From assembly GCF_003002915.1 (NCBI RefSeq), contig NZ_PVTG01000009.1, positions 62,001-126,000 on the forward strand: a DNA stretch of 64,000 bases, given 5' to 3'. The position numbers and the translations under genes were made by a program. Positions 1 through 64,000 of the stretch are shown piece after piece (the first letter of the stretch is position 1; the number at the start of each line of letters is the position of its first letter). This DNA comes from Geodermatophilus tzadiensis (lineage in GTDB: Bacteria > Actinomycetota > Actinomycetes > Mycobacteriales > Geodermatophilaceae). The notes below the pieces were generated by a model. That model saw only the letters and a program-made list of their open reading frames with translations. It ran no database searches and was not told the origin of the DNA.

Positions 1-2
1 AC

Positions 3-563
3 ACGGTGGAGACCGAGACGCTGCTGCGCGAGGTCGCCGAGAGCACCCGGCGCATCTCGCACCTGGTCGACGCCGCCCGGCAGTACTCGCAGCTCGACCG
101 CACCCCGCACCAGCCCGCCGACCTGCACGAGGGCCTCGACGCGACCCTCGTCGTCCTCGGCGCGAAGATCGGCCCGGGCATCCGGGTGGTCAAGGACTAC
201 GACCGGGACCTGCCGCGGGTGCCGGCCTACGCCGCCGAGCTCAACCAGGTGTGGACCAACCTCATCGACAACGCGCTCGCCGCGATGGAGGGGCGGGGCA
301 CGCTGACCCTGCGCACCGCGGTGGACGGCGACTCGGCGCTGGTCGAGGTGGCCGACACCGGCCCGGGCATCCCGGAGGAGCTGCGGCGGCGGGTGTTCGA
401 GCCGTTCTTCACCACCAAGCCGGTGGGGGAGGGCACCGGGCTGGGCCTCGACGTCGCCTGGCGCGTGGTCACCGTCCGGCACGGCGGGGTGATCACGGTC
501 CGCTCGCAGCCGGGGGACACCCGCTTCCAGGTGCGGCTGCCGCTCGCCGGGAGGGACGGGTGA
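3..563 (+). CDS. Sensor histidine kinase, C-terminal ATPase part (5' truncated by window edge)
   Basis: This is the C-terminal part of a two-component sensor kinase; the reading frame is open at the window edge, so the true start lies upstream. A dimerisation-like helix (RRISHLVDAARQYSQLD) is followed by a complete HATPase_c domain: the N box NQVWTNLIDNALAAM, the G1 box VADTGPGIP, an F box EPFFTTK and the G2 box GEGTGLGL. The domain would bind ATP and phosphorylate a histidine for transfer to a response regulator. Actinobacterial kinases with this dimerisation segment often carry an N-terminal cyclic-nucleotide-binding domain, but that part is outside the window. No partner response regulator is visible here. 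Confidence 0.85.
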   Translation, partial: TVETETLLREVAESTRRISHLVDAARQYSQLDRTPHQPADLHEGLDATLVVLGAKIGPGIRVVKDYDRDLPRVPAYAAELNQVWTNLIDNALAAMEGRGTLTLRTAVDGDSALVEVADTGPGIPEELRRRVFEPFFTTKPVGEGTGLGLDVAWRVVTVRHGGVITVRSQPGDTRFQVRLPLAGRDG

Positions 564-571
564 CCGTGCGG

Positions 572-1489
572 TCAGGCGGCGCCCGGGCCGACCGCCGACG
601 CCGCGGCGGCCGCCGCCGTGCAGCTGAGCACGAAGTCCTGCACCGGCGCGCGGCTGTCGCCCTCCCGCCAGACGACGGCCAGGTGGGCCGGCGCCAGGCC
701 CCGCACCGGCCGGACGACGAACTCCGGGCGGCGGTAGATCTCCGCGTTGCCGCCGCTGATCAGCGCCACCCCCAGGCCGCGGCCGAGCGCCTCGACCACC
801 TCCTCGGGGCCGTGCACCACGGAGGCGACCCGCGCCGGGCGCCCGCCGCGCGCGTCCTCGCCGAGCCAGAAGGACCGCAGCGGACCGGCCGACTCGGGGA
901 TGGCGAGGAACGGCTCGTCGACCAGGTCCTCGACGGTCACCTCGGCGCGCGCGGTGAGCCGGTGGTCGACCGGCAGGGCGACCAGCCGCGGCTCGGTGAA
1001 CAGCACCCGGTGCCGCAGCCCCGCGTCGCCGGGGAGGGGCAGCCAGCAGAACGCGACGTCGGCGTCGCCGTCGGCCAGGCCCACCGTGGCGTCGCCGAAG
1101 CCGACCTGGCGCAGCTCCACGCGCACCCCGGGGTGGCGCTCCTGGAAGGCGCGGGTCGCCGCCGGCAGCAGGCCCCGCCCGACGCTGATCGACAGCCCCA
1201 CGACCAGGACGGTCGACCGGGCGGCCACGGCCTCGGCGACGGCCGCCTGCGCCTCGTCCCAGGCGGCCACGACGCGGCGCGCGTGGTCCTGCAGCAGCCG
1301 GCCGGCCGCGGTCAGCGCCACCCCGCCCGGCCCGCGGACGAACAGCGGGGTCCGCAGCGTCCGCTCCAGCGCCCGGATCTGCCGGCTCAGCGCCGGCTGG
1401 GAGAGGAACAGGCGCTGCGCGGCACGCGTGAAGTGCAGCTCGTCGGCGACCGCCAGGAAGGAGCGGAGGTCGCGCACGTGCACGTCCAC
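572..1489 (-). CDS. LysR family transcriptional regulator
   Basis: The 305-residue protein has the usual LysR architecture. An N-terminal winged HTH occupies residues 1-60 (DLRSFLAVADELHFTRAAQR, then LSQPALSRQIRALE) and a periplasmic-binding-like effector domain begins near residue 90. It probably controls a metabolic gene, but no obvious target is divergent from it. The only divergent neighbour is a small membrane-protein ORF, and the kinase on the other side is convergent. Several GTG codons sit in frame at the start and no clear Shine-Dalgarno precedes the first one, so the start may be off by a few codons. The effector is unknown. Confidence 0.9.
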   Translation of the reverse strand: MDVHVRDLRSFLAVADELHFTRAAQRLFLSQPALSRQIRALERTLRTPLFVRGPGGVALTAAGRLLQDHARRVVAAWDEAQAAVAEAVAARSTVLVVGLSISVGRGLLPAATRAFQERHPGVRVELRQVGFGDATVGLADGDADVAFCWLPLPGDAGLRHRVLFTEPRLVALPVDHRLTARAEVTVEDLVDEPFLAIPESAGPLRSFWLGEDARGGRPARVASVVHGPEEVVEALGRGLGVALISGGNAEIYRRPEFVVRPVRGLAPAHLAVVWREGDSRAPVQDFVLSCTAAAAAASAVGPGAA

Positions 1490-1551
1490 GGGGCATGGCT
1501 ACCACCGCGGACGCCCGGTGTGCAGGGCCCGGCCCCGGTGGGCGGCGCGCG

Positions 1552-1752
1552 GTGAGCGGCTGGGTGCTCGCGGCCCTCGTCTGGGCGGCGGTCGCGCTGG
1601 TCGCCGGCGTCGTCGTCGGCCGGGCCGTGCGGGTCGGCGACTCGCGCGAGGGGACGGACGCCTCGGACGGCGCGCGGCCCGCCCGCGGCCGGCGGGCCCG
1701 CCGGGGCCCGGCCGCCGTCCGCGCCCCGGTCGACCCGCGCCGTCCCGGCTGA
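1552..1752 (+). CDS. Small single-span membrane protein, hypothetical
   Basis: This is a 66-residue product from the GTG at 1552. An in-frame ATG at 1495 would add 19 residues of unconvincing Gly/Pro/Ala sequence. The N-terminus (SGWVLAALVWAAVALVAG) is one strong transmembrane helix. It is followed by a short acidic stretch and then a tail rich in Arg, Ala and Pro ending PVDPRRPG. The helix plus basic tail suggests a membrane-anchored protein with a cytoplasmic tail. No family is recognised. The ORF is short in high-GC DNA, so its status as a gene rests mainly on the convincing transmembrane segment. Confidence 0.5.
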   Translation: MSGWVLAALVWAAVALVAGVVVGRAVRVGDSREGTDASDGARPARGRRARRGPAAVRAPVDPRRPG

Positions 1753-1765
1753 CCGCGCCGACCGC

Positions 1766-2614
1766 TCACCGCCAGGCGTCGGCGTGCTCCTCGACGAACC
1801 GGCGCAGCGTCGTCGGCGAGCGGCCGAGCAGGCGGCCCAGGTCGCCGGTGGTGCGGCTGGCCAGCCCCAGCCGGGTGACCGTGTAGAGGACGGTCATGAC
1901 GGCGGCCAGCGCGCCCGGGGTGCCGGTGCACCGGGCCCGCCGGAGGAAGGCGAGGGCGCCGGGGTGCCGGTAGACGACCGGGCGGCCCAGCACGGCCGAC
2001 AGCGTGGCCGCGACCTCCGACCACGTGGGCGCCTCCGACCCGGTCAGCTCGTAGGCCCGGCGCTCGTGACCGGGCCCGGTCAGCGCCTGCACCGCGACCT
2101 CGGCGAGGTCGCCGACGTCGACGACGGCGGTGCGCCCCTCCCCGGCCGGCACGGTGATCTCCGAGCGGTCACGGATCTCCGCCCGGTGCACGGTGAGCAG
2201 GTTGGACAGGAAGTAGGCCGGGCGCAGGTGCGTCCAGGCCAGGCCCGTCGCCTCCACCCGCCGCTCGAGCGCCCGGTGGGGGAGCAGCGGGTTGCGGCCG
2301 GCCGCCTGCACCGAGAGCACCACGACGTGCTCCACCCCGGCGGCCACGACGGCGTCCAGGAACGGCTGCAGCCGGGAGGCCCGCGCCACGTCGGGCGGGC
2401 GCAGCAGGAACAGCCGCGAGACCCCGGCGAGGGCCGCGGGCCAGGTCGCGGCGTCCTCCAGGTCCAGGCGGGTCACCGGCACCCCGGCGGGCAGCAGCGC
2501 GGCCGCCCGGTGCAGGTCCCGGGCGCCGGCGCGCAGATCGGCGCCCACCGCGACCAGCCGGCGCACCACCGCGCTGCCGACCGTGCCCGTGGCGCCGGCG
2601 ACGAGGACGGTCAC
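1766..2614 (-). CDS. NmrA-like NAD(P)-binding reductase
   Basis: This is a 282-residue NAD(P)-binding Rossmann protein of the NmrA / atypical SDR type. The N-terminus TVLVAGATGTVGSAVVRRL carries the GxxGxxG dinucleotide motif. The later segments HVVVLSVQAAG and ELTGSEAPTWSEVAATLS are typical of quinone-reductase/NmrA members such as QorB. The GTG start at 2614 overlaps the stop of the upstream gene by 4 nt, so the two are translationally coupled. The pair is divergent from a MarR regulator with palindromic operators in between, which suggests a stress-inducible reductase pair. Substrate is not predictable. Confidence 0.85.
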   Translation of the reverse strand: MTVLVAGATGTVGSAVVRRLVAVGADLRAGARDLHRAAALLPAGVPVTRLDLEDAATWPAALAGVSRLFLLRPPDVARASRLQPFLDAVVAAGVEHVVVLSVQAAGRNPLLPHRALERRVEATGLAWTHLRPAYFLSNLLTVHRAEIRDRSEITVPAGEGRTAVVDVGDLAEVAVQALTGPGHERRAYELTGSEAPTWSEVAATLSAVLGRPVVYRHPGALAFLRRARCTGTPGALAAVMTVLYTVTRLGLASRTTGDLGRLLGRSPTTLRRFVEEHADAWR

Positions 2615-3240
2615 CGGCCCTCCGCGACGACGAACGGGGCCGCGTGCAGCCACTCCCGGCCCTCGGCGAGCTCGACCATCGCCAGCGCGACGTCGGCCTT
2701 GCTCACCGCCGCCGCGCGCAGGCCCGGCGCGGCGTCGGTGAGTCGGTAGCGCCCGGTCCCGGGCCGGTCGACGAGCCGGGGCGGGCGCACCTGGGTCCAG
2801 TCCAGCGGGGAGGCGGCCAGGACGGCGTGCTCGCCCTCCTTGTCGACGACCAGGTCGCGGGCCAGCCGGTGGGTGAGCCCGGAGACGAGGCGGGCCCCGG
2901 CGCCCTTGCGGTCGCCGGGCAGGTCCGCGCCGGCGCCGGAGACCCCCACGAAGCGGCGCACCCCCGCCCCGGTCATCGCGGCCACCAGCAGCGGCAGCGC
3001 CGCCCGGCCGACGTCGCCGCCCGACCGGCGGGTCACGCCGACGCACCACAGGACGGCGTCCGCCCCGGCCACGGCCCGCGCCGGCAGCCCGGCGTCCCGG
3101 ACGTCGCCGGCCAGCTCCTCCGCCGTCCCCTCGCCGGCCGGGGTGCGGGCCACCGCGAGCACCGCGTGCCCGCGCTCCCCGGCCAGCCGCACCGCGGCGC
3201 GGCCCACCCCGCCGGCCGCACCGAGCACCACCACGCGCAT
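2611..3240 (-). CDS. NAD(P)H-binding SDR-like protein
   Basis: This 209-residue protein belongs to the NAD(P)-binding atypical SDR family (BlvrB/YwnB-like). The start MRVVVLGAAGGVGRAAVRLA carries the GxxGxxG nucleotide loop; the segment VRRFVGVSGAGADLPGDRKG and the strand DWTQVRPPRLVD complete the fold. The ATG is preceded by GGGAGC at good distance. It is the promoter-proximal gene of a two-gene operon, 4-nt coupled to the NmrA-like gene, and its promoter region contains the two MarR-type palindromes at 3257-3294. A redox or electrophile detoxification role is inferred from context only. Confidence 0.85.
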   Translation of the reverse strand: MRVVVLGAAGGVGRAAVRLAGERGHAVLAVARTPAGEGTAEELAGDVRDAGLPARAVAGADAVLWCVGVTRRSGGDVGRAALPLLVAAMTGAGVRRFVGVSGAGADLPGDRKGAGARLVSGLTHRLARDLVVDKEGEHAVLAASPLDWTQVRPPRLVDRPGTGRYRLTDAAPGLRAAAVSKADVALAMVELAEGREWLHAAPFVVAEGR

Positions 3241-3256
3241 CGTCCGCTCCCTCGTC

Positions 3257-3294
3257 GTCAGGTTCCCTGACGCCAGGGTGTCAGGTAACCTGAC
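3257..3294. promoter_or_regulatory. Two tandem palindromic operators of the divergent MarR regulator
   Basis: Two 15-bp palindromes lie in the 57-bp divergent intergenic space: GTCAGGTTCCCTGAC (3257-3271) and GTCAGGTAACCTGAC (3280-3294), with centres 23 bp apart. The second is symmetric except for its middle base. A plausible leaderless promoter for the regulator overlaps them: -35 TTCCCT at 3263-3268, a 17-bp spacer, -10 TAACCT at 3286-3291, then GTG at 3298. Binding would therefore block both directions. The sites are seen directly; occupancy by the adjacent MarR protein is inferred. Confidence 0.8.
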
Positions 3295-3297
3295 GAC

Positions 3298-3747
3298 GTG
3301 TCGAGCGGAGGACCGCCCCTGGCCGCCCTGCTGCTGATGGCCAGCCGGCAGCTCGACGCGGCGGCCCGCGAGGAGCTCGCCGCGCGCGGCTGGCCGCGGC
3401 TGTCGGGGGCGCAGTCGCTGGTGTTCGCCTTCCTCGACCCCGACGGCACGCCGCCGGCCGAGCTGGCCCGCCGGCTGGGCAGCTCCCGCCAGGCCGCCCA
3501 GGACCTCCTCGCCGGGCTGGTCCGTCTGGGACTGCTCGAGGTGGTCGCCGACCCGGCGCGCCGCCGGGGCCGGCTGGTGCGCCTCACCGGCTCGGGTCGC
3601 GACCTGGCCGCCGACGCCGGCGCCGTCCTGGCCGGCCTGGAGGCGGGGCTGGGGGAGCGGGCGGTCCAGCTGCGCCGCCTGCTCACCGCGCCGCTCGACC
3701 TGCCGGCGCCCGCACCGGCCGACGTGTCCCGCCACGAGGCCGGCTGA
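3298..3747 (+). CDS. MarR family transcriptional regulator
   Basis: This is a 149-residue winged-helix regulator. The HTH region reads PPAELARRLGSSRQAAQDLL followed by the wing VADPARRRGRLVRLTGSG, which is a MarR signature. It is divergent from the two-gene NAD(P)-binding reductase operon. The two palindromes at 3257-3294 reach within 4 nt of the GTG start, so the gene is probably leaderless and autorepressed. No cysteine is visible in the protein, so it likely senses a ligand rather than thiol oxidation. An ATG at 3337 is an alternative start with no better ribosome-binding site. Confidence 0.88.
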   Translation: MSSGGPPLAALLLMASRQLDAAAREELAARGWPRLSGAQSLVFAFLDPDGTPPAELARRLGSSRQAAQDLLAGLVRLGLLEVVADPARRRGRLVRLTGSGRDLAADAGAVLAGLEAGLGERAVQLRRLLTAPLDLPAPAPADVSRHEAG

Positions 3748-3892
3748 GCGCAGGGCCCGGCCGTCGGGCGCGGCCGGCCGTCGGGTGCCAGGACGGCGTC
3801 CCGGCAGGTGTCAGGTGGACGGAGCGGAGCCTCGTCTCCGGCCGTGCCGTCCGCGACGCTCGGGGCCGGTTCCCACTCCCGAGGAGGCGCGC

Positions 3893-5326
3893 ATGTCCAC
3901 CCCCTACTGGGTCGCCGGCCGGCCGGCCACCGGCACCGAGGTGCTCGAGGTCCGCTCGCCGCACGACGGCGCCCTCGCCGGCGCGACGACCACCGCCACG
4001 GACGAGGACGTCGAGGCCGCCGTCGCCGCCGCCGACCGGGTGCGCGCGGAGCTCGCCGCGACCCCCGCGCACGTGCGCGCCGCCGCCCTCGACTCCGTCT
4101 CCCGCCGGCTGGCCGAGCGCAGCGAGGAGGTCGCGGCGCTGATCACCGCCGAGTCGGGCAAGCCGCTGAAGTGGGCCCGGCTCGAGGTCGCCCGCGCGGT
4201 GTCGACGTTCCGCTGGGGGGCGGAGGAGGCGCGGCGCTGGTCGGGCAGCCTGCAGCGGCTGGACACCGACCCGGCCGCCTCCGGCCGCCTGGCCCTGGTC
4301 CGGCGGGTGCCGCGCGGCCCGGTGCTGGGCATCGCGCCGTTCAACTTCCCGCTCAACCTGGTCGCCCACAAGGTCGCCCCGGCGATCGCCGTCGGCGCGC
4401 CGATCGTGCTCAAGCCCGCCCCCGCCACGCCGCTGACGGCGCTGCTGCTCGGCGAGCTGCTGGCCGAGACCGACCTGCCGGCCGGCGCCTGGTCGGTGCT
4501 GCCGGTGCCCAACGAGGTCGCCGCGTCGCTCGTGCAGGACCCCCGGCTGCCGGTCGTCTCCTTCACCGGCTCGGTGCCGGTCGGCTGGTCGATCCGCGAG
4601 TCGGCGCCGCGCAAGCACGTCACCCTGGAGCTGGGCGGCAACGCGGCGGCCGTCGTGGCCCCGGACCAGGACGACGCGGCGCTGGACTGGGCCGCCTCGC
4701 GCATCGCCACCTTCGCGATGTACCAGGCCGGGCAGTCGTGCATCTCGGTGCAGCGGGTGTTCGCCCACCGCGCCGTCGCCGAGGCGCTGACCACCCGGGT
4801 GGTCGAGGCCGTGGGCAAGCTGGTCACCGGCGACCCCACCGACGACGCCACCGACGTCGGCCCGCTGATCGACGAGACCGCCGCCCGCCGGGTGGAGAGC
4901 TGGGTGGACGAGGCGGTGGCCGCGGGCGCCCGCGTGCTCACCGGCGGCAGCCGCGACGGCGCCTCCTACGCGCCGACCGTGCTCACCGACGTCCCGGCCG
5001 GTGCGAAGGTGTCGCGCGAGGAGGTGTTCGGACCGGTCGTCGTCCTGGACACCGTCGACTCGGTGGACGAGGCGTTCGCGCGGGTCAACGACAGCCGCTT
5101 CGGGCTGCAGGCCGGCGTGTTCACCCGCGACCTGCAGGTGGCCTTCCGCGCCGCGCAGGTGCTCGAGGTCGGCGGCGTGGTCGTCGGCGACGTGCCGAGC
5201 TTCCGCGCCGACCAGATGCCCTACGGCGGGGTGAAGGACTCCGGCACCGGCCGCGAGGGCGTGCACGCGGCGATGGAGGACCTCACCGAGGAGCGGGTCC
5301 TGGTGCTCACCGGCATCGCGGTCTGA
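3893..5326 (+). CDS. NAD(P)-dependent aldehyde dehydrogenase (succinate/glutarate semialdehyde-like)
   Basis: This is a 477-residue aldehyde dehydrogenase. The catalytic residues are visible: Asn151 in APFNFP, the general base Glu246 in LELGGN and the nucleophile Cys283 in GQSCIS. The ATG at 3893 has GAGGAGG upstream and gives the normal family length. Family members oxidise aldehydes to acids with NAD(P); close relatives include semialdehyde, lactaldehyde and non-phosphorylating glyceraldehyde-3-phosphate enzymes. In a window with GABA transaminase and lysine/putrescine genes, a semialdehyde is an attractive substrate, but that is inference. It appears monocistronic. Confidence 0.88.
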   Translation: MSTPYWVAGRPATGTEVLEVRSPHDGALAGATTTATDEDVEAAVAAADRVRAELAATPAHVRAAALDSVSRRLAERSEEVAALITAESGKPLKWARLEVARAVSTFRWGAEEARRWSGSLQRLDTDPAASGRLALVRRVPRGPVLGIAPFNFPLNLVAHKVAPAIAVGAPIVLKPAPATPLTALLLGELLAETDLPAGAWSVLPVPNEVAASLVQDPRLPVVSFTGSVPVGWSIRESAPRKHVTLELGGNAAAVVAPDQDDAALDWAASRIATFAMYQAGQSCISVQRVFAHRAVAEALTTRVVEAVGKLVTGDPTDDATDVGPLIDETAARRVESWVDEAVAAGARVLTGGSRDGASYAPTVLTDVPAGAKVSREEVFGPVVVLDTVDSVDEAFARVNDSRFGLQAGVFTRDLQVAFRAAQVLEVGGVVVGDVPSFRADQMPYGGVKDSGTGREGVHAAMEDLTEERVLVLTGIAV

Positions 5327-5350
5327 GGGCGGACCCCGTCCGCCGAGTGG

Positions 5351-5404
5351 GCAGTCGTCGCCGCCGGTGACGGCGTGCCGCCGCGTGTCGGCGGCGACGA
5401 CTGC
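5351..5404. repeat. Intergenic inverted repeat, 15-bp perfect arms
   Basis: The arms GCAGTCGTCGCCGCC (5351-5365) and GGCGGCGACGACTGC (5390-5404) are perfect complements around a 24-nt loop. The repeat lies 25 bp past the aldehyde dehydrogenase stop and could end its transcript, although there is no T tract. It resembles the hairpin at 25181-25241 in having a GTGGGCAG segment beside a GTCGTCG core. It also argues that the downstream SnoaL-like gene starts after it. Confidence 0.6.
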
Positions 5405-5464
5405 GCTCTCGGCGCCGCGCCGTCGGCACTGGTGGCCCTCCTCCGAGCGGGCCACCCTGGACCG

Positions 5465-5911
5465 GTGGCCGCTCCCACCACCTTCGACGTCCAGCGTCTC
5501 CTGCGGCTGTGGACCGAGCCGCTGCCGGACGGGCCCGCCGCGGAGGAGGCCTTCCGCGCGGTCTACACCGACCCGGTCACCGTCAACGGCCGGGCGCTGA
5601 CCGCCGCCGACCTGGTGGCCCGCGCCCGCGCCGTCCAGGGGACCTTCGAGGAGGTCGGGCGGGAGGTGGTCGCGGTCGTCGAGGACGGCGACCGGGTGGC
5701 CCTCGCCTTCCGGATGGGCGGCCGGCAGGTCGGCCCGTACGAGACGTCGGCCGGACCGCTGCCGCCGACCGGCCGGGACCTGCAGCTGCGCGTCATCGAC
5801 GTGCTCACGCTCACCGACGGCCGGATCAGCGACATCTGGATGGTCGCCGACGAGCTCGGTGCCCTCGCCGCCCTCGACGCCGTCCGCCTGGTCGCCCCGA
5901 CGACGCGCTGA
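5465..5911 (+). CDS. SnoaL-like / ester cyclase family protein
   Basis: This 148-residue protein has an NTF2-like (SnoaL) fold, judging by the helix FDVQRLLRLWTEP, the strand VAVVEDGDRVALAFRMGG, and the end VIDVLTLTDGRISDIWMVAD. The pattern of an aromatic strand followed by DGRI.DIW is characteristic of SnoaL-like polyketide cyclase/ester cyclase proteins that bind small hydrophobic molecules. The GTG at 5465 is chosen because the longer in-frame extension would run through the hairpin at 5351-5404. It is convergent with the patD-like gene and shares a terminator with it. The ligand is unknown. Confidence 0.75.
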   Translation: MAAPTTFDVQRLLRLWTEPLPDGPAAEEAFRAVYTDPVTVNGRALTAADLVARARAVQGTFEEVGREVVAVVEDGDRVALAFRMGGRQVGPYETSAGPLPPTGRDLQLRVIDVLTLTDGRISDIWMVADELGALAALDAVRLVAPTTR

Positions 5912-5942
5912 GCGCCCCCTCCCGCGCGGGGAGGGGGCGCTC
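5910..5942. terminator. Bidirectional hairpin terminator between convergent genes
   Basis: The arms GAGCGCCCCCTCCC and GGGAGGGGGCGCTC pair perfectly over 14 bp with a 5-nt loop. The hairpin begins inside the stop codon of the SnoaL-like gene and lies 21 bp from the stop of the convergent dehydrogenase. No U tract follows on either strand, as is common in actinobacteria. The core GAGCGCCC...GGGCGCTC recurs at 31003-31059. Confidence 0.75.
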
Positions 5943-5963
5943 GGCGCATCCTCGAGCGGCCGG

Positions 5964-7409
5964 TCAGCTGTCGATGTTGGCCATGACGTGCTTGACGCGG
6001 GTGTAGTCCTCCAGGCCGTAGAGCGAGAGGTCCTTGCCGTAGCCGGAGTGCTTGAACCCGCCGTGCGGCATCTCGGCGACCAGCGGGATGTGGGTGTTGA
6101 TCCACACGCAGCCGAAGTCCAGCCGCTTGCTCATCCGCATCGCGCGGCCGAAGTCCTTCGTCCACACGCTGGAGGCCAGCCCCAGGTCCACGCCGTTGGC
6201 CCAGCGCACCGCCTCGTCCTCGTCGGTGAAGCGCTGCACGGAGATGACCGGGCCGAACACCTCCCGCTGCACCATCTCGTCGTCCTGCCGCAGGCCCGCG
6301 ACGACGGTCGGCTCGACGAAGAAGCCGCGGTCGCCCTGGCGGCGGCCGCCCGCGGTGACCTCGGCGTGGCCGGGCAGCCGGTCGAGGAAGCCGGTGACGT
6401 GGGCCAGCTGGTTGGCGTTGTTCACCGGCGGCACCAGGGCGTCGGCGTCGTCGGCGCCCTTCTCGTAGGTGGTGGCCGTGGCGCGGGCCTGCTCGGTGAG
6501 CGCGGCGACGAAGTCGTCGTGGATGCCCGGGCCGGCCAGCACGCGGGAGGCGGCCGTGCAGTCCTGCCCCGCGTTGAAGTAGCCGGCGACGGCGATCGCC
6601 TCGGCGGCGGCCTCGAGGTCGGCGTCGTCGAAGACCACCACCGGCGCCTTGCCGCCGAGCTCGAGGTGCACCCGCTTGACGTCCCTGGCCGCGGCGCCGG
6701 CGACCTCCATGCCGGCCCGCACCGACCCGGTGATGGCCACCAGCTGCGGCGTCGGGTGCTCGACCAGGGCGCGGCCGGTGTCGCGGTCGCCGCAGACCAC
6801 GTTGAGCACGCCGGCCGGGAAGGCCTCCGCGGCCAGCTCGGCCAGCCGCAGCGTGCTCACCGGGGTGGTGTCCGACGGCTTGAGGACGACGGTGTTGCCC
6901 GCGGCGAGGGCCGGGGCGATCTTCCAGACCGCCATCATCATCGGGTAGTTCCACGGCGTGACCTGCCCGACGACGCCGATCGGCTCGCGCCGGATCCACG
7001 AGGTGTGCCCGGCCAGGTACTCGGTCGCGGCCTTGCCCTCCAGCGTCCGGGCGGCGCCGGCGAAGAACCGGATCTGGTCGACCATCGGGGGGATCTCCTC
7101 CGAGGCGGTCAGCCCGGTCGGCTTGCCGGTGTTGCGGCTCTCCAGCGCCACCAGCTCGTCGCCGTGCTCCTCGACCAGGTCGGCCAGGCGCAGCAGCGCC
7201 CGCTGCCGCTCCGACGGCGTGGTGTCCCGCCAGGTCTCGAAGGCGTCGGCGGCGACCCGGTAGGCGCGGTCGACGTCCTCGGCGCCCGACACCGGCGCGG
7301 AGGCGAACACCTCTCCGGTGGAGGGGTCCACCAGGTCCATCCGGCGGCCGTCGGTGACGTCGACGTGCTCGCCGCCGACGAAGTTGCGCAGCTCGAGCTT
7401 CTCGCTCAC
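5964..7409 (-). CDS. patD: Gamma-aminobutyraldehyde dehydrogenase (PatD-like)
   Basis: This is a 481-residue aldehyde dehydrogenase with Asn154 (TPWNYP), Glu250 (LELGGK) and the nucleophile Cys284 in the motif NAGQDCTA. That motif and the C-terminus WINTHIPLVAEMPHGGFKHS are characteristic of the bacterial aminobutyraldehyde dehydrogenases (PatD/YdcW, PuuC-related), which oxidise 4-aminobutanal to GABA with NAD. It starts with GTG at 7409, 40 nt after a small hypothetical gene, and ends an operon with an Fe-S protein and a FAD oxidase. It would receive aldehyde from the copper amine oxidase at 32374-34314, though substrate overlap with other amino-aldehydes is common. Confidence 0.85.
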   Translation of the reverse strand: MSEKLELRNFVGGEHVDVTDGRRMDLVDPSTGEVFASAPVSGAEDVDRAYRVAADAFETWRDTTPSERQRALLRLADLVEEHGDELVALESRNTGKPTGLTASEEIPPMVDQIRFFAGAARTLEGKAATEYLAGHTSWIRREPIGVVGQVTPWNYPMMMAVWKIAPALAAGNTVVLKPSDTTPVSTLRLAELAAEAFPAGVLNVVCGDRDTGRALVEHPTPQLVAITGSVRAGMEVAGAAARDVKRVHLELGGKAPVVVFDDADLEAAAEAIAVAGYFNAGQDCTAASRVLAGPGIHDDFVAALTEQARATATTYEKGADDADALVPPVNNANQLAHVTGFLDRLPGHAEVTAGGRRQGDRGFFVEPTVVAGLRQDDEMVQREVFGPVISVQRFTDEDEAVRWANGVDLGLASSVWTKDFGRAMRMSKRLDFGCVWINTHIPLVAEMPHGGFKHSGYGKDLSLYGLEDYTRVKHVMANIDS

Positions 7410-7449
7410 CGCAGGTCCCTCTCGTTCGACAGTGGTGCTGATCCGGTGG

Positions 7450-7818
7450 TCATCGTGCCCCGAGACCGTCGGTAGATCCAGTACCGGGGGCCGGTTCTTG
7501 CGGATTCCGCACTCCGGCCTCCGCCTCGACCTCCGCCAGGAGCTCCGATCCGGTCACCACCCGCTCCGCGAAGTGCCGGTGCATCCACGCCAGGTGGTCG
7601 TGCCGGCTGCGCATGATCCGCAGCGTGTCCCAGTTGGGGAACACCTGCTGCAGCACGTGCTCCTGCATCAGCCGCGGATCGACCTCGTAGACGTGCTCGA
7701 AGGTCGTCTGCGCCACCTCGCTCGCCCGCAGCGGGGCCGGCGGGGTGTGCTGTTCGGCGAAGCGGTAGGGGGCCGTGGCCGCCGGGCCGGTGGGCTGGGG
7801 CTGGTCATCGGTTCTCAT
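7450..7818 (-). CDS. Conserved small hypothetical protein in FAD oxidase operon
   Basis: This 122-residue product is not recognised. The N- and C-terminal thirds are low-complexity (Pro/Thr/Ala and Gly-rich), while the middle (TTFEHVYEVDPRLMQEHVLQQ to LAWMHRHFAERVV) is helical, rich in His, Trp and charged residues, and looks like a real folded core. Its ATG at 7816-7818 lies inside the 3' end of the FAD oxidase gene (14-nt overlap), so it is probably translated with the oxidase. The coupling suggests a subunit or accessory factor for the oxidase/Fe-S pair. Confidence 0.6.
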   Translation of the reverse strand: MRTDDQPQPTGPAATAPYRFAEQHTPPAPLRASEVAQTTFEHVYEVDPRLMQEHVLQQVFPNWDTLRIMRSRHDHLAWMHRHFAERVVTGSELLAEVEAEAGVRNPQEPAPGTGSTDGLGAR

Positions 7819-9376
7819 CGGTCGTGTCCCTCCCGTAGGCCCGGTCGAGCAGGTACTTGCCCGGGTTCATCACGTTGTTGGGGTCCAGCGCCCGCTTCAC
7901 CTCGAGCATCACGTCGAAGCCCTTGCCCAGCTCCTGCGGCAGCAGGTCGACCTCGCCCTCGCGGCAGGACCCGTGGCAGGCGCTCATCGAGCCGCCGTGC
8001 GCGATCGCCACCGCGGCGATGTCCCGCTTGGCCTGCACCCAGGCCGCCCAGGCGGCGTCGTCGAGGCGCTGCTCCCAGATGCCGACGTCGATCTCGGTCA
8101 GGTAGTCGACCCCGGTGCTGGCCGACGTGTAGGCGAACATGCCCCAGTCGTCGAAGACGTCGGTCTTGCGCCGCAGGTCGGCCAGGATCTCGTGCCAGGC
8201 CCGGCTGACCGCCGGCACGTTCGAGAAGTTGACCGCGGCGTCCTCGCAGTGCCACGACATCGGGATGACCTGGCCGTCCTTGGTCCGGCCGTGCAGCGGG
8301 GTGGCGTAGCGGTCGTGCCGCGCGGCCCAGTCGCCCTCGGAGATCTCGTCGCCCAGGTAGCGGGCACCGTGCTCCTTGGCGATCCGGAACAGCCGCCTGC
8401 CGCCGGCCCGGACCTCGTCCTCGTAGCCGTAGGCGACCGCGCAGACGAGGGCGCGGACGTCGGTGGGCTGGGGGATGTAGGCCTCGTCGTCGCGGCGCAG
8501 GTAGGCGACCTTGTGCTCGTCGAAGAGCACCGCGCCGGCGAAGGTGGCGATCCCCGCCCGGGCCAGGGCGCCGGTGCAGGCGTGCGCGGCGGCGTAGTCG
8601 TCGAACGCCCAGAACGGCGACAGCTCGGCCTCGGGCTTGGGGAACAGCTTCAGCGTCGCCTTCGTCGCGATGCCGAGCGTGCCCTGGTGCCCCATGAACA
8701 GGTGCTTGAGCTGGTAGCCGCTGGAGCTCTTGCTGATCTTCCGGCCGATCCCGTCGCCGACGTGCAGCACCTCGCCGGTGGGCAGCACGTGGTCGAAGCT
8801 CAGCACCAGGTCGCGGGTGTGCCCGTAGCGGGAGCCGATCAGCGACCAGCCGCTGGTGCCGATCCGCCCGCCGACCAGCGAGCACGGGTAGGACGCCGGG
8901 TCGTCGGGGTAGAACAGCCCGTGCTGGGCCAGCCGCTCGTTGAGCTTCATCATGCTGATGCCCGTGCCGACGGTGACCGTGCGGTTGACCAGGTCCAGCT
9001 CGTGGATCTGGTTCATCCTCTTGACGTCGACGACGATGCCGCGCCGCATGGGCACCGCGCCGTCGGTCAGGCCGGTGCCGCCGTCGCGCGGGACGACGGG
9101 CACGCGCAGCTCGTTGGCGACCTTGACCACCGCGGCCACCTGCTCGGTGGAGGTGGGCAGGACGACCACGTCGGGGACGCGCTCGGACCAGCGGTGCACG
9201 GGGAAGGGCGCCGGCACCCGGGCCCGGTTGTAGCGGTCGGTCTTGGCCAGCAGGATCTGGTCGTCGCCCAGGATCGGCCGCAGCGCGGCGACCAGCTGGT
9301 TGAGCCGGTCCTCGCTGAGCGGCTCGCGGCTGAACGGCTCGGTGCCGATCGTGGGCGTGGGCTCGGTCATCGTCAT
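7805..9376 (-). CDS. FAD-linked oxidase (GlcD / D-lactate dehydrogenase-like)
   Basis: This is a 523-residue flavoprotein of the VAO/PCMH family. The FAD-binding part begins near residue 50 (PDVVVLPTSTEQVAAVVKVA), with the pyrophosphate loop VVPRDGGTGLTDGAVP and the later IGTSGWSLIGSRYGHTRD. The C-terminal FAD-oxidase domain ends LDPNNVMNPGKYL, the typical closing motif of glycolate/D-lactate oxidases. The GTCATCGTCAT segment gives the start MTMTEP, 2 nt after the upstream Fe-S gene. The pair resembles GlcD-GlcF, in which a 2-hydroxyacid is oxidised and electrons pass through Fe-S clusters to the respiratory chain. The true substrate is not predictable. Confidence 0.88.
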   Translation of the reverse strand: MTMTEPTPTIGTEPFSREPLSEDRLNQLVAALRPILGDDQILLAKTDRYNRARVPAPFPVHRWSERVPDVVVLPTSTEQVAAVVKVANELRVPVVPRDGGTGLTDGAVPMRRGIVVDVKRMNQIHELDLVNRTVTVGTGISMMKLNERLAQHGLFYPDDPASYPCSLVGGRIGTSGWSLIGSRYGHTRDLVLSFDHVLPTGEVLHVGDGIGRKISKSSSGYQLKHLFMGHQGTLGIATKATLKLFPKPEAELSPFWAFDDYAAAHACTGALARAGIATFAGAVLFDEHKVAYLRRDDEAYIPQPTDVRALVCAVAYGYEDEVRAGGRRLFRIAKEHGARYLGDEISEGDWAARHDRYATPLHGRTKDGQVIPMSWHCEDAAVNFSNVPAVSRAWHEILADLRRKTDVFDDWGMFAYTSASTGVDYLTEIDVGIWEQRLDDAAWAAWVQAKRDIAAVAIAHGGSMSACHGSCREGEVDLLPQELGKGFDVMLEVKRALDPNNVMNPGKYLLDRAYGRDTTDENR

Positions 9377-9378
9377 GG

Positions 9379-10881
9379 TCAGTGCCCTCCGCACCCGCAG
9401 CCGCCGGAACCGTTGCCGGACCCACTGCCGCACCCGCCGCCGCAGCCGCCGCCCCCGCAGCCGCCGCGGGAGCTGCCGTGTGCCCGCCGGGCCCGGCCGG
9501 GGACGCCGGTGCGCTCCTGGGCCAGCCGGCGGTCGCCGACGTCGCCGCGGGAGCCGCCGACGGTGATGCCGAGCGACTGGGCGAACAGCTCGTGCAGGTC
9601 GACGACGTCGATGTCCTGCGCGTCACCGGCCTCCGACAGCGGCCGCTCCGACCACGGGCAGGCGCTGACGAGCGTGTCGACGTCGAGCTCGGCGGCCCGC
9701 TCCAGGCGCATCGCGCTGATCTTTGCGGTGAGCTCAGGCTTCTCGATGGGCAGGCCGCCACCGCCGCCGGAGCAGTAGGACCACTGGGTCACCCGGTCGA
9801 CGTCCTCGAAGTGCAGGCCGGGGATGGCCCGCAGCAGCTCGCGCGGCTCCTGCCAGATCCCCTTGCGCTTGTTGAGGCGACACGGGTCGTGGTAGGTGAT
9901 CGCCCGGTCCACCGGCACCGACGGGGTGAGCCGGCCCTCGCGCAGCAGCTGCGCCAGGACCTCGATGACGAGGACGACCTCGATGTCGAACTCCTCGCCG
10001 AAGTACTTCGGGTAGTCCTCGGTGAAGCTGATGTAGTCGTGCGGGTCGAGGACGAGCAGCCGCTTGGTGCCCGTGGCCCGCCAGTTGTCCAGGTTGTGCC
10101 GGGCGAAGCGCTGCGCCTGCTCGGCGTAGCCCATCTCGGCGGCCGGGCCGCCGCAGCACCACTGCTCGCCCATCAGGCCGAACTCGTAGCCGGCCATCTG
10201 CAGCATCTGCGCCACCGCGCGCGGCACCGAGGTCCGGTAGAAGGCGGCCTCGCAGTCGACGAACAGGACGGTCTCGCCGCCGATCGGGATGTCGAGGCCC
10301 TCGGCCCAGTCGCGCACCTTCTCCTGGCTGACCGGCGTCTCGCCCAGCACCGGCTCGTGCGTGCGCAGGTCGGTGCGCTCGTTCCAGATCTGCCAGCTGG
10401 GCTGGTGGACGCCGCTCTCGACCGCCAGCGACCGCACCGCCTTGACGACGTCGACCGTGCGGGTGCGGAACCGGTAGAAGTCGCCGGTGAACAGCGTGTT
10501 CGGACAGCGCAGCTCGCAGGCGCCGCACTGGGTGCAGTTGACGTAGTCGGCCGCGATGTCGGCGATCTCGAGCTCGCCGCGCTCCATGGCGACGACGTTG
10601 GCGTGGAACGCCGTCGGGGTCCACGACTCGTTGCGCTCCACCTGGGTGACCGGGCAGACCTCGCGGCAGAACTTGTGGCCCGAGGAGAAGCAGTTGTACG
10701 AGGTGTTGCGCCACTGCTCGACGAACGCGGCCGTCTTCGGGTCGGCGACCGGCGGGGGCACCGGCCCGGCGAGGGTCTCCGGGAAGTCCGCGAGCTCGGG
10801 CGGGTTGGACGGGGCCCCCGGGGTGAACGGCTCCGACAGGGCGTCCGCCCCGGGCGCCCGCTCGGGCTGGACCTGGGTCAC
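9379..10881 (-). CDS. Fe-S oxidoreductase (GlcF/HdrD-like) with Gly/Cys-rich C-terminal tail
   Basis: This is a 500-residue Fe-S protein. Cluster ligands are visible as Cys64, Cys72 and Cys76 (HKFCREVCP) and Cys116, Cys119, Cys122 and Cys126 (NCTQCGACELRCP). The C-terminal half has CCG-type motifs: EQWCCGGP near residue 243, HDPCRLNKR, and WSYCSGGGGG. It should pass electrons from the adjacent FAD oxidase. Unusually, the last about 28 residues are almost only Gly, Cys, Ser and Asn, with six cysteines and a terminal His (DNA 9382-9465). The gene is first in a leftward operon, divergent from the GntR regulator. Confidence 0.88.
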   Translation of the reverse strand: MTQVQPERAPGADALSEPFTPGAPSNPPELADFPETLAGPVPPPVADPKTAAFVEQWRNTSYNCFSSGHKFCREVCPVTQVERNESWTPTAFHANVVAMERGELEIADIAADYVNCTQCGACELRCPNTLFTGDFYRFRTRTVDVVKAVRSLAVESGVHQPSWQIWNERTDLRTHEPVLGETPVSQEKVRDWAEGLDIPIGGETVLFVDCEAAFYRTSVPRAVAQMLQMAGYEFGLMGEQWCCGGPAAEMGYAEQAQRFARHNLDNWRATGTKRLLVLDPHDYISFTEDYPKYFGEEFDIEVVLVIEVLAQLLREGRLTPSVPVDRAITYHDPCRLNKRKGIWQEPRELLRAIPGLHFEDVDRVTQWSYCSGGGGGLPIEKPELTAKISAMRLERAAELDVDTLVSACPWSERPLSEAGDAQDIDVVDLHELFAQSLGITVGGSRGDVGDRRLAQERTGVPGRARRAHGSSRGGCGGGGCGGGCGSGSGNGSGGCGCGGH

Positions 10882-10931
10882 TGCGTGCTCCTCGTCACAG
10901 GGTGGCTGGGGTCCGGGTCACGCTAACGGCT

Positions 10932-10942
10932 AAAACCTATGG
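10932..10942. promoter_or_regulatory. Candidate GntR operator half-site upstream of regulator and Fe-S operon
   Basis: AAAACCTATGG lies in the divergent space between the Fe-S/FAD operon and the GntR gene. Its first nine bases recur inverted at 12592-12600 ahead of the APC permease gene. It overlaps an in-frame ATG (10939) of the regulator, which supports use of the downstream GTG at 11011 as the real start. Confidence 0.5.
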
Positions 10943-11010
10943 AATCAACGGTTAACGCTCCGCGCTCCGGGTGGGACACTCCCCGCAGGAGCCGGTCACG
11001 GGAGGCGACG

Positions 11011-11790
11011 GTGCAACTGCTCAGCGGTGACGCCCGGCGGGCGGTCTTCGCGCCGCTCGACGACGGTGCGCTGCGCAGCGAGGCCGTCGTCCGCCGGGTC
11101 GGCAGTGCCATCGCCCTCGGCCTGCTCGGGGACGGCGAGCAGCTGCCCACCGAGACCGACCTGGCGACGATGCTGCGGGTCTCCACGGTCACCCTGCGGG
11201 AGGCGCTGGCCGAGCTGCGCAAGCTCGGGCTGGTCGAGACGCGCCGCGGCCGGGGCGGTGGCAGCTTCGCGCGGGCGCGGGAGGACGTGCTCGGCGAGCT
11301 CGCCGACGCCCGTCTGGCCGAGCTGGGGACCACGGACCTGCGCGAGCTCGGCGACGTGCACGGCGCGCTCGCGGCGGCCGCGGCCCGGCTCGCCGCGTCC
11401 CGGGCCTCCCGGACCGAGATCGCCCGGCTGCGCGACATCGTCGACCGGCTGGCCGAGGCCGGGACGGTGACCGGCCAGCGCCGTACCGACGGCCGGTGGT
11501 ACGTCGAGCTGGCCGCCTGCGCCCAGTCGGTGCGCCTGACCATGCAGGAGATGGACCTGCACCTGGAGCTCGGCCAGCTGCCGTGGCCGCCGGCGCACGC
11601 CCCGGGACTGCTCGACGTCATCGTCGCCGGCCACCGGGCCGTCGTCGACGCCATCGAGGACCGTGACGCGGCCCGGGCGCGGGCCCTGGCCGAGGCGCAC
11701 ATCGAGACCCGCACGCTCTGGGCGATCGAGCTGCGGCTGCAGCGGCTCGGCGGCGCCGGCGCAGTGGTCGCCCAGCGGGACGTGTCGTGA
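11011..11790 (+). CDS. GntR (FadR subfamily) transcriptional regulator
   Basis: This is a 259-residue regulator. The winged HTH is at about residues 25-85 (LGDGEQLPTETDLATMLRVS, then TVTLREALAELRKLGLVETR), followed by an all-helical FCD effector domain with the pattern ASRTEIARLRDIVDRL and EDRDAARARALAEAHIETRT. The GTG at 11011 has GGGAGG 5 nt upstream; the in-frame ATG at 10939 has no ribosome-binding site and overlaps a candidate operator. The gene is 4-nt coupled to a cache-domain protein and is divergent from the Fe-S/FAD operon, both of which it likely controls. Confidence 0.87.
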   Translation: MQLLSGDARRAVFAPLDDGALRSEAVVRRVGSAIALGLLGDGEQLPTETDLATMLRVSTVTLREALAELRKLGLVETRRGRGGGSFARAREDVLGELADARLAELGTTDLRELGDVHGALAAAAARLAASRASRTEIARLRDIVDRLAEAGTVTGQRRTDGRWYVELAACAQSVRLTMQEMDLHLELGQLPWPPAHAPGLLDVIVAGHRAVVDAIEDRDAARARALAEAHIETRTLWAIELRLQRLGGAGAVVAQRDVS

Positions 11791-12506
11791 GCCGTCCCGG
11801 GGCCGGCGAGCTCGCCCGCGTCGGAGCGGCGGTCACCGGCGTCGTGGAGCGGGTCTTCGCCACGGTCGCCCGCGTGCACGACGCGGCGCTGCGCTCGGTC
11901 GAGCGCGAGGGTCTGCTGGCCGGCCGGGCGGTGCTCCCGACGGCGGTCCGCGAGCTGCTGCACGAGCCCGGGCAGCTGGCCGTCGGGCTGGGCCTGGTCG
12001 TGGCACCGCGGCCGGCGGAGGGACTGCCGCTGCGGCTGGAGTGGTGGCAGGTCGACACCGAGCGCGGGGACCTGCGGACGCTCGAGCCCGACCTGCGGCC
12101 GAGCAGCCTCGGCTACTACGACTACACGGCCACCGAGTGGTTCGACGTCCCGCGGCGCACGGGGCAGCGGCACGTCGTCGGCCCGTTCGTCGACGTCCAC
12201 GGCACCGGGCGCTACGTGCTCACGCTGACCGCGCCCGTCGTGGCCGGCGGGCAGTTCGTCGGCGTGGCTGGCGCCGACGTCCCGGTGCGCCGGTTCGAGA
12301 CCCACCTGCTGGAGGCGCTCGGGTCGCTCCCCGCGCCCTTCGTCCTGCTCAACGACGAGGAGCGGGTGGTCCTCTCGACCGCCCCGCGCTTCCTCGTCGG
12401 CAGCCTGCTGCCACCCGACACCGGGACGCCCGGGGAGGGCACCCCGGTCGCCGGGGCGCCCTGGCGGCTGCTGATGGTGCGCGACGGGCACCGCCTCGCC
12501 GGCTGA
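11787..12506 (+). CDS. Cache-domain sensor-like protein coupled to GntR regulator
   Basis: This 239-residue protein shows features of a PDC/dCache ligand-binding domain: LGYYDYTATEWFDVPRRTGQ, then GPFVDVHGTGRYVLTLTAPV and GQFVGVAGADVPVRRFE. These match the Tyr/Trp/Asp pattern used by cache domains to bind amino acids or amines. No signal peptide, transmembrane helix or output domain is visible, so it is a free-standing cytoplasmic cache protein. The GTG start overlaps the regulator stop by 4 nt. Tight coupling to the FadR-type regulator suggests a shared ligand, perhaps the substrate imported by the next gene's APC permease. Confidence 0.75.
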   Translation: MSRPGAGELARVGAAVTGVVERVFATVARVHDAALRSVEREGLLAGRAVLPTAVRELLHEPGQLAVGLGLVVAPRPAEGLPLRLEWWQVDTERGDLRTLEPDLRPSSLGYYDYTATEWFDVPRRTGQRHVVGPFVDVHGTGRYVLTLTAPVVAGGQFVGVAGADVPVRRFETHLLEALGSLPAPFVLLNDEERVVLSTAPRFLVGSLLPPDTGTPGEGTPVAGAPWRLLMVRDGHRLAG

Positions 12507-12579
12507 GCCCGGGGCGGCTCCGCTCGCCGACCGCCACCCGATCGGGACGAGAAGACGGCGTGCGGTGTCTTGTCCTGTG

Positions 12580-12600
12580 ACCTATGGCTCTATAGGTTTT
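12580..12600. promoter_or_regulatory. Palindromic operator-like site upstream of APC permease
   Basis: ACCTATGGCTCTATAGGT (12580-12597) has 6-bp perfect outer arms (ACCTAT/ATAGGT) and continues into TTT. The CTATAGGTTTT half is the inverse of AAAACCTATGG at 10932-10942 with one difference. It lies 70 bp upstream of the permease start and is a likely binding site for the GntR regulator. Confidence 0.6.
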
Positions 12601-12669
12601 CGCCCGACCTTGTGGCCTGGGGCACAGCGACGTCCGTCGCCCGCCCCGCCACCGAGCCGAGGAGACCCG

Positions 12670-14211
12670 GTGACACCACCCGGAACGCACGCCGGCGGCA
12701 CCGCCGACGACGCCCAGCTCGCTGCACTGGGCTACACCGGCCAGTTCGAGCGCAGCATGGGCCTGTGGGCCAACATGGCCCTGGGCTTCACGTACCTGTC
12801 CCCGCTGGTGGGTGTGTACTCCCTGTTCGCCTACAGCCTCTCCATCGGCGGGCCCCCGGCGATCTGGTGGATCGTCATCGTCGGCGTCGGCCAGCTGCTG
12901 GTGGCGCTGGTCTTCGGCGAGGTGGTCTCCCAGTACCCGCTGGCCGGCGGCATCTACCCGTGGACGCGGCGGCTGTGGAACCGGCGCTACGCCTGGATCG
13001 TCTCGTGGGTCTACATCTGGGCGATCATCGTCACCGTCACCGCCGTGGCCGAGTTCGGCGGTGGCTTCGTCGCCGCGCTGTTCGGCATCGAGGCCAGCCC
13101 CGGCGTGGCGCTGGCGACCGCGGTGGGGCTGCTCGTCCTCGCCTTCGGCATCAACTACAGCGGCACCCGCACGCTGGCCCGCATCGCGAAGATCGGCCTG
13201 GCCGCGGAGCTCGTCGGTGTCGTCGCGCTGGGCCTCTACCTGCTGCTGTTCCGGCGGGAGCAGCCGTTCTCGATCTTCTTCGACACCCTCGGTGCCGGCG
13301 GCGGCGGGGCGTACGCGGGCACCTTCCTGGCCGCGGCGCTGTCCGGGCTGTTCCTCTTCTACGGCTTCGAGGCCTGCGGTGACGTCGCCGAGGAGGTCGC
13401 CGACCCGACCCGCCGCATCCCGCGGGCGATGGTCCTGACCATCCTGGTCGGCGGGGTGTCGGGCCTCCTCTCCTACGCCGGCTACGTGCTGGCCGCCCCG
13501 GACGCCCAGCTGCAGGCGATCATGGCCGGCGAGGACGTCGACCCGATCCCGAGCATCCTGGAGAGCGCGCTGGGCACCGTCGGGTCGAAGGTCTTCCTCG
13601 TCGTCACCGTCGTCGCCTTCGTCTCCTGCGTGCTGTCCCTGCAGGCCGCCGGCAGCCGGCTGCTCTACGCCTTCGCCCGCGACCGGATGCTGCCGGCGAG
13701 CGGGTGGCTGTCCCACGTCTCCGCACGGCACGCCGTCCCCACGAACGCGCTGCTCGTGGTGTGCGTGGTGCCGGTGCTGATCTGCCTGTTCGTCTTCTGG
13801 CAGCCCGACTCCCTGGCCCGGGTCACCGCGTTCGCGGTCCTCGGCATCTACATCGCCTTCCAGGCGGTCGTCCTGGCCGCGCTGCGGCAACGGCTCAAGG
13901 GCTGGCGGCCGGCGGGCCTGTGGAACCTCGGCCCGGCCGGCCTGGTGGTCAACGTGCTCGCGCTGGCCTACGGCGTGTTCGCCATCGTGCTGCTGCTCAA
14001 GCCGGCCCCGGGCACCGAGACCCTCCTCGACCGCTGGATCGTCGCCATCGGCCTGGCCGTCGTCGCCGGGAGCGGGTTGCTCTACCTGTTCCTCGCCCGG
14101 CCGGACCGCCACTCCGCACACGTCCCCGAGGGCGACGCCCGCGAGGTCGCAGCACAGCTCCAGCAGATCCGGCGGAGTGCCGGTGTCCGGGTGAGTGAGG
14201 AGATCCGATGA
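12670..14211 (+). CDS. APC family amino acid / polyamine permease
   Basis: This is a 513-residue integral membrane protein of the APC superfamily with about twelve hydrophobic helices from residue 40 onward. The first conserved segment is MALGFTYLSPLVGVYSLFAY, and the family signature FEACGDVAEEVADPTRRIPR lies in the middle. The GTG at 12670 has GAGGAG upstream. It would import an amino acid or amine by proton or sodium symport. It overlaps the following LLM gene by 4 nt and lies downstream of the GntR/cache pair with a candidate operator in the gap. The ligand is not predictable from sequence. Confidence 0.88.
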   Translation: MTPPGTHAGGTADDAQLAALGYTGQFERSMGLWANMALGFTYLSPLVGVYSLFAYSLSIGGPPAIWWIVIVGVGQLLVALVFGEVVSQYPLAGGIYPWTRRLWNRRYAWIVSWVYIWAIIVTVTAVAEFGGGFVAALFGIEASPGVALATAVGLLVLAFGINYSGTRTLARIAKIGLAAELVGVVALGLYLLLFRREQPFSIFFDTLGAGGGGAYAGTFLAAALSGLFLFYGFEACGDVAEEVADPTRRIPRAMVLTILVGGVSGLLSYAGYVLAAPDAQLQAIMAGEDVDPIPSILESALGTVGSKVFLVVTVVAFVSCVLSLQAAGSRLLYAFARDRMLPASGWLSHVSARHAVPTNALLVVCVVPVLICLFVFWQPDSLARVTAFAVLGIYIAFQAVVLAALRQRLKGWRPAGLWNLGPAGLVVNVLALAYGVFAIVLLLKPAPGTETLLDRWIVAIGLAVVAGSGLLYLFLARPDRHSAHVPEGDAREVAAQLQQIRRSAGVRVSEEIR

Positions 14212-15254
14212 AGTTCAGCTACGCGATGCTGCCCGACTACTCCCTCGAGGAGTGCCTGCGGGCGATCCGGCTGGCCGACGAGCTCGGCTTCCACGCCGTG
14301 TACGCCGCCGACGAGACCTGGCACAAGGACCTGTGGCTGCTCTTCGCCGCCGCGGCCGCCCAGACCTCGCGGATCCGGATGGGGCCGAGCGTGTCGCCGG
14401 TGACCCTCCGGGAGCCCACGCTGATCGCGCAGGCCGCGGCCACCCTCGACGAGCTCACCGGGGGACGGGCGGAGGTCGTGCTGTCCAGCGGCAACTTCGG
14501 GCTGCTGGCGCAGTACAAGCTGGACTGGACGAAGACCAAGCCGCTGTCGCGGGTCGTCGAGGCGGTCCACGTCGTCCGCACCCTGCTCGACGACGGGGCG
14601 ATCACCTACGACGGCGAGTTCTTCCGCTACGACGGGCTGTTCACCTTCGCCCGGCCGGTGCAGGAGCGGCTGCCGGTCAAGATGGGCGCGATGCGGGGCC
14701 CGAAGTCGTTCGAGGCCGCCGCGGAGCACTCCGACGGCTGCCACCACGCGCTCAGCTACAGCCGGGAGGCCTACGAGTACGCCGCCGAGCACCTGCGGAT
14801 CGGCGCCGAGCGGGCCGGCAAGGACTGGACGACGCTGGACTTCGGCGCCTGGGTGGTCGTCGCCGTGGGCCGGGACTCCGCGGCCGCGAAGGACGCCGCC
14901 CGCAGCATGGTCGGCATCTACGCCTCCTCCATGCCGGCCGAGCAGCTGGAGCGGCACGGGGTGGACGCGGCGGAGCTGAAGCCGATCGTCGACGCCATCG
15001 CCGCCGGTGACCTCGCGCGGGGCATCGAGCTGACCTCCCCGGAGCTCACCGAGAAGCTGTCGTTCTCCGGGACGCCGGAGGAGGTGACGGCGAAGATCAA
15101 GGAGATCGAGCCGACCGGCGTCAACCACCTGATCGCCGCGATCACCGACGCCTCGATCGTCAGGACCTTCACCGGGCGCGAGCTGCCCGGGGTGGCGTCG
15201 GTGGAGGAGCAGCTGCAGCTGATCCACGACGAGGTCATGCCCGCCTTCGCCTGA
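14208..15254 (+). CDS. LLM-class flavin/F420-dependent oxidoreductase
   Basis: This 348-residue protein belongs to the luciferase-like monooxygenase family, which uses FMN or coenzyme F420 in a TIM barrel. The start MKFSYAMLPDYSLEECLRAI is followed by ADELGFHAVYAADETWHKD and RIRMGPSVSPVTLREP, typical of F420-dependent reductases. The insertion AAAEHSDGCHHALSYSREAY is also family-like. Its ATGA overlap with the permease gene suggests it acts on the imported compound or its product. Whether FMN or F420 is used cannot be decided here, although actinobacteria of this type do make F420. Confidence 0.85.
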   Translation: MKFSYAMLPDYSLEECLRAIRLADELGFHAVYAADETWHKDLWLLFAAAAAQTSRIRMGPSVSPVTLREPTLIAQAAATLDELTGGRAEVVLSSGNFGLLAQYKLDWTKTKPLSRVVEAVHVVRTLLDDGAITYDGEFFRYDGLFTFARPVQERLPVKMGAMRGPKSFEAAAEHSDGCHHALSYSREAYEYAAEHLRIGAERAGKDWTTLDFGAWVVVAVGRDSAAAKDAARSMVGIYASSMPAEQLERHGVDAAELKPIVDAIAAGDLARGIELTSPELTEKLSFSGTPEEVTAKIKEIEPTGVNHLIAAITDASIVRTFTGRELPGVASVEEQLQLIHDEVMPAFA

Positions 15255-15261
15255 GCCCTGC

Positions 15262-15489
15262 GTGCACGTCCGCGGAGTTGCCCACGGGCAACTCCGCGGA
15301 CGTGCACGGGGCAACTCCGCGGACGTGCACGGGGCAACTCCGCGGACGTGCACGGGGCAACTCCGCGGACGTGCACGGGGCAACTCCGCGGACGTGCACG
15401 GGGCAACTCCGCGGACGTGCACGGGGCAACTCCGCGGACGTGCACGGGGCAACTCCGCGGACGTGCACGGGGCAACTCCGCGGAGTTGC
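15262..15489. repeat. Tandem array of nine 23-bp CCGCGG-centred repeats with inverted ends
   Basis: The unit GCAACTCCGCGGACGTGCAC plus GGG repeats exactly every 23 bp, with GCAACTCCGCGG at 15288, 15311, 15334, 15357, 15380, 15403, 15426, 15449 and 15472. The first unit is preceded by an inverted copy (15262-15283), and the last ends in the palindrome GCAACTCCGCGGAGTTGC (15472-15489). The whole array fits between the stops of two convergent genes. There are no unique spacers, so it is not CRISPR. A related inverted repeat is at 58192-58236. Confidence 0.9.
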
Positions 15490-15493
15490 ACGC

Positions 15494-17002
15494 TCAGGCG
15501 GTCGGCGGGTGCAGCGCCAGCCAGAGCTCGGCGCGGACGCCGGGGGAGTCCAGGTCGCGGCCCAGCAGCTCCTCGGCCCGGCGGATGCGCTTGCGCAGGG
15601 TGTGCCGGTGCACGCCCAGCCGGGCCGCGGCCGGCTCCCACTGGCCGTGCGCGGCCAGCCAGACCCGCAGCGACTCGACCAGGTCGCCGGGTCCGGCGCG
15701 GTCGGCGGCGGCCAGCGGCGCGAGGGCGGCCTCGGCGAAGGCGGTGGTGGCCGCCGGGTCGAGCAGCGCGCCCAGCCCGCGGCCGGCGAGGTCGGCGAAG
15801 GCGGTCACCGGCCGCCCGGCGGCGCGGCCGTGCCCGGCGGCCTGGCGGGCCTGCCGCACGCCGTCGGCCAGCCGCGCCCACGGCACGGGCGCGGCGGTGC
15901 CCAGGACCGCGCCGGGCACCCGCTCCGGCAGGTCGGCGAGCCGGCCGGCCAGCGCGCCGCCGGCCGGCACCAGGACGACGAGGGCGTCGTCGACCTCGGC
16001 CGACAGGACCGGCTCGCGCGAGGCGGCGGCCGCGTCAGCGGCGACGTCGACGGCGGCGGCGCGCTGCTCGGCGCTGCCCAGCACGGCGACGGTCAGCACC
16101 GGCTCGTCCGGCAGCCGCTCGCCCAGCGCCGCCACCACGGGCTCGGCCGCGGCGGTCTGCCCGGCCAGCAGCAGCCGCAGGATCGCCGCCCGCAGCGCCG
16201 CGGTGCCCGAGTCCAGCGCCCGCGACTGCTCCAGCCGCAGGGTCAGCAGCAGCGCGGCGGCGTTGACCACGTGCCGGTCGCCGGCCGGGAAGGGCCCGGG
16301 CCGGCCGACGGCGAGGAAGCCGCGCACCCGCGACCCGGTGCCCAGCGACTGCAGCAGCACCGTCTCCCCGGGCTGGGTGAGCGCGGCCCCGGCCGGCGGG
16401 CGGGCGGTGCGCAGCCGGTCGACCGCGCCGGCCAGCGCCCCGGCGCGTGACCGCGCCCCGGCCGGGGCGGCCTCCAGCGGCGTCCCGGCGGCGTCGAGCA
16501 GCAGGGCCCAGCCGCCGAGGTGGCGGGCCAGCCGGTCGACGACGGTGCCCGGGGCGCCCGGACCGACCGCGGCGCGGGTCAGCTCCCGCTGCACCGTCGA
16601 CGTGCGGGCCACCGCCGCGTACTCCTCGGCGGCCAGCGCGGTGGACACCGTCCGCGACAGCGCGATGAACGGCGTCTGCCGCGGCACCTCGAGCACCGCC
16701 AGGCCGGACTCGTCGGCGGCGGCCACCAGCTCGTCGGGCACCCGCTCGTGGCTGAGCCCGGTGCCCAGGCCCAGGCCGACCACGCCCGCGCCGGCCAGCC
16801 GCCGCACGTACGCGGGGGCGTCCCCGGGGGTCAGGGCCAGGCCGGTGGTCAGCAGCAGCTCGCCGCCCTCGAGGAACGGTGTCGGGTCGGCCAGCTCGCT
16901 GACGTGCACCCAGGAGACGGCGCGGTCCACCGGCGCGCTGCGGGTGTGCAGCGCCAGCTCCAGCGACGCGGTCCCCAGCAGGGTCGCCACGGTGACCGGC
17001 AC
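15494..17002 (-). CDS. PucR family transcriptional regulator
   Basis: This is a 502-residue regulator. The N-terminal PucR sensory domain (about residues 1-125) contains HVSELADPTPFLEGGELLLT, and the C-terminus has the PucR HTH_30 domain with WEPAAARLGVHRHTLRKRIR. A GGDEF-like middle region links the two. The GTG at 17002 has GAGAGG at good distance and gives the usual start PVTVATLLG; a GTG at 17029 is possible. It is divergent from gabT and most likely regulates GABA/glutamate breakdown, since PucR proteins in actinobacteria often activate gabT, purine or amine catabolic genes. The 23-bp array lies directly after its stop. Confidence 0.88.
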   Translation of the reverse strand: MPVTVATLLGTASLELALHTRSAPVDRAVSWVHVSELADPTPFLEGGELLLTTGLALTPGDAPAYVRRLAGAGVVGLGLGTGLSHERVPDELVAAADESGLAVLEVPRQTPFIALSRTVSTALAAEEYAAVARTSTVQRELTRAAVGPGAPGTVVDRLARHLGGWALLLDAAGTPLEAAPAGARSRAGALAGAVDRLRTARPPAGAALTQPGETVLLQSLGTGSRVRGFLAVGRPGPFPAGDRHVVNAAALLLTLRLEQSRALDSGTAALRAAILRLLLAGQTAAAEPVVAALGERLPDEPVLTVAVLGSAEQRAAAVDVAADAAAASREPVLSAEVDDALVVLVPAGGALAGRLADLPERVPGAVLGTAAPVPWARLADGVRQARQAAGHGRAAGRPVTAFADLAGRGLGALLDPAATTAFAEAALAPLAAADRAGPGDLVESLRVWLAAHGQWEPAAARLGVHRHTLRKRIRRAEELLGRDLDSPGVRAELWLALHPPTA

Positions 17003-17140
17003 GGACGGACCTCTCGACGAAGTGGACACCCGGTCGCCCCCGGGGTGCCGGTCCGGACGGTACCGGGAGAGACGTGCCTCACCCACCCTGGAGGCCAGGA
17101 CGTCCCCCGTCGGGGGAGACCGACCCGCGAGGAGAGAGCC

Positions 17141-18496
17141 ATGACCACCCTGCTTCCCGGACCGGACACGATCGCCCAGGAGCGGCGCCTGGTCACCGAG
17201 CTCCCCGGCCCCCGCTCGCGCGAGCTGGCCGCCCGCCGGTCGGCCGCGGTCACCTCCGCCGTGGGCAGCGTCCTGCCCGTCTACGTCGAGCGCGCCAGCG
17301 GCGGCGTGGTCGTCGACGTCGACGGCAACTCCTTCATCGACCTCGGCTCGGGCATCGCCGTCACCAACGTCGGCCACGCCGCCCCCGAGGTGGTCGCCGC
17401 CGTCCAGGCGCAGGTCGCGGCGTTCAGCCACACCTGCTTCATGGTCGGTCCCTACGAGGGCTACGTCGCCGTCGCCGAGGAGCTCGACCGGCTCACCCCC
17501 GGCGACCACGAGAAGCGCTCGGCGCTGTTCAACACCGGCGCCGAGGCCGTGGAGAACGCCGTCAAGGTGGCCCGGGTGGCCACCGGCCGCTCCGCCGTCG
17601 TCGTCTTCGACCACGCCTACCACGGCCGCACCAACCTCACGATGGCGCTGACGGCGAAGAACATGCCGTACAAGAACGGCTTCGGGCCCTTCGCCGGCGA
17701 GGTCTACCGGGTGCCGATGTCCTACCCGTTCCGCGACGCGCCCGGGATGACCGGCGAGCAGGCCGCCGCGCGGGCGTTCGACCTGATCGAGACGCAGATC
17801 GGTGCCCACAACGTGGCCGCGGTGCTCATCGAGCCGATCCAGGGCGAGGGCGGCTTCGTCGTCCCGGCGCCGGGCTTCCTGCCGGCCCTGAGCGAGTGGT
17901 GCCGCCGTTCGGGCGCGGTGTTCATCGCCGACGAGGTGCAGACCGGCTTCTGCCGCACCGGCGCCTGGTTCGCCGCCGAGCACGAGGGCGTCGTCCCCGA
18001 CCTGGTGGCCACCGCCAAGGGCATCGCCGGCGGCATGCCGCTGGCCGGCGTCACCGGCCGCGCCGAGCTCATGGACGCCGTGCACACCGGCGGCCTGGGC
18101 GGCACCTACGGCGGCAACCCGGTGGCCTGCGCCGCCGCGCTGGCCACCATCCGCACGATGCGCGAGCAGGACCTCAACGCCGCGGCCCGCGCCATCGAGG
18201 CCACCATGCTGCCGCGGCTGCACGCCCTCAAGGAGCGCACCGGCGTGGTCGGCGACGTCCGCGGCCGCGGTGCGATGCTCGCCGTCGAGCTGGTCAAGCC
18301 CGGCACGACCGAGCCCGACTCCGCGCTGACCAACGCCATCTCCAAGGCCTGCCACGCCGAGGGCGTCATCACGCTGACCGCCGGCACGCACAGCAACGTG
18401 CTGCGCTTCCTGCCCCCGCTGGTCATCGGGCAGGACCTGCTCACCGAGGGCCTCGACGTCCTCGACGCCGCCTTCGACGCGCACGCCGGGAAGTGA
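17141..18496 (+). CDS. gabT: 4-aminobutyrate (or 5-aminovalerate) aminotransferase
   Basis: This is a 451-residue class III PLP aminotransferase. Visible motifs are LFNTGAEAVENAVKVAR, the aromatic-loop DHAYHGRTN, IEPIQGEGGF, the Asp-containing FIADEVQTGFCRTG, and the PLP lysine in ATAKGIAGGMP. It transfers the terminal amino group of GABA to 2-oxoglutarate, giving succinate semialdehyde and glutamate. The ATG has GGAGAGAG upstream. It is coupled by a 4-nt overlap to a glutamate dehydrogenase that would regenerate 2-oxoglutarate. Because lysine 2-monooxygenase and its amidase are in the same window, 5-aminovalerate is a plausible second substrate. Confidence 0.9.
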   Translation: MTTLLPGPDTIAQERRLVTELPGPRSRELAARRSAAVTSAVGSVLPVYVERASGGVVVDVDGNSFIDLGSGIAVTNVGHAAPEVVAAVQAQVAAFSHTCFMVGPYEGYVAVAEELDRLTPGDHEKRSALFNTGAEAVENAVKVARVATGRSAVVVFDHAYHGRTNLTMALTAKNMPYKNGFGPFAGEVYRVPMSYPFRDAPGMTGEQAAARAFDLIETQIGAHNVAAVLIEPIQGEGGFVVPAPGFLPALSEWCRRSGAVFIADEVQTGFCRTGAWFAAEHEGVVPDLVATAKGIAGGMPLAGVTGRAELMDAVHTGGLGGTYGGNPVACAAALATIRTMREQDLNAAARAIEATMLPRLHALKERTGVVGDVRGRGAMLAVELVKPGTTEPDSALTNAISKACHAEGVITLTAGTHSNVLRFLPPLVIGQDLLTEGLDVLDAAFDAHAGK

Positions 18497-21400
18497 GCGC
18501 CCCGGCCGCCGGCGCCCGCCGCCGGCTGACCCTGCGACCGGAGGGCCCGGCCGCCGGCGGCCGGGTCGGCGGCCTGGTCACCTGGCCGGCCGACCGCCCG
18601 CTGCTGGCCGACGTGGTGCCGGTCCTCGACCGGCTCGGCGTGCGGGTGGCCGACGCCGTCGCCGTCCCCGGGGACGGCGACGCGCCGGCCACCCTGCTGG
18701 AGCTGCTGCTGCCGGCCGGGACGGCGCCGGCCACCGCGCTGCCCCGGCTCGAGCAGGCCCTGGCCGCGGCCTGGGCGGGGGAGACCGAGCTCGACGGGCT
18801 GTCCCGGCTGACCGTCGGCGCGGGCCTGCCGGTGCGCGACGTCGCCGTGCTGCGGGCCGCCTGCCGCTACCTCGCGCAGGTGGGCCTGGGCCTGTCCCGC
18901 GGCTACGTCGAGGAGACGGTGCTCGCCGCGCCGGAGTTCGCCCGCGCGCTGCTAGCGCACTTCGCCGCCCGGCACGACCCCGACGCCGCCGACCCCGCGG
19001 CCGCGGCGTCGGCCGCCGACCACCTGGCCGAGCTGCTCACCCGGACGACCAGCCTGGACCAGGACCGCATCCTGCGCGGTCTGCGCGACGTGCTGGCCGC
19101 CGTGGTGCGCACCAACCGCTACCAGGTGGACGCCGCCGGGGCCCCGCGCCCGGCGCTGGCGCTGAAGATCGCCTCGGCGCGGCTGGACCTGCTGCCCGCG
19201 CCGCGGCCGGAGGTGGAGACCTTCGTCTGCTCGCCGGTCGTGGAGGGCCTGCACCTGCGCGGCGCGCGGGTCGCCCGCGGCGGGCTGCGCTGGTCCGAGC
19301 GCCCCGAGGACTTCCGCACCGAGGTGCTCGGCCTGGTCAAGGCGCAGATGGTGAAGAACGCCGTCATCGTGCCGGCCGGCGCGAAGGGCGCCTTCGTCGT
19401 CCGGGAGGACCTGCGCGGCCTCGACCGCGCGGCGGTGCAGCAGCGGGTGGCCGCCGCCTACCGCACGTTCGTCGGCGCGCTGCTCGACGTCACCGACGAC
19501 CGCGACGGCGACCGGGTGGTGCCCCCGCCGCGCACCGTGGTGCACGACGGCGAGGACCCCTACCTGGTGGTGGCCGCCGACAAGGGGACGGCGACGTTCT
19601 CCGACCTGGCCAACGAGGTCGCCGAGAGCCGCGGCTTCTGGCTGGGCGACGCGTTCGCCTCCGGCGGGTCCAGCGGCTACGACCACAAGGCGATGGGCAT
19701 CACCGCCCGCGGCGCCTGGGTGTCGGTGCGCCGGCACCTGCGCGAGCTCGGCGTGGACCCCGACGGGGAGCTGACCGCGGTCGGCGTCGGCGACATGTCC
19801 GGCGACGTCTTCGGCAACGGGATGCTGCTGTCCGACCGGCTGCGGCTGGTGGCCGCCTTCGACCACCGGCACGTCTTCCTCGACCCCGACCCCGACCCGG
19901 CGCGATCGGCGGCCGAGCGGCGGCGGCTGTTCGCGCTGCCCGGCTCGTCGTGGGACGACTACGACCGCACCGCGCTGTCGGCGGGCGGCGGCGTGTACCG
20001 CCGCGACGCCAAGAGCGTGCCGCTCTCCCCGCAGGTGCGGGCGCGGCTGGGGGTGGACGCCGAGGAGCTGTCGCCGGCCGAGCTGGTGCGGGCGGTGCTG
20101 CGGGCACCGGTCGACCTGCTGTGGAACGGCGGCATCGGCACCTACGTCCGCGCCGCCGACGAGACCGACGCGCAGGTGGGCGACCGGGCCAACGACGCGG
20201 TGCGGGTGACCGCCGACGAGCTGCGCTGCCGCGTGGTGGGGGAGGGCGGCAACCTGGGGCTGACCCAGCGCGCCCGCACCGCCGCCGCGCGGGCCGGCGT
20301 CGCGCTCAACACCGACTTCATCGACAACTCCGCGGGCGTGGACACCTCCGACCGCGAGGTGAACCTCAAGATCGCGCTGTCGGGGGTGCCCCGCGCCGAG
20401 CGGGACGCGGTGCTGCGGGCGGTCGAGGACGAGGTGGCCGCCGCGGTGCTGGCCGACAACGCGCTGCAGGCCCGGGCGCTGTCGGTGTGCGCCGCGCAGG
20501 CCCCGTTCCTGCTCGACCGGCACGCCCAGCTCATCGGCGACCTCGAGCGGCACGGCCTCGACCGCGACCTGGAGGGGCTGCCGTCGGAGGCGGACGTCGA
20601 GCGGCTGCGCCAGGCCGGTGCCGGCCTGACCCGGCCCGAGGCCGCGGTGCTGCTGGCGCACTCGAAGAACCTGGTGCGCCAGGAGCTGCTGGCCAGCGAC
20701 CTGCCCGACGACCCGTCGGTGGCCGGCGTGCTGGCGGCCTACTTCCCGCGGGCGGTGCGCGAGCGCTGGCCCGACCGGGTGGCCACCCACCCGCTGGCCC
20801 GCGAGATCACCGCCACCCAGCTGGCCAACGACCTGGTCAACCGGGTCGGCCCCGGCTTCCTGCTGCGGCTGGAGGAGCGCCACGACGTGCCCACCGCGGT
20901 GGCCGCCCGCGCCTACACGGTGGCCACCCGCGTGCTCGACCTCGACCCGCTGTGGGCCCTGGTCGACGGCCTCGTCGGCAGCGAGGTGCCGCTGGCCGTG
21001 GAGCGGCTGGCGCTGCCGGAACTGCAGGCGGCCACCGAGCGGGTGGCCGACCGGCTGCTGGCCGCCCACCGGGACCCCGCGGCGCTCACCGCCGCCGCAC
21101 CGGCGCTGCGGGCCGTCGTCACCGGGCTGGACGCGGCCGGGTGGCTGGCGCGGCCCGGGGCAGCGGGCGAGCGGGCGCGCGCACTGGCCGCGGAGCTCAC
21201 CGCCGCCGGGGCGGGCCCGGAGCTGGCCGAGCGGGTGGCGGTCCTGGGCTGCCAGGCCGACGTGGTGGACCTGGCCCGGGTGGCCGGTGCCGCGGACGCC
21301 GGGCGCGCGCTGGCCGCCGACGCCGAGGTGGAGCGGCTGCTCGGCCTGCCACGGGTGCACGCCTGGACGGTGGAGCGGGCCGGCGACTCGCACTGGGTGG

Positions 21401-21621
21401 TCGCCGCCCGGGCGGCGCTGCGCGAGGAGGTCGACCGGATGCACTGGGCGCTGGTGGCCGCGGTGCTGCGCGACCCCGACGTGCTCACCGGGCGGCACGG
21501 GGCGGCGCTGGCCCGCTTCGCCGCCGTCCGCGACCGGGCCGGGTCCGCGCGCGACGACGTGCTGGGCCGGGCCTGCGTGGTGGTCGCGGAGCTCCGCCGG
21601 CTGGTGGAGGCCGTGGGCTGA
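18493..21621 (+). CDS. NAD-dependent glutamate dehydrogenase, shortened large (GDH_180) type
   Basis: This 1042-residue protein carries the catalytic core of the bacterial large NAD-glutamate dehydrogenases: RGGLRWSERPEDFRTEVLGL, then KAQMVKNAVIVPAGAKGAFV, GIGTYVRAADETDAQVGDRA and GGNLGLTQRARTAAARAG. It deaminates glutamate to 2-oxoglutarate and ammonia. Typical family members are about 1600 residues; here most of the N-terminal ACT-like regulatory region is missing, with only one such segment before RYLAQVGLGLSRGYVEE. The GTG start is coupled to gabT by a 4-nt overlap, giving a closed transamination cycle. The 3' end overlaps a 23-bp hairpin. Confidence 0.88.
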   Translation: MSAPAAGARRRLTLRPEGPAAGGRVGGLVTWPADRPLLADVVPVLDRLGVRVADAVAVPGDGDAPATLLELLLPAGTAPATALPRLEQALAAAWAGETELDGLSRLTVGAGLPVRDVAVLRAACRYLAQVGLGLSRGYVEETVLAAPEFARALLAHFAARHDPDAADPAAAASAADHLAELLTRTTSLDQDRILRGLRDVLAAVVRTNRYQVDAAGAPRPALALKIASARLDLLPAPRPEVETFVCSPVVEGLHLRGARVARGGLRWSERPEDFRTEVLGLVKAQMVKNAVIVPAGAKGAFVVREDLRGLDRAAVQQRVAAAYRTFVGALLDVTDDRDGDRVVPPPRTVVHDGEDPYLVVAADKGTATFSDLANEVAESRGFWLGDAFASGGSSGYDHKAMGITARGAWVSVRRHLRELGVDPDGELTAVGVGDMSGDVFGNGMLLSDRLRLVAAFDHRHVFLDPDPDPARSAAERRRLFALPGSSWDDYDRTALSAGGGVYRRDAKSVPLSPQVRARLGVDAEELSPAELVRAVLRAPVDLLWNGGIGTYVRAADETDAQVGDRANDAVRVTADELRCRVVGEGGNLGLTQRARTAAARAGVALNTDFIDNSAGVDTSDREVNLKIALSGVPRAERDAVLRAVEDEVAAAVLADNALQARALSVCAAQAPFLLDRHAQLIGDLERHGLDRDLEGLPSEADVERLRQAGAGLTRPEAAVLLAHSKNLVRQELLASDLPDDPSVAGVLAAYFPRAVRERWPDRVATHPLAREITATQLANDLVNRVGPGFLLRLEERHDVPTAVAARAYTVATRVLDLDPLWALVDGLVGSEVPLAVERLALPELQAATERVADRLLAAHRDPAALTAAAPALRAVVTGLDAAGWLARPGAAGERARALAAELTAAGAGPELAERVAVLGCQADVVDLARVAGAADAGRALAADAEVERLLGLPRVHAWTVERAGDSHWVVAARAALREEVDRMHWALVAAVLRDPDVLTGRHGAALARFAAVRDRAGSARDDVLGRACVVVAELRRLVEAVG

Positions 21622-21670
21622 GGGCGGCTGAGGAGGGACCCCGTGCGGGGGTCCCTCCTCAGCCGCCCTC
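21620..21670. terminator. Perfect 23-bp hairpin overlapping both convergent stop codons
   Basis: The arms run from 21620 to 21642 and from 21648 to 21670, pair perfectly over 23 bp, and enclose a 5-nt loop. The stop codon of the glutamate dehydrogenase gene starts the left arm and the stop of the convergent dehydrogenase (21659-21661) lies in the right arm. It should act as a bidirectional terminator even without T tracts. Confidence 0.85.
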
Positions 21671-22867
21671 GCGCATCCCCCAGGGGGAGCCGTAGGCGGT
21701 CAGCAGGTCGAGGAACGGGACCGCGTCGAAGGCCTCCGGGCCGAGCACCCCGCTGCCCTGCCACCGTCCGGTGGCCCGCAGCTCGAGGGCGACCACGGGG
21801 TTCACCGCGGTCTGCCAGACGACCGCCTGGGCTCCGTACTCGGCCATCGACCAGGCGTTGTCGACCACGTGGTACAGGTACACCTGCCGCGGCCGGCCGT
21901 CGGTGCCCGTCCCGCTCACCCACACCCCCGCGCAGGTCCGCCCGGTCATGAGCCCGCCCAGGGAGGCCGGGTCCGGCAGCGCCGCGGCGACCAGGTCACG
22001 CGGCGCGACCGCCACGTCGCCGACGCGGACCGGCGTGGTGGAGTCCAGACCGGTCTCGTGCAGCACGCGGAGCACCTCGATGACGTGCGCGCCGAGGCCG
22101 TACTTGAAGGTGACGCGACCGGCGTCGATCCAGCGCGGCACGAGGAGCACCTCCTCGTGCTCCACGTTGACGCACTCCACCGGGCCGATGCCCTCGGGGA
22201 AGTCGAAGACCTCCGGTTCGCTGAACGGCTCGGTGGTGTACCAGCCGCGGTCCCGCTCCCACACCACCGGCGGGTTGAGGCACTCCTCGATCGTGGTCCA
22301 GATGTTGAACGACGGCGCGAACGCGTGGCCCCGCACGGTCAGATCCGCCCCGTCGCGGACGCCGATCTCGTCGATGGTGGCGAACAGGTGGTCGGCGGCG
22401 TACCGGGCGAAGACGTCGGACAGGCCCGGCTCCACGCCCATGCCCACCAGCGCCAGCCGCCCGGCCGCCGCCCACTCCGCGGCGAGCGCGAACTGCTCGT
22501 CGCCGAGCTTGACCCCGGTCAGCTCGTACGGGCGCTCGGGGTGCGGGCGCGACAGCGACATCGCCATGTCCAGGTAGTCGACGCCGGCGGCGAGCGCCGC
22601 CCGGAACAGCGGCACGACGAACCGCGGGTCGGTCGCGTTGAGCAGCACGTCGCAGCCGTGCCCGGCGAGCAGGGCCCGCACGCCGGCCTCGTCGGAGGCG
22701 TCGACGCCGGCGGCGACGAACCGCGGGTCGCCCGCCGCGGCGACCGCCTTCCCGGCGCGGGCGGGGTCGACGTCGGCGACGACGAGCCGGTCCACGAAGT
22801 CCCGACGCGCCGCGATCGCGGTGACCGCGCTGCCGACGCCGCCGGCACCCACCAGCAGGATGCGCAT
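21659..22867 (-). CDS. Saccharopine dehydrogenase family protein
   Basis: This is a 402-residue NAD(P)-binding oxidoreductase. The N-terminus MRILLVGAGGVGSAVTAIAA is a Rossmann GxGxxG motif, followed by DPRFVAAGVDASDE and CDVLLNATDPRFVVPLFRAA. The central VGMGVEPGLSDVFARYAAD is diagnostic of the saccharopine dehydrogenase / homospermidine synthase-like group. Its place between lysine- and amine-related genes and divergent from an APC permease makes an amino-acid substrate likely, for example lysine-derived intermediates, but the family contains many uncharacterised members. The C-terminal residues overlap the hairpin terminator. Confidence 0.82.
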   Translation of the reverse strand: MRILLVGAGGVGSAVTAIAARRDFVDRLVVADVDPARAGKAVAAAGDPRFVAAGVDASDEAGVRALLAGHGCDVLLNATDPRFVVPLFRAALAAGVDYLDMAMSLSRPHPERPYELTGVKLGDEQFALAAEWAAAGRLALVGMGVEPGLSDVFARYAADHLFATIDEIGVRDGADLTVRGHAFAPSFNIWTTIEECLNPPVVWERDRGWYTTEPFSEPEVFDFPEGIGPVECVNVEHEEVLLVPRWIDAGRVTFKYGLGAHVIEVLRVLHETGLDSTTPVRVGDVAVAPRDLVAAALPDPASLGGLMTGRTCAGVWVSGTGTDGRPRQVYLYHVVDNAWSMAEYGAQAVVWQTAVNPVVALELRATGRWQGSGVLGPEAFDAVPFLDLLTAYGSPWGMREGG

Positions 22868-22899
22868 CGTCCACCTCCACGGGTGGCGGACACCCTAGC

Positions 22900-22915
22900 G
22901 ACCAGTTCCCTGGTC
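22900..22915. promoter_or_regulatory. Inverted repeat in divergent promoter region
   Basis: GACCAG-TTCC-CTGGTC is a perfect 6-bp inverted repeat located in the 109-bp space between the divergent saccharopine-dehydrogenase-like gene and the APC permease gene. It is a candidate operator serving both promoters. The binding protein is unknown; the Lrp-type regulator after the permease is one candidate. Confidence 0.45.
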
Positions 22916-22976
22916 AGGGCGGGTCCGCGGGCGCCGGACCCTTGTCCGACGGGTGCGGCGCTGCGATAACCGTCGG

Positions 22977-24485
22977 ATGCAGCCGGACCCCGCCGACTCC
23001 GCCGTCCGCCCGGGGGAGGAGGCCACCCTCCGCCCGGGCGTCATCGGGTTCGTCGACGCCCTCGTGATCGGCCTGGCCTCCACCTCGCCGGCCTACACGC
23101 TCGCGGCGATCATCGGTGCCCTCGTGGCCATCAGCGGGGTGCACGCCCCGGGCGTCCTGCTGGCCTCGTTCGTGCCGATGGTGCTCATCGCGTCGGCCTT
23201 CGCCGCGCTCAACCGCGTGGACCCCGACTGCGGGACGACGTTCTCCTGGGTGACCCGGGCGATGGGGCCGTGGGCCGGGTGGATCGGCGGCTGGGCCATC
23301 GCGATGACCGGCGTCCTGATCGTCGGGTCGCTGGCGAACGTCGGCGTCGTCTTCACGCTGCGCCTGCTCGGCCTGGACTCCCTGGCCGGGAACACCGCCG
23401 TCGTGCTCGTGCTGACCGTCGGGCTGGTCCTGCTCATGACGTGGATCTGCGTGCTGGGCACCGAGCTGTCGGCGCGGCTGCAGAACGTGCTCATCCTCGC
23501 CCAGACCGGGGCGCTGCTGGTGTTCGCCGGGGTCGCCACCTACCGCGGGGTCACCGGCGACAGCCCGCTGGGTGGCCTCGACCCGGGCTGGGACTGGCTG
23601 AACCCGTTCGGCGCCGGCGGCGCGGCGCTCAGCGGCGGGCTGCTGCTCGGCGTGTTCGCCTACTGGGGCTGGGAGTCCGCGGTGAACCTGACCGAGGAGA
23701 CCCGCGACTCCACCACCGCGCCGGGCCGGGCCGCGATCGCGTCCACCGTCGTCCTGCTGGTCACCTACGTCGCCGTGGCGGTCGCCGTCCTCGCGTTCGC
23801 GGGCACCGACTACCTGGCCGGGAACGCCGACGAGGAGGAGGCGGTCTTCGGGCTGCTGGCCACCGAGGTGATGGGCGGCTGGGACTGGGTGGTCCTGCTG
23901 TCGGTCGCCACGGCGGCGATCGCGTCGACCCAGACGACCATCCTCCCGGCGTCGCGCACCGGCCTGTCGATGGCCCGGCGGTACGCGCTGCCGCGCCGCT
24001 TCGGGCACGTCTCGCCGCGCCACCGCACGCCCGACGTGTCCACCTGGTGGGTCGGCGCCATCGCCAGCGTCTGGTTCGTCGGGGTGAGCCTGGTCAGCGA
24101 GAACGCGCTGTTCGACTCGATCACCGCGCTGTCGCTGCTGATCGCCTTCTACTACGCGCTCACCGGCATCGCCTGCGCGGTCTACCACCGCCGGCAGCTG
24201 ACCCGCAGCGTGTCGAGCCTCCTGCTCATCGGGGTGGGCCCGCTGGTCGGGGCCGGGCTGCTGGTCTGGCTGCTGGTGCTGTCGATCCGCGACCTCGCCG
24301 ACCCGGGGAACTCCTACACCGGCCAGGCGTGGCTGGGCGTGGGCCCGCCGCTGGTCATCGGCGTCGGCATCTTCGTGCTCGGCCTGGTGCTGATGCTGGT
24401 CTGGCGGAGCCGGGACGGCCGCTACTGGCGGGAGCGGCCCGGGATCGCCGGCGACCGCATCCAGGTCGACGAGGACCTGCGCTGA
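22977..24485 (+). CDS. APC family amino acid permease
   Basis: This is a 502-residue APC permease with about 12 membrane helices. The motif IGLASTSPAYTLAAIIGALV starts helix 1 and YWGWESAVNLTEETRDSTTA is the conserved mid-protein segment. TQTTILPASRTGLSMARRYA follows in the eighth-helix loop. The ATG at 22977 is preferred over a GTG eight codons earlier. It closely resembles the permease at 35761-37293 (same RVxPDCGTTFSW and TQTTxLPxxRT motifs), so the two are paralogues. It is divergent from the saccharopine-dehydrogenase-like gene and followed by an Lrp regulator, an arrangement typical for amino-acid uptake. Confidence 0.87.
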   Translation: MQPDPADSAVRPGEEATLRPGVIGFVDALVIGLASTSPAYTLAAIIGALVAISGVHAPGVLLASFVPMVLIASAFAALNRVDPDCGTTFSWVTRAMGPWAGWIGGWAIAMTGVLIVGSLANVGVVFTLRLLGLDSLAGNTAVVLVLTVGLVLLMTWICVLGTELSARLQNVLILAQTGALLVFAGVATYRGVTGDSPLGGLDPGWDWLNPFGAGGAALSGGLLLGVFAYWGWESAVNLTEETRDSTTAPGRAAIASTVVLLVTYVAVAVAVLAFAGTDYLAGNADEEEAVFGLLATEVMGGWDWVVLLSVATAAIASTQTTILPASRTGLSMARRYALPRRFGHVSPRHRTPDVSTWWVGAIASVWFVGVSLVSENALFDSITALSLLIAFYYALTGIACAVYHRRQLTRSVSSLLLIGVGPLVGAGLLVWLLVLSIRDLADPGNSYTGQAWLGVGPPLVIGVGIFVLGLVLMLVWRSRDGRYWRERPGIAGDRIQVDEDLR

Positions 24486-24654
24486 GCACCGTGCGGGAGT
24501 GACCACGGCTGCTTCGGATCCCGTCGTCGGCGCCGGCTCCCGGCGTCCGAAGCGTGGCGGCGGGCCACCCGTGCGGGCCATGTGGTCGACCGCGTGGCCT
24601 GGCTACGATCCGGGGGGCCGGGTCGCCCGGGACGCTGCACGGGGGAGGACCGGC

Positions 24655-25149
24655 ATGAGCATCCGTCGCCAGTTCGTGCTCGACGACGTCTCCCGGGCGA
24701 TCATCGAGCAACTGCAGGAGGACGGCCGCCGTCCCTACGCGCGGATCGCCACGGCGGTCGGGCTGTCGGAGGCCGCCGTCCGGCAGCGGGTGCAGCGGCT
24801 GCTCGACGCCGGCGTCATGCAGATCGTCGGCGTCACCGACCCGCTGCAGGTGGGCTTCTCGCGGCAGGCGATGGTCGGCGTGCGCACCAGCGGCGACGCC
24901 CGCACCGCGGCCGAGCGGATCGCCGCCTTCCCCGAGGTCGACTACGTCGTCATCACCGCCGGGACGGTGGACGTGCTCGTCGAGGTGGTCTGCGAGGACG
25001 ACGACCAGCTGCTCGACGTCGTCGCGCGCATCCGCGGGGTGGAGGGCGTGGAGTCCACCGAGACCCACCTCTACCTGGGCCTGGCCAAGCAGACCTACGC
25101 GTGGGGCACCCGCGGCCCGCAGGGTCCCGCGCCCGCCGCCGGCCTCTGA
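24655..25149 (+). CDS. Lrp/AsnC family transcriptional regulator
   Basis: This is a 164-residue Lrp-type regulator. The N-terminal HTH reads LDDVSRAIIEQLQEDGRRPY, ARIATAVGLSEAAVRQRVQR, LLDAGVMQIVGVTDP, and is followed by an AsnC/RAM ligand domain (VDYVVITAGTVDVLVEVVCE) with the usual end VEGVESTETHLYLGL. The ATG at 24655 has GGGGGAGG upstream. The family binds amino acids through the RAM dimer interface. It lies 170 bp after an APC permease and convergent to a ureohydrolase, so it probably adjusts amino-acid or amine use. A long hairpin follows the gene. Confidence 0.88.
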   Translation: MSIRRQFVLDDVSRAIIEQLQEDGRRPYARIATAVGLSEAAVRQRVQRLLDAGVMQIVGVTDPLQVGFSRQAMVGVRTSGDARTAAERIAAFPEVDYVVITAGTVDVLVEVVCEDDDQLLDVVARIRGVEGVESTETHLYLGLAKQTYAWGTRGPQGPAPAAGL

Positions 25150-25180
25150 GTCGCGGGCCGGACCTCCCCCTGCGCACCGT

Positions 25181-25241
25181 CTCCTGCGCGTCGTCGTGCG
25201 CTGCCCACCGACTGTGGGCAGAGCACGACGACGCGCGGGAG
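25181..25241. terminator. Long hairpin terminator between convergent Lrp and ureohydrolase genes
   Basis: Segments GCGCGTCGTCGTGC (25186-25199) and GCACGACGACGCGC (25223-25236), and CTGCCCAC/GTGGGCAG immediately inside, form a stem of about 28 bp with one internal mismatch and a 5-nt loop. It lies 31 bp past the Lrp stop and 5 bp from the stop of the convergent ureohydrolase, so it can serve both. Confidence 0.75.
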
Positions 25242-25246
25242 GAGGA

Positions 25247-26203
25247 TCAGGCCCCGGCGCGGTTGAGCGCCAGCACCGAGAGCAGCTCGTAGCCCACGTG
25301 GGCCGCGGCGATGCCGGTGAGCTCGGCGTGGTCGTAGGGCGGGGACACCTCGACGATGTCGGCGCCCACGACGTCGAGGCCGACCAGCCCGCGCAGCGTG
25401 TTGAGCAGCTCCCGGCTGGTGAGCCCGCCTGCCTCCGGCGTGCCGGTGCCCGGGGCGTGCGCGGGGTCGAGCACGTCGATGTCGACCGACACGTACACCG
25501 GCCCGCCCGCCAGCCGCCGCGTCATCCGCTCGACGATGCTGCGCACGCCGTCGACCTCGTAGTCGTCGGAGCGGATCACCTGGAAGCCCAGGACGGCGTC
25601 GTCCTCGAGGTCCTGCTTGCTGTACAGCGGGCCGCGGATGCCCATGTGCAGCGAGCGCTCCAGGTCGATCAGCCCCTCCTCGCTGGCGCGGCGGAAGGGC
25701 GTGCCGTGCGTGTAGGGGGCGCCGAAGTAGGTGTCCCAGGTGTCGAGGTGGGCGTCGAAGTGCAGCACCGCGACCGGCCCGTGGTCGCGCGCGAGCGACC
25801 GCAGGATCGGCAGCGCGATGGTGTGGTCGCCGCCGAGGGTGAGCAGCTGGGCGCCGTCGGCCCGCAGCGCGGTCACCTCGCGGTCGATGGTCTCGATCGC
25901 CTCGCCGAGGTCGAAGGGGTTGACGCCGATGTCGCCGGCGTCGGCCACCTGCTGGGTGCCGAACGGCGTGGCGTCGAGCGCGGGGTTGTAGGGCCGCAGC
26001 AGCTTGGAGCCCGCCCGCACGTGGCCCGGGCCGAAGCGGGCGCCGGGCCGGTAGCTCACGCCGGAGTCGAAGGGCACCCCGAGGACGGCGACGTCGGCAC
26101 GGGACACCTCGTCGAGGCGCGGCAGCCGCGCGAAGGTGGCCGGGCCGGCGTAGCGCGGCACGCGGGTGGCGTCGACGGGGCCGATCGGGGTCTGCTCCTG
26201 CAC
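25247..26203 (-). CDS. speB: Ureohydrolase (agmatinase family), paralogue 1
   Basis: This 318-residue enzyme is of the arginase/agmatinase family. Manganese ligands are all present: His127 (GGDHTIA), Asp150, His152 and Asp154 (HFDAHLD), and Asp241 and Asp243 (VDIDVLDP), followed by [11 protein letters not shown], the agmatinase-like loop. It hydrolyses a guanidino compound to urea and an amine; agmatine to putrescine is the best-known case, with guanidinobutyrate or guanidinopropionate as alternatives. The GTG at 26203 has GGAGGAG upstream. It is divergent from an XRE-cupin regulator, which probably controls it through the motif at 26260-26287. Confidence 0.85.
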
Positions 26204-26259
26204 GGGTGCTCCTCCGGGACGGTGCGGTGACGGGCTCCCCCGTCCGGGTCGCCGGTCAC

Positions 26260-26287
26260 TGTCAACTCGTGTTTCCCACTTGTCAAC
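26260..26287. promoter_or_regulatory. Shared GGAAAC-N4-GTTGACA element, ureohydrolase promoter side
   Basis: Read on the minus strand, 26276-26260 is GGAAACACGAGTTGACA, and a second TTGACA lies at 26287-26281. The same arrangement occurs on the plus strand at 26932-26948 upstream of the APC permease gene. The TTGACA part may be the -35 box of the ureohydrolase promoter, and the GGAAAC part a regulator site just upstream of it. The XRE-cupin protein encoded between them is the probable binder. Confidence 0.55.
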
Positions 26288-26332
26288 TCCCCGGCGCGGC
26301 GAACTAGGGTCGCGGGGGACCGGGGAGGTGCG

Positions 26333-26932
26333 GTGGAGGCAGTGCTCGACGACGGGGTGCCGCGGATCGGGGCGCGGCTCAAGGCCGTCCGGCAGGCGCG
26401 TCGGCTGACCCTGACCGACGTGGCCGACGCCAGCGGCCTGACCAAGGGGTTCCTCAGCAAGCTCGAGCGCGACCAGGCGAGTGCCTCGGTGGCCGCGCTG
26501 GTCCGCGTCTGCGCCGCGCTGGGCATCTCGCCGGGCAGCCTGTTCGAGGCCGCGCCCAGCGGGGAGGTCGTGCGGGCGGGCAGCTACCCGCCGATCTCCT
26601 TCGGCGGCCAGGGGCTGACCGAGTACCTCCTCACGCCCTCCGGTGAGCGGCGGCTGCAGGCGCTGCTCTCCGAGGTGGCGCCGGGCGGCGGCAGCGGCGC
26701 GGAGACCTACGCGCTGCCGGCCGAGGTGGAGTTCGTCTTCGTCCTCGAGGGCGACCTCGAGGTGACCGTCGCCGGCGAGGTCACCGCGCTGGGGACCGGG
26801 GACGCGTTCACCTTCTCGCCGGGTGCCGAGCACGGCTTCCGCTCGCTGCGCCCCGACGGTCCCACCCGCGTGCTGTGGGTGTTCGCCCCCGCGCTCTCCG
26901 AGGGGCGGGCGGGCGCGTCGCCGACGGTCTAG
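26333..26932 (+). CDS. XRE family regulator with C-terminal cupin (PuuR-like)
   Basis: This is a 199-residue regulator with an N-terminal lambda-repressor HTH ([20 protein letters not shown], then [19 protein letters not shown]) and a C-terminal cupin domain containing [19 protein letters not shown] and SPGAEHGF. This architecture is that of PuuR and related regulators that sense small polyamines or amino acids in the cupin. The GTG at 26333 follows GGGAGG. It is divergent from a ureohydrolase and upstream of an APC permease, amidase and lysine monooxygenase, with a shared motif at both promoters. It is a good candidate for the pathway-specific repressor. Confidence 0.87.
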
Positions 26933-26948
26933 GAAACCGTGGTTGACA
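26932..26948 (+). promoter_or_regulatory. Shared GGAAAC-N4-GTTGACA element upstream of APC permease/dav operon
   Basis: GGAAACCGTGGTTGACA sits just after the XRE-cupin stop. TTGACA (26943-26948) is a consensus -35 box with a possible GATGCT -10 after 17 bp. The 17-bp element matches the inverse of 26260-26276 at 13 positions, including both blocks. It is a likely regulator site covering the promoter of the permease-davA-davB operon. Confidence 0.55.
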
Positions 26949-27048
26949 TCTGGGCAACCGGTGGTGATGCTCCCTGCGACCCACGCCACAGGAGTCCGTC
27001 GGAGGACCCTGGGTGGACGACGCCGGACACGGCCGCAGAGGAGCGCAC

Positions 27049-28494
27049 GTGCACACCACCAGGAGCGGGCCGGGCACCGTGGCCCGGACCCGCCGCAGCC
27101 AGCTGTTCCGGCTCAAGCCGGTCGACGCCATCGTCGCCCAGCACGAGGAGGACGGCGGGCACGGGCTGCGCCGGTCGATGAGCCTGTGGCAGCTCACCGC
27201 GCTGAGCATCGGCGCCACGCTGGGCACCGGCATCTTCGTCATCCTCGGCGAGGCGGTGCCGCTGGCCGGCCCGGCCGTCGTCCTCGGCTTCGTGCTCGCC
27301 GCGGTGACCGCGCTGTTCTCCGCGCTGTCCTACGCCGAGCTGGCCGGCAGCATCCCGGTCTCGGGCTCCTCGTACTCCTACACCTACGCCACCATGGGCG
27401 AGCTCGTCGCCTGGGTCTGCGGCTGGTGCCTGATGCTCGAGTACGGCGTCTCGGTGGCCGCGGTCGCCGTCGGCTGGGGCGCCTACATCGACGACCTCGC
27501 CTCGAACACCGTCGGCGCGGTGCTGCCCGCCGCGCTGTCGGCGCCGCCCGGCGACGGCGGGGTCGTCAACATCCCGGCGATCGTCGTCGTGCTGCTCGCG
27601 ATGGCGCTGCTGCTGCGGGGCACCAGCGAGAGCGCCCGCGTCAACGCCGCGATGGTCGTGCTCAAGGTCGGTGTCCTGCTGTTCTTCTGCGCGGTCGCCT
27701 TCACCGCCTTCCGCGCCGGCAACCTCGCGCCGTTCGTGCCGATGGGCCTCGCCGGCGTGACCGCCGCGGCCTCGCAGGCCTTCTTCTCCTACATCGGCTT
27801 CGACGCCGCCTCCACCGCCGGTGACGAGGCCCGCGACGCCCGCCGCGACCTGCCGCGCGCCATCATGCTGTCGCTGCTCGTGGTCACCGTCGTCTACTGC
27901 CTGGTGGCGCTGTCGGCCGTCGGCGCGGTGCCGTGGCAGCAGATCAGCGGCTCGGACGCGGCGCTCGCCGACGTGCTGAGCCTGGCCACCGGCCAGACCT
28001 GGACGGCGGTGCTGCTCTCGATCGGCGCGGTCGTCGCCATCGCCAGCGTGGTGCTCACCGTGCTCTACGGGCAGACCCGCATCCTCTACGCGATGTCGCG
28101 TGACGGCCTGGTCCCGCCGGTGTTCTCGAAGGTCAGCGCCCGCCGGCGGATCCCGGTGGCGAACACCGTCATCGTCAGCGTGCTCATCGCGCTGCTGGCC
28201 GGGCTGGTCCCGCTGGGCGAGCTGGCCAACGCCACCAGCATCGGCACGCTGTTCGCCTTCGCGCTGGTGAACGTGGGCGTCGTCATCCTGCGCCGCACCC
28301 GCCCCGACCTGCCGCGCACCTTCCGCACGCCGCTCTACCCGGTCACACCCGTGCTGGGCGTGCTGTTCTGCGTCCTGCTCATGTTCGGCCTCGGCGCCTC
28401 GACCTGGGTGGTCTTCGTCGGCTGGATGCTGCTCGGCCTGGCCGTCTACCTCGGCTACGGGTACCGCCGCTCGGCCCTGCGCACGGGCGCCTGA
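27049..28494 (+). CDS. APC permease, cationic amino acid transporter type
   Basis: This 481-residue permease has the features of the cationic amino acid transporter (CAT/YfnA) branch of APC: a cytoplasmic N-terminus ending [20 protein letters not shown], then [19 protein letters not shown] with the glycine-rich first helix, and [20 protein letters not shown]. The motif [20 protein letters not shown] follows in helix 8. The GTG at 27049 has GAGGAG upstream. It lies 2 nt before the amidase gene and forms an operon with davA and davB. Lysine import would fit this position, and that is consistent with the CAT family. Confidence 0.88.
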
Positions 28495-28496
28495 CC

Positions 28497-29294
28497 GTGC
28501 GGATCGCGCTGCTGCAGGGCCCGGCGCACACGCCGGACCCGGAGGCCGGGCTGGCGGCGGTCGCCGACGCCGCCGCCCGCGCGGCCGCGGCCGGCGCCCG
28601 GCTGCTGGTCACCCCGGAGATGTCGCTGACCGGCTACGCCATCGGCGCCGACCGGGTGGCCGCGCTGGCCGAGCCGGTGCCCGGCCCGCTCACCGACCGG
28701 GTGGCCGCGATCGCCGCCGAGCACGGGCTGGCCGTCGCCGTCGGGCTGCCGGTGCGCACCGCGGGCGGGGTGGCCAACACCGTCGCCGTCCTGGAGCGCG
28801 ACGGCAGCCTGCTGGCCACCTACGCCAAGGCGCACCTCTACGGCGACGTCGACCGTGACGCGTTCGTGCCCGGCGACGTCGGCGTGGTGCAGTTCCGGCT
28901 CGACGACCTCACCGTCGGCCTGCTCGTCTGCTACGACGTCGAGTTCCCCGAGGCGGTGCGCGCCCACGCGGTGGCCGGCACCGAGCTGCTCGTCGTCCCC
29001 ACCGGGCTGATGGACCCCTACGGCCACGTCGGCACGGTGCTGGTGCCCGCCCGCGCCTACGAGAGCCAGGTGTACGTCGCCTACGCCAACCGCACCGGCA
29101 CCGAGGGCGAGTTCGTCTACTGCGGCGCCAGCTGCGTCATCTCGCCCGAGGGCACCGAGCTCGCCCGCGCCGGCCGCGGCGAGGAGCTGCTGCTGGCCGA
29201 CGTCGACCCCGCCGTCCTGGCCGCGTCCCGCCGGCTCAACACCCACCTGACCGACCGCCGTCCCGAGCTCTACCCCACGGAGACCCGCGCATGA
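28497..29294 (+). CDS. davA: 5-aminopentanamidase (carbon-nitrogen hydrolase)
   Basis: This 265-residue protein is a nitrilase-superfamily amidase with the Glu-Lys-Cys triad: Glu41 (TPEMSLTGY), Lys111 (YAKAHLYGD) and Cys145 (VCYDVEFPE). Length and order match DavA of the Pseudomonas lysine pathway, which hydrolyses 5-aminopentanamide to 5-aminovalerate and ammonia. The reading is supported by the coupled downstream gene, a clear lysine 2-monooxygenase, with a 4-nt overlap. Without that neighbour the family would only allow 'amidase'. The permease gene lies 2 nt upstream. Confidence 0.85.
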   Translation: MRIALLQGPAHTPDPEAGLAAVADAAARAAAAGARLLVTPEMSLTGYAIGADRVAALAEPVPGPLTDRVAAIAAEHGLAVAVGLPVRTAGGVANTVAVLERDGSLLATYAKAHLYGDVDRDAFVPGDVGVVQFRLDDLTVGLLVCYDVEFPEAVRAHAVAGTELLVVPTGLMDPYGHVGTVLVPARAYESQVYVAYANRTGTEGEFVYCGASCVISPEGTELARAGRGEELLLADVDPAVLAASRRLNTHLTDRRPELYPTETRA

Positions 29295-30991
29295 CCTCCG
29301 CCATCCCCGTCAACGCCCACGAGCCGGGCGAGGAGCGCCCCGCCCGGCCGCTGACGATGTTCGGCCCGGACTTCCCCTTCGCCTACGACGACTGGCTGGC
29401 CCACCCCGCCGGGCTCGGCGAGGTGCCCGCGGGCGAGCACGGCACCGAGGTCGCCGTCGTCGGCGGCGGCCTCTCGGGCATCGTGACCGCCTACGAGCTG
29501 ATGCGGCTGGGTCTCAGGCCGGTCGTGTACGAGGCCCACGAGATCGGCGGCCGGCTGCGCTCCACGCCGTTCGAGGGGCACCCCGGCGTGGTCGCCGAGA
29601 TGGGCGCGATGCGCTTCCCGCCGTCGTCGACGTCCCTGTTCTCCTACGTGCGGCAGCTGGGCCTGCGGACGACGCGCTTCCCCAACCCGCTCGACGTGTC
29701 GACCCCGAGCACGGTGGTCGACCTCAAGGGCGAGACCCACTACGCGCAGTCCCTCGACGACCTGCCGCCGCTCTACCGCGAGGTGGCCGACGCCTGGCAC
29801 GAGACGTTGGTCGACCGGGTGCGGCTCGAGGACATGCAGGCGGCGATCCGCGACCGCGACGTCAAGACGATCAAGGCGATCTGGGACGAGCTGGTCGAGC
29901 GGCTCGACGACACGACCTTCTACGGGTTCCTCGCCGCGTCGCCGGCGTTCCGCTCCTTCCGGCACCGCGAGGTGTTCGGCCAGGTCGGGTTCGGCACCGG
30001 CGGGTGGGACACCGACTACCCGAACTCGATGCTGGAGATCCTGCGGGTGGTCTACACCGCGGCCGACGACGACCACCTGTCGATCGTGGGCGGCAGCCAG
30101 CAGATCCCGGTGGGGCTGTGGCGGCGCGAGGTCGAGGCGCCGGTGCACTGGCCGGCCGGCACCAGCCTGGCCTCGCTGCACGCGGGCGGGCAGCCGCTGC
30201 CCGGGGTGACCCGGCTGCACCGGACCGCGCCCAACTGCTTGACCGTCACCGACGCCGCCGGCGGGATCCGCACGTTCCGGGCCGCGGTGTTCACCGCGCA
30301 GAGCTGGAACCTGCTGTCCCGGATCGCCTGCGACGAGAGCCTGTTCCCGATCGACCACTGGACGGCGATCGAGCGCACCCACTACATGGGCTCGACGAAG
30401 CTGTTCTGCCTGGTCGACCGGCCGTTCTGGAAGGACGTCGACCCCCGGACCGGCCGGCACCGGATGAGCATGACGCTGTCGGACCGGATGACCCGCGGCA
30501 CGTACCTGCTCGACCAGGGCGAGGGCCGGCCCGGGCTGATCTGCCTGAGCTACACCTGGGCCGACGACTCGCTCAAGTGGCTGCCGCTGTCGGCCACCGA
30601 GCGGATGGAGGTCATGCTCGCGTCGCTGCGCGAGATCTACCCCGACGTCGACCTGCGCCGGCACGTCATCGCCTCGCCGGTGACCGTGTCGTGGGAGTCC
30701 GAGCGCGACTTCATGGGCGCGTTCAAGGCCAACCTGCCCGGCCACTACCGCTACCAGCGCCGGCTGTTCACCCACTTCCAGCAGGACGAGCTGCCCGAGC
30801 AGTACCGGGGCCTGTTCCTCGCCGGGGACGACATCTCCTGGACCGCCGGCTGGGCCGAGGGTGCGGTGCAGACGGCGCTCAACGCGGTGTGGGGCGTGGT
30901 GCACCACCTCGGCGGGCGCAGCCACCCGGACAACCCGGGCCCCGGCGACCTGTTCGACGAGCTCGCCCCGGTGCGGCTGCCCGAGGACTGA
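29291..30991 (+). CDS. davB: L-lysine 2-monooxygenase (flavin amine oxidase family)
   Basis: This is a 566-residue FAD monooxygenase. The FAD motif VAVVGGGLSGIVTAYEL is at residues 54-70. Segments TMFGPDFPFAYDDWL, FGQVGFGTGGWDTDYPNSM, RPFWKDVDP and the C-terminal GDDISWTAGWAEGAVQT are as I recall them in Pseudomonas DavB. The enzyme decarboxylates L-lysine oxidatively to 5-aminopentanamide, CO2 and water. It is coupled to davA, with a permease upstream, so the operon takes lysine to 5-aminovalerate, for which gabT at 17141-18496 is a candidate next enzyme. A tryptophan-type monooxygenase is less likely given the motifs. Confidence 0.88.
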   Translation: MTSAIPVNAHEPGEERPARPLTMFGPDFPFAYDDWLAHPAGLGEVPAGEHGTEVAVVGGGLSGIVTAYELMRLGLRPVVYEAHEIGGRLRSTPFEGHPGVVAEMGAMRFPPSSTSLFSYVRQLGLRTTRFPNPLDVSTPSTVVDLKGETHYAQSLDDLPPLYREVADAWHETLVDRVRLEDMQAAIRDRDVKTIKAIWDELVERLDDTTFYGFLAASPAFRSFRHREVFGQVGFGTGGWDTDYPNSMLEILRVVYTAADDDHLSIVGGSQQIPVGLWRREVEAPVHWPAGTSLASLHAGGQPLPGVTRLHRTAPNCLTVTDAAGGIRTFRAAVFTAQSWNLLSRIACDESLFPIDHWTAIERTHYMGSTKLFCLVDRPFWKDVDPRTGRHRMSMTLSDRMTRGTYLLDQGEGRPGLICLSYTWADDSLKWLPLSATERMEVMLASLREIYPDVDLRRHVIASPVTVSWESERDFMGAFKANLPGHYRYQRRLFTHFQQDELPEQYRGLFLAGDDISWTAGWAEGAVQTALNAVWGVVHHLGGRSHPDNPGPGDLFDELAPVRLPED

Positions 30992-31002
30992 GCGGCGGGC
31001 CG

Positions 31003-31059
31003 CGAACACACGCTGAGCGCCCGCTCCGCCGTCCGGAGGGGGCGCTCGGCGCGTGTTCG
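31003..31059. terminator. Hairpin terminator after davB
   Basis: A stem of about 26 bp with two mismatches and one G-T wobble spans 31003-31028 and 31034-31059, starting 11 bp after the davB stop. Its middle (GAGCGCCC / GGGCGCTC) is the same core as the hairpin at 5910-5942. It would insulate the following toxin-antitoxin-like pair from the catabolic operon. Confidence 0.75.
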
Positions 31060-31086
31060 TCCCGGCCGGGACGGAGGGAGCGCCCG

Positions 31087-31296
31087 CTGTCCGACGATGC
31101 CCGACTCCGCCGGTCGCTCCGGGCAGCGGCTCCCACCGCGGACCGATGGCGACGACGGGCACCGGTGCGGGAGGAGGCGGTGCTGGCACGGCTCCCGTGT
31201 GAGCTCCGGGGACTGGCGGCGGCAGTGCCCGCCTCGCGGTCCCTGGTCGACGAGCTGCTGGCCGAGCGCCGCGCAGCTGCCGCATCCGGCGAGTGA
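31087..31296 (+). CDS. Putative VapB-like antitoxin
   Basis: This is a predicted 69-residue protein rich in Arg, Ala and Glu with helical segments ([20 protein letters not shown] and [20 protein letters not shown]). It ends in a GTGA overlap with the downstream PIN-domain gene, the usual VapB-VapC layout. The C-terminal amphipathic helix is typical of toxin-binding antitoxin tails. No ATG, GTG or TTG gives a full-length product; the best start is a CTG at 31087 preceded by GGAGGGAG at 6 nt. A GTG at 31165 would leave only 43 residues. DNA-binding family is not recognised. Confidence 0.55.
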
Positions 31297-31679
31297 CGGT
31301 CCTCGACGCCTCGGCGGTCCTCGCCCTGCTCCACGACGAGCCCGGCGCCGACCTGGTCATCACGGCCCTGGCCGGATCCGTGCTCGGGACGGCGAACCTC
31401 GCCGAGGTGGTCGGCAAGCTGGTCGATGCCGACGTCGGCGCCGATCCAGCGCGCCTCCGTCAGCTGCTGGCCGCCGCAGGTGTGCGGGTCGAGCCGGTCA
31501 CCGAGGCCGATGCCGAACTGGCCGGTGCGCTGCGCGCGCTGCCGGGTGGACGTTCGCTGTCACTGGGCGACCGGTGCTGCCTGGCCCTCACCGTGCGGAG
31601 CGACCCGCCCGAGGTGCTCACGGCTGATCCGGCGTGGTCCGATCTGGACCTGCCGATCCGCGTCCGGCTGATCCGCTAG
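31293..31679 (+). CDS. vapC: PIN domain ribonuclease (VapC-type toxin)
   Basis: This is a 128-residue PIN domain protein. Acidic residues expected for Mg binding are present: Asp5 in [19 protein letters not shown], Glu39 in [11 protein letters not shown], and Asp91 in [11 protein letters not shown], plus a further Asp in [10 protein letters not shown]. Members cleave RNA and stall translation; the upstream coupled gene should be the antitoxin. It starts with GTG 31293 in a 4-nt overlap and its stop overlaps that of the convergent membrane-protein gene. Stray chromosomal VapBC pairs are common in actinobacteria. Confidence 0.85.
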
Positions 31680-32383
31680 GGACGACGCAGGACCGGGCTC
31701 ACGGCGCCGAGCCCGCGGACGGCGGCCAGCAGCAGCGCGACCACCGCCAGCAGGCCCGCGACCGGCCCGGCCCAGGCGGCCAGGCCGGTCGCGGCGGAGT
31801 GCACGTGACCGCCGGCGACCGGCGGGTGGGCGAGCAGCATCGCCGTCGTCAGCACGACGTGCGCCGCCCACGCCGCCCGGCCCGGCCGCCGCCACAGGTG
31901 CACCGCGCACACCAGGCAGGCCGCCGACAGCAGCGCCGTCCCGGCGTGCGGTGCGGCGAGGAGGGCCAGGCCGTGCACCGCGGCGCAGCCCGCCGCGGCC
32001 CCCGCTGCGCTGTGCGCGAGGAACCGCGGCAGGGCCGCCGCACCGAGCGGCAGCAGGACGTCCGGCCCCGCTGCGGGGGCCCGCCGCGAGCCCGCGAGCG
32101 GTGGGAGGCCGGGAGTGCTTGTCCGCGGCCCCGCTGCAGGGTCCCGCCGCGAGCCTGCGAGCGGTGGGGGGCCGGGAGTGCTTGTCCGCGGCCCCGCTGC
32201 AGGGTCCCGCCGCGAGCCTGCGAGCGGTGGGGGGCCGGGAGTGCTTGTCCGCGGCCCCGCTGCAGGGTCCCGCCGCGAGCCTGCGAGCGGTGGGGGGCCG
32301 GGAGTGCTTGTCCGCGGCCCCGCTGCAGGGTCCCGCCGCGAGCCTGCGAGCGGTGGGGGGCAGCGGGGTCCTTCTAGTGGCAC
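31676..32383 (-). CDS. Hypothetical membrane protein with repeat-encoded N-terminus
   Basis: The C-terminal 110-125 residues form about four membrane helices ([75 protein letters not shown]). Upstream, the frame runs through the 63-bp array as five copies of a 21-residue Pro/Arg unit ([19 protein letters not shown]). The only long start is GTG at 32383, overlapping the copper amine oxidase stop by 10 nt; GTG at 31978 would cut helix 1. Since the array period is a multiple of three, frame conservation does not prove translation. Function unknown; the start is uncertain. Confidence 0.45.
32055..32369. repeat. 63-bp tandem repeat array, four near-identical units and one degenerate unit
   Basis: Units begin at 32118, 32181, 32244 and 32307 (CTTGTCCGCGGCCCCGCTGC marks each) with an exact 63-bp period and almost no differences. 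A diverged partial unit lies at about 32055-32117, and the last unit ends in CGGTGGGGGGCAGC. The array lies between the copper amine oxidase stop and a membrane-protein core. Each unit contains CCGCGGCCCCGCTGCAGGG and a GCGAGCCTGCGAGC segment. No unique spacers occur. Confidence 0.9.
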
Positions 32384-34314
32384 GTGCCGGGGGCCGGGGG
32401 AACGTCGAGAGCCGGGTTGCGGTCGAAGAAGCCCACCGGCTTGAGCTCGAAGCTCACCACGTCGACCGGCATGACCGGCCAGTCCTCCGGCCGCGGCACG
32501 TGGTGGATGCCGAACACGTGCCAGAGCACCAGCTCCGTGTCCACCAGCGAGCGGTCGGCCTCCTGCCACACCGGCAGACCGGCGTCGCGGCGGCTCTGGT
32601 TGCAGAACTCGCCCGAGGGCCAGCGCTGCTCCTCGTCGAAGCGGCTCACCCACACCGGGTGGTCGATGACCTGCGCGCGCTGCCGGAACGGCGCGTCGGC
32701 GTGCGCCATCGAGGGCAGCGCCGAGTTCGGGTAGAGCTTGTAGCCCGGCGCCGTCCCCAGCCGGTTGGGCTTCGTCCGGTTGACCACCTTGAACGACCGC
32801 TGGGTGGCGAAGTCGAGGTCGAGGCGCCCCTCGGACTCGCGCTCCACCGGCCGGCTCCGGGTGACGACGGCGAGCCCGTACGGGTTGTCCTCCGACACCG
32901 GCAGCGCCTCGCTCTCGGTGACGACGACGGTGTTCTCCGGGCCGTCGACCTCCATGTCGAGCCGCGCCACGACGAAGTGCTGGTGGATGGGCGCGTAGGT
33001 GCGCTCGTCGACGACGGTGCCGTAGGCCGGCGGGGTGCCCTCGAAGGCGCTGGTCACCATGATCCCGGTGGCGCGGACCTCGCACTGGATCGTGCCGTCC
33101 TGGTAGAAGCGCCAGTACGTCAGGTACTCGTAGTTGGCCACCGTCGCGTGGAACGAGACGACCATCCGCCGCGACCGGCGCACCTCCGAGCCGGCCTGCT
33201 CGTCGACGTGCTTCCACAGCACGCCGTCGTCCTCCTCGTGCAGGCAGATGGCGTTCTCGATGGTGTACGGCTCGCCGCGGGTGTCGTGCAGGACGGCGTC
33301 GACGTAGGTGATGTCGCCGAGGCAGTCACAGCCCAGCTTGAGCGAGGTGGTCATGAAGCCCAGGCCCCACTCGCCGATGTCGAAGGCGGTGCGCCGGTGG
33401 TGGTCGGGGCTCGGGTCGCGGTAGGGCACGACCATCTCGGCGAACGACATCCGGTGCGCCACGGGGCGGCCGTCGTAGGACACCCGGTGGATGACCAGGC
33501 CCTCGCGGTGGTTGAAGCCCAGCCGCATCGACCAGTTCTGCCAGCGCAGCTCGTGGCCGTCGAGCTCGAAGGAGACACCCTCGGGCTGGGTGATCTCCAG
33601 CGGCCGGACGTCGGTGCGCTGCTGCAGGCCCGGCACCAGCGCGGGCAGGTACTCGCCCATCACCGGGGCCGGCTGCGGCGGGGCGCTGTCCTCGGTGTGC
33701 AGCAGCTCCATCGTGTTGAGGTCGACGACGAAGTGCAGGCCCATCACCGGGTTGGCGTAGGGGTTGCCGTTCGGGACCGAGCGCCGCCAGACGTCGGTCC
33801 AGCCGACCCGGCGGTCCTGCAGCCCCTGCGGGATGAGCGAGTGGCCGTAGGCCCAGGTGTCGATGAGCACCAGGTCGAGGTCGGTGATGCCGCGCCGGGC
33901 CAGCGCCGCGACCACGTCGGGGTGCCGGATGAGCACCTCGTGGGCCTCGTGCCACTCGTCGAGGGTCATGTTGGCCTGCTCGCCCGGCACCGCCTCCCAC
34001 GAGAGGACGGCGTCGTCGGTCAGCGAGACGACCGCCTTGTACGGCGTGCCCTCGTCGCGGCTCCACACGGTCACCCGGGCCTCGCGGCGGATCGGGTCGC
34101 CGGGGGAGAACGCGCGGACGACGTCCTTGGCCGGCTCGCGCAGCTCCATCGAGGCGAACCGCCAGCGCTCGTCGACCCCCTTGTCCCGGCGCAGGACCGC
34201 CGCCGCGGCGCGGAACTCCTCCGGTGTCAGCGGGTCCAGCGGGTGCGGGGTGCCGGCGGCCGCGCGGGCGCCGGCCGAGCCGGAGGCGTGGCAGGACGAC
34301 GCGAGCTCGGTCAT
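32374..34314 (-). CDS. Copper-containing primary amine oxidase
   Basis: This is a 646-residue copper/TPQ amine oxidase. The topaquinone precursor Tyr395 is in VANYEYLTYW, the catalytic base Asp312 in TAFDIGEWG, and copper ligands His444 and His446 (IHQHFVVARLD) and a third His at 604/605 (GIHHVPRPEDW). Length matches the bacterial homodimeric enzymes (phenylethylamine, histamine, tyramine oxidases). It converts a primary amine to an aldehyde, ammonia and H2O2. It is translationally coupled (ATGA) to a ureohydrolase, so putrescine released from agmatine is a reasonable substrate. No Tat or Sec signal is seen, suggesting cytoplasmic location. Confidence 0.92.
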   Translation of the reverse strand: MTELASSCHASGSAGARAAAGTPHPLDPLTPEEFRAAAAVLRRDKGVDERWRFASMELREPAKDVVRAFSPGDPIRREARVTVWSRDEGTPYKAVVSLTDDAVLSWEAVPGEQANMTLDEWHEAHEVLIRHPDVVAALARRGITDLDLVLIDTWAYGHSLIPQGLQDRRVGWTDVWRRSVPNGNPYANPVMGLHFVVDLNTMELLHTEDSAPPQPAPVMGEYLPALVPGLQQRTDVRPLEITQPEGVSFELDGHELRWQNWSMRLGFNHREGLVIHRVSYDGRPVAHRMSFAEMVVPYRDPSPDHHRRTAFDIGEWGLGFMTTSLKLGCDCLGDITYVDAVLHDTRGEPYTIENAICLHEEDDGVLWKHVDEQAGSEVRRSRRMVVSFHATVANYEYLTYWRFYQDGTIQCEVRATGIMVTSAFEGTPPAYGTVVDERTYAPIHQHFVVARLDMEVDGPENTVVVTESEALPVSEDNPYGLAVVTRSRPVERESEGRLDLDFATQRSFKVVNRTKPNRLGTAPGYKLYPNSALPSMAHADAPFRQRAQVIDHPVWVSRFDEEQRWPSGEFCNQSRRDAGLPVWQEADRSLVDTELVLWHVFGIHHVPRPEDWPVMPVDVVSFELKPVGFFDRNPALDVPPAPGTCH

Positions 34315-35354
34315 GACGGGTTCTCCTGGGGGGTGGTGTCGGGGCGGTTCGCGAGCAGGGGGACCGACGGGTCCCAGCGGGTGCCGTCGCGGGCGTCGCG
34401 CCGGCGGCGGGCCAGCGCCGAGAGTGCTTCGAGGACGACGCGGTTGGCCAGCGCCGCGGTGATGTCGGCGTGGTCGTAGGGCGGGCTGACCTCGACGACG
34501 TCGATGCCGACCACCGGCAGCTCCAGGCACAGCCGGCGGACGGCGTCGAGCAGCTGGCGGGCGGTGAGCCCGCCCGGCTCCGGCGTCCCGGTGCCCGGCG
34601 CGTGCCCGGGGTCGCAGACGTCGATGTCGACGGAGAGGAAGACGCCGTCGCACTCGTCGGTGGCGATGGCGGAGGCCTCGGTGAGGCAGGCGTCGAGCCC
34701 GCGGTGGCCGATCTCGGTCATCTCGTAGGACCGCATCCGCTGCGCGGCCATCCAGTCCAGCGTCTCCGGCGGCGGCCAGTAGCCGCGCAGTCCCACCTGC
34801 AGGAACCGGTCGCCGCGCAGCGCGCCGGACTCGATGAGCCGGCGCATCGGCTGACCGTGGCCCCACAGCGAGCCGAACTCGATGTCGCCGGTGTCGGCGT
34901 GCGCGTCGAAGTGGATCATCGACACCCGGCCGTGACCGAGGACGTTGGCCACCCCCTTGGCGTCGGCGAAGGCGATGGAGTGGTCCCCGCCGAGCACCAC
35001 CGGGATCGCGCCGGACCGCGTGACGGTCTCCACCGCGGCCTCCAGCGCGGGCAGTGCGGTCTCGATGTCGCCGGAGTACATCTCCACGTCGCCGGCGTCG
35101 AGCACGCGCAGGTCGCGCAGCCCGTCGGTGCGCAGCGCCAGGCTGGGCCGCGACCCGTCGTGCGGCAGGTAGTCGGTCATCCGGATCGCCTGCGGGCCGA
35201 AGCGGGTGCCCGGGCGGTGCGACGTGCCGCCGTCGAAGGGGGCGCCGAGCACGACGACGTCGGCGCCGGCGAAGGAGGCCGGGTCGTCGAGGTCGCAGCG
35301 GTCGACACCCAGGTAGGTGATGTCGGGCCCGAACTGGGCGCCGTAGCGGGTCAT
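34311..35354 (-). CDS. speB: Ureohydrolase (agmatinase/guanidinobutyrase family), paralogue 2
   Basis: This 347-residue Mn enzyme has the same ligand set as the other ureohydrolase: His125 (GGDHSIA), Asp150, His152 and Asp154 (HFDAHADTGD), and Asp243 and Asp245 ([20 protein letters not shown]). The N-terminal 30 residues and the C-terminal tail LARRRRDARDG differ, so the two paralogues are not recent duplicates and may have different guanidino substrates. It is the first gene of an operon and overlaps the copper amine oxidase gene by 4 nt, which suggests its product amine is oxidised directly. The ATG at 35354 follows a 406-bp regulatory region. Confidence 0.86.
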   Translation of the reverse strand: MTRYGAQFGPDITYLGVDRCDLDDPASFAGADVVVLGAPFDGGTSHRPGTRFGPQAIRMTDYLPHDGSRPSLALRTDGLRDLRVLDAGDVEMYSGDIETALPALEAAVETVTRSGAIPVVLGGDHSIAFADAKGVANVLGHGRVSMIHFDAHADTGDIEFGSLWGHGQPMRRLIESGALRGDRFLQVGLRGYWPPPETLDWMAAQRMRSYEMTEIGHRGLDACLTEASAIATDECDGVFLSVDIDVCDPGHAPGTGTPEPGGLTARQLLDAVRRLCLELPVVGIDVVEVSPPYDHADITAALANRVVLEALSALARRRRDARDGTRWDPSVPLLANRPDTTPQENPS

Positions 35355-35760
35355 GACGTCGAGGTCCGATCCGTGTGCGGTGGAGGACGGCGGGTCGGAG
35401 CGCTCCCGAGCCGTCAGGACGACGGAATCCGTGTCGCATGACACGTTAAGCGACGGTTTCCGCGATGCCAAGTGTCGGCGCCGGTGTCGGGCGATTCGGG
35501 TCACCCCCGGGGGTCGGCTGCCTCGACGGAATGAGTCACCGGTGCGCCGACACGCGCACGAAACAGCGGTGGTGCATGCTCCCGGCGCTCGGATCCGTGC
35601 CGACGTCCATGCCGGACTGTCGACGCGGGCCGGGCACGGTGTACATCGTGGCCTCTTCCGCGCCGGGCGGGGGAGTGGCCTCCTGTCCCGTGTGAGGCGC
35701 GGCACACCTGCCGTGTCCGGTGACCGGCCGCCGACGGCGGTGCGACGAGAGGAGGGCCGC
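35355..35760. other. 406-bp intergenic regulatory region between ureohydrolase 2 and APC permease
   Basis: No convincing gene is present. Two dodecamers, CGACGGAATCCG (35420-35431) and CGACGGTTTCCG (35451-35462), flank the palindrome CGTGTC-GCAT-GACACG (35430-35445). The lower GC of this patch (TTAAG, TTTCC) stands out from the surroundings and fits a divergent promoter-operator. The rest up to the permease ribosome-binding site (GAGGAGG at 35749-35755) shows no other clear structure. Confidence 0.5.
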
Positions 35761-37293
35761 ATGGCGGTGGGACAGGACCGGGGGACCGGGCAGCAGACCG
35801 ATCTGCGGACGAAGGGGCTGGCGGGCGGCTCGGTGGGGCTGCTGGCGAGCGTGGTCCTGGGGGTCTCGAGCATCGCGCCGGTCTACGCGCTCACCGCCAC
35901 GCTCGGTCCCACGGTGACCGAGGTGGGCCTGCAGATGCCCGCGGTGTTCCTGGCCGGCTTCCTGCCGATGCTGCTGGTGGCCTACGCCTACCGGGAGCTC
36001 AACCGGGTGGCGCCGGACTGCGGGACGTCGTTCACCTGGACGACCAAGGCGTTCAACCCCTACGTCGGCTGGCTGGCCGGCTGGGGCGCGCTGCTGGCGA
36101 CGATCATCGTGCTGTCCAACCTGGCCGGCGTCGCCGTCTCCTTCTTCTACCTGCTGCTCGGGGAGATCACCGGGTCGGAGTCGCTGGCGACCCTCGGCGA
36201 CGACGCGGTCGTCAACGCCCTCACCTGCGTGGCGTTCGTCGCCCTCGCCACCTGGGTCACCTACCGCGGGGTGGAGGCCACCAAGCGCGTGCAGTACGTG
36301 CTGGTCGGCTTCCAGATGGTCGTGCTGCTGGTGTTCGCGGTCGCGGCGCTGGCCAAGGCCGGCTCGGCCCCGGGCGGGATCTCGTTCGAGTTCTCCTGGC
36401 TCGACCCGACGGCGATCACCTCCTTCAGCGCGTTCACCGCCGGCCTGTCGCTGTCGCTGTTCATCTACTGGGGCTGGGACACCTGCCTGACGGTCAACGA
36501 GGAGACCGCCGGCAGCGCCCGCACCCCGGGCCGCGCCGCCCTGCTCACCATGCTGGTGATCATCGTGACCTACGTCGGCGTGGCGATCGTCGTGCAGATG
36601 TACGCCGGCGTCGGCACCGAGGGCACGGGCCTGGGCAACCCCGACACCAGCGACAACGTCTTCGCCGCGCTGGCCGGACCCGTCCTGGGCCCGGGGCTGG
36701 CGTTCCTGCTGTTCCTCGCCGTCGTCGCCAGCTCGGCGTCGTCCCTGCAGACCACGTTCCTGCCGACCACCCGGACCATGCTGGCCATGGGCACCTACGG
36801 GGCCCTGCCGCAGCGGCTGGCCGAGGTGCACCCCCGGCACCGGGTGCCCTCGACGGCGACCCTGGTCGCCGGCGCCGCGACCGCGGCGTTCTACGTCGGG
36901 ATGACGATCATCAGCGAGAACGTCCTCATCGACACGATCTACGCGCTCGGCCTGATGATCTGCTTCTACTACGGCCTCACCGCCTACGCCTGCGTCTGGT
37001 ACTTCCGCCGCGAGCTGTTCCGCAGCGCCCGCGACCTGGTGTTCAAGGGCGTGCTGCCGCTGCTGGGCGCGCTCATGCTCACCGCGGTGTTCGTGCAGAC
37101 CGCCGTCGACACCCTCGACCCCGCCTACGGCAGCGGCTCGTCGGTGTTCGGCATCGGCAGCGTCTTCGTCATCGGCATCGGCCTGCTGCTGCTCGGCGTG
37201 GTGCTCATGCTCGCCTGGCGGGCGCGGCACCCGGAGTTCTTCCGCGGGCAGACGCTGCGGGTGGACACCCCGTCGCTGGTCTTCGACGAGTGA
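35761..37293 (+). CDS. APC family amino acid / amine permease
   Basis: This 510-residue APC permease has about 12 membrane helices. Motifs are VVLGVSSIAPVYALTATLGP in helix 1, RELNRVAPDCGTSFTWTTKA in the helix 2-3 loop, IYWGWDTCLTVNEETAGSAR, and LQTTFLPTTRTMLAMGTYGA. It is a paralogue of the permease at 22977-24485 and shares a divergent promoter region with the ureohydrolase-copper amine oxidase operon, so uptake of agmatine, putrescine or another amine is likely. The ATG has GAGGAGG at 5 nt. It is followed by the composite palindrome at 37309-37396, which should terminate it. Confidence 0.88.
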   Translation: MAVGQDRGTGQQTDLRTKGLAGGSVGLLASVVLGVSSIAPVYALTATLGPTVTEVGLQMPAVFLAGFLPMLLVAYAYRELNRVAPDCGTSFTWTTKAFNPYVGWLAGWGALLATIIVLSNLAGVAVSFFYLLLGEITGSESLATLGDDAVVNALTCVAFVALATWVTYRGVEATKRVQYVLVGFQMVVLLVFAVAALAKAGSAPGGISFEFSWLDPTAITSFSAFTAGLSLSLFIYWGWDTCLTVNEETAGSARTPGRAALLTMLVIIVTYVGVAIVVQMYAGVGTEGTGLGNPDTSDNVFAALAGPVLGPGLAFLLFLAVVASSASSLQTTFLPTTRTMLAMGTYGALPQRLAEVHPRHRVPSTATLVAGAATAAFYVGMTIISENVLIDTIYALGLMICFYYGLTAYACVWYFRRELFRSARDLVFKGVLPLLGALMLTAVFVQTAVDTLDPAYGSGSSVFGIGSVFVIGIGLLLLGVVLMLAWRARHPEFFRGQTLRVDTPSLVFDE

Positions 37294-37308
37294 GCCGAGG
37301 GGGCGTCG

Positions 37309-37396
37309 CGATGATCAGGTGACCTGATCCCCGAGCGTCCTACCCGACCGTGGGAGGTCGGGTAGGACGCTGCACGATCAGGTCACCTGATCATCG
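37309..37396. repeat. Composite palindrome element, copy 1
   Basis: Three palindromes are nested: GATCAGGTGACCTGATC (37313-37329), a perfect 15-bp hairpin with arms 37335-37349 (GCGTCCTACCCGACC) and 37356-37370, and GATCAGGTCACCTGATC (37376-37392). The outer palindromes are reverse complements of each other, so the whole 88 bp is itself roughly palindromic. It starts 15 bp after the permease stop. A related copy is at 55956-56019. Confidence 0.85.
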
Positions 37397-37417
37397 CCGC
37401 CCCCGAGGAGGAGATGC

Positions 37418-37714
37418 GTGTTCGCCGTCGTCTACCGCTGGCGCCTGCACCCCGGCGCCGAGGACTCCTTCGTCGAGGGCTGGCAGCGGGTCACCCGCGC
37501 CATCCACGCCACCTGCGGCAGCTACGGGTCGCGGCTGCACCGCGCGGACGACGGCACCTGGGTCGCCTACGCGCGCTGGCCGGACGCCGCCACCCGCGAC
37601 CGCTGCCGGCACGGGGAGGCCGAGGGCGAGCGGATGATGGCCGAGGCCGTCGCCGAGCACCTCGGCGCGACCACGATGGTGATCACCAGCGACCTGCTCG
37701 CCGAACCCGGCTGA
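37418..37714 (+). CDS. Antibiotic biosynthesis monooxygenase (ABM) domain protein
   Basis: This is a 98-residue protein with a dimeric alpha-beta barrel ABM fold: FAVVYRWRLHPGAEDSFVEG, then SYGSRLHRADDGTWVAYARW and the final strand TTMVITSDLL. Small ABM proteins oxidise or protect quinols and polyketides, or act as heme-degrading or unspecific monooxygenases without cofactors. The GTG at 37418 is preceded by GAGGAGGAG. It lies between the composite palindrome and a permease gene with no obvious operon partner, so its role here is not inferable. Confidence 0.8.
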   Translation: MFAVVYRWRLHPGAEDSFVEGWQRVTRAIHATCGSYGSRLHRADDGTWVAYARWPDAATRDRCRHGEAEGERMMAEAVAEHLGATTMVITSDLLAEPG

Positions 37715-37808
37715 GCGGCCGCCGGGCCGGACCCGCGATACGGTCCCCGCCGACCAGGGGGCCCGTCGGGGGGGACGGCGTCCGCACCTCACGACCGGAC
37801 GGACGGCC

Positions 37809-39359
37809 ATGAGCGCGCAGCACCCGAAGGACGCCGACTCCCACCTCGCCCAGCTGGGCTACCAGCAGCGGCTCGACCGCAGCATCGGCGGCTTCTCCAG
37901 CTTCGCGGCCGGCGTCAGCTACATCTCGATCCTGACCGGCACCTTCCAGCTGTTCTACTTCGGCTTCGGTGCCGGCGGCGCCGCCTACGTCTGGTCCTGG
38001 CCGATGGTCTTCGTCGGGCAGCTGATGGTGGCGCTGTGCTTCGCCGAGCTGGCCGCCCGCTACCCGGTGGCCGGCTCGCTCTACAACTGGACCAAGCGCC
38101 TGGGCAGCCGGACGACGGCGTGGATGACCGGCTGGATGATGCTCACCGCGTCGGTCGTCACCCTGTCGGCGACCGTGCTCGCCTACCAGATCACGCTGCC
38201 GCAGCTGTGGTCGGGCTTCCAGCTCGTCGGCGACGGCACCGGCACCTACGACTTCGCCGTCAACGCGGTCGTCCTGGGCAGCGCGCTCATCCTGTTCACC
38301 ACGCTGGTCAACGCCTACGGCGTCCGGCTGATGGCGCGGATCAACAGCGCCGGGGTGTTCATCGAGCTGGTCGCCGCCGTGCTGATCGTCGTCATCCTCG
38401 CGCTCGCGGTGACCCGCAGCCCGGTCGAGGTGCTCACCGACACCGGCGGCCGAGGCGCGGGGGAGGACGGCGGCTACCTCGGCGCGTTCCTCGTCGCGGC
38501 ACTGGCCTCGGCCTACGTGATGTACGGCTTCGACACCGCCAGCTCGCTGGGCGAGGAGACGATCGAGCCGCGCCGCACCGCACCCCGGGCGATCCTGCGG
38601 GCGGTCACCGCGTCCTTCGTCCTCGGCGGGCTGATCCTGCTCACCGGGCTCATGGCGGTGCGCGACCTGGGCGACCCGGCGCTGTCGTCGAGCACCGGCG
38701 GGCTGCAGTACGTGCTGCTGCAGGCGGCCGGGCCCGGCCTGGGCAAGGCGTTCCTGGTCTGCATCGTCATCGCCATCACCGTGTGCTGCCTGGCGGTGCA
38801 CACCGCCACCATCCGCATGGCCTTCGCGATGGCCCGCGACAACAACCTGCCCTTCAGCAGCCGGCTGGCGCGGGTGGACCCCAAGCGCAAGACGCCGGTG
38901 GTGCCGGCCGTGGTCACCGGGGTGCTCGCGGTGTCGATCCTGCTGGTCAACATCCGGCAGCCGCAGATCTTCACGGTGCTCACCAGCATCGCGATCATCA
39001 TGGTGTACCTGGCCTACCTGCTGGTCACCGTCCCGATGCTGCTCGCCCGGCTGCGGGGACGGTGGCCGGGGCCCGAGGCGGCCGGCGACCGGCGCTGGTT
39101 CTCCCTGGGCCGCTGGGGCCTGCCGGTCAACGCGCTGGCCGTGCTCTGGGGGGCGGGCATGGCGCTCAACCTCGCCTGGCCGCGGCGTGAGGTCTACAAC
39201 GCCACCGAGCCCCACCGCTGGTACCTGCAGTGGGGCGCGTTCGTGTTCATCGGAGCCATCGCGGCCGTGGGGCTGGCCTACTACCTGCTGCGTCAGCGGC
39301 ACCGCACGGGCGTGCTGCCCGAGCACGCGCTGGTGACGGCGACGCCCGCGGAGGCCTGA
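37809..39359 (+). CDS. APC family amino acid permease
   Basis: This is a 516-residue permease of the amino acid/choline transporter group of APC. It begins LAQLGYQQRLDRSIGGFSSF and FAAGVSYISILTGTFQLFYF, and has YGFDTASSLGEETIEPRRTA and AFAMARDNNLPFSSRLARVD. The opening LxQLGYxQxLDRSIG is like the permease at 12670-14211 (LAALGYTGQFERSMG), and both carry C-terminal extensions, marking a second permease subfamily in the window. The ATG at 37809 has GGACGG upstream only. It is convergent with the asparaginase/deacetylase group, 4 bp from the stop of the hypothetical gene. Confidence 0.87.
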   Translation: MSAQHPKDADSHLAQLGYQQRLDRSIGGFSSFAAGVSYISILTGTFQLFYFGFGAGGAAYVWSWPMVFVGQLMVALCFAELAARYPVAGSLYNWTKRLGSRTTAWMTGWMMLTASVVTLSATVLAYQITLPQLWSGFQLVGDGTGTYDFAVNAVVLGSALILFTTLVNAYGVRLMARINSAGVFIELVAAVLIVVILALAVTRSPVEVLTDTGGRGAGEDGGYLGAFLVAALASAYVMYGFDTASSLGEETIEPRRTAPRAILRAVTASFVLGGLILLTGLMAVRDLGDPALSSSTGGLQYVLLQAAGPGLGKAFLVCIVIAITVCCLAVHTATIRMAFAMARDNNLPFSSRLARVDPKRKTPVVPAVVTGVLAVSILLVNIRQPQIFTVLTSIAIIMVYLAYLLVTVPMLLARLRGRWPGPEAAGDRRWFSLGRWGLPVNALAVLWGAGMALNLAWPRREVYNATEPHRWYLQWGAFVFIGAIAAVGLAYYLLRQRHRTGVLPEHALVTATPAEA

Positions 39360-39363
39360 CCGC

Positions 39364-40065
39364 TCAGTGCCCGGCAGTCCCAGCGGCAGCGGCAGCGAAG
39401 GAGAGCACCCGCCGGCCCAGCGCTTCCAGCACCACCGGGGTCCCGTCGACGTCGACGGCCGTGCGGGTCCGCTCGTGCGGCGACCGGCCGGCCAGCCGCA
39501 GGGCCAGCAGCGCGGCCAGCGCCGGCACCCGGTCGACGGCGACCGCGCCGGGGACACCGGGCAGCCGGGCGGCGGTGCCCGGGCCGAAGACCTGCCCGAC
39601 CAGGCCGGCGATCCGCAGCGAGCGGCGCAGCGGGTCGCTGAGCAGCCGGTCGAGGACGGCGGTGGGCTCCGCTGGTGCGGCCAGCACGAGCGGCGGCCCG
39701 CACGGCGGGACCCGCTCGGCCCAGCCGGCGTCGCGGGTGTCGACCGCGCCGTCGCCGTCCCCGTGCACCAGCGTGACGGGCCGCCGGTGGTCGGGCGGGG
39801 GCGGTTGCGCACCGGGCGCGGGCGGCAGCCCGGCGTCGGCGTCGGGGTCGGGTGCCGCGGCGGTGAGCAGGCCGCTCAGCGTGCCGACCACGACGGCCGC
39901 CCCTGTCGGGCGGCGCACCGTCCAGCCGCCGGGGACGGCGCGCACCGCCGTCCCCCGCGCGGCGGCGGCGGCGAGCACCGCCGCCGCGGCCGCGCGGGCC
40001 GGGCGCGAGCCGAGGACGGGCGAGGCCCAGTCCTCGGCCGGGGAGCCCCCGCAGGCGCCGCACAC
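39364..40065 (-). CDS. Hypothetical protein with N-terminal CxxC
   Basis: This 233-residue protein is not recognised. It starts MCGACGGSPAEDWASPV, a CxxC pair followed by Gly, suggesting a metal-binding knuckle, and then an Ala-rich helix, a strand WTVRRPTGAAVVVGTLSG, a Pro-rich linker (about residues 75-95), and a C-terminal helical and strand region including RTAVDVDGTPVVLEALGRRV. The GTG start is 7 nt after the deacetylase-like stop, so it is the last gene of the asparaginase/deacetylase operon. The conserved-looking Trp and CxxC suggest a real protein, but no function can be assigned. Confidence 0.6.
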   Translation of the reverse strand: MCGACGGSPAEDWASPVLGSRPARAAAAAVLAAAAARGTAVRAVPGGWTVRRPTGAAVVVGTLSGLLTAAAPDPDADAGLPPAPGAQPPPPDHRRPVTLVHGDGDGAVDTRDAGWAERVPPCGPPLVLAAPAEPTAVLDRLLSDPLRRSLRIAGLVGQVFGPGTAARLPGVPGAVAVDRVPALAALLALRLAGRSPHERTRTAVDVDGTPVVLEALGRRVLSFAAAAAGTAGH

Positions 40066-40072
40066 GTCGCGG

Positions 40073-40954
40073 TCAGGCCCGGCGCGGCGAGCGCGCGGCG
40101 AAGTCGTGGGCGATCTGGTCGAACGTGCACCAGCGCACGCCGGCGTGGGTGTCGATGTGCGCGATGAGCCGCTCGAGCATGAGCAGCACCTGCGGGCGGC
40201 CGGAGACGTCGGGGTGGATCGTGAAGGTGACCACGGCGTGGTCCATCTCCCGGTAGACCCAGTCGAACTGGTCGGTCCACATCTCGCCGAGGTGGCGGGG
40301 GCTGACGAAGCCGTGGCTGTTCGGGCTGGTCTTGACGAACATCATCGGCGGCAGGTCGTCGAGGTACCAGTTCGCCGGGATCTCGATGAGGTCGGTCTCC
40401 TCGCCGCGGACCAGCGGCTTCATCCAGGTCTCGGCAGGCTGCGAGTAGTCGATCCTCGTCCAGCTGTCGCCGACCCGGACGTAGTAGCACTCGAAGTCGC
40501 GGTGCATGAGCGAGTGGTCGTACGTGATGCCGCGCTCGAGGAGCAGCTCGTTGGTGACGGGGGAGAACTCCCACCACGGGGCGACGTAGCCGGTGGGCCG
40601 GCGGCCGGAGCGCTCCTCGATGAGCCCGATGCAGCGGTCGAGCACCGACGCCTCCTGCTCGCGGCTCATGGCGATCGGGTTCTCGTGGCTGTAGCCGTGC
40701 ACGCCGATCTCGCAGCCGGCCGCCACGCAGGCGTCGAACGGCTCGGGGAAGGTCTCCACGGAGTGCCCGGGCCAGAACCACGTGCTCGGCATCCCGCGGC
40801 GGGCGAACAGCTCGAGCAGGCGGGGCACCCCCACCTCGCCGGCGAAGAGGCCGCGGGAGATGTCGTCGGGGGAGTCCTCGCCGCCGTAGGACCCGAGCCA
40901 GCCGCCGACCGCGTCGACGTCGACGCCGAAGGCGCACAGGATCTCCTTGGGCAT
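40073..40954 (-). CDS. Polysaccharide deacetylase-like amidohydrolase (PuuE allantoinase / cyclic imidase type)
   Basis: This 293-residue protein has the NodB fold: Asp pair in [15 protein letters not shown], a His motif [10 protein letters not shown], and [35 protein letters not shown]. The tryptophan-rich substrate region and lack of signal peptide separate it from cell-wall deacetylases and place it with cytosolic members such as PuuE allantoinase and cyclic imide hydrolases, which open amide rings. The neighbouring asparaginase would fit hydrolysis of the resulting monoamide. The ATG at 40954 gives the expected [12 protein letters not shown] start. Confidence 0.8.
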
Positions 40955-41006
40955 GCCCTTCTCCTCTCGTGGGGCCTCCGTGGGGCCTCGGGTCGTGCGG
41001 GGTCGG

Positions 41007-41990
41007 TCAGCCGGCGGCCTCCCGCCAGCCGGCGCGCACCTCGTCGGGGTCGCGGTGCAGGCCGAGCAGGACCGCCAGCAGCACCCGCGCCTGCGAGGGG
41101 CGCAGCAGGCCGGCCGGGAGGGCCCCGGCGGCCAGCAGGTCGGTGCCACCGCCGTCGCCGTACAGCGCGGCCACCGGGCCGGCCGCCACCCGGGTGGAGG
41201 TGACGACGACGACCCCGGCGGCGGTGAGCTGGGCGACCGCCCGGCAGATGACCGGGTTGGCGTTGCCCGAGCCGGTCGCCTGCAGGACCAGGCCGCGGGC
41301 GCCGGCCGTGGCGAAGGCGTGCAGCGCGGTGGCGTCGGCGTCGGGGTGGCAGGCGACGACGTCGACGCGCACCCCGGCCGGGTCGAAGGCCGCCAGGTCG
41401 AACGGCGGGCGGCGCACCGGCCGCCGCTCGACGCGCACCGTCGCGCCGTCCACCCGCCCCAGCGGGCCGGCGTCCGGCGCGGCGAAGGTGTCGGCGGCCA
41501 GGGTGTGGCTCTTGCGCGTCCCGCGGGCGGGGAACAGCTGCCCGCCGAAGGCGACGAGGACGCCGAGGTCGCGGGTGGCCGGGGCGGCGGCCACGGTGAC
41601 CGCGTCGGCGAGGTTGCGGGGGCCGTCGCCGTCGGGCGCGTCGGCGGGGCGCTGGGCGCCGGTGAGCACCACCGGCCGGGGGTCGGCGTGGAAGAGGTCG
41701 AGGAGGAAGGCGGTCTCCTCGGTGGTGTCGGTGCCGTGCGTGACGACGACGCCGTCGACGTCCGGGTCGGCGAGCTCGCCGGCCACTGCCCGGGCGACCT
41801 CGGTGGCCTGGGCCAGCGTCATGCGGTAGCTGCCGACGCGGAGCACGTCGCGGACCCGCACCTCCGGCAGGGCACCGGGACCCAGCCGGGAGAGGAGGTC
41901 GGCCCCGCTGTCCCGCGCGGTGGACACGCCGCGCTCGTCGGTGCGGGTGGCGATCGTGCCGCCGGTCGCGAGCACCGTCACGAGGGACAC
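41007..41990 (-). CDS. ansA: Asparaginase family amidohydrolase
   Basis: This is a 327-residue type L-asparaginase. The first nucleophile Thr lies in [14 protein letters not shown] and the second catalytic Thr/Asp in [18 protein letters not shown]; Ser/Thr-rich [18 protein letters not shown] precedes it. It hydrolyses asparagine or a related amide to acid and ammonia. The GTG at 41990 is chosen because GGAGG is 7 nt upstream; an upstream GTG at 42029 lacks this. It is operonic with the deacetylase-like amidohydrolase, so its real substrate may be a half-amide formed by that enzyme. Confidence 0.85.
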
Positions 41991-42118
41991 GGACGCGCCT
42001 CCGGTGGTCGCCGGTGTGACACGGGCCACCGTAACGGCCTCCTGCGCCGCCCGCCGGGGGGCGGCGTCGGCACCGGGTCCGCTGTGGCCTGGCGCACACC
42101 GCGAGGATGGTGGCCGTG

Positions 42119-42952
42119 ATGGCACGCAGGAGAGTCGGTCCCGAGGACGCCCGTTCGTGGCTGCTGGTCAACGGCGCCCGCCCCGAGCTGTTCGACCCCG
42201 CGCACGGGTCGCGCGCCGACCAGGTGGTGCTCGACATCGAGGACGCCGTCGACCCGGCCCGCAAGGACGAGGCGCGCGCCGGGGTGTGCCGGTGGCTGTC
42301 CGACGGCGAGCGGTCGGCGTGGGTGCGGATCAACGACCACTCCACCCCGTACTGGGAGGACGACGTCGCCGCGCTGGCCGGCGTCCCCGGGCTGCTCGGC
42401 GTGGTGCTGGCCAAGACCGAGGCCGCCGAGCACGTCACCGAGACCTACGACCGCCTCGGCGGCGCCACCCCCGTGCTCGCGCTGGTGGAGTCGGCGCTGG
42501 GCATCGAGGAGTCGGTGAGCATCGCCCGCGCCCGCGGCACCTTCCGGCTGGCCTTCGGCAGCGGCGACTACCGCCGCGACACCGGCACCAGCGCCGACGA
42601 CCTGGCGATGGCCTACCCGCGCTCCCGGCTGGTCGTGGCCAGCCGCATCGGCGAGCTGCCCGGCCCGATCGACGGGCCCACGGTCACCCACAGCCTCCCG
42701 GTGCTGCGCGAGCAGAGCGCGGTGACGGTCTCCCTGGGCCTCACCGGCAAGCTCTGCCTCGACCCCGACCAGGCGCCGGTGCTCAACGAGATCATCAGCC
42801 CGGCGCCCTCCGACGTCGCCTGGGCGCAGGACTTCCTGGCCGACTTCGACGCCCGCGACCAGGTCATCCGCGACGGCAGCGACCTGCCCCGGCTGGCCCG
42901 CGCCCGCAAGATCACCCGGCTGGCCGAGACCTTCGGCGTCCAGCCCGCCTGA
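42119..42952 (+). CDS. HpcH/HpaI aldolase / citrate lyase beta-like protein
   Basis: This 277-residue protein belongs to the CitE/HpcH TIM-barrel family. Mg and CoA ligand regions are visible: RSWLLVNGARPELFDPAH at the start, DQVVLDIEDAVDPARKDEAR, LALVESALGIEESVSIA, and GKLCLDPDQAPVLNE. Such enzymes cleave or form C-C bonds in malyl-, citramalyl- or citryl-CoA-type substrates. An ATG four codons earlier (42107) is also possible. It is divergent from the asparaginase by 128 bp and convergent with the methyltransferase. The substrate is unknown. Confidence 0.82.
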   Translation: MARRRVGPEDARSWLLVNGARPELFDPAHGSRADQVVLDIEDAVDPARKDEARAGVCRWLSDGERSAWVRINDHSTPYWEDDVAALAGVPGLLGVVLAKTEAAEHVTETYDRLGGATPVLALVESALGIEESVSIARARGTFRLAFGSGDYRRDTGTSADDLAMAYPRSRLVVASRIGELPGPIDGPTVTHSLPVLREQSAVTVSLGLTGKLCLDPDQAPVLNEIISPAPSDVAWAQDFLADFDARDQVIRDGSDLPRLARARKITRLAETFGVQPA

Positions 42953-42960
42953 GTCCGGCG

Positions 42961-42988
42961 GTCCGGCGGTCCCGCGGGGCCGCCGGAC
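42961..42988. terminator. Hairpin between convergent aldolase and methyltransferase genes
   Basis: GTCCGGCGG (42961-42969) and CCGCCGGAC (42980-42988) form a perfect 9-bp stem with a 10-nt loop that is itself partly pairable. It starts 8 bp after the aldolase stop and ends 5 bp before the convergent stop. Confidence 0.65.
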
Positions 42989-42993
42989 CGGCC

Positions 42994-43704
42994 TCAGACC
43001 GCGGTGGCGGTGACGAACGTGCAGACGCCGTCGCCGGAGCGGGGACGCCGGGCGCGGATCCCCAGCAGCGCCAGCACCGCCATCTCCAGCCGGAAGGCCA
43101 GCCGCATGGCGCCGCGGTAGAAGTGGTCGCCGCCGGTGCTGACCCGCAGGTCGTCGAACCCGGCCTGCCGGACGTGCTCGGTCAGCGCCCAGTCCGGCAG
43201 CAGCGTGATGTGGCCCGGTGCGTGGTAGAAGCGCGGCCCGAAGACGTAGGGCGCGCCGCGCAGCAGGGTGAGCAGGCGCGAGTGCGGGTGCGTCACGTTC
43301 GGCGTGCTCACCAGCAGCCGGTCACCCGGCCGCAGCAGCGCCCGGATCGACCGCAGCACCTGCCGCGGGTTCTCCACGTGCTCCAGCGTCTCGACGCACA
43401 CCACCAGGTCGAAGGGACCGCGCGTCTCGTCGGTCCAGTCGGGGTCGTCGAGGTCGAGCCGGGCGATCCAGTCGTGCGGCGGGTCGAGGTCGGTGGGGAC
43501 GACGTCGAGGCCGGCGTCGCGCAGCCGCAGCGCCAGCGCGCCGCAGCCCGAGCCCACCTCGAGCACCCGCCCGCCGTCGGGGAGCGCGGCCCGCACCAGC
43601 TCCAGCGCGTACTCGTGCACGCCGGGCGCGGCGTGGATGCCGTGCCCCTTGTAGCTGGACACGGCGGGGGTCCGGGATCCGCTGGCCTGCTCGACGTCTG
43701 CCAC
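42994..43704 (-). CDS. SAM-dependent methyltransferase (class I)
   Basis: This is a 236-residue class I methyltransferase. Motif I is RVLEVGSGCGALALRLRDAG, motif II includes DVVPTDLDPPHDW, and FDLVVCVETLEHVENPRQVL marks the UbiG/Methyltransf_11 type. The C-terminal half with VFGPRFYHAPGHITLLPDWA recalls methyltransferases near cell-envelope sugar genes. The gene is alone: a convergent aldolase on one side and an esterase gene upstream by 70 bp in the same direction. The acceptor substrate is unknown. Confidence 0.82.
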   Translation of the reverse strand: MADVEQASGSRTPAVSSYKGHGIHAAPGVHEYALELVRAALPDGGRVLEVGSGCGALALRLRDAGLDVVPTDLDPPHDWIARLDLDDPDWTDETRGPFDLVVCVETLEHVENPRQVLRSIRALLRPGDRLLVSTPNVTHPHSRLLTLLRGAPYVFGPRFYHAPGHITLLPDWALTEHVRQAGFDDLRVSTGGDHFYRGAMRLAFRLEMAVLALLGIRARRPRSGDGVCTFVTATAV

Positions 43705-43774
43705 GCCCCCACCTTGTCAGTCCCGCCGTCCACCCGCCGACGGCACCCCCGGCGCGCCACGCCGCCGGGTGTGC

Positions 43775-44719
43775 TCAGGCCAGCGCGGCCGCCTGCTCCG
43801 CGCACAGCTCGGCCAGTGCCTGCGGCGCCGAGCGGCACAGCCGCGGGAAGGCGAGGAACCCGTGCGGCATGCCGACGTACTGCGTGAGGCGGACCGGCAC
43901 GCCGGCCGCGCGCAGCACCTCGGCGTAGCGGTACCCGTCGTCGCGGATCGGGTCGTGCTCGGCGACCTGGACGAGCGCTGGCGGCAGCCCGGTGTGGTCG
44001 GCGGCGAACAGCGGCGAGGCGTGCGGCGCCCGCGGGTCCTGCCCACCCAGGTAGTGGTCGCGGAAGGCCAGGCAGTCGGCCGCGGTGAGGATCGGCGCGG
44101 AGGCGTTCTCGTCCATCGACGGGCTGCTCATCGTGAGGTCGACCGACGGGTAGACCAGCCCCTGGTGGGTGATCCGCGGGCCGGACCGCTCGCGCGCCAT
44201 CAGGCTGACGACGGCGGCCAGGTTGCCGCCGGCGCTGTCGCCCATGACCGCCACCCGGCCGGCGTCCGCGCCGAACTCGGCCGCCCGCCCGACGACGTCC
44301 ACCAGGGCCGCGTAGCAGTCCTCGGCCGCGGCCGGCCAGCGGTGCCCCGGCGCGAGCCGGTAGTCCACCGAGACGACGACGGCGCCGACCGTCGCCGCGA
44401 CGTTGCTGCACAGCCAGTCGCCGGAGTCCAGGTTCCCCAGCGTCCAGCCGCCGCCGTGGAAGTGGACGACGAGCGGGAGCGTGCCGGCCGCGCCCGCAGG
44501 CCGGTAGGTGCGGACGGGCACCGGGTCCGCCTCGCCGCGCGCCGTCCCGTCGGTCAGGCCGACCCCGCGGGCCACGCCGCCCAGCAGGAGGTCGGTCACC
44601 GGGTTGTGGCCGATGCGCTGGGTCTGGGCGCGGCGCAGCCGCTCGTCGTCCATCGTCGCGACCGACAGCCGGGACAGGGCCCGGCCGAGCAGCCGCACCC
44701 GCAGGTCCATCCGTGCCAC
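43775..44719 (-). CDS. Alpha/beta hydrolase, HSL-type esterase
   Basis: This is a 314-residue esterase of the hormone-sensitive lipase family. The oxyanion motif HFHGGGW, nucleophile Ser in MGDSAGGNLAAVVSLMA, acid Asp in AEHDPIRDD and His in GMPHGFL are all present. The N-terminal cap begins VRLLGRALSRLSVATMDDER. The GTG at 44719 follows GAGGAGG; an ATG at 44710 is an alternative. It hydrolyses acyl esters of small alcohols or glycerides in the cytoplasm. It is 32 bp downstream of the amylosucrase gene with no clear functional link. Confidence 0.87.
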   Translation of the reverse strand: MARMDLRVRLLGRALSRLSVATMDDERLRRAQTQRIGHNPVTDLLLGGVARGVGLTDGTARGEADPVPVRTYRPAGAAGTLPLVVHFHGGGWTLGNLDSGDWLCSNVAATVGAVVVSVDYRLAPGHRWPAAAEDCYAALVDVVGRAAEFGADAGRVAVMGDSAGGNLAAVVSLMARERSGPRITHQGLVYPSVDLTMSSPSMDENASAPILTAADCLAFRDHYLGGQDPRAPHASPLFAADHTGLPPALVQVAEHDPIRDDGYRYAEVLRAAGVPVRLTQYVGMPHGFLAFPRLCRSAPQALAELCAEQAAALA

Positions 44720-44751
44720 GCGTCCTCCTCGGGGTCGTGCAGGGCGTCGGG

Positions 44752-46782
44752 TCAGGGCTCGGCGAACCAGGCGAAGCCGAGCCCGGGGACGGTCAGCCGG
44801 CCGCCGCGCACGCCGAGCCGGCCGTCGCTGCCGTGCACCTGCACGAAGCTGCCGAAGCCGGTGACGGTGTCGGCGTCGACCTCCTGCGGGCGGGGCGAGA
44901 AGTTGGCGACGCCGACGAAGGCGCCGCTGCGCGGGTGCCGGCGCCGCCAGGCCAGCACCGCGTCGCTGCCGGCGTCGAGCAGCTCCGGCTCGGTGCCCCC
45001 GCGCAGTGCCAGCAGGGAGCGGCGCACCCGCCCGAGCTCCCGGACGGCGGCGAACACGCGGCCCTCCAGGCTGCCCGGGTCGGTGCGCCGGGCCGCGGCG
45101 GCCCAGTCCATGGGCGGGCGGTGCATCCAGCGGTTGTCCGGTGCCCGCGCGGGGTCGGCGACGTAGCCGGTGTCGTTGCGCAGGGCCAGCTCGTCGCCCA
45201 TGTAGAGCAGCGGGATGCCGCCGAAGGCGTACGCGACGGAGTAGAGCAGCAGCAGCCGGCGGGTGCCGGCCTCGAGCGCCGCGGCGTCGTCGCGCTCCAG
45301 GGCGTCCTCGATGCCGCACAGCGACGCCGCCGAGCCCGAGACGCGGGCGTCGCCGGTGACCTCGTTCTCCTGGAACAGCGCGCCGCGGGCGAAGGAGCCG
45401 GGGAAGCGGCCGGAGTAGAAGTCGTTGAGGAAGCGCCGGTGGGCGAAGGCGTCGAGCCCGACGGCGGCGGCGTCGGCGTCGGTGATGGCCCACCCGATGT
45501 CGTCGTGGCCGCGCACGTAGGTGACCCACGACGTCGACGGCGGGATCGGCCGCATCCGGCCCAGCGCCTGGCGGGCCAGCCGCACCTCGCCGGTGGCCAG
45601 GCTGCTCCACAGCAGCACCATGAGCTGGTTGTGGTAGGCCAGCTCGCACTCCGGGCGGAACCGCTCGTGCGCGCCGAGGTACTGCACGAGGTCGTCGGGG
45701 GCGACGATCGCCTCGGCCTTGAACACGACGCCGGGCGCGGCCAGCCGGGTCACCGCGTGCAGCAGCTGCAGCAGCGTGTGCCCCTCGGGCTGGTTCTGGC
45801 AGGTGGTGCCCATCCGCTTCCACATGAACGGGACGGCGTCCATGCGGAAGACGTCGACGCCGCGGTTCGCCAGCCAGGTGATCTCGCCGAGCATCGCCAG
45901 CGTGACCTCGGGGTTGGTGTAGTCGAGGTCCCACTGGTAGGGCCAGAACGTCGTCCACACCCAGCCGCCGGCGCCGCCGCGGGCCTCGGGCACCCAGCTG
46001 AAGGAGCCGGGGGCGCGGTCGGGGAACACCTCGGGGATGGTCGCGTCGTAGGCGTCGGGCAGCGTCCGGTCGGGGAAGGCGGTGTAGAAGCCCGCGTACG
46101 CGGGGTCGCCGGCCAGCCACCCCCGTGCCCACGGGTGCTCGCGGGCGGTGTGGTTGAGCACCAGGTCGATGCACAGCGCCATGTCGCGCTCGTGCAGCGC
46201 CCCGGCCACCGCCTCCAGGTCGGCCATCGTGCCCAGTCGCGGGTCGACGGCGCGGTAGTCGGCCACCGCGTAGCCGCCGTCGTTCTCGCCCTCGCGCGGC
46301 CGGAGCAGCGGCATCAGGTGCAGGTAGGTGGTGCCCAGCTCGGCGAGGTGGTCGAGCTGCCCGGCCAGCCGGTCGAGGGTGCCGCAGAAGCGGTCGACGT
46401 AGCAGACGTAGCCCTGCAGCCGGGTGCGCTGGAACCAGCCGGGGTCGAGCTCCCGGCGGCGGTCGAGGCGGCGCAGCGCCCGCGGCCGGTCCGCCGCCGC
46501 GGCCAGGGCGGTGCGCAGGACCCGCGCGAACAGGTCGTCGGCCCGGTCGCCGTAGAGCTCGGCCAGCGGCCCGTGGACGTCGACCAGCGCCAGGTCGACG
46601 CGGGTGAGGAAGGCGTCGGCCTCGTCCTCGCCCAGCGCCGCGGTGGCCTCGTCGGACAGCCGCCGCCGCAGTGCCGACCACGCGCGGGTGGCGTCGTCCC
46701 GGGGGTCGGTCGCGGTGCCGGTGCCGCCCGCCGTCGTCGCTGTCGTCCTCGCCGCCGTCCCGTCGGTCTCCCCGCCTGCCAC
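44752..46782 (-). CDS. Amylosucrase (GH13)
   Basis: This 676-residue GH13 enzyme has amylosucrase features: an N-terminal helical domain with RTRLQGYVCYVDRFCGTLDR, then YLHLMPLLRPREGENDGGYA, the nucleophile Asp in VDVFRMDAVPF, the acid/base Glu in VVFKAEAIVAPDD and RGHDDIGW. The long insertion FSWVPEARGGAGGWVWTTFW is typical of amylosucrase (B' region). It makes alpha-1,4 glucan from sucrose, releasing fructose, and can isomerise sucrose. In desiccation-tolerant actinobacteria it often goes with compatible-solute or glycogen metabolism. No sucrose transporter is adjacent. Confidence 0.9.
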   Translation of the reverse strand: MAGGETDGTAARTTATTAGGTGTATDPRDDATRAWSALRRRLSDEATAALGEDEADAFLTRVDLALVDVHGPLAELYGDRADDLFARVLRTALAAAADRPRALRRLDRRRELDPGWFQRTRLQGYVCYVDRFCGTLDRLAGQLDHLAELGTTYLHLMPLLRPREGENDGGYAVADYRAVDPRLGTMADLEAVAGALHERDMALCIDLVLNHTAREHPWARGWLAGDPAYAGFYTAFPDRTLPDAYDATIPEVFPDRAPGSFSWVPEARGGAGGWVWTTFWPYQWDLDYTNPEVTLAMLGEITWLANRGVDVFRMDAVPFMWKRMGTTCQNQPEGHTLLQLLHAVTRLAAPGVVFKAEAIVAPDDLVQYLGAHERFRPECELAYHNQLMVLLWSSLATGEVRLARQALGRMRPIPPSTSWVTYVRGHDDIGWAITDADAAAVGLDAFAHRRFLNDFYSGRFPGSFARGALFQENEVTGDARVSGSAASLCGIEDALERDDAAALEAGTRRLLLLYSVAYAFGGIPLLYMGDELALRNDTGYVADPARAPDNRWMHRPPMDWAAAARRTDPGSLEGRVFAAVRELGRVRRSLLALRGGTEPELLDAGSDAVLAWRRRHPRSGAFVGVANFSPRPQEVDADTVTGFGSFVQVHGSDGRLGVRGGRLTVPGLGFAWFAEP

Positions 46783-46838
46783 GGCTGCACCTTAGGAGGA
46801 CCGCCGTGCGGCCCGCCCCCCGTGTGCCCGGTGTCGGG

Positions 46839-48125
46839 TCAGTCCGGCAGCAGGCGGACGGCGAGCACGGCGACGTCGTCGTCGGTGCCGTCGGGGACCA
46901 CGCGGGTCAGCAGCCGGTCGCACAGCGCGTCGGCCGACAGCCCGCCCAGCCCGTGCAGCGCGTCGACCAGCCGCGCCATCCCGGTGTCGACGTCCTGCCG
47001 GCCCACCTCGACCAGCCCGTCGGTGACCAGCAGCACCGCCTCCCCGGGCCGCAGCACCGTCTGCTGGTCGCTGCGGCGCGCGGGCTCCTGGGTGCCCAGC
47101 AGCCGCTCGGCGGGGGAGGACAGCACCCGCACGGCGGCGTCCGGGGCGACCAGCAGGGGCGGCAGGTGCCCGGCCGACGACCAGCGCAGCGTGCGGGTGC
47201 CGTCGGCCGCGGGCAGCTCGAGGCGGGCGACCAGCGCGGTGGCCAGCGTGCCGGTGTGCAGCCCGGAGAGCACCCGGTCGACGCGGTCGAGGGTACGCGC
47301 CGGGCTGTCGGGGGAGTCGTAGGCCAGCGTGCGGACGGCGCTGCGCAGCTGGGCCATCGCGGCGGCCGCCTCGACGCCGTGCCCGGTGACGTCGCCGATG
47401 ACCAGCAGCGTCGCGCCGTCGGGCTGGGCGACGGCGTCGTACCAGTCCCCGCCGACCAGGGCGTGCGAGCCCGCGGGGCGGTAGCGGACGGCGATCTGCA
47501 GGCCCGCGCGCTCCGGCGGCGGGGTGAGCAGGCTGTGCTGCAGGGTCTCGGCCACCCGCAGCTGCCGGCCGTAGCGGCGGGTGTTGTCCAGGGCCAGCGC
47601 CCCGCGGCGGGCCGCCTGCGCCGCGAGGTCGACCTCCTCGGGCGTGAGCGGCGGCCGGTCGCCGGTGCACACCAGCGACAGGACGCCGAACGCCGAGCCG
47701 CGCGCCTGCAGCGGGACCAGCAGGCCCGACCTCGGGTCCAGCCGCCGCCAGGCGTCGCGCACCGGGCCCTCGGGCAGCGCCTCGGGGCCGAGGTCGAGGT
47801 CGACCGGGTCGACCGGCACCGGCTCGCCCGACCGCAGCGCGGCGGTCAGCGCCGCCTGGTCGCGGGGCGCGGCCACCCGCCCGGCGAGGTAGGTGTCGAC
47901 GTCGGCGAGCCGCCGGGGGTCGCGGTGGGCGCGGGCCGTGCGGCCCGGGGCGCCGTCGCCGGCCAGGACGGTGACCGTGGCCCAGTCGGCCAGCCGCGGC
48001 ACCACCAGGCGGGCGAGCCGATCGGCGGCCCGGCCGGTGTCGAGCAGCTCGGCCAGCGACTCGGTCACCCCGGCGAGGAAGCGGACGCGCTCGTGCTCGG
48101 CCTGCTCGGGGGTCGGTCCGGTCAC
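46839..48125 (-). CDS. PP2C-type phosphatase with GAF domain (SpoIIE family)
   Basis: This 428-residue protein joins an N-terminal GAF domain (residues about 25-180, LLDTGRAADRLARLVVPRLA to ALDNTRRYG) to a C-terminal SpoIIE/RsbU PP2C phosphatase. Mn-binding Asp residues are in ALVGGDWYDAVAQPDGATLL, VIGDVTGHGVEAAA and GTDDDVAVLAV. Such proteins dephosphorylate anti-anti-sigma factors and switch on general stress responses. The signal bound by the GAF domain is unknown. No anti-sigma partner is next to it, so it acts in trans. The GTG start is at 48125. Confidence 0.87.
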   Translation of the reverse strand: MTGPTPEQAEHERVRFLAGVTESLAELLDTGRAADRLARLVVPRLADWATVTVLAGDGAPGRTARAHRDPRRLADVDTYLAGRVAAPRDQAALTAALRSGEPVPVDPVDLDLGPEALPEGPVRDAWRRLDPRSGLLVPLQARGSAFGVLSLVCTGDRPPLTPEEVDLAAQAARRGALALDNTRRYGRQLRVAETLQHSLLTPPPERAGLQIAVRYRPAGSHALVGGDWYDAVAQPDGATLLVIGDVTGHGVEAAAAMAQLRSAVRTLAYDSPDSPARTLDRVDRVLSGLHTGTLATALVARLELPAADGTRTLRWSSAGHLPPLLVAPDAAVRVLSSPAERLLGTQEPARRSDQQTVLRPGEAVLLVTDGLVEVGRQDVDTGMARLVDALHGLGGLSADALCDRLLTRVVPDGTDDDVAVLAVRLLPD

Positions 48126-48215
48126 CTCGGCTCCAGGTCGCGGCCCCGGTCGGACGACCGGCGCTGGGCGGGGAGCCTACGGGAGCGGGGGCCGGGCGCC
48201 TGGCTGCCCGCGCCG

Positions 48216-48668
48216 TCAGCCGGACCGGCGGTCGCGGTAGCGGGCCGCCCGCCGGGCGGCCGCCGCGCGCCGGCGCTCGGTGTCGCGCACCTGCCGCTCG
48301 GCCGAGCTGCGGTCCCTCACCGCCTGGGCGGTGCCCGCCCGGTAGCCGGCCTTCTTCACCCGGTTCTCGGTGGCCTCGGGCATGTAGGCGATGGAGAACG
48401 CCAGGCCCAGGATCAGCCCGCCCAGTGCGGCCAGCCCGCGGATCCAGAACGGCCCGGGCACCACCAGCAGCACGAGCGCGATCGGGACGGCGAGCTGCAC
48501 CAGGCTGCGGGCCACGTGACGCAGCACCCACGTGCGCGTCGTCGTGTCGTGCAGCACCCAGGTGCGGTGGCGGGGCGGCAGGCCGGCGCCCATCGCGTAG
48601 CCGACCCAGCGCACGACGCCGGGCCGCACGCGCTGGTCGGGGGACTCGGTCTCCGGCACGGGCTGCAC
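48216..48668 (-). CDS. DUF5313-like small membrane protein
   Basis: This 150-residue protein matches the DUF5313 pattern seen across mycobacteria and Geodermatophilaceae: a short cytoplasmic start with RPGVVRWVGYAMGAGLPPRH, an amphipathic helix, two transmembrane helices (LVQLAVPIALVLLVVPGPFW, GLAALGGLILGLAFSIAYM), and a basic C-terminal coil RAARYRDRRSG. The family has no known role. It lies just after an OhrR-like gene, with a perfect ATTGG/CCAAT inverted repeat between them. Confidence 0.8.
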   Translation of the reverse strand: MQPVPETESPDQRVRPGVVRWVGYAMGAGLPPRHRTWVLHDTTTRTWVLRHVARSLVQLAVPIALVLLVVPGPFWIRGLAALGGLILGLAFSIAYMPEATENRVKKAGYRAGTAQAVRDRSSAERQVRDTERRRAAAARRAARYRDRRSG

Positions 48669-48705
48669 CCCTCCTGTCTACACCGGGATACCGGGCACCC
48701 CAACC

Positions 48706-48719
48706 ATTGGTGCCCCAAT
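48706..48719. promoter_or_regulatory. ATTGG-N4-CCAAT inverted repeat, possible OhrR operator
   Basis: ATTGGTGCCCCAAT is a perfect 5-bp inverted repeat at the end of the OhrR-like gene, 38 bp upstream of the DUF5313 start. OhrR operators in other bacteria are AT-containing palindromes, and this is one of the few AT-rich patches in the area, but it is short and could be chance. Confidence 0.35.
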
Positions 48720-49213
48720 CAAGGTGTCGGCTCCGCCACGGGGACGTCGTCGTCGAGGGCGTGCTGGGCGGCGTCGATGACCCGGGTCAGGGCCGAGTGC
48801 AGCTCCTGCAGCTCCTCGACCGGCATGCCGAGGTGCTCGGTGATGCCGGCCGGGATGGCCGCGGCCTCGGCCCGCAGGCCGCGGCCGCGCTCGGTGAGGG
48901 TGATCGTCAGGGACCGCTCGTCCCGCGGGTCCCGGTCGCGCCGGACGAGGTCGGCCGCCGCGAGCCGCTTCACCAGCGGGGACAGCGTCCCGGGGTCCAG
49001 CTGCAGCAGCCGGCTGAGGTCCTTGATCGACAGCGGGCCGTGCTGCCAGAGCGCCAGCATGACCAGGTACTGCGGGTGCGTGAGCCCCATCGGCTCGAGG
49101 AAGCGCCGGTAGACCGCGACGACGTTGCGGGCCGCCACGGACAGCGCGAAGCAGACCTGGCGCTCGAGGGCGAGCGGGTCGGCGCGGAGGAGGTCGGCGT
49201 CGGGAGCGGGCAC
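48719..49213 (-). CDS. OhrR-like MarR family regulator
   Basis: This 164-residue MarR protein has features of the organic hydroperoxide sensor OhrR: a single conserved Cys21 in ALERQVCFALSVAARNVVAV, then FLEPMGLTHPQYLVMLALWQ, the HTH LSIKDLSRLLQLDPGTLSPL and wing RRDRDPRDERSLTITLTERG. Oxidation of this cysteine by peroxides normally releases the protein from DNA next to an ohr gene. No ohr gene is in the window; the adjacent genes encode DUF5313 and a TIM-barrel protein. The GTG start is at 49213 with a weak ribosome-binding site. Confidence 0.8.
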   Translation of the reverse strand: MPAPDADLLRADPLALERQVCFALSVAARNVVAVYRRFLEPMGLTHPQYLVMLALWQHGPLSIKDLSRLLQLDPGTLSPLVKRLAAADLVRRDRDPRDERSLTITLTERGRGLRAEAAAIPAGITEHLGMPVEELQELHSALTRVIDAAQHALDDDVPVAEPTP

Positions 49214-49250
49214 CCCTCGATCGTAGGGACGCGGCCCCACGACGCCCCGG

Positions 49251-50042
49251 TCAGCGGCCGGCGGCCAGTCGGTGGGCGCGGGCCCGCGGGTGCTCCAGCA
49301 GCGCGTCGACCCGCCCGTGCAGCGCGGCCAGCCGGGCGCGCAGGTCGCCGTCCAGGACGCCCGTCGAGTCGTCCCCGCCGAGGGCGACCGGCACGTGCGG
49401 CGGCAGCGTCGCCAGCAGCCCGGCGGCGTCCTCGCCGGCGGCGGCCACCTGCCGGGCGCTGAGCCGGACGTAGCCGAGGCGCTCGCCCAGCGCATCGGCC
49501 ACCGCCTCGACCTCCTCGGCCGTGCCCGAGCCGACCGGCACGTCGAGGACGACGCCGCCCCCGCTGGGCGAGACCACCGCGACCGCGTCCTCGACCAGGT
49601 CGGGCCGGTCGGCCGGCACCGGGGCCAGCAGCGGCACCAGCCGGTAGGGCCGGGCCTGCTCGGCCAGCCGGGCGAAGACGTCGGCGCGCCGGCCCGGGTC
49701 CGGGGTGGTGAGGCGGGCGGTGACGTACCGGGCGCCGAAGCGGGCACCCAGGTCGAGGACCCGCCCGTGCGCGGCGTGCACGTCGTCGCGCGGGAGGTCG
49801 GCGCCCAGCTGCACCCGGCCGACGTCGAGCACGGTGACCCGCGTCTCCAGCAGCAGGGCCACCAGCCGGGCGAGGTTGCGCTCGCCGGCGCCGCCGTGCC
49901 ACCACGGCTCGACCTCCGCGGTCCCGCCGACGTGCAGCCCGACGGAGTGCCACCCGGTACCGGGCAGCGCCCCGGTCAGCTCGAGGGCGTCGCGCGGGTG
50001 GACGAGGGACTGGTGGACCGCCAGGCGGTTCGCGGCGTGCAC
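49251..50042 (-). CDS. Putative sugar phosphate isomerase/epimerase-like TIM-barrel protein
   Basis: This 263-residue protein appears to be an AP2Ec/TIM-barrel family member (xylose isomerase-like). The beginning LAVHQSLVHPRDALELTGAL, mid-strand VTVLDVGRVQLGADLP, FGARYVTARLTTP and the end GDLRARLAALHGRVDALLEH fit an eight-strand pattern but metal ligands are weakly conserved. It lies 4 bp after the 3-dehydroshikimate dehydratase gene, whose N-terminal half has the same fold, so both probably act on related substrates. Function beyond this is not assigned. Confidence 0.6.
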   Translation of the reverse strand: MHAANRLAVHQSLVHPRDALELTGALPGTGWHSVGLHVGGTAEVEPWWHGGAGERNLARLVALLLETRVTVLDVGRVQLGADLPRDDVHAAHGRVLDLGARFGARYVTARLTTPDPGRRADVFARLAEQARPYRLVPLLAPVPADRPDLVEDAVAVVSPSGGGVVLDVPVGSGTAEEVEAVADALGERLGYVRLSARQVAAAGEDAAGLLATLPPHVPVALGGDDSTGVLDGDLRARLAALHGRVDALLEHPRARAHRLAAGR

Positions 50043-50046
50043 GCGG

Positions 50047-51924
50047 TCAGCCTCTCCCGGCCGTGCGGGCCTGGCGACGGCGGCGGTGCGCGGCCATCCG
50101 CACCGGCGCGTCGGCGGTCCCGTAGCCGTCGTAGCCGCCGAGGCGCTGCACGACCTCGAGGAACACCCGGTCGCCGAGGACGTCGGTGGCCAGGTGCAGG
50201 TAGCCGCCGTGCGCGTCCTCCTCGTACATCAGCCCGTGCTCGCGGACGGCGTCGAGCAGGTCGCCGGGCAGGTCGAGGCGGGCCGCAAGGTCGTCGGCGT
50301 AGTTGGCCGGCACCGGGAGCAGCGGCGCCCCGGCCGCCCGCAGCGCGCGGGCGGTGGCCACCAGGTCGTCGGTGGCCAGCGCGACGTACTGCGGCTCGGG
50401 CACGCCCGGCGCCCACCCGCCGCGGCGCAGCGCCGACACCGACAGCGCCAGCCGCACCGCCCGGTCGGGCCCGGTGACCGCGCGGGTGCGCACCAGGCCG
50501 AAGGGCGCGGCCAGCTCGGTCACCTCCTGCGGCTCGAGGCCCAGCACCGCCCGGTAGAACAGCCCCGCCTCGTCGAACGCGTCGAAGGGCTGGGTGAGCC
50601 CGACGTGGTCGATGCCGGTGATCCCGGCACCCGGCCCCGGGCGCTCGCCGGTGGGCAGGAAGTCCGCCGGCCAGCCGTCGGGGCCGGTGCGGGTGAAGAA
50701 CACCTCGGTGCCGTCGGGCGCGGCGACGGCGGACAGCTCGGCCTCGGCGGCGCCGCGCGTGCGGGGGAGGACCGGCGCGCTCATCGCCTCGGCGCGCGCG
50801 GCCGACCGGCGCGGGTCGGCGCTCTCCAGCCCGAGCGCGGCCACCGACGCCGTCCCGGCCGCCGCGGACCGGTCGGCCGAGGCGTTGAGCAGCACCCGGG
50901 CGCGGGAGGCGGGGTGGGGCCCCTGCTCCCACAGCTGCACCGGCTTGGACCGGTGCCGGCCGGTGTGCGCGAAGCCCAGTGCGGCCAGCACCCCGCCCAC
51001 CTGCGGCCCGGAGACGTCGTCGACGGCGAGCTCGGTGAACGACCAGCCGGTCAGCGGAGGCGCGGCCGGTGGCAGCGGCAGGCCCAGCTGCGGGCAGCGC
51101 AGCGCCAGCTCCTCCTCGAGCCACTGCAGCGAGCGCACCGCGTCGACCGCCGTCCGGGCCGGGTCGGCCTGCCGGTAGACGTCGTTGAACACCTCCAGCG
51201 ACAGCGGCCCGGCGTAGCCCGCGGCGAGCACGCACTCGACGAAGCGCGGCAGGTCGAAGGCGCCCTGGCCGGGGAACAGCCGGTGGTGGCGGCTCCACTG
51301 CAGCACGTCCATCCGCAGCGCCGGGGCGTCGGCCAGCTGGAGGAAGAACAGCTTCTCGCCGGGGACCTCGGCGAAGCCGGCGGGGTCCCCGCCGCGGGAG
51401 AGCACGTGGAAGCTGTCCAGGCACAGCCCGAGGGCGGGGGAGCCGGCCCGGCGGACGGCGTCCCAGGACCGCTCCCAGGTGGACACGTGCCGGCCCCAGG
51501 CGAGCGCCTCGTAGGCGATGCGGGCCCCGCGCCCGGCGGCGTGCGCGGCGGCCGCGGCCAGCTGCTCGGCGAGCAGGTCGGCGTCGTCGACGGCGTCGGG
51601 CGCGACCGAGGAGCACACCAGCACGGTGTCGACGCCGAGGGCCGCCATCACGTCGAGCTTGCGGTCGAGCCGGCGCAGGTTGCGGGCGGCACGCTCGGGA
51701 TCGGTGGAGTCGAGGTCGCGGAAGGGCTGGTACAGGTCGATGGACAGGCCCAGGTCGGCGCAGCGCGCGGCCAGCTCGGCCGGCGACCACGGCGCGGCGA
51801 CCAGGTCGGGCTCGAAGACCTCGACGCCGTCGAACCCGGCGGCCGAGGCGGCGGCGAGCTTGTCCTCGAGCGTCCCGGACAGGCAGACGGTGGCGATCGA
51901 CCGCCGGGGCCGCTCAGGGGACAC
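50047..51924 (-). CDS. quiC: 3-dehydroshikimate dehydratase fused to HPPD-like (VOC) domain
   Basis: This 625-residue protein has an N-terminal AP2Ec TIM barrel (residues 1-280, FDGVEVFEPDLVAAPWSPAE, RIAYEALAWGRHVSTWERSW, CLDSFHVLSRGGD) and a C-terminal region like 4-hydroxyphenylpyruvate dioxygenase (residues about 300-610, ITGIDHVGLTQPFDAFDEAG, MYEEDAHGGYLHLATD, VFLEVVQRLGGYDGYG). This matches QuiC1-type 3-dehydroshikimate dehydratases of soil bacteria, which form protocatechuate from quinate/shikimate. The GTG start overlaps the shikimate dehydrogenase gene by 11 nt. The dioxygenase-like half is thought to be structural in known enzymes. Confidence 0.87.
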   Translation of the reverse strand: MSPERPRRSIATVCLSGTLEDKLAAASAAGFDGVEVFEPDLVAAPWSPAELAARCADLGLSIDLYQPFRDLDSTDPERAARNLRRLDRKLDVMAALGVDTVLVCSSVAPDAVDDADLLAEQLAAAAAHAAGRGARIAYEALAWGRHVSTWERSWDAVRRAGSPALGLCLDSFHVLSRGGDPAGFAEVPGEKLFFLQLADAPALRMDVLQWSRHHRLFPGQGAFDLPRFVECVLAAGYAGPLSLEVFNDVYRQADPARTAVDAVRSLQWLEEELALRCPQLGLPLPPAAPPLTGWSFTELAVDDVSGPQVGGVLAALGFAHTGRHRSKPVQLWEQGPHPASRARVLLNASADRSAAAGTASVAALGLESADPRRSAARAEAMSAPVLPRTRGAAEAELSAVAAPDGTEVFFTRTGPDGWPADFLPTGERPGPGAGITGIDHVGLTQPFDAFDEAGLFYRAVLGLEPQEVTELAAPFGLVRTRAVTGPDRAVRLALSVSALRRGGWAPGVPEPQYVALATDDLVATARALRAAGAPLLPVPANYADDLAARLDLPGDLLDAVREHGLMYEEDAHGGYLHLATDVLGDRVFLEVVQRLGGYDGYGTADAPVRMAAHRRRRQARTAGRG

Positions 51925-52804
51925 GGACGTCGGGTCCCGGGTCGGCGACCAGCTCGGCGAAGTGCGCCAGCACCCGCCCGGCGTCGGGCTCCACGCCGGT
52001 GAAGAGGCGGAAGGCGTCGACGGCCTGGAAGACGGCCATGCCGCCGCCGTCGAGCACCCGGCAGCCGCGCGCGCGGGCGGTGCGCACCAGCTCGGTCTCC
52101 AGCGGCCGGTAGACGATGTCGGCCACCCACAGGCCGGGCCGCAGCAGCCCGGCGTCCAGCGGCAGGCCCGGGTGCGCGGCCATCCCGGTCGGCGTGGCGT
52201 GCACCAGGCCGTCGGCCCCGGCCAGCGCGGCCGCCACGGAGCCCGCGTCCCGGCCGGTGGCGCGCGCCGGGCCGAACCGCTCGCACAGCTCCCCGGCCAG
52301 CCGGTCGGCCCGCGCCGCGTCGACGTCCAGGACGGTCAGCCGGCGGGTGCCCAGGGTGAGCAGGGCGTGCGCCACGGCCGCGCCGGCGCCGCCCGCGCCG
52401 AGCAGCACGACCTCGTCCAGCCCGGCCTCGGGCAGGCCGCGGTCGAAGGCCCGGGCGAACCCCGACCAGTCGGTGTTGTGCCCGACCGCCCGGCCGTCGC
52501 GCAGCACCACGGTGTTCACCGCGCCGAGCGCCTCGGCGTCGGGGGAGAGCTCGTCGAGGTGCGGGATCACCAGCTGCTTGCAGGGGTGGGTGACGTTGAG
52601 CCCGTCGAAGCCGGTCAGCCGGGCCGCGGCGAGCACCTCGCCGACCGCCGTCGCCGGGCGGTGCAGCACGTCGAGGTCCAGCCGCCGGTAGAGGTAGCGC
52701 AGGCCGAGCTCGTCGGCCTCCCGCTCGTGCATCGGCGGGGTCAGCGACGGCCCGATGCCGCTGCCGACCAGGCCGACCAGGAAACTGCGCGCGCCGGACG
52801 TCAT
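51914..52804 (-). CDS. aroE: Shikimate/quinate dehydrogenase
   Basis: This 296-residue protein belongs to the AroE/YdiB family. The substrate motif is VGSGIGPSLTPPMHE, the catalytic Lys is in GLNVTHPCKQLVIPHLDEL, the Asp in GHNTDWSGFARAF, and the NAD(P) loop in VVLLGAGGAGAAVAHALL. It oxidises shikimate or quinate to dehydroshikimate/dehydroquinate, or runs in the biosynthetic direction. Coupling to 3-dehydroshikimate dehydratase and a TetR/MFS pair points to a catabolic role. The P-C (HPC) before the Lys differs from the usual PxK but is seen in QuiB-like members. Confidence 0.87.
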   Translation of the reverse strand: MTSGARSFLVGLVGSGIGPSLTPPMHEREADELGLRYLYRRLDLDVLHRPATAVGEVLAAARLTGFDGLNVTHPCKQLVIPHLDELSPDAEALGAVNTVVLRDGRAVGHNTDWSGFARAFDRGLPEAGLDEVVLLGAGGAGAAVAHALLTLGTRRLTVLDVDAARADRLAGELCERFGPARATGRDAGSVAAALAGADGLVHATPTGMAAHPGLPLDAGLLRPGLWVADIVYRPLETELVRTARARGCRVLDGGGMAVFQAVDAFRLFTGVEPDAGRVLAHFAELVADPGPDVRVP

Positions 52805-52818
52805 GGACCGCCCCCATC

Positions 52819-52828
52819 TATGTACCAG
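52819..52828. promoter_or_regulatory. TetR operator half-site upstream of aroE-quiC
   Basis: TATGTACCAG at 52819-52828 is 15 bp upstream of the aroE start. Its reverse complement CTGGTACATA occurs exactly at 53950-53959 and with one change (CTGGTACGTA) at 53935-53944. The TetR gene lies between these two sites, which suggests that it controls both promoters. Confidence 0.6.
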
Positions 52829-52980
52829 GTGGTGAGTTGCTCCCAGGGGACCACACGGAGCAGCGGAAGGCCAGCCCTCGCGGTGATCCGTGCCACCGCG
52901 GGCCCTCCTGCCCGGGTCGCGGTCGGGCGCGGGCGGTAGACCTAGGCTGCCGGGGTCGGCCGTCGAGCCAGGAGGACGTC

Positions 52981-53661
52981 GTGACCGCGCAGCACCCCCC
53001 GGAGCCGGCCGGCCGCACCGGTGCGCCCGAGCGGACGCGCGACGCCGACCGCACCCGCGCGGAGATCCTCGCCGTGGCCACCGCCGAGTTCGCCGACCGC
53101 GGCTACGCCGGCGCCCGGATCAACGAGATCGCCGACAAGCTGAGCACCACCAAGCGGATGATCTACTACTACTTCGGCGGCAAGGAGCAGCTCTACGTCG
53201 CCGTCCTGGAGCAGGCCTACAGCCGCATCCGCAGCCTCGAGCAGCAGGTGGATGTCGAGCACCTCGACCCCGTCGAGGCCATCCGCGAGCTGGCCGGCCT
53301 GACCTTCGACCACCACGAGGCGCACCCGGAGTTCATCCGGCTGGTCAGCATCGAGAACATCCACCGCGCCGAGCACATCGCCCGGTCCGAGGCGCTGTCC
53401 GGTCTGGCCAACCCGGCGCTGGTCGTGCTCGGCCGCATCCTCGAGCGCGGCTGGGACGCCGGGGTGTTCCGCGACGACGTCGACGCGCTCGACGTGCACC
53501 AGGTGATCAGCGCCTTCTGCGTCTTCCGGACGGCGAACCGGCACACCTTCGGCGCCATCTTCGGCCGCGACATGCTCGATCCGGCCCGCCGCGACCACCA
53601 GCGCCGGCTGCTGGCCGACCTCGTCGTCGCCCACCTGACCGCCTCCCCGTCCCCGCGGTGA
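52981..53661 (+). CDS. TetR/AcrR family transcriptional regulator
   Basis: This 226-residue regulator has the HTH DRTRAEILAVATAEFADRGY, AGARINEIADKLSTTKRMIY, YYFGGKEQLYVAVLEQAYSR, then an all-helical ligand domain ending in LLADLVVAHLTAS. The N-terminus is not very basic. It is divergent from aroE-quiC and upstream of an MFS symporter gene. The shared CTGGTACATA sites on both sides suggest repression of the quinate/shikimate operon and the transporter, released by a pathway metabolite. The GTG at 52981 has GGAGGA at 5 nt. Confidence 0.88.
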   Translation: MTAQHPPEPAGRTGAPERTRDADRTRAEILAVATAEFADRGYAGARINEIADKLSTTKRMIYYYFGGKEQLYVAVLEQAYSRIRSLEQQVDVEHLDPVEAIRELAGLTFDHHEAHPEFIRLVSIENIHRAEHIARSEALSGLANPALVVLGRILERGWDAGVFRDDVDALDVHQVISAFCVFRTANRHTFGAIFGRDMLDPARRDHQRRLLADLVVAHLTASPSPR

Positions 53662-54104
53662 CCGGGCCGACCCGGCCGGCCGTCGGGTCGGCGGCTGGAC
53701 GAGCGGGGCGCTGACGCGCCGTCCGGCCGGCCCGCCGGTGACGACGCCGGTGGTGTCGACCCGGCCGGTCTCCGTGCCGTCGGCCCGGAGGCGGGCGAGG
53801 GCGGCCAGGTGGCCGGCGTGCCAGGCGAGGACCTCGTCGTCGTCCGTCCCCCGCACCGGGTCCCCGGCCGCGCCGAGCGGGACGGGGTCGTCCGCGCCGG
53901 TGGGTTGACACGGTGACTCCGATCACCTCACCATCTGGTACGTAACCAACTGGTACATAAGCGCCCGACGCAGACCCACCCGTGACCCGGGTCGGACGGG
54001 CAGCCGGGCGAGCACGGTCCGGGCACCCCGGGCGCTGATCCGCACCCCACGCCGCCGATCGCCGGCACGACTCCGCTCCCCGCCGGCCCACCAGGAGACC
54101 GACC
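53662..54104. other. 443-bp region between TetR and MFS genes: possible gene remnant plus promoter
   Basis: On the minus strand about 53690-53900 reads as a coding-like stretch (GTDDDEVLAWHAGHLAAL, then ADGTETGRVDTTGVVTGGP) with good codon bias but no full-length family match and no terminator or natural end before the TetR gene. It may be a decayed 5' gene fragment. From 53900 on the region becomes less GC-rich and holds the CTGGTACATA repeats and the MFS promoter. Nothing else is visible. Confidence 0.35.
53935..53959. promoter_or_regulatory. Direct repeats CTGGTACRTA upstream of MFS symporter
   Basis: CTGGTACGTA (53935-53944) and CTGGTACATA (53950-53959) are spaced 15 bp apart. TGGTACGTAACCA in the middle is nearly palindromic. 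They match, inverted, the site ahead of aroE (52819-52828). They are likely TetR binding sites near the MFS promoter, in a locally AT-rich patch 150 bp upstream of the gene start. Confidence 0.6.
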
Positions 54105-55460
54105 ATGAGCCCGACTCCCGCACCGGGTGCCACCACCCACGAGCAGCTGCCACGCAAGGCCGCCCTGGCCAGCTTCGTGGGCAGCATGCTCGAGTACTAC
54201 GACTTCTTCATCTACGGCGCCGCAGCCGGGCTGGTCTTCCCGCAGGTCTTCTTCCCCGAGTCCGACCCGTCGACGGCGACCCTGCTGTCGCTGGCCACCT
54301 TCGGCGTCGCCTACGTCGCCCGGCCGCTGGGCGCGGTGGTCATCGGCCACTTCGGCGACCGCGTCGGCCGCAAGCGGATGCTCGTGCTCACCCTCCTGCT
54401 GATGGGCGTCTCGACGTTTCTCATCGGCGCGCTGCCCTCGTACGCCGCCATCGGGGTGGCCGCCCCGGCGCTACTCGTCCTCCTGCGCGTCCTGCAGGGG
54501 CTCTCGGCCGCGGGCGAGCAGAGCGGGGCCAACTCGCTCACGCTCGAGCACGCCCCCGAGGGACGCCGCGGCTTCTTCACCAGCTTCACGCTGTCGGGCA
54601 CCCAGGCCGGCCTGATCCTGGCCAACGTCGTCTTCCTGCTGGTGGCGCTGCTGCCGGAGGACCAGCTGCTGAGCTGGGGCTGGCGGGTCCCGTTCTTCCT
54701 GTCCGCGGTCGTCGTCGCGGTCGGCTACTGGGTGCGCCGCTCGCTGCCCGAGACCGCGGAGTTCGAGCGGGTCGAGCAGGAGCACACCGTCGCCAAGCTG
54801 CCGGTCGCCGTCCTGTTCCGCGACCACTGGGCAGCGGTGCTCCGCGTCGTCTTCTGCGCGCTGGTGTCGGTGGTCAGCACCATCGTCAGCACCTGGGCGC
54901 TCGCGCACGGCACCAACATCGTCGGCATGGAGCGCTCCACGCTGCTGTGGATGGTCATCCTGGCCAACGTCGTCGCCCTGGGTGTGCTGCCGCTGTGGGC
55001 CCGGCTGTCGGACCGGATCGGCCGCCGTCCGGTCTTCGCCCTCGGCGCGCTCGGGTCGGCCGCGCTGGCCTTCCCGTTCCTCTGGGCGCTGCAGCAGGGC
55101 AACGGCCCGCTGGTCGTCGTCCTCGGCATCGCGCTGTTCGGCGTCGTGTACTCCGCGGCGAACGGCATCTGGCCGTCCTTCTACGGCGAGATGTTCTCCA
55201 CCCAGGTGCGCTACTCGGGCATGGCGATCGGCACGCAGATCGGCTTCGCGCTCGGCGGCTTCTCGCCGGTCATCGCCACCGCCATCGCGGGCGAGGGCTC
55301 CGGCGGCTGGGTGCCGGTCGCGCTGCTGACCGCCGGTGCGGCCGCCGTCGCGGGGCTGTGCGCGCTCACCGCCCGCGAGACCGCGCACGTGCCGCTCGAG
55401 CAGCTCGGCGACGTGCACGCCCGCGCCGGGGTGCGCGAGAAGAGCCTCACGCGCGCCTGA
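54105..55460 (+). CDS. MFS transporter, metabolite:H+ symporter (MHS) type
   Basis: This 451-residue transporter has about 12 helices and the MHS signature: AALASFVGSMLEYYDFFIYG, AARPLGAVVIGHFGDRVGRK in the form YVARPLGAVVIGHFGDRVGR, and LQGLSAAGEQSGANSLTLEH, with RSLPETAEFERVEQEH in the central loop. MHS members carry shikimate (ShiA), citrate, proline/betaine or alpha-ketoglutarate. Downstream of a TetR shared with aroE-quiC, import of shikimate or quinate is the best guess. The ATG at 54105 has AGGAGA upstream. It ends in a 15-bp hairpin. Confidence 0.88.
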   Translation: MSPTPAPGATTHEQLPRKAALASFVGSMLEYYDFFIYGAAAGLVFPQVFFPESDPSTATLLSLATFGVAYVARPLGAVVIGHFGDRVGRKRMLVLTLLLMGVSTFLIGALPSYAAIGVAAPALLVLLRVLQGLSAAGEQSGANSLTLEHAPEGRRGFFTSFTLSGTQAGLILANVVFLLVALLPEDQLLSWGWRVPFFLSAVVVAVGYWVRRSLPETAEFERVEQEHTVAKLPVAVLFRDHWAAVLRVVFCALVSVVSTIVSTWALAHGTNIVGMERSTLLWMVILANVVALGVLPLWARLSDRIGRRPVFALGALGSAALAFPFLWALQQGNGPLVVVLGIALFGVVYSAANGIWPSFYGEMFSTQVRYSGMAIGTQIGFALGGFSPVIATAIAGEGSGGWVPVALLTAGAAAVAGLCALTARETAHVPLEQLGDVHARAGVREKSLTRA

Positions 55461-55477
55461 GCTGCGCACCGTCGCGG

Positions 55478-55511
55478 AGCGGGCCCCGGCCGGGAGCGGC
55501 CGGGGCCCGCT
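55478..55511 (+). terminator. Hairpin terminator after MFS gene
   Basis: AGCGGGCCCCGGCCG (55478-55492) and CGGCCGGGGCCCGCT (55497-55511) pair over 15 bp with a 4-nt loop, 17 bp past the stop. There is no T tract, as usual in this DNA. It separates the MFS gene from the thioredoxin-like gene. Confidence 0.75.
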
Positions 55512-55542
55512 GTGCGTGCGGGTCGTGGAGCACACTGGTCGG

Positions 55543-55908
55543 GTGACCGTCGTCCTGACCGGGGCCGACTACGCGGCCGCGGTGTCCGCACCGGGGATCG
55601 TGCTGGTCGACTTCCGCGCGGCCGGGTCGGGGTCGAGCCGGGCGTTCTCCCGCGAGTTCGACGCCGCGGCGGAGCGGCACCCGGGCCTGGTCTTCGGCTC
55701 GGTCGACACCGAGGCCGAGGCCGCCCTGGCCGCCCGCGTGGGCGTGCGCTCGGCGCCCACGCTCCTGGTGTTCCGCGACGGCGTGCCGGTGTACGCCGAG
55801 CCCGGCTACCTGCCCGGCGACTCCCTCGACCTGCTCGTCGCCACCGTCCGCGAGCTGGACATGCCCGCGGTGCGCGCGCTGTTCCCCGAGCCCGTCGACC
55901 CGCGCTGA
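55543..55908 (+). CDS. Thioredoxin-fold protein lacking all cysteines
   Basis: This 121-residue protein has a thioredoxin fold: the strand GIVLVDFRAAGSGSSRAFSR, then the helix FDAAAERHPGLVFGSVDTEA, and the cis-proline loop VRSAPTLLVFRDGVPVYAEP. At the position of the WCGPC active site (about residues 27-31) it has AGSGS, and there is no cysteine anywhere, so it cannot do thiol-disulfide exchange. It may act as a chaperone or protein-binding module. The GTG at 55543 is chosen from a longer frame because it gives the standard fold start. The gene is alone, ahead of the composite palindrome. Confidence 0.82.
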   Translation: MTVVLTGADYAAAVSAPGIVLVDFRAAGSGSSRAFSREFDAAAERHPGLVFGSVDTEAEAALAARVGVRSAPTLLVFRDGVPVYAEPGYLPGDSLDLLVATVRELDMPAVRALFPEPVDPR

Positions 55909-55955
55909 GCCGGCACCGTCCTGCCTCACCGCAGCCCGTCCGACCCGACCGCGGA

Positions 55956-56019
55956 GCGTCCTCCCCGACCGTGCACCGTCGGGGAGAACGCGCCACGATC
56001 AGGTCACCTGATCGTGGCG
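55956..56019. repeat. Composite palindrome element, copy 2
   Basis: A hairpin (CTCCCCGAC 55961-55969 with GTCGGGGAG 55978-55986, flanked by GCGT/ACGC) is followed by a 29-bp palindrome at 55991-56019 with 14-bp perfect arms and core GATCAGGTCACCTGATC. The segment GAGCGTCCTCCCCGACCGTG differs from copy 1 (37333-37352) at one base. The lutC stop codon lies inside the palindrome, which should terminate the lut transcript. Confidence 0.85.
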
Positions 56020-56651
56020 GCGGCTCCCGAGACCAGGACGACGACCAGCGTGCGGGGGCCGTGCACGCCCTCCACCCGCTGCAGCTCGATGTCGCTGGTG
56101 GCCGACGGCCCGCTGATCATCGTCAGCGGGCGCAGCGGGTCCAGCCGGCCCAGGCTCTCGGGCACGTTCCCGACCACCTGGTCGGCGGTCACCACGCAGA
56201 CCAGGCAGTCGGGCAGCAGCGACAGCGCCCGCCGGCCGCACGGCGGCGTCCCGTCGAGCACCAGCGTGCCGGTCTCGGCGATCGCCACGGCGACGGCGGT
56301 GACCGAGGCGGCCCGCTCGGCGAGCTGCACCGGCGGCCGGTCGTCGTCGGTGTCCAGACCCTCGGGGCGCCAGGCGGCGGGCAGACCCGGCGCGGCCACC
56401 ACCGACCCCGGCGCCCAGCCGGTGCCCAGCCCGGAGTCCAGCGCGGCTGTCACGGTGGCCGCGACGTCGTCGGGACCGCAGCGCAGCACCGAGGCCTTGT
56501 AGTCCTCGAGCCGGTCGACGAGGACGTCGAGCAGCTCGGCTGCCGGGCGGTCGTCGGTGGTGCGGTAGTCGCGCACCACCTCCGGCACCGGCGCCCGCGT
56601 CTCGCCCAGCGCGGTGCGGATGCGGCCGAGCACCTCCTCGCGGGCGCTCAC
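56004..56651 (-). CDS. lutC: Lactate utilization protein C (LUD domain)
   Basis: This is a 215-residue LUD-domain protein. It begins SAREEVLGRIRTALGET and has AVAIAETGTLVLDGTPPCGR, LPDCLVCVVTADQVVGNVPE and the end SGPSATSDIELQRVEGVHGP, all LutC/YkgG features. Its GTG overlaps lutB by 4 nt. LutABC together oxidise L-lactate to pyruvate through Fe-S clusters. The C-terminus runs into the 29-bp palindrome so the stop codon is in the hairpin. Confidence 0.9.
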   Translation of the reverse strand: MSAREEVLGRIRTALGETRAPVPEVVRDYRTTDDRPAAELLDVLVDRLEDYKASVLRCGPDDVAATVTAALDSGLGTGWAPGSVVAAPGLPAAWRPEGLDTDDDRPPVQLAERAASVTAVAVAIAETGTLVLDGTPPCGRRALSLLPDCLVCVVTADQVVGNVPESLGRLDPLRPLTMISGPSATSDIELQRVEGVHGPRTLVVVLVSGAAATIR

Positions 56652-58177
56652 GACCGGCCCCCGTGCTCGCGCGCCCACTGGGCGGTGAAGCTCTCCGCGG
56701 GCGGGGTGGGCAGGTCGCGGCTGCGGGTCCACGCCGAGGCGGGGAAGGGCAGCGCGGCCGGCATGGTGGGCCGCCCCCGGGCGAGGAGCCGGCCCAGGCC
56801 GGCCGCCCGCTGCGCCAGCCGCCACAGCCGCGGGCTGCTCATCGCCCGCGCCAGCGCCTTGAACGCCACCGACTCCGCGGTCGGCTTCTCCTGCGCCTCG
56901 ACGTGCTCGGCGCGCAGGTGCACGAGGATCGACGGGATGTCGATGGCCACCGGGCAGACGTCGTAGCAGGCGCCGCACAGCGAGGAGGCATAGGGCAGCG
57001 AGGCGTTGTCCTCGACGCCGGTCAGCTGCGGCGAGAGCACCGCGCCGATCGGCCCCGGGTACACCGAGCCGTACGCGTGCCCGCCGGTGCGCTCGTAGAC
57101 CGGGCACACGTTGAGGCAGGCCGAGCAGCGGATGCAGTGCAGCGCCTGGCGGCCCACCTCGTCGGCCAGGACCGCCGTCCGGCCGTTGTCGACGAGCACC
57201 AGGTGGAAGTCCTGCGGCCCGTCGCCGGGCGTCACGCCGGCCCACATCGAGGTGTAGGGGTTCATCCGCTCTCCGGTGGAGGAGCGGGGCAGCAGCTGGA
57301 GGAACACCTCCAGGTCGGGCCAGGTCGGCACCAGCTTCTCGATGCCCATGACGGTGATCAGCGTCTCGGGCAGGGTCAGGCACATCCGGCCGTTGCCCTC
57401 GCTCTCGACGACGGCGAGCGTGCCGGTCTCGGCGACGGCGAAGTTCGCCCCGCTGATCGCCACCCGGGCCCGGAGGAACCGCTCCCGCAGGTGCGACCGG
57501 GCGGCCATCGCCAGCCGGCGCGGCTCGTCGGTGAGGTCGGCGTCGACCCGGGGCATGGTGCGCAGGAAGATCTCGCGGATCTCGGCGCGGTTCTTGTGGA
57601 TCGCCGGCACCAGGATGTGGCTGGGCTTGTCGTCCCCGAGCTGCACGATCAGCTCGGCGAGGTCGGTCTCGTGCGCGGCGATGCCCGCGGCCTCGAGCGC
57701 CTCGTTCAGGCCGATCTCCTGGGTGGCCATCGACTTGACCTTGACCACCTCGTCGGTGCCGGTGGCCCGGACCAGGTCGGTGACGATGCGGTTGGCCTCG
57801 GCGGCGTCGCGCGCCCAGTGCACCGTGCCGCCGCGGGCGGTCACCTGCCGCTCGAGCTCCTCGAGGTGCTCGTCGAGGCGGGCCATCGTCGCGGCCTTGA
57901 GCGCGCTGCCCGCCGCCCGCAGCTGCTGCCAGTCGGGCAGCTCGGCGACCACCCGGGCGCGCTTGCCGCGGATCGTCTGCGTCGCGTGGCCGAGGTTGGC
58001 GCGCAGCTGGCCGTCGCGCAGCGCGTCGCGGGCGGCGTCGGGGAAGGACCGGTCGCCGCGCAGGTGGCCGACGCCGCGGGGCGCGGTCGGCAGGCCGAGG
58101 AACGTCGTCCCCGACCTCGGGGCGCCCGGGGCGAGCGGGGTCTGGTCGGTGCGCAGGTCCTGCGGGGTCGTCGTCAC
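56648..58177 (-). CDS. lutB: Lactate utilization Fe-S protein B
   Basis: This 509-residue protein has an N-terminal LUD domain (residues about 60-300, VKVKSMATQEIGLNEALEAA, AISGANFAVAETGTLAVVES, TVMGIEKLVPTWPDLEVF) and a two-cluster ferredoxin domain with HCIRCSACLNVCPVYERTGG and LCGACYDVCPVAID. The length and order are those of LutB (YkgF). It transfers electrons during lactate oxidation. The GTG at 58177 has GAGGAG upstream. A hairpin at 58192-58236 lies between it and lutA, which could weaken or adjust expression relative to lutA. Confidence 0.92.
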   Translation of the reverse strand: MTTTPQDLRTDQTPLAPGAPRSGTTFLGLPTAPRGVGHLRGDRSFPDAARDALRDGQLRANLGHATQTIRGKRARVVAELPDWQQLRAAGSALKAATMARLDEHLEELERQVTARGGTVHWARDAAEANRIVTDLVRATGTDEVVKVKSMATQEIGLNEALEAAGIAAHETDLAELIVQLGDDKPSHILVPAIHKNRAEIREIFLRTMPRVDADLTDEPRRLAMAARSHLRERFLRARVAISGANFAVAETGTLAVVESEGNGRMCLTLPETLITVMGIEKLVPTWPDLEVFLQLLPRSSTGERMNPYTSMWAGVTPGDGPQDFHLVLVDNGRTAVLADEVGRQALHCIRCSACLNVCPVYERTGGHAYGSVYPGPIGAVLSPQLTGVEDNASLPYASSLCGACYDVCPVAIDIPSILVHLRAEHVEAQEKPTAESVAFKALARAMSSPRLWRLAQRAAGLGRLLARGRPTMPAALPFPASAWTRSRDLPTPPAESFTAQWAREHGGRS

Positions 58178-58191
58178 GCGGCGCTCCTCTC

Positions 58192-58236
58192 GTGCATCTC
58201 CGCGGAAGTGCCCGGTGCACCTCCGCGGAGATGCAC
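58192..58236. repeat. Inverted repeat in lutA-lutB gap, related to the 23-bp array
   Basis: The arms GTGCATCTCCGCGG (58192-58205) and CCGCGGAGATGCAC (58223-58236) pair perfectly over 14 bp, with a 17-nt loop holding GTGCCCGGTGCAC. The CCGCGG core with flanking GTGCA and GTGCCC/GTGCAC is the same pattern as the units of the array at 15262-15489. It lies within a 73-nt space inside an operon. Confidence 0.75.
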
Positions 58237-58250
58237 CGGGACGGTGGCGG

Positions 58251-59024
58251 TCACGCGGTCACCGCCGGGCGGGTGGTCTGGTCGGGGCTCACGGCGTCCT
58301 CCGTCGAGGCCAGGATCTCGGCCAGGTGCACCGTCCGGGTGCCCGAGCGCAGCCGGGACAGCCCGCCGCCGATGTGCATCAGGCAGGAGGAGTCGCCGGC
58401 GGTGCAGACCTCGGCGTGGGTGGACAGCACGTTGGCCATCTTGTCGGTGAGCATCGCCGTCGAGGTGTCGCTGTTCTTCACCGAGAAGGTGCCGCCGAAC
58501 CCGCAGCAGGACTCCGCGCCCGGCAGCTCCACCAGCTCCAGCCCGCGCACCGCGCGCAGCAGCTGCAGCGGCCGGTCGCCGACCTTGAGCAGCCGCAGCG
58601 AGTGGCAGGTCGGGTGGTAGGTGACCCGGTGCGCGTAGTAGGCGCCGACGTCGGTGACGCCGAGGACGTCGACGAGGAACTGCGACAGCTCGTAGGTGCG
58701 CGCGGCCAGCGCCTCGGCCTCGTCGGCCAGCCCGTGCTCACCCGCCCGGCGGGCCACCATCGCCTGCTGGTGGTGGATCGAGGCCACGCACGACCCCGAC
58801 GGCGCGACCACGGCCTCGGCGCCGGCGAAGGCGCGCACGTGGTTGGCCACGATCGGCACCGCCTCGCGCCGGTAGCCGGTGTTGACGTGCATCTGCCCGC
58901 AGCAGGCCTGCCCGGCCGGCACGACCACCTCGTGGCCCAGCCGCTCGAGCAGCACCGCCGTCGCCCGGGCGACCTGCGGCACCACCGTGTCCACCAGGCA
59001 GGTGGCGAAGAGCGCGACCCTCAT
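58251..59024 (-). CDS. lutA: Lactate utilization Fe-S oxidoreductase A
   Basis: This 257-residue protein has two CCG domains: GQACCGQMHVNTGYRREA and later YHPTCHSLRLL plus LPGAESCCGFGGTFSVKN, together holding Fe-S clusters as in LutA (YkgE). It starts MRVALFATCLVDTVVPQVAR, the usual family start. It is the first gene of lutABC, 12 bp after the LacI stop in the same direction, so it may be on a LacI-lut transcript as well as its own. L-lactate oxidation fits as the end of a deoxysugar pathway in which lactaldehyde is oxidised to lactate. Confidence 0.92.
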   Translation of the reverse strand: MRVALFATCLVDTVVPQVARATAVLLERLGHEVVVPAGQACCGQMHVNTGYRREAVPIVANHVRAFAGAEAVVAPSGSCVASIHHQQAMVARRAGEHGLADEAEALAARTYELSQFLVDVLGVTDVGAYYAHRVTYHPTCHSLRLLKVGDRPLQLLRAVRGLELVELPGAESCCGFGGTFSVKNSDTSTAMLTDKMANVLSTHAEVCTAGDSSCLMHIGGGLSRLRSGTRTVHLAEILASTEDAVSPDQTTRPAVTA

Positions 59025-59036
59025 GGAACCCCCTCC

Positions 59037-60062
59037 TCAGCGTCCGCCGGTGCGGCGGACGCGGCTCGACTCACGGACGACGAGCACCGGCTCGAAGACC
59101 TCCTGGACGTGCACGTGCCCCTCGCCGCGGGCCTCGTCGAGGAGCAGTCGCGCCGCGCGGGACCCGAGCTCCTGGCGCGGCTTGCGCACCGAGGTGAGCG
59201 GGACCGCGGCGGCCGCGGCGAAGTCGATGTCGTCGTAGCCGACGATGGCGAACTCGTCGGGGACCCGCACCCCCTGCCGCACCATCTCCTGCAGCACGCC
59301 CAGGGCCATGAGGTCGTTGGCGCAGACGGCGGCGGTGGGCCGGCGGGACGCGGGCATGCCCACGATGCGGGCGGCGGCCTCCCGCCCGCCCGCGACGGTG
59401 AGCACCTCGGGGGAGAGGGTGAGCAGCTCGTCGACGGCGCCGGTGGCCTCGCGCACCGCCGCCTCGACGCCGTCGTGCCGCTCCTGCACCTGCGGCAGGC
59501 CCGAGGCGCCGCCGATGAAGGCGATCCGCCGGTGCCCCCGCTCCAGCAGGTGCTCGGCCGCCAGCCGCCCGCCGAGCACGTCGTCGACGGCGACCGAGCA
59601 CTGGTCGGGCCCGCTCGCGCGCCGGTCGAGCAGCACCACCGGGATGCCGCGCCGGCGCAGCGACTGCAGGTGCGGGGTGAGCTCGGCGGTGGGCGTGATC
59701 AGGACCCCCTGCACCCGCTGCTCGGCCAGCACGTCGAGGTGCGCGGACTCCTTCTCCGGCCGGTCGTCGGAGTTGCACAGGATCAACGCGAGCCCGGCGG
59801 GGTTGACGACGTCCTCCACGCCCCGGGCGACGTCGGTGAAGAACGGGTTGGCGATGTCGAGGACGACCAGGCCCACCGTGCGGCTGGAGCCGGCGCGCAG
59901 CTGGCGGGCCGACTCGTTGCGCACGAACCCCAGGGCGGCGATCGCGCCGAGCACCCGCTCGCGGGTGGCGGCGCTGACCACCTCGGGCCGGTTGAGCACG
60001 TTGCTGACCGTGCCGACCGAGACGCCGGCGGACTCGGCGACGTCGCGGATGCTCGCGGGCAC
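59037..60062 (-). CDS. LacI family transcriptional regulator
   Basis: This 341-residue regulator starts PASIRDVAESAGVSVGTVSN, the LacI HTH and hinge, continues with LNRPEVVSAATRERVLGAIA and a periplasmic-binding-like sugar-sensing domain (VGLVVLDIANPFFTDVARGV; GYDDIDFAAAAAVPLTSVR at the end). The GTG at 60062 has GAGGAGG upstream. It is divergent from the sugar ABC operon. CTGAAACG-containing operators at 60132-60146 and 60243-60257 are probably its sites. Downstream lutABC may be co-controlled. Confidence 0.9.
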   Translation of the reverse strand: MPASIRDVAESAGVSVGTVSNVLNRPEVVSAATRERVLGAIAALGFVRNESARQLRAGSSRTVGLVVLDIANPFFTDVARGVEDVVNPAGLALILCNSDDRPEKESAHLDVLAEQRVQGVLITPTAELTPHLQSLRRRGIPVVLLDRRASGPDQCSVAVDDVLGGRLAAEHLLERGHRRIAFIGGASGLPQVQERHDGVEAAVREATGAVDELLTLSPEVLTVAGGREAAARIVGMPASRRPTAAVCANDLMALGVLQEMVRQGVRVPDEFAIVGYDDIDFAAAAAVPLTSVRKPRQELGSRAARLLLDEARGEGHVHVQEVFEPVLVVRESSRVRRTGGR

Positions 60063-60131
60063 GGCGCCTCCTCGCGCAGGCCGGGGGAGGCGCCCGGGAC
60101 GGACGCCGTGCGGCGATGGTGAGCGTACGAC

Positions 60132-60257
60132 CTGAAACGTGTCAACCGCCGGGGCAGGGCTCCGCGATGCGGACGGCGGCGTCCCGGTCGTGGCCGTTGA
60201 CATGGTTCCGGCAGCGCCCCTATGGTCTGCGCCACAAGCCGTGTGAATCGTTTCAGC
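60132..60257. promoter_or_regulatory. LacI operators and sugar ABC promoter
   Basis: CTGAAACGTGTCAAC (60132-60146) faces the LacI gene and GTGAATCGTTTCAGC (60243-60257), its inverse with four changes, lies just upstream of the ABC gene; both contain CTGAAACG-NN-TCA. A promoter for the ABC operon is seen between: TTGACA at 60197-60202, 18-bp spacer, TATGGT at 60221-60226. The second operator thus covers about +10 to +25 and would block the polymerase. Confidence 0.75.
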
Positions 60258-60273
60258 ATGGGAGGTGGTCGCC

Positions 60274-61808
<1,535 letters not shown>

Positions 61809-61812
<4 letters not shown>

Positions 61813-62888
61813 GCGCCCCGGTGACCGGGACGCCCGCCGCGCTGCCCGAGGAGCTGGCCGCCCCCGAGCGCACCGGCCACCGCGGCTCGGCCCTCGTGCA
61901 CCGGCTGTTCGTCGTGCGCGAGCTGGGCATCCTCGCCGCGCTGGTGCTGCTGGTGGTCGTCACGGTGGTCGCCAACCCGCGGTTCCTGTCGGGCCAGAAC
62001 GTCCGCGACCTGCTGCTGTCGGCCGCCATCCTCACCGTGCTCGCCGCGGGTCAGACGATGGTGATCGTCACCCGCAACGTCGACCTCTCCGTCGGCTCGG
62101 TGCTGGGCCTGTCGGCCTACGCCACCGGCACGCTGCTGGTCGTCGCGCCGGGCACGCCGGTGGTCGTCGCCGTGCTCGCCGGCACGGCGGTCGGCGCGGT
62201 GTGCGGCCTGCTCAACGGCCTCGTCGTGGCCGCCGCCGGGGTGCCCTCGCTGGTGGTCACCCTCGGCACGCTCTACGCCTTCCGCGGGCTGGACTCGCTG
62301 TGGGCCAGCAGCGCCGACCGGCTGCAGATCAACGCCGCCGACCTGCCCAGCGGCTTCAAGGCCCTGGGCGGCGCCCGGCTGCTCGGCGTCCCGGTGCTCT
62401 TCCTCGTCGCCGTCGCCGTCGTGCTGCTGGTCGGCTGGTACCTGCGCACCTTCCGCAGCGGCCGCGAGCTCTACGGCATCGGCTCCGCACCCGAGGCCGC
62501 CCGGCTCTCGGGCATCCCGGTCGGCCGCCGGGTGCTCACCGCGTTCGTCGTCAACGGCGCGCTGGCGGGCCTGGCCGGCGTCCTCTACGCCGCCCGCTTC
62601 CAGACGCTGGACACCACCGCCGGCACCGGCCAGGAGCTCTTCGTCGTGGCCGCCGCGGTCGTCGGCGGGGTGGCCATCTTCGGCGGCAGCGGCTCGGTCT
62701 ACGGCGCCGCGCTCGGCGCGCTGCTGCTCACCACGATCGGCACCGCGCTGCCGCAGCTGGGGCTCGACCCGTTCTGGCGCGACGCCGCCGTCGGCGCGCT
62801 GATCCTCGCCGCCATCGCCCTCGACCGGGCGCTGCAGCTGCGCCTGGCCGCCCGTCTCCGGGGGAGGAACGCCCGCCGTGACCGTTGA
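61809..62888 (+). CDS. Sugar ABC transporter permease 1 (CUT2 family)
   Basis: This 359-residue permease has about ten helices of the BPD_transp_2 type. Features are [40 protein letters not shown], the motif [20 protein letters not shown], and [20 protein letters not shown]. The C-terminal region has [19 protein letters not shown]. The GTG start overlaps the ATPase stop by 4 nt. It pairs with the next gene to form the channel for the ATPase dimer. Substrate likely a pentose or deoxyhexose. Confidence 0.9.
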
Positions 62889-63897
62889 CACCGCTCCCGC
62901 CCCGGCCGCTCCGGCGCCCGCCGCGCCCGCACGCCGCGGGCGGACCCTGCCCGCCGGCAGCGTCATCACCACCTTCCTCGTGCTGTTCCTCGTCGTCGCC
63001 GCGTTCTCGGTCGAGGGCTTCGCCAGCACCCGCAACGCCGGCTTCCTGCTGCTCGACGTCGTGGTCATCGCGCTCATCGCGCTGCCGCTGACGCTCATCG
63101 TGGTGACCGGCGAGATCGACCTGTCGGTGGCCAGCACCGTGGGCCTGTGCAGCGCGGTCATGGGCCGGCTGTGGGTGGCCGGGCTGCCGCTGGAGGCGAT
63201 CGTCCCGCTGGTGCTCGTGCTCGGCGGCGTGCTCGGCGCGGTCAACGGGTTCCTCGTGACCCGGCTGGGGCTGCCCTCGCTGGCGGTCACCATCGGCACG
63301 CTGGCGCTCTACCGCGGCCTGGCCTTCGTCGTCCTGGGCGACCAGGCGGTGGCCGACTTCCCCCGCGCCTGGACGACGTGGGCGATCAGCTCGATCGGCT
63401 CGACCGGCATCCCCACCGTCGTCGTCCCGCTGCTGGTGCTCGTCGTGCTCACCGGCGTCGTCCTGCACGCCACCCCGATCGGCCGCTCGCTCTACGCGAT
63501 GGGCAACAGCGAGGACGCCGCCCGGTTCAGCGGCATCGACGTCGCCCGCACGAAGCTCTGGCTGTTCGTCGTCACCGGCGTCGTCAGCGCCCTGGGCGGC
63601 GTCTACTGGACGCTGCGCTACGGCAGCGCCCGCGCCGACAACGCCACCGGCCTGGAGCTGCAGGTCATCGCGGCGATCCTGCTCGGCGGGGTGTCCATCT
63701 TCGGCGGCAGCGGCGGGCTGCTCGGCGTCATCGCCGGCGCGCTGCTGCTCGGCTCGGTGCGCAACGCCCTGCAGCTGGTCAACGTGCCCTCCGACGTCCT
63801 CAACATCGTCACCGGCGTGCTGCTGATCACCGCCGTCGTCGCGCCGCAGGTCGCCGCCCGCGTCAAGGGACGACGCCGGCGCCGACCGGCCTCCTGA
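62878..63897 (+). CDS. Sugar ABC transporter permease 2 (CUT2 family)
   Basis: This 339-residue permease is the partner of the preceding one, with VVIALIALPLTLIVVTGEID, then LSVASTVGLCSAVMGRLWVA, GNSEDAARFSGIDVARTKLW and GGVSIFGGSGGLLGVIAGAL. The GTG start overlaps the end of permease 1 by 11 nt and has GGGGGAGG at 10 nt. An Ala/Pro-rich N-terminus of about 20 residues precedes the first helix. A lipoprotein-type binding protein gene begins 48 bp later. Confidence 0.9.
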   Translation: MTVDTAPAPAAPAPAAPARRGRTLPAGSVITTFLVLFLVVAAFSVEGFASTRNAGFLLLDVVVIALIALPLTLIVVTGEIDLSVASTVGLCSAVMGRLWVAGLPLEAIVPLVLVLGGVLGAVNGFLVTRLGLPSLAVTIGTLALYRGLAFVVLGDQAVADFPRAWTTWAISSIGSTGIPTVVVPLLVLVVLTGVVLHATPIGRSLYAMGNSEDAARFSGIDVARTKLWLFVVTGVVSALGGVYWTLRYGSARADNATGLELQVIAAILLGGVSIFGGSGGLLGVIAGALLLGSVRNALQLVNVPSDVLNIVTGVLLITAVVAPQVAARVKGRRRRRPAS

Positions 63898-63944
63898 CCG
63901 CACCACCGCACCACCCCCCCATCCACCCGAAGAGAGGGACCCCG

Positions 63945-64000
63945 ATGTCGCTGTTCCTGACCAGCCGCCGCGTGCGCGGTGGCCTGACCGGCCTGGCAGT
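63945..64000 (+). CDS. Start of a gene after the ABC permeases, probably the sugar-binding protein (3' cut off)
   Basis: The ATG at 63945 follows AGAGAGGGAC and reads MSLFLTSRRVRGGLTGLA before the window ends. A positively charged n-region followed by small hydrophobic residues is the beginning of a signal peptide. By position it should encode the substrate-binding protein of the ABC transporter (RhaS/LsrB type). Only 18 codons are visible. Confidence 0.7.
   Translation, partial: MSLFLTSRRVRGGLTGLA

Follow-up and report, generated by a model that had tools for sequence, protein, structure and literature searches.

A tandem array and a lutA-lutB doublet in Geodermatophilus tzadiensis as probable members of one dispersed REP/REPIN-like palindrome family

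Two palindromic sites lie in the window, the 64,000-nucleotide stretch of Geodermatophilus tzadiensis DNA analysed here: a tandem array between convergent genes and an inverted repeat between lutA and lutB. Both probably belong to one dispersed, REP/REPIN-like family of extragenic palindromes, which would probably be mobile, with a hairpin active at mRNA 3' ends and with the array as a local amplification. The unit is a near-palindrome of 20-22 bp built on the core (T)TCCGCGGA(A), with arms that differ by clade (GTGCANN...NNTGCAC here), and two inverted units placed 23 bp apart make up a 45-nt element that folds as a hairpin with about 20 bp of stem. These elements stand a short way past stop codons; many occupy convergent gaps, some lie inside an apparent operon, and few are found in divergent promoter gaps. 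In the mechanism that we propose, a putative enzyme would copy them into gene ends as non-autonomous elements, and they would be retained or tolerated at these places for the action of their hairpin on mRNA 3' ends, whether as a bidirectional U-less ('I-shaped') terminator, as a 3'-end stabiliser, or as both. The window array would then be one doublet amplified in tandem on the spot.

The two window sites and the distribution of their motif

The relevant features are listed below; genes were called with an in-house gene finder whose training set was 29 ORFs of the window, and some of its starts may be wrong.

14208..15254, plus strand: luciferase-like monooxygenase gene (PF00296; Pfam), stop 7 nt ahead of the array
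15262..15283, minus strand: inverted first unit, pairing with unit 2 (by reading)
15262..15307, no strand: units 1 and 2, perfect 22-bp inverted repeat (by reading); a plain doublet in G146 and G288
15286..15492, plus strand: nine units of 23 bp, of which eight are identical and the ninth is a palindromic hybrid (Tandem Repeats Finder and reading)
15494..17002, minus strand: PucR-type regulator gene (PF07905, PF13556; Pfam), convergent, its end adjoining the array
56648..58177, minus strand: lutB-type gene (PF02589, PF11870; Pfam), downstream of the doublet
58192..58236, no strand: doublet of the array's family, its hairpin (15 + 4 pairs) predicted at -36.6 kcal/mol (by reading and alignment)
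58251..59024, minus strand: lutA-type gene (PF02754; Pfam), upstream of the doublet

Tandem Repeats Finder, run on the window, reported 9.0 copies at 15286-15492 with a period of 23 and 98% matches. By reading, the array comprises ten units in all, namely one inverted unit, eight identical 23-mers (GGGCAACTCCGCGGACGTGCACG) and a final palindromic hybrid (GGGCAACTCCGCGGAGTTGCACG). The initial annotation had described nine units with an exact 23-bp period; the 23-bp period stands, but there are ten units and the first step measures 24 bp, the rest 23 bp. Units 1 and 2 are separated by a loop of 2 nt within their perfect inverted repeat and are likely to be the doublet from which the array arose. 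Between the two convergent stop codons the gap spans 15255-15493, and the array fills it, as had been claimed.

The core of the array recurs at 58192-58236 in two units 23 bp apart. What had been taken for a perfect 14-bp inverted repeat with the array's core does carry that core, but consists of 15 pairs followed, after one mismatch, by 4 more. The Pfam matches of the flanking genes, of LutA and LutB type, bear out its placement in a lutA-lutB gap. Elsewhere in the window, a second tandem array (32063-32361; 63-bp unit, 4.7 copies, 98% matches) is built of hairpin-like units. Hairpins resembling these stand behind genes in a congener (G170), and a loose pattern for them matched 34 times across the 1.46 Mb of DNA fetched, including 5 matches within that array.

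The pattern first proposed for the family, GTGCA-N3-CCGCGG-N3-GC, proved to be one base short at its right end; as written it matches neither window site, and it returned 6 matches in the genome against 1 for the reversed control. With up to 1 mismatch allowed, the corrected motif, TGCANNTCCGCGGANNTGC, matched the two strands of the window's genome 64/63 times and its reversed control 0/0 times; with up to 2 mismatches the figures were 86/85 and 4/1. In the 64-kb window, 33 matches at up to 3 mismatches compare with 4.93 expected, a number reached in 0/100 shuffles. The view that these are chance GC-rich palindromes, the array and the lutA-lutB hairpin being unrelated, could draw on the poor yield of the uncorrected pattern. 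It is refuted because the corrected motif stands at 64/63 against 0/0, and with the excess in the window we give it a negligible probability. The genome-wide excess, the doublet survey and the unit clusters described below sustain the earlier proposal of one dispersed family whose members can be single or amplified.

Forward motif counts in 11 genomes of the genus were 115 (G057), 80 (G146), 64 (G000, the window's genome), 41 (G225), 23 (G288), 11 (G170), 2, 2, 1, 0 and 0. At up to 1 mismatch, other Geodermatophilaceae had at most 3 matches per strand, save G249 with 6/4, and the rest of the order at most 6. A doublet pattern searched over 84,980 species genomes retrieved 61 stretches, 56 of them from Geodermatophilus, one from Trujillonella and four from others. 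The four outside Geodermatophilaceae (L089, L108, L117, L120) were taken as chance and dropped, and the Trujillonella stretch (L119) gave no cluster. Viral carriage of the doublet was rejected with 0 stretches among viral contigs, as was a known RNA family with 0 Rfam matches in the window at gathering score. The 31 own-genome clusters examined came from the first-listed places of motif matches, later sites with 1-2 mismatches falling outside the set. Only 3 of 142 clusters lie inside predicted genes, so that nearly all are extragenic. Some family members or cores stand near contig ends (L115:19, L119:6, G213:C3:176, G213:C6:135, G213:C7:135), as if repeats had broken the assemblies.

Hairpin structure of the doublets and their position at gene ends

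Across 96 clusters from the window's genome and the named Geodermatophilus contigs, units were spaced by 23 bp in 92 of 103 steps. Among clusters passing the unit filter, to which these grammar counts refer, the variable dinucleotides were complementary across the two units in 42/67 (outer) and 30/67 (inner) cases, compared with shuffle means of 17.4 and 8.2 that no shuffle out of 5000 raised to the observed values. Within units, complementarity was found in only 6/67 and 5/67 cases (shuffles 10.5 and 7.2). In an alignment of 65 doublets (A1), whose two cores and inner TGC/GCA were fixed by the fetch pattern and are thus conserved by construction while the NN columns were free, 92.7% of the cells of a 20-pair stem were paired against 87.7% after shuffling. 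This stem had 73 cells with changes on both sides, where shuffles gave 27.2 (0/500), and a covariation of 0.147 against 0.062 (0/500); one measure of covariation came out weak, the number of pairs with changes on both sides being 6 against 4.9 (47/500 shuffles reached it). Stems slid along the alignment scored far lower. Covariation of the variable bases thus links the two units, and the doublet is a single long hairpin of 45 nt.

Orthologous doublets (16 non-independent pairs) differed by 31 single changes and by double changes of which 13 were compensated and 13 uncompensated, with most changes in the variable columns and in column 2. In 22 tandem doublets, read on the transcribed strand, A.C mismatches outnumbered G.U (13 versus 6), with 31 cells of other mismatches, and convergent doublets had 17 G.U versus 20 A.C. 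Neither set supports RNA-level selection, which would show as G.U over A.C. Self-complementary singles were also dismissed as a rule: a mixed set gave 8/15 versus 11/134 doublet units, yet G. saharensis gave 24/31 versus a shuffle mean of 21.4, which is not significant. Arm pairing in 27 units of G209 (131/162 positions versus 126.3 in shuffles; 158/2000) was likewise not significant.

A placement relative to genes was possible for 138 of the 142 distinct clusters: 70 in convergent, 59 in tandem and 9 in divergent gaps. For comparison, convergent gaps make up 12.5% and divergent gaps 32.8% of the window's intergenic bases. A stop codon lies within 12 nt at 108/138 sites. Among the 59 tandem sites, 47 are nearer a stop and 9 nearer a start, and the next start follows within 30 nt at 21. 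By reading, other convergent gaps of the window (5912-5963, 21622-21658, 25150-25246 and 42953-42993) hold unrelated GC-rich inverted repeats with no T runs.

A GC-rich hairpin 3' of the stop codon, one feature of intrinsic terminators, is thus present, whereas a U tract is not: at 39 tandem sites the 8 nt downstream of the hairpin had a T fraction of 0.10 and at most 2 T. The termination element suggested by the initial annotation accords with position and hairpin covariation, but not with the missing U tract, the closeness of the hairpins to stops or the copies inside apparent operons. According to PMC4824070, E. coli terminators a few bp past a stop are repressed, and one placed 5 bp behind it fell from about 90% efficiency to below 10%. 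U-less terminators are reported for mycobacteria (PMC12288462), and a terminator here, if any, would by analogy be of this mycobacterial type. Because stop-proximal terminators are repressed in E. coli and the mismatch types bear no sign of RNA selection, we infer, rather than observe, both function and mobility.

Orthologous gaps in relatives and the wider family

The gene to the left of the array was found in 8/12 genomes at E <= 1e-60. In five of the eight the PucR gene comes next, and the gap between them holds the array (G000), a plain family doublet (G146, G288) or an unrelated hairpin (G209, G085). G225, G057 and G170 have a different next gene and, behind the luciferase-like monooxygenase gene, a hairpin of other sequence. 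Because relatives hold a plain doublet or an unrelated hairpin in this gap, the array is most simply read as a derived local amplification of a doublet; with eight units identical and the plain doublet in the same gap of G146 and G288, the local amplification proposed at the outset is upheld. G209 was rejected as the closest relative, since its LLM gene comes nearest at 93.7% DNA identity whereas its lutA, at 89.4%, does not.

At the lutA-lutB junction, where some predicted gene starts may be wrong (for instance in G146 and G328), the element occurs in 2/14 genomes (G000 and G057), the genes overlap by 4 bp with the gap absent in 6/14, and other gaps of 11-109 nt occur in 6/14. Between two tetrapyrrole-methylase genes the element is present in G000 and G146, while in G288 the reading frames overlap and have no counterpart of it. 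We read both copies as insertions into operon junctions, deletion being possible at any single site. Five more own-genome sites were followed in five relatives, and a motif scan detected the family in 4/25 gaps (three in G146, one in G170). The remaining 21 held a related variant (G288, one site), unrelated or weak hairpins, TTTCCGCGGAAA-core elements (G209, two sites) or no gap. In a midpoint-rooted lutA tree, the six TGCA-armed genomes form one group with moderate support (87/87).

Two further repeats were encountered in relatives. The six places at which another dispersed palindrome, GGCAGANATGGCCATNTCTGCC, occurs all belong to G. aquaeductus (G146): L099:2497, L099:6307, L110:6027, L112:713, L218:1831 and L323:2278. 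One copy occupies the lutA-lutB gap of that genome, and one stands where the window's genome has the array's family. In L225 (G085), the orthologue of an element-bearing gene is followed by a direct repeat of roughly 90 bp that contains GGGGCCCGGAGGGTCCCCGACGAGGGGCCGGG.

The core alone, TTCCGCGGAA, was counted in 112 Geodermatophilaceae. It was most frequent in G057 (70), G209 (67), G213 (50), G029 (44), G299 (36) and G303 (33) and low in most others, with 0-5 for the reversed control. The sites fetched are mostly palindromes behind genes with differing arms; they were found via the core, so its constancy among them is by construction, whereas the excess over the control is not. Other arms include GGCGATTTCCGCGGAAATCGCC in G209 and GTCGGTTTCCGCGGAAACCGAC in G328, and GCTTTTCCGCGGAAAAGC-type doublets at 23-25 bp were found in G299, G303, G213 and G301. 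The register is looser than in the Geodermatophilus doublets, with 24-25 bp in G303 and G301, 31-33 in G057 and 29-33 in G209. Across the class, a longer core matched in 35/394 genomes (maximum 12; reversed control maximum 1). As several of the fetched class-wide sites fall inside predicted genes, we do not claim the family beyond Geodermatophilaceae.

Some sites with this core or with similar palindromes stood out individually. TTCCGCGGAA is repeated at steps of about 60-100 bp near contig starts in L240 (G186 contig C15) and G186:C25:753-1129. At L308:1188 (G372, another family), the core lies within a canonical-looking bidirectional terminator, AAAAAGCGTTTCCGCGGAAACGCTTTTTT, 16 nt past a predicted stop. 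L315:1245-3184 (G154, another family of the order) has four TTTTCCGCGGAAAA-type palindromes clustered within 2 kb.

Alternative readings and known systems

The elements could be plain bidirectional U-less terminators, a favoured stem having spread by recombination between gene ends with no mobile element involved. The convergent bias and the nearness to stops agree with this, as do the unrelated hairpins that G209 and G085 carry in the array's gap and that several other convergent window gaps contain, the persistence of a hairpin at gene ends while its sequence changes, and the U-less terminators described for mycobacteria (PMC12288462). We nevertheless consider it unlikely, although it deserves weight, given the copies at the lutA-lutB and tetrapyrrole-methylase junctions, where relatives have no gap, a core common to several genera, and hairpins that begin within the reach of the terminating ribosome as given in PMC4824070. 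A protein roadblock or nucleoid site, at which a dimeric DNA-binding protein on TTCCGCGGAA would insulate converging genes with the hairpin secondary, is improbable in our estimate. Enrichment of TTCCGCGGAA in several genera with differing arms is compatible with a core-binding protein, such as the putative one for CCGCGG palindromes raised by the initial annotation, and the fixed 23-bp register of Geodermatophilus doublets would also suit one; but the arms are complementary across, not within, units, a feature not required of a duplex binding site, and the register loosens in G303, G301, G057 and G209.

The preferred reading, a REP/REPIN-like family of probably mobile gene-end palindromes, can be extended, tentatively and with rather less than even confidence, to a RAYT-free REPIN-like element of Geodermatophilaceae. 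Here TTCCGCGGAA would be the recognition site of a putative enzyme or binding protein, and arms replaced clade by clade would yield species 'dialects' of interchangeable gene-end hairpins that take the place of older ones and move into operon junctions. A REP/REPIN-type appearance in high-GC actinobacteria that lack the REP-spreading transposase raises the question of what else disperses short palindromes. As the same gene end can bear a family hairpin, an unrelated hairpin or none, the turnover of gene-end hairpins is directly testable, and arms that change while pairing persists provide a natural experiment on the requirements of a U-less hairpin behind a gene.

The literature searched, which lacks most subscription papers, yielded no earlier description of the family. 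No work recognisably on it appeared among the matches listed for TCCGCGGA with repeats, and the titles and abstract openings of those for TTCCGCGGAA suggest no bacterial repeat. A search for Geodermatophilus with intergenic repeats found no literature, 'palindromic' in PMC9686282 referring to CRISPR only, and RepRanger (PMC12306157) makes no mention of Geodermatophil-, Blastococcus or Modestobacter.

The family resembles REP/REPIN sequences as portrayed in PMC3116915: short, multi-copy extragenic palindromes, inverted doublets that fold as hairpins, and occurrence as singles, doublets and tandem arrays. It differs in the absence of a PF01797 transposase in 12/12 tested genomes and of the GTAG/CGTC tag, in motif matches that number from tens to about a hundred in a genome, and in a core common to genera with differing arms. 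The search for RAYT (Y1 transposase, PF01797), positive in 5/14 control genomes, covered 11 genomes of the genus, the window's own included, and G249, with G213, G299, G303, G029 and G328 outside the test; RAYT-driven REPINs were accordingly rejected. The flank profile had no GTAG/CGTC end tag, a REP hallmark (PMC3733652), but a CCG-like consensus on both sides. Because both transposase and tag are absent, the Geodermatophilus element is not classed as a REPIN. With the U-less 'I-shaped' terminators of actinobacteria it shares GC-rich hairpins after stop codons and the lack of a poly-U tail (PMC12288462). Unlike these, it has one sequence common to many loci, some of them inside apparent operons. 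Inverted pairs of neisserial and Pasteurellaceae uptake sequences act as terminators. Those sequences are short conserved words that recur in structured intergenic families (PMC2267715), a likeness to the present family, but they number hundreds to thousands per genome (PMC2346458), far more than the Geodermatophilus family.
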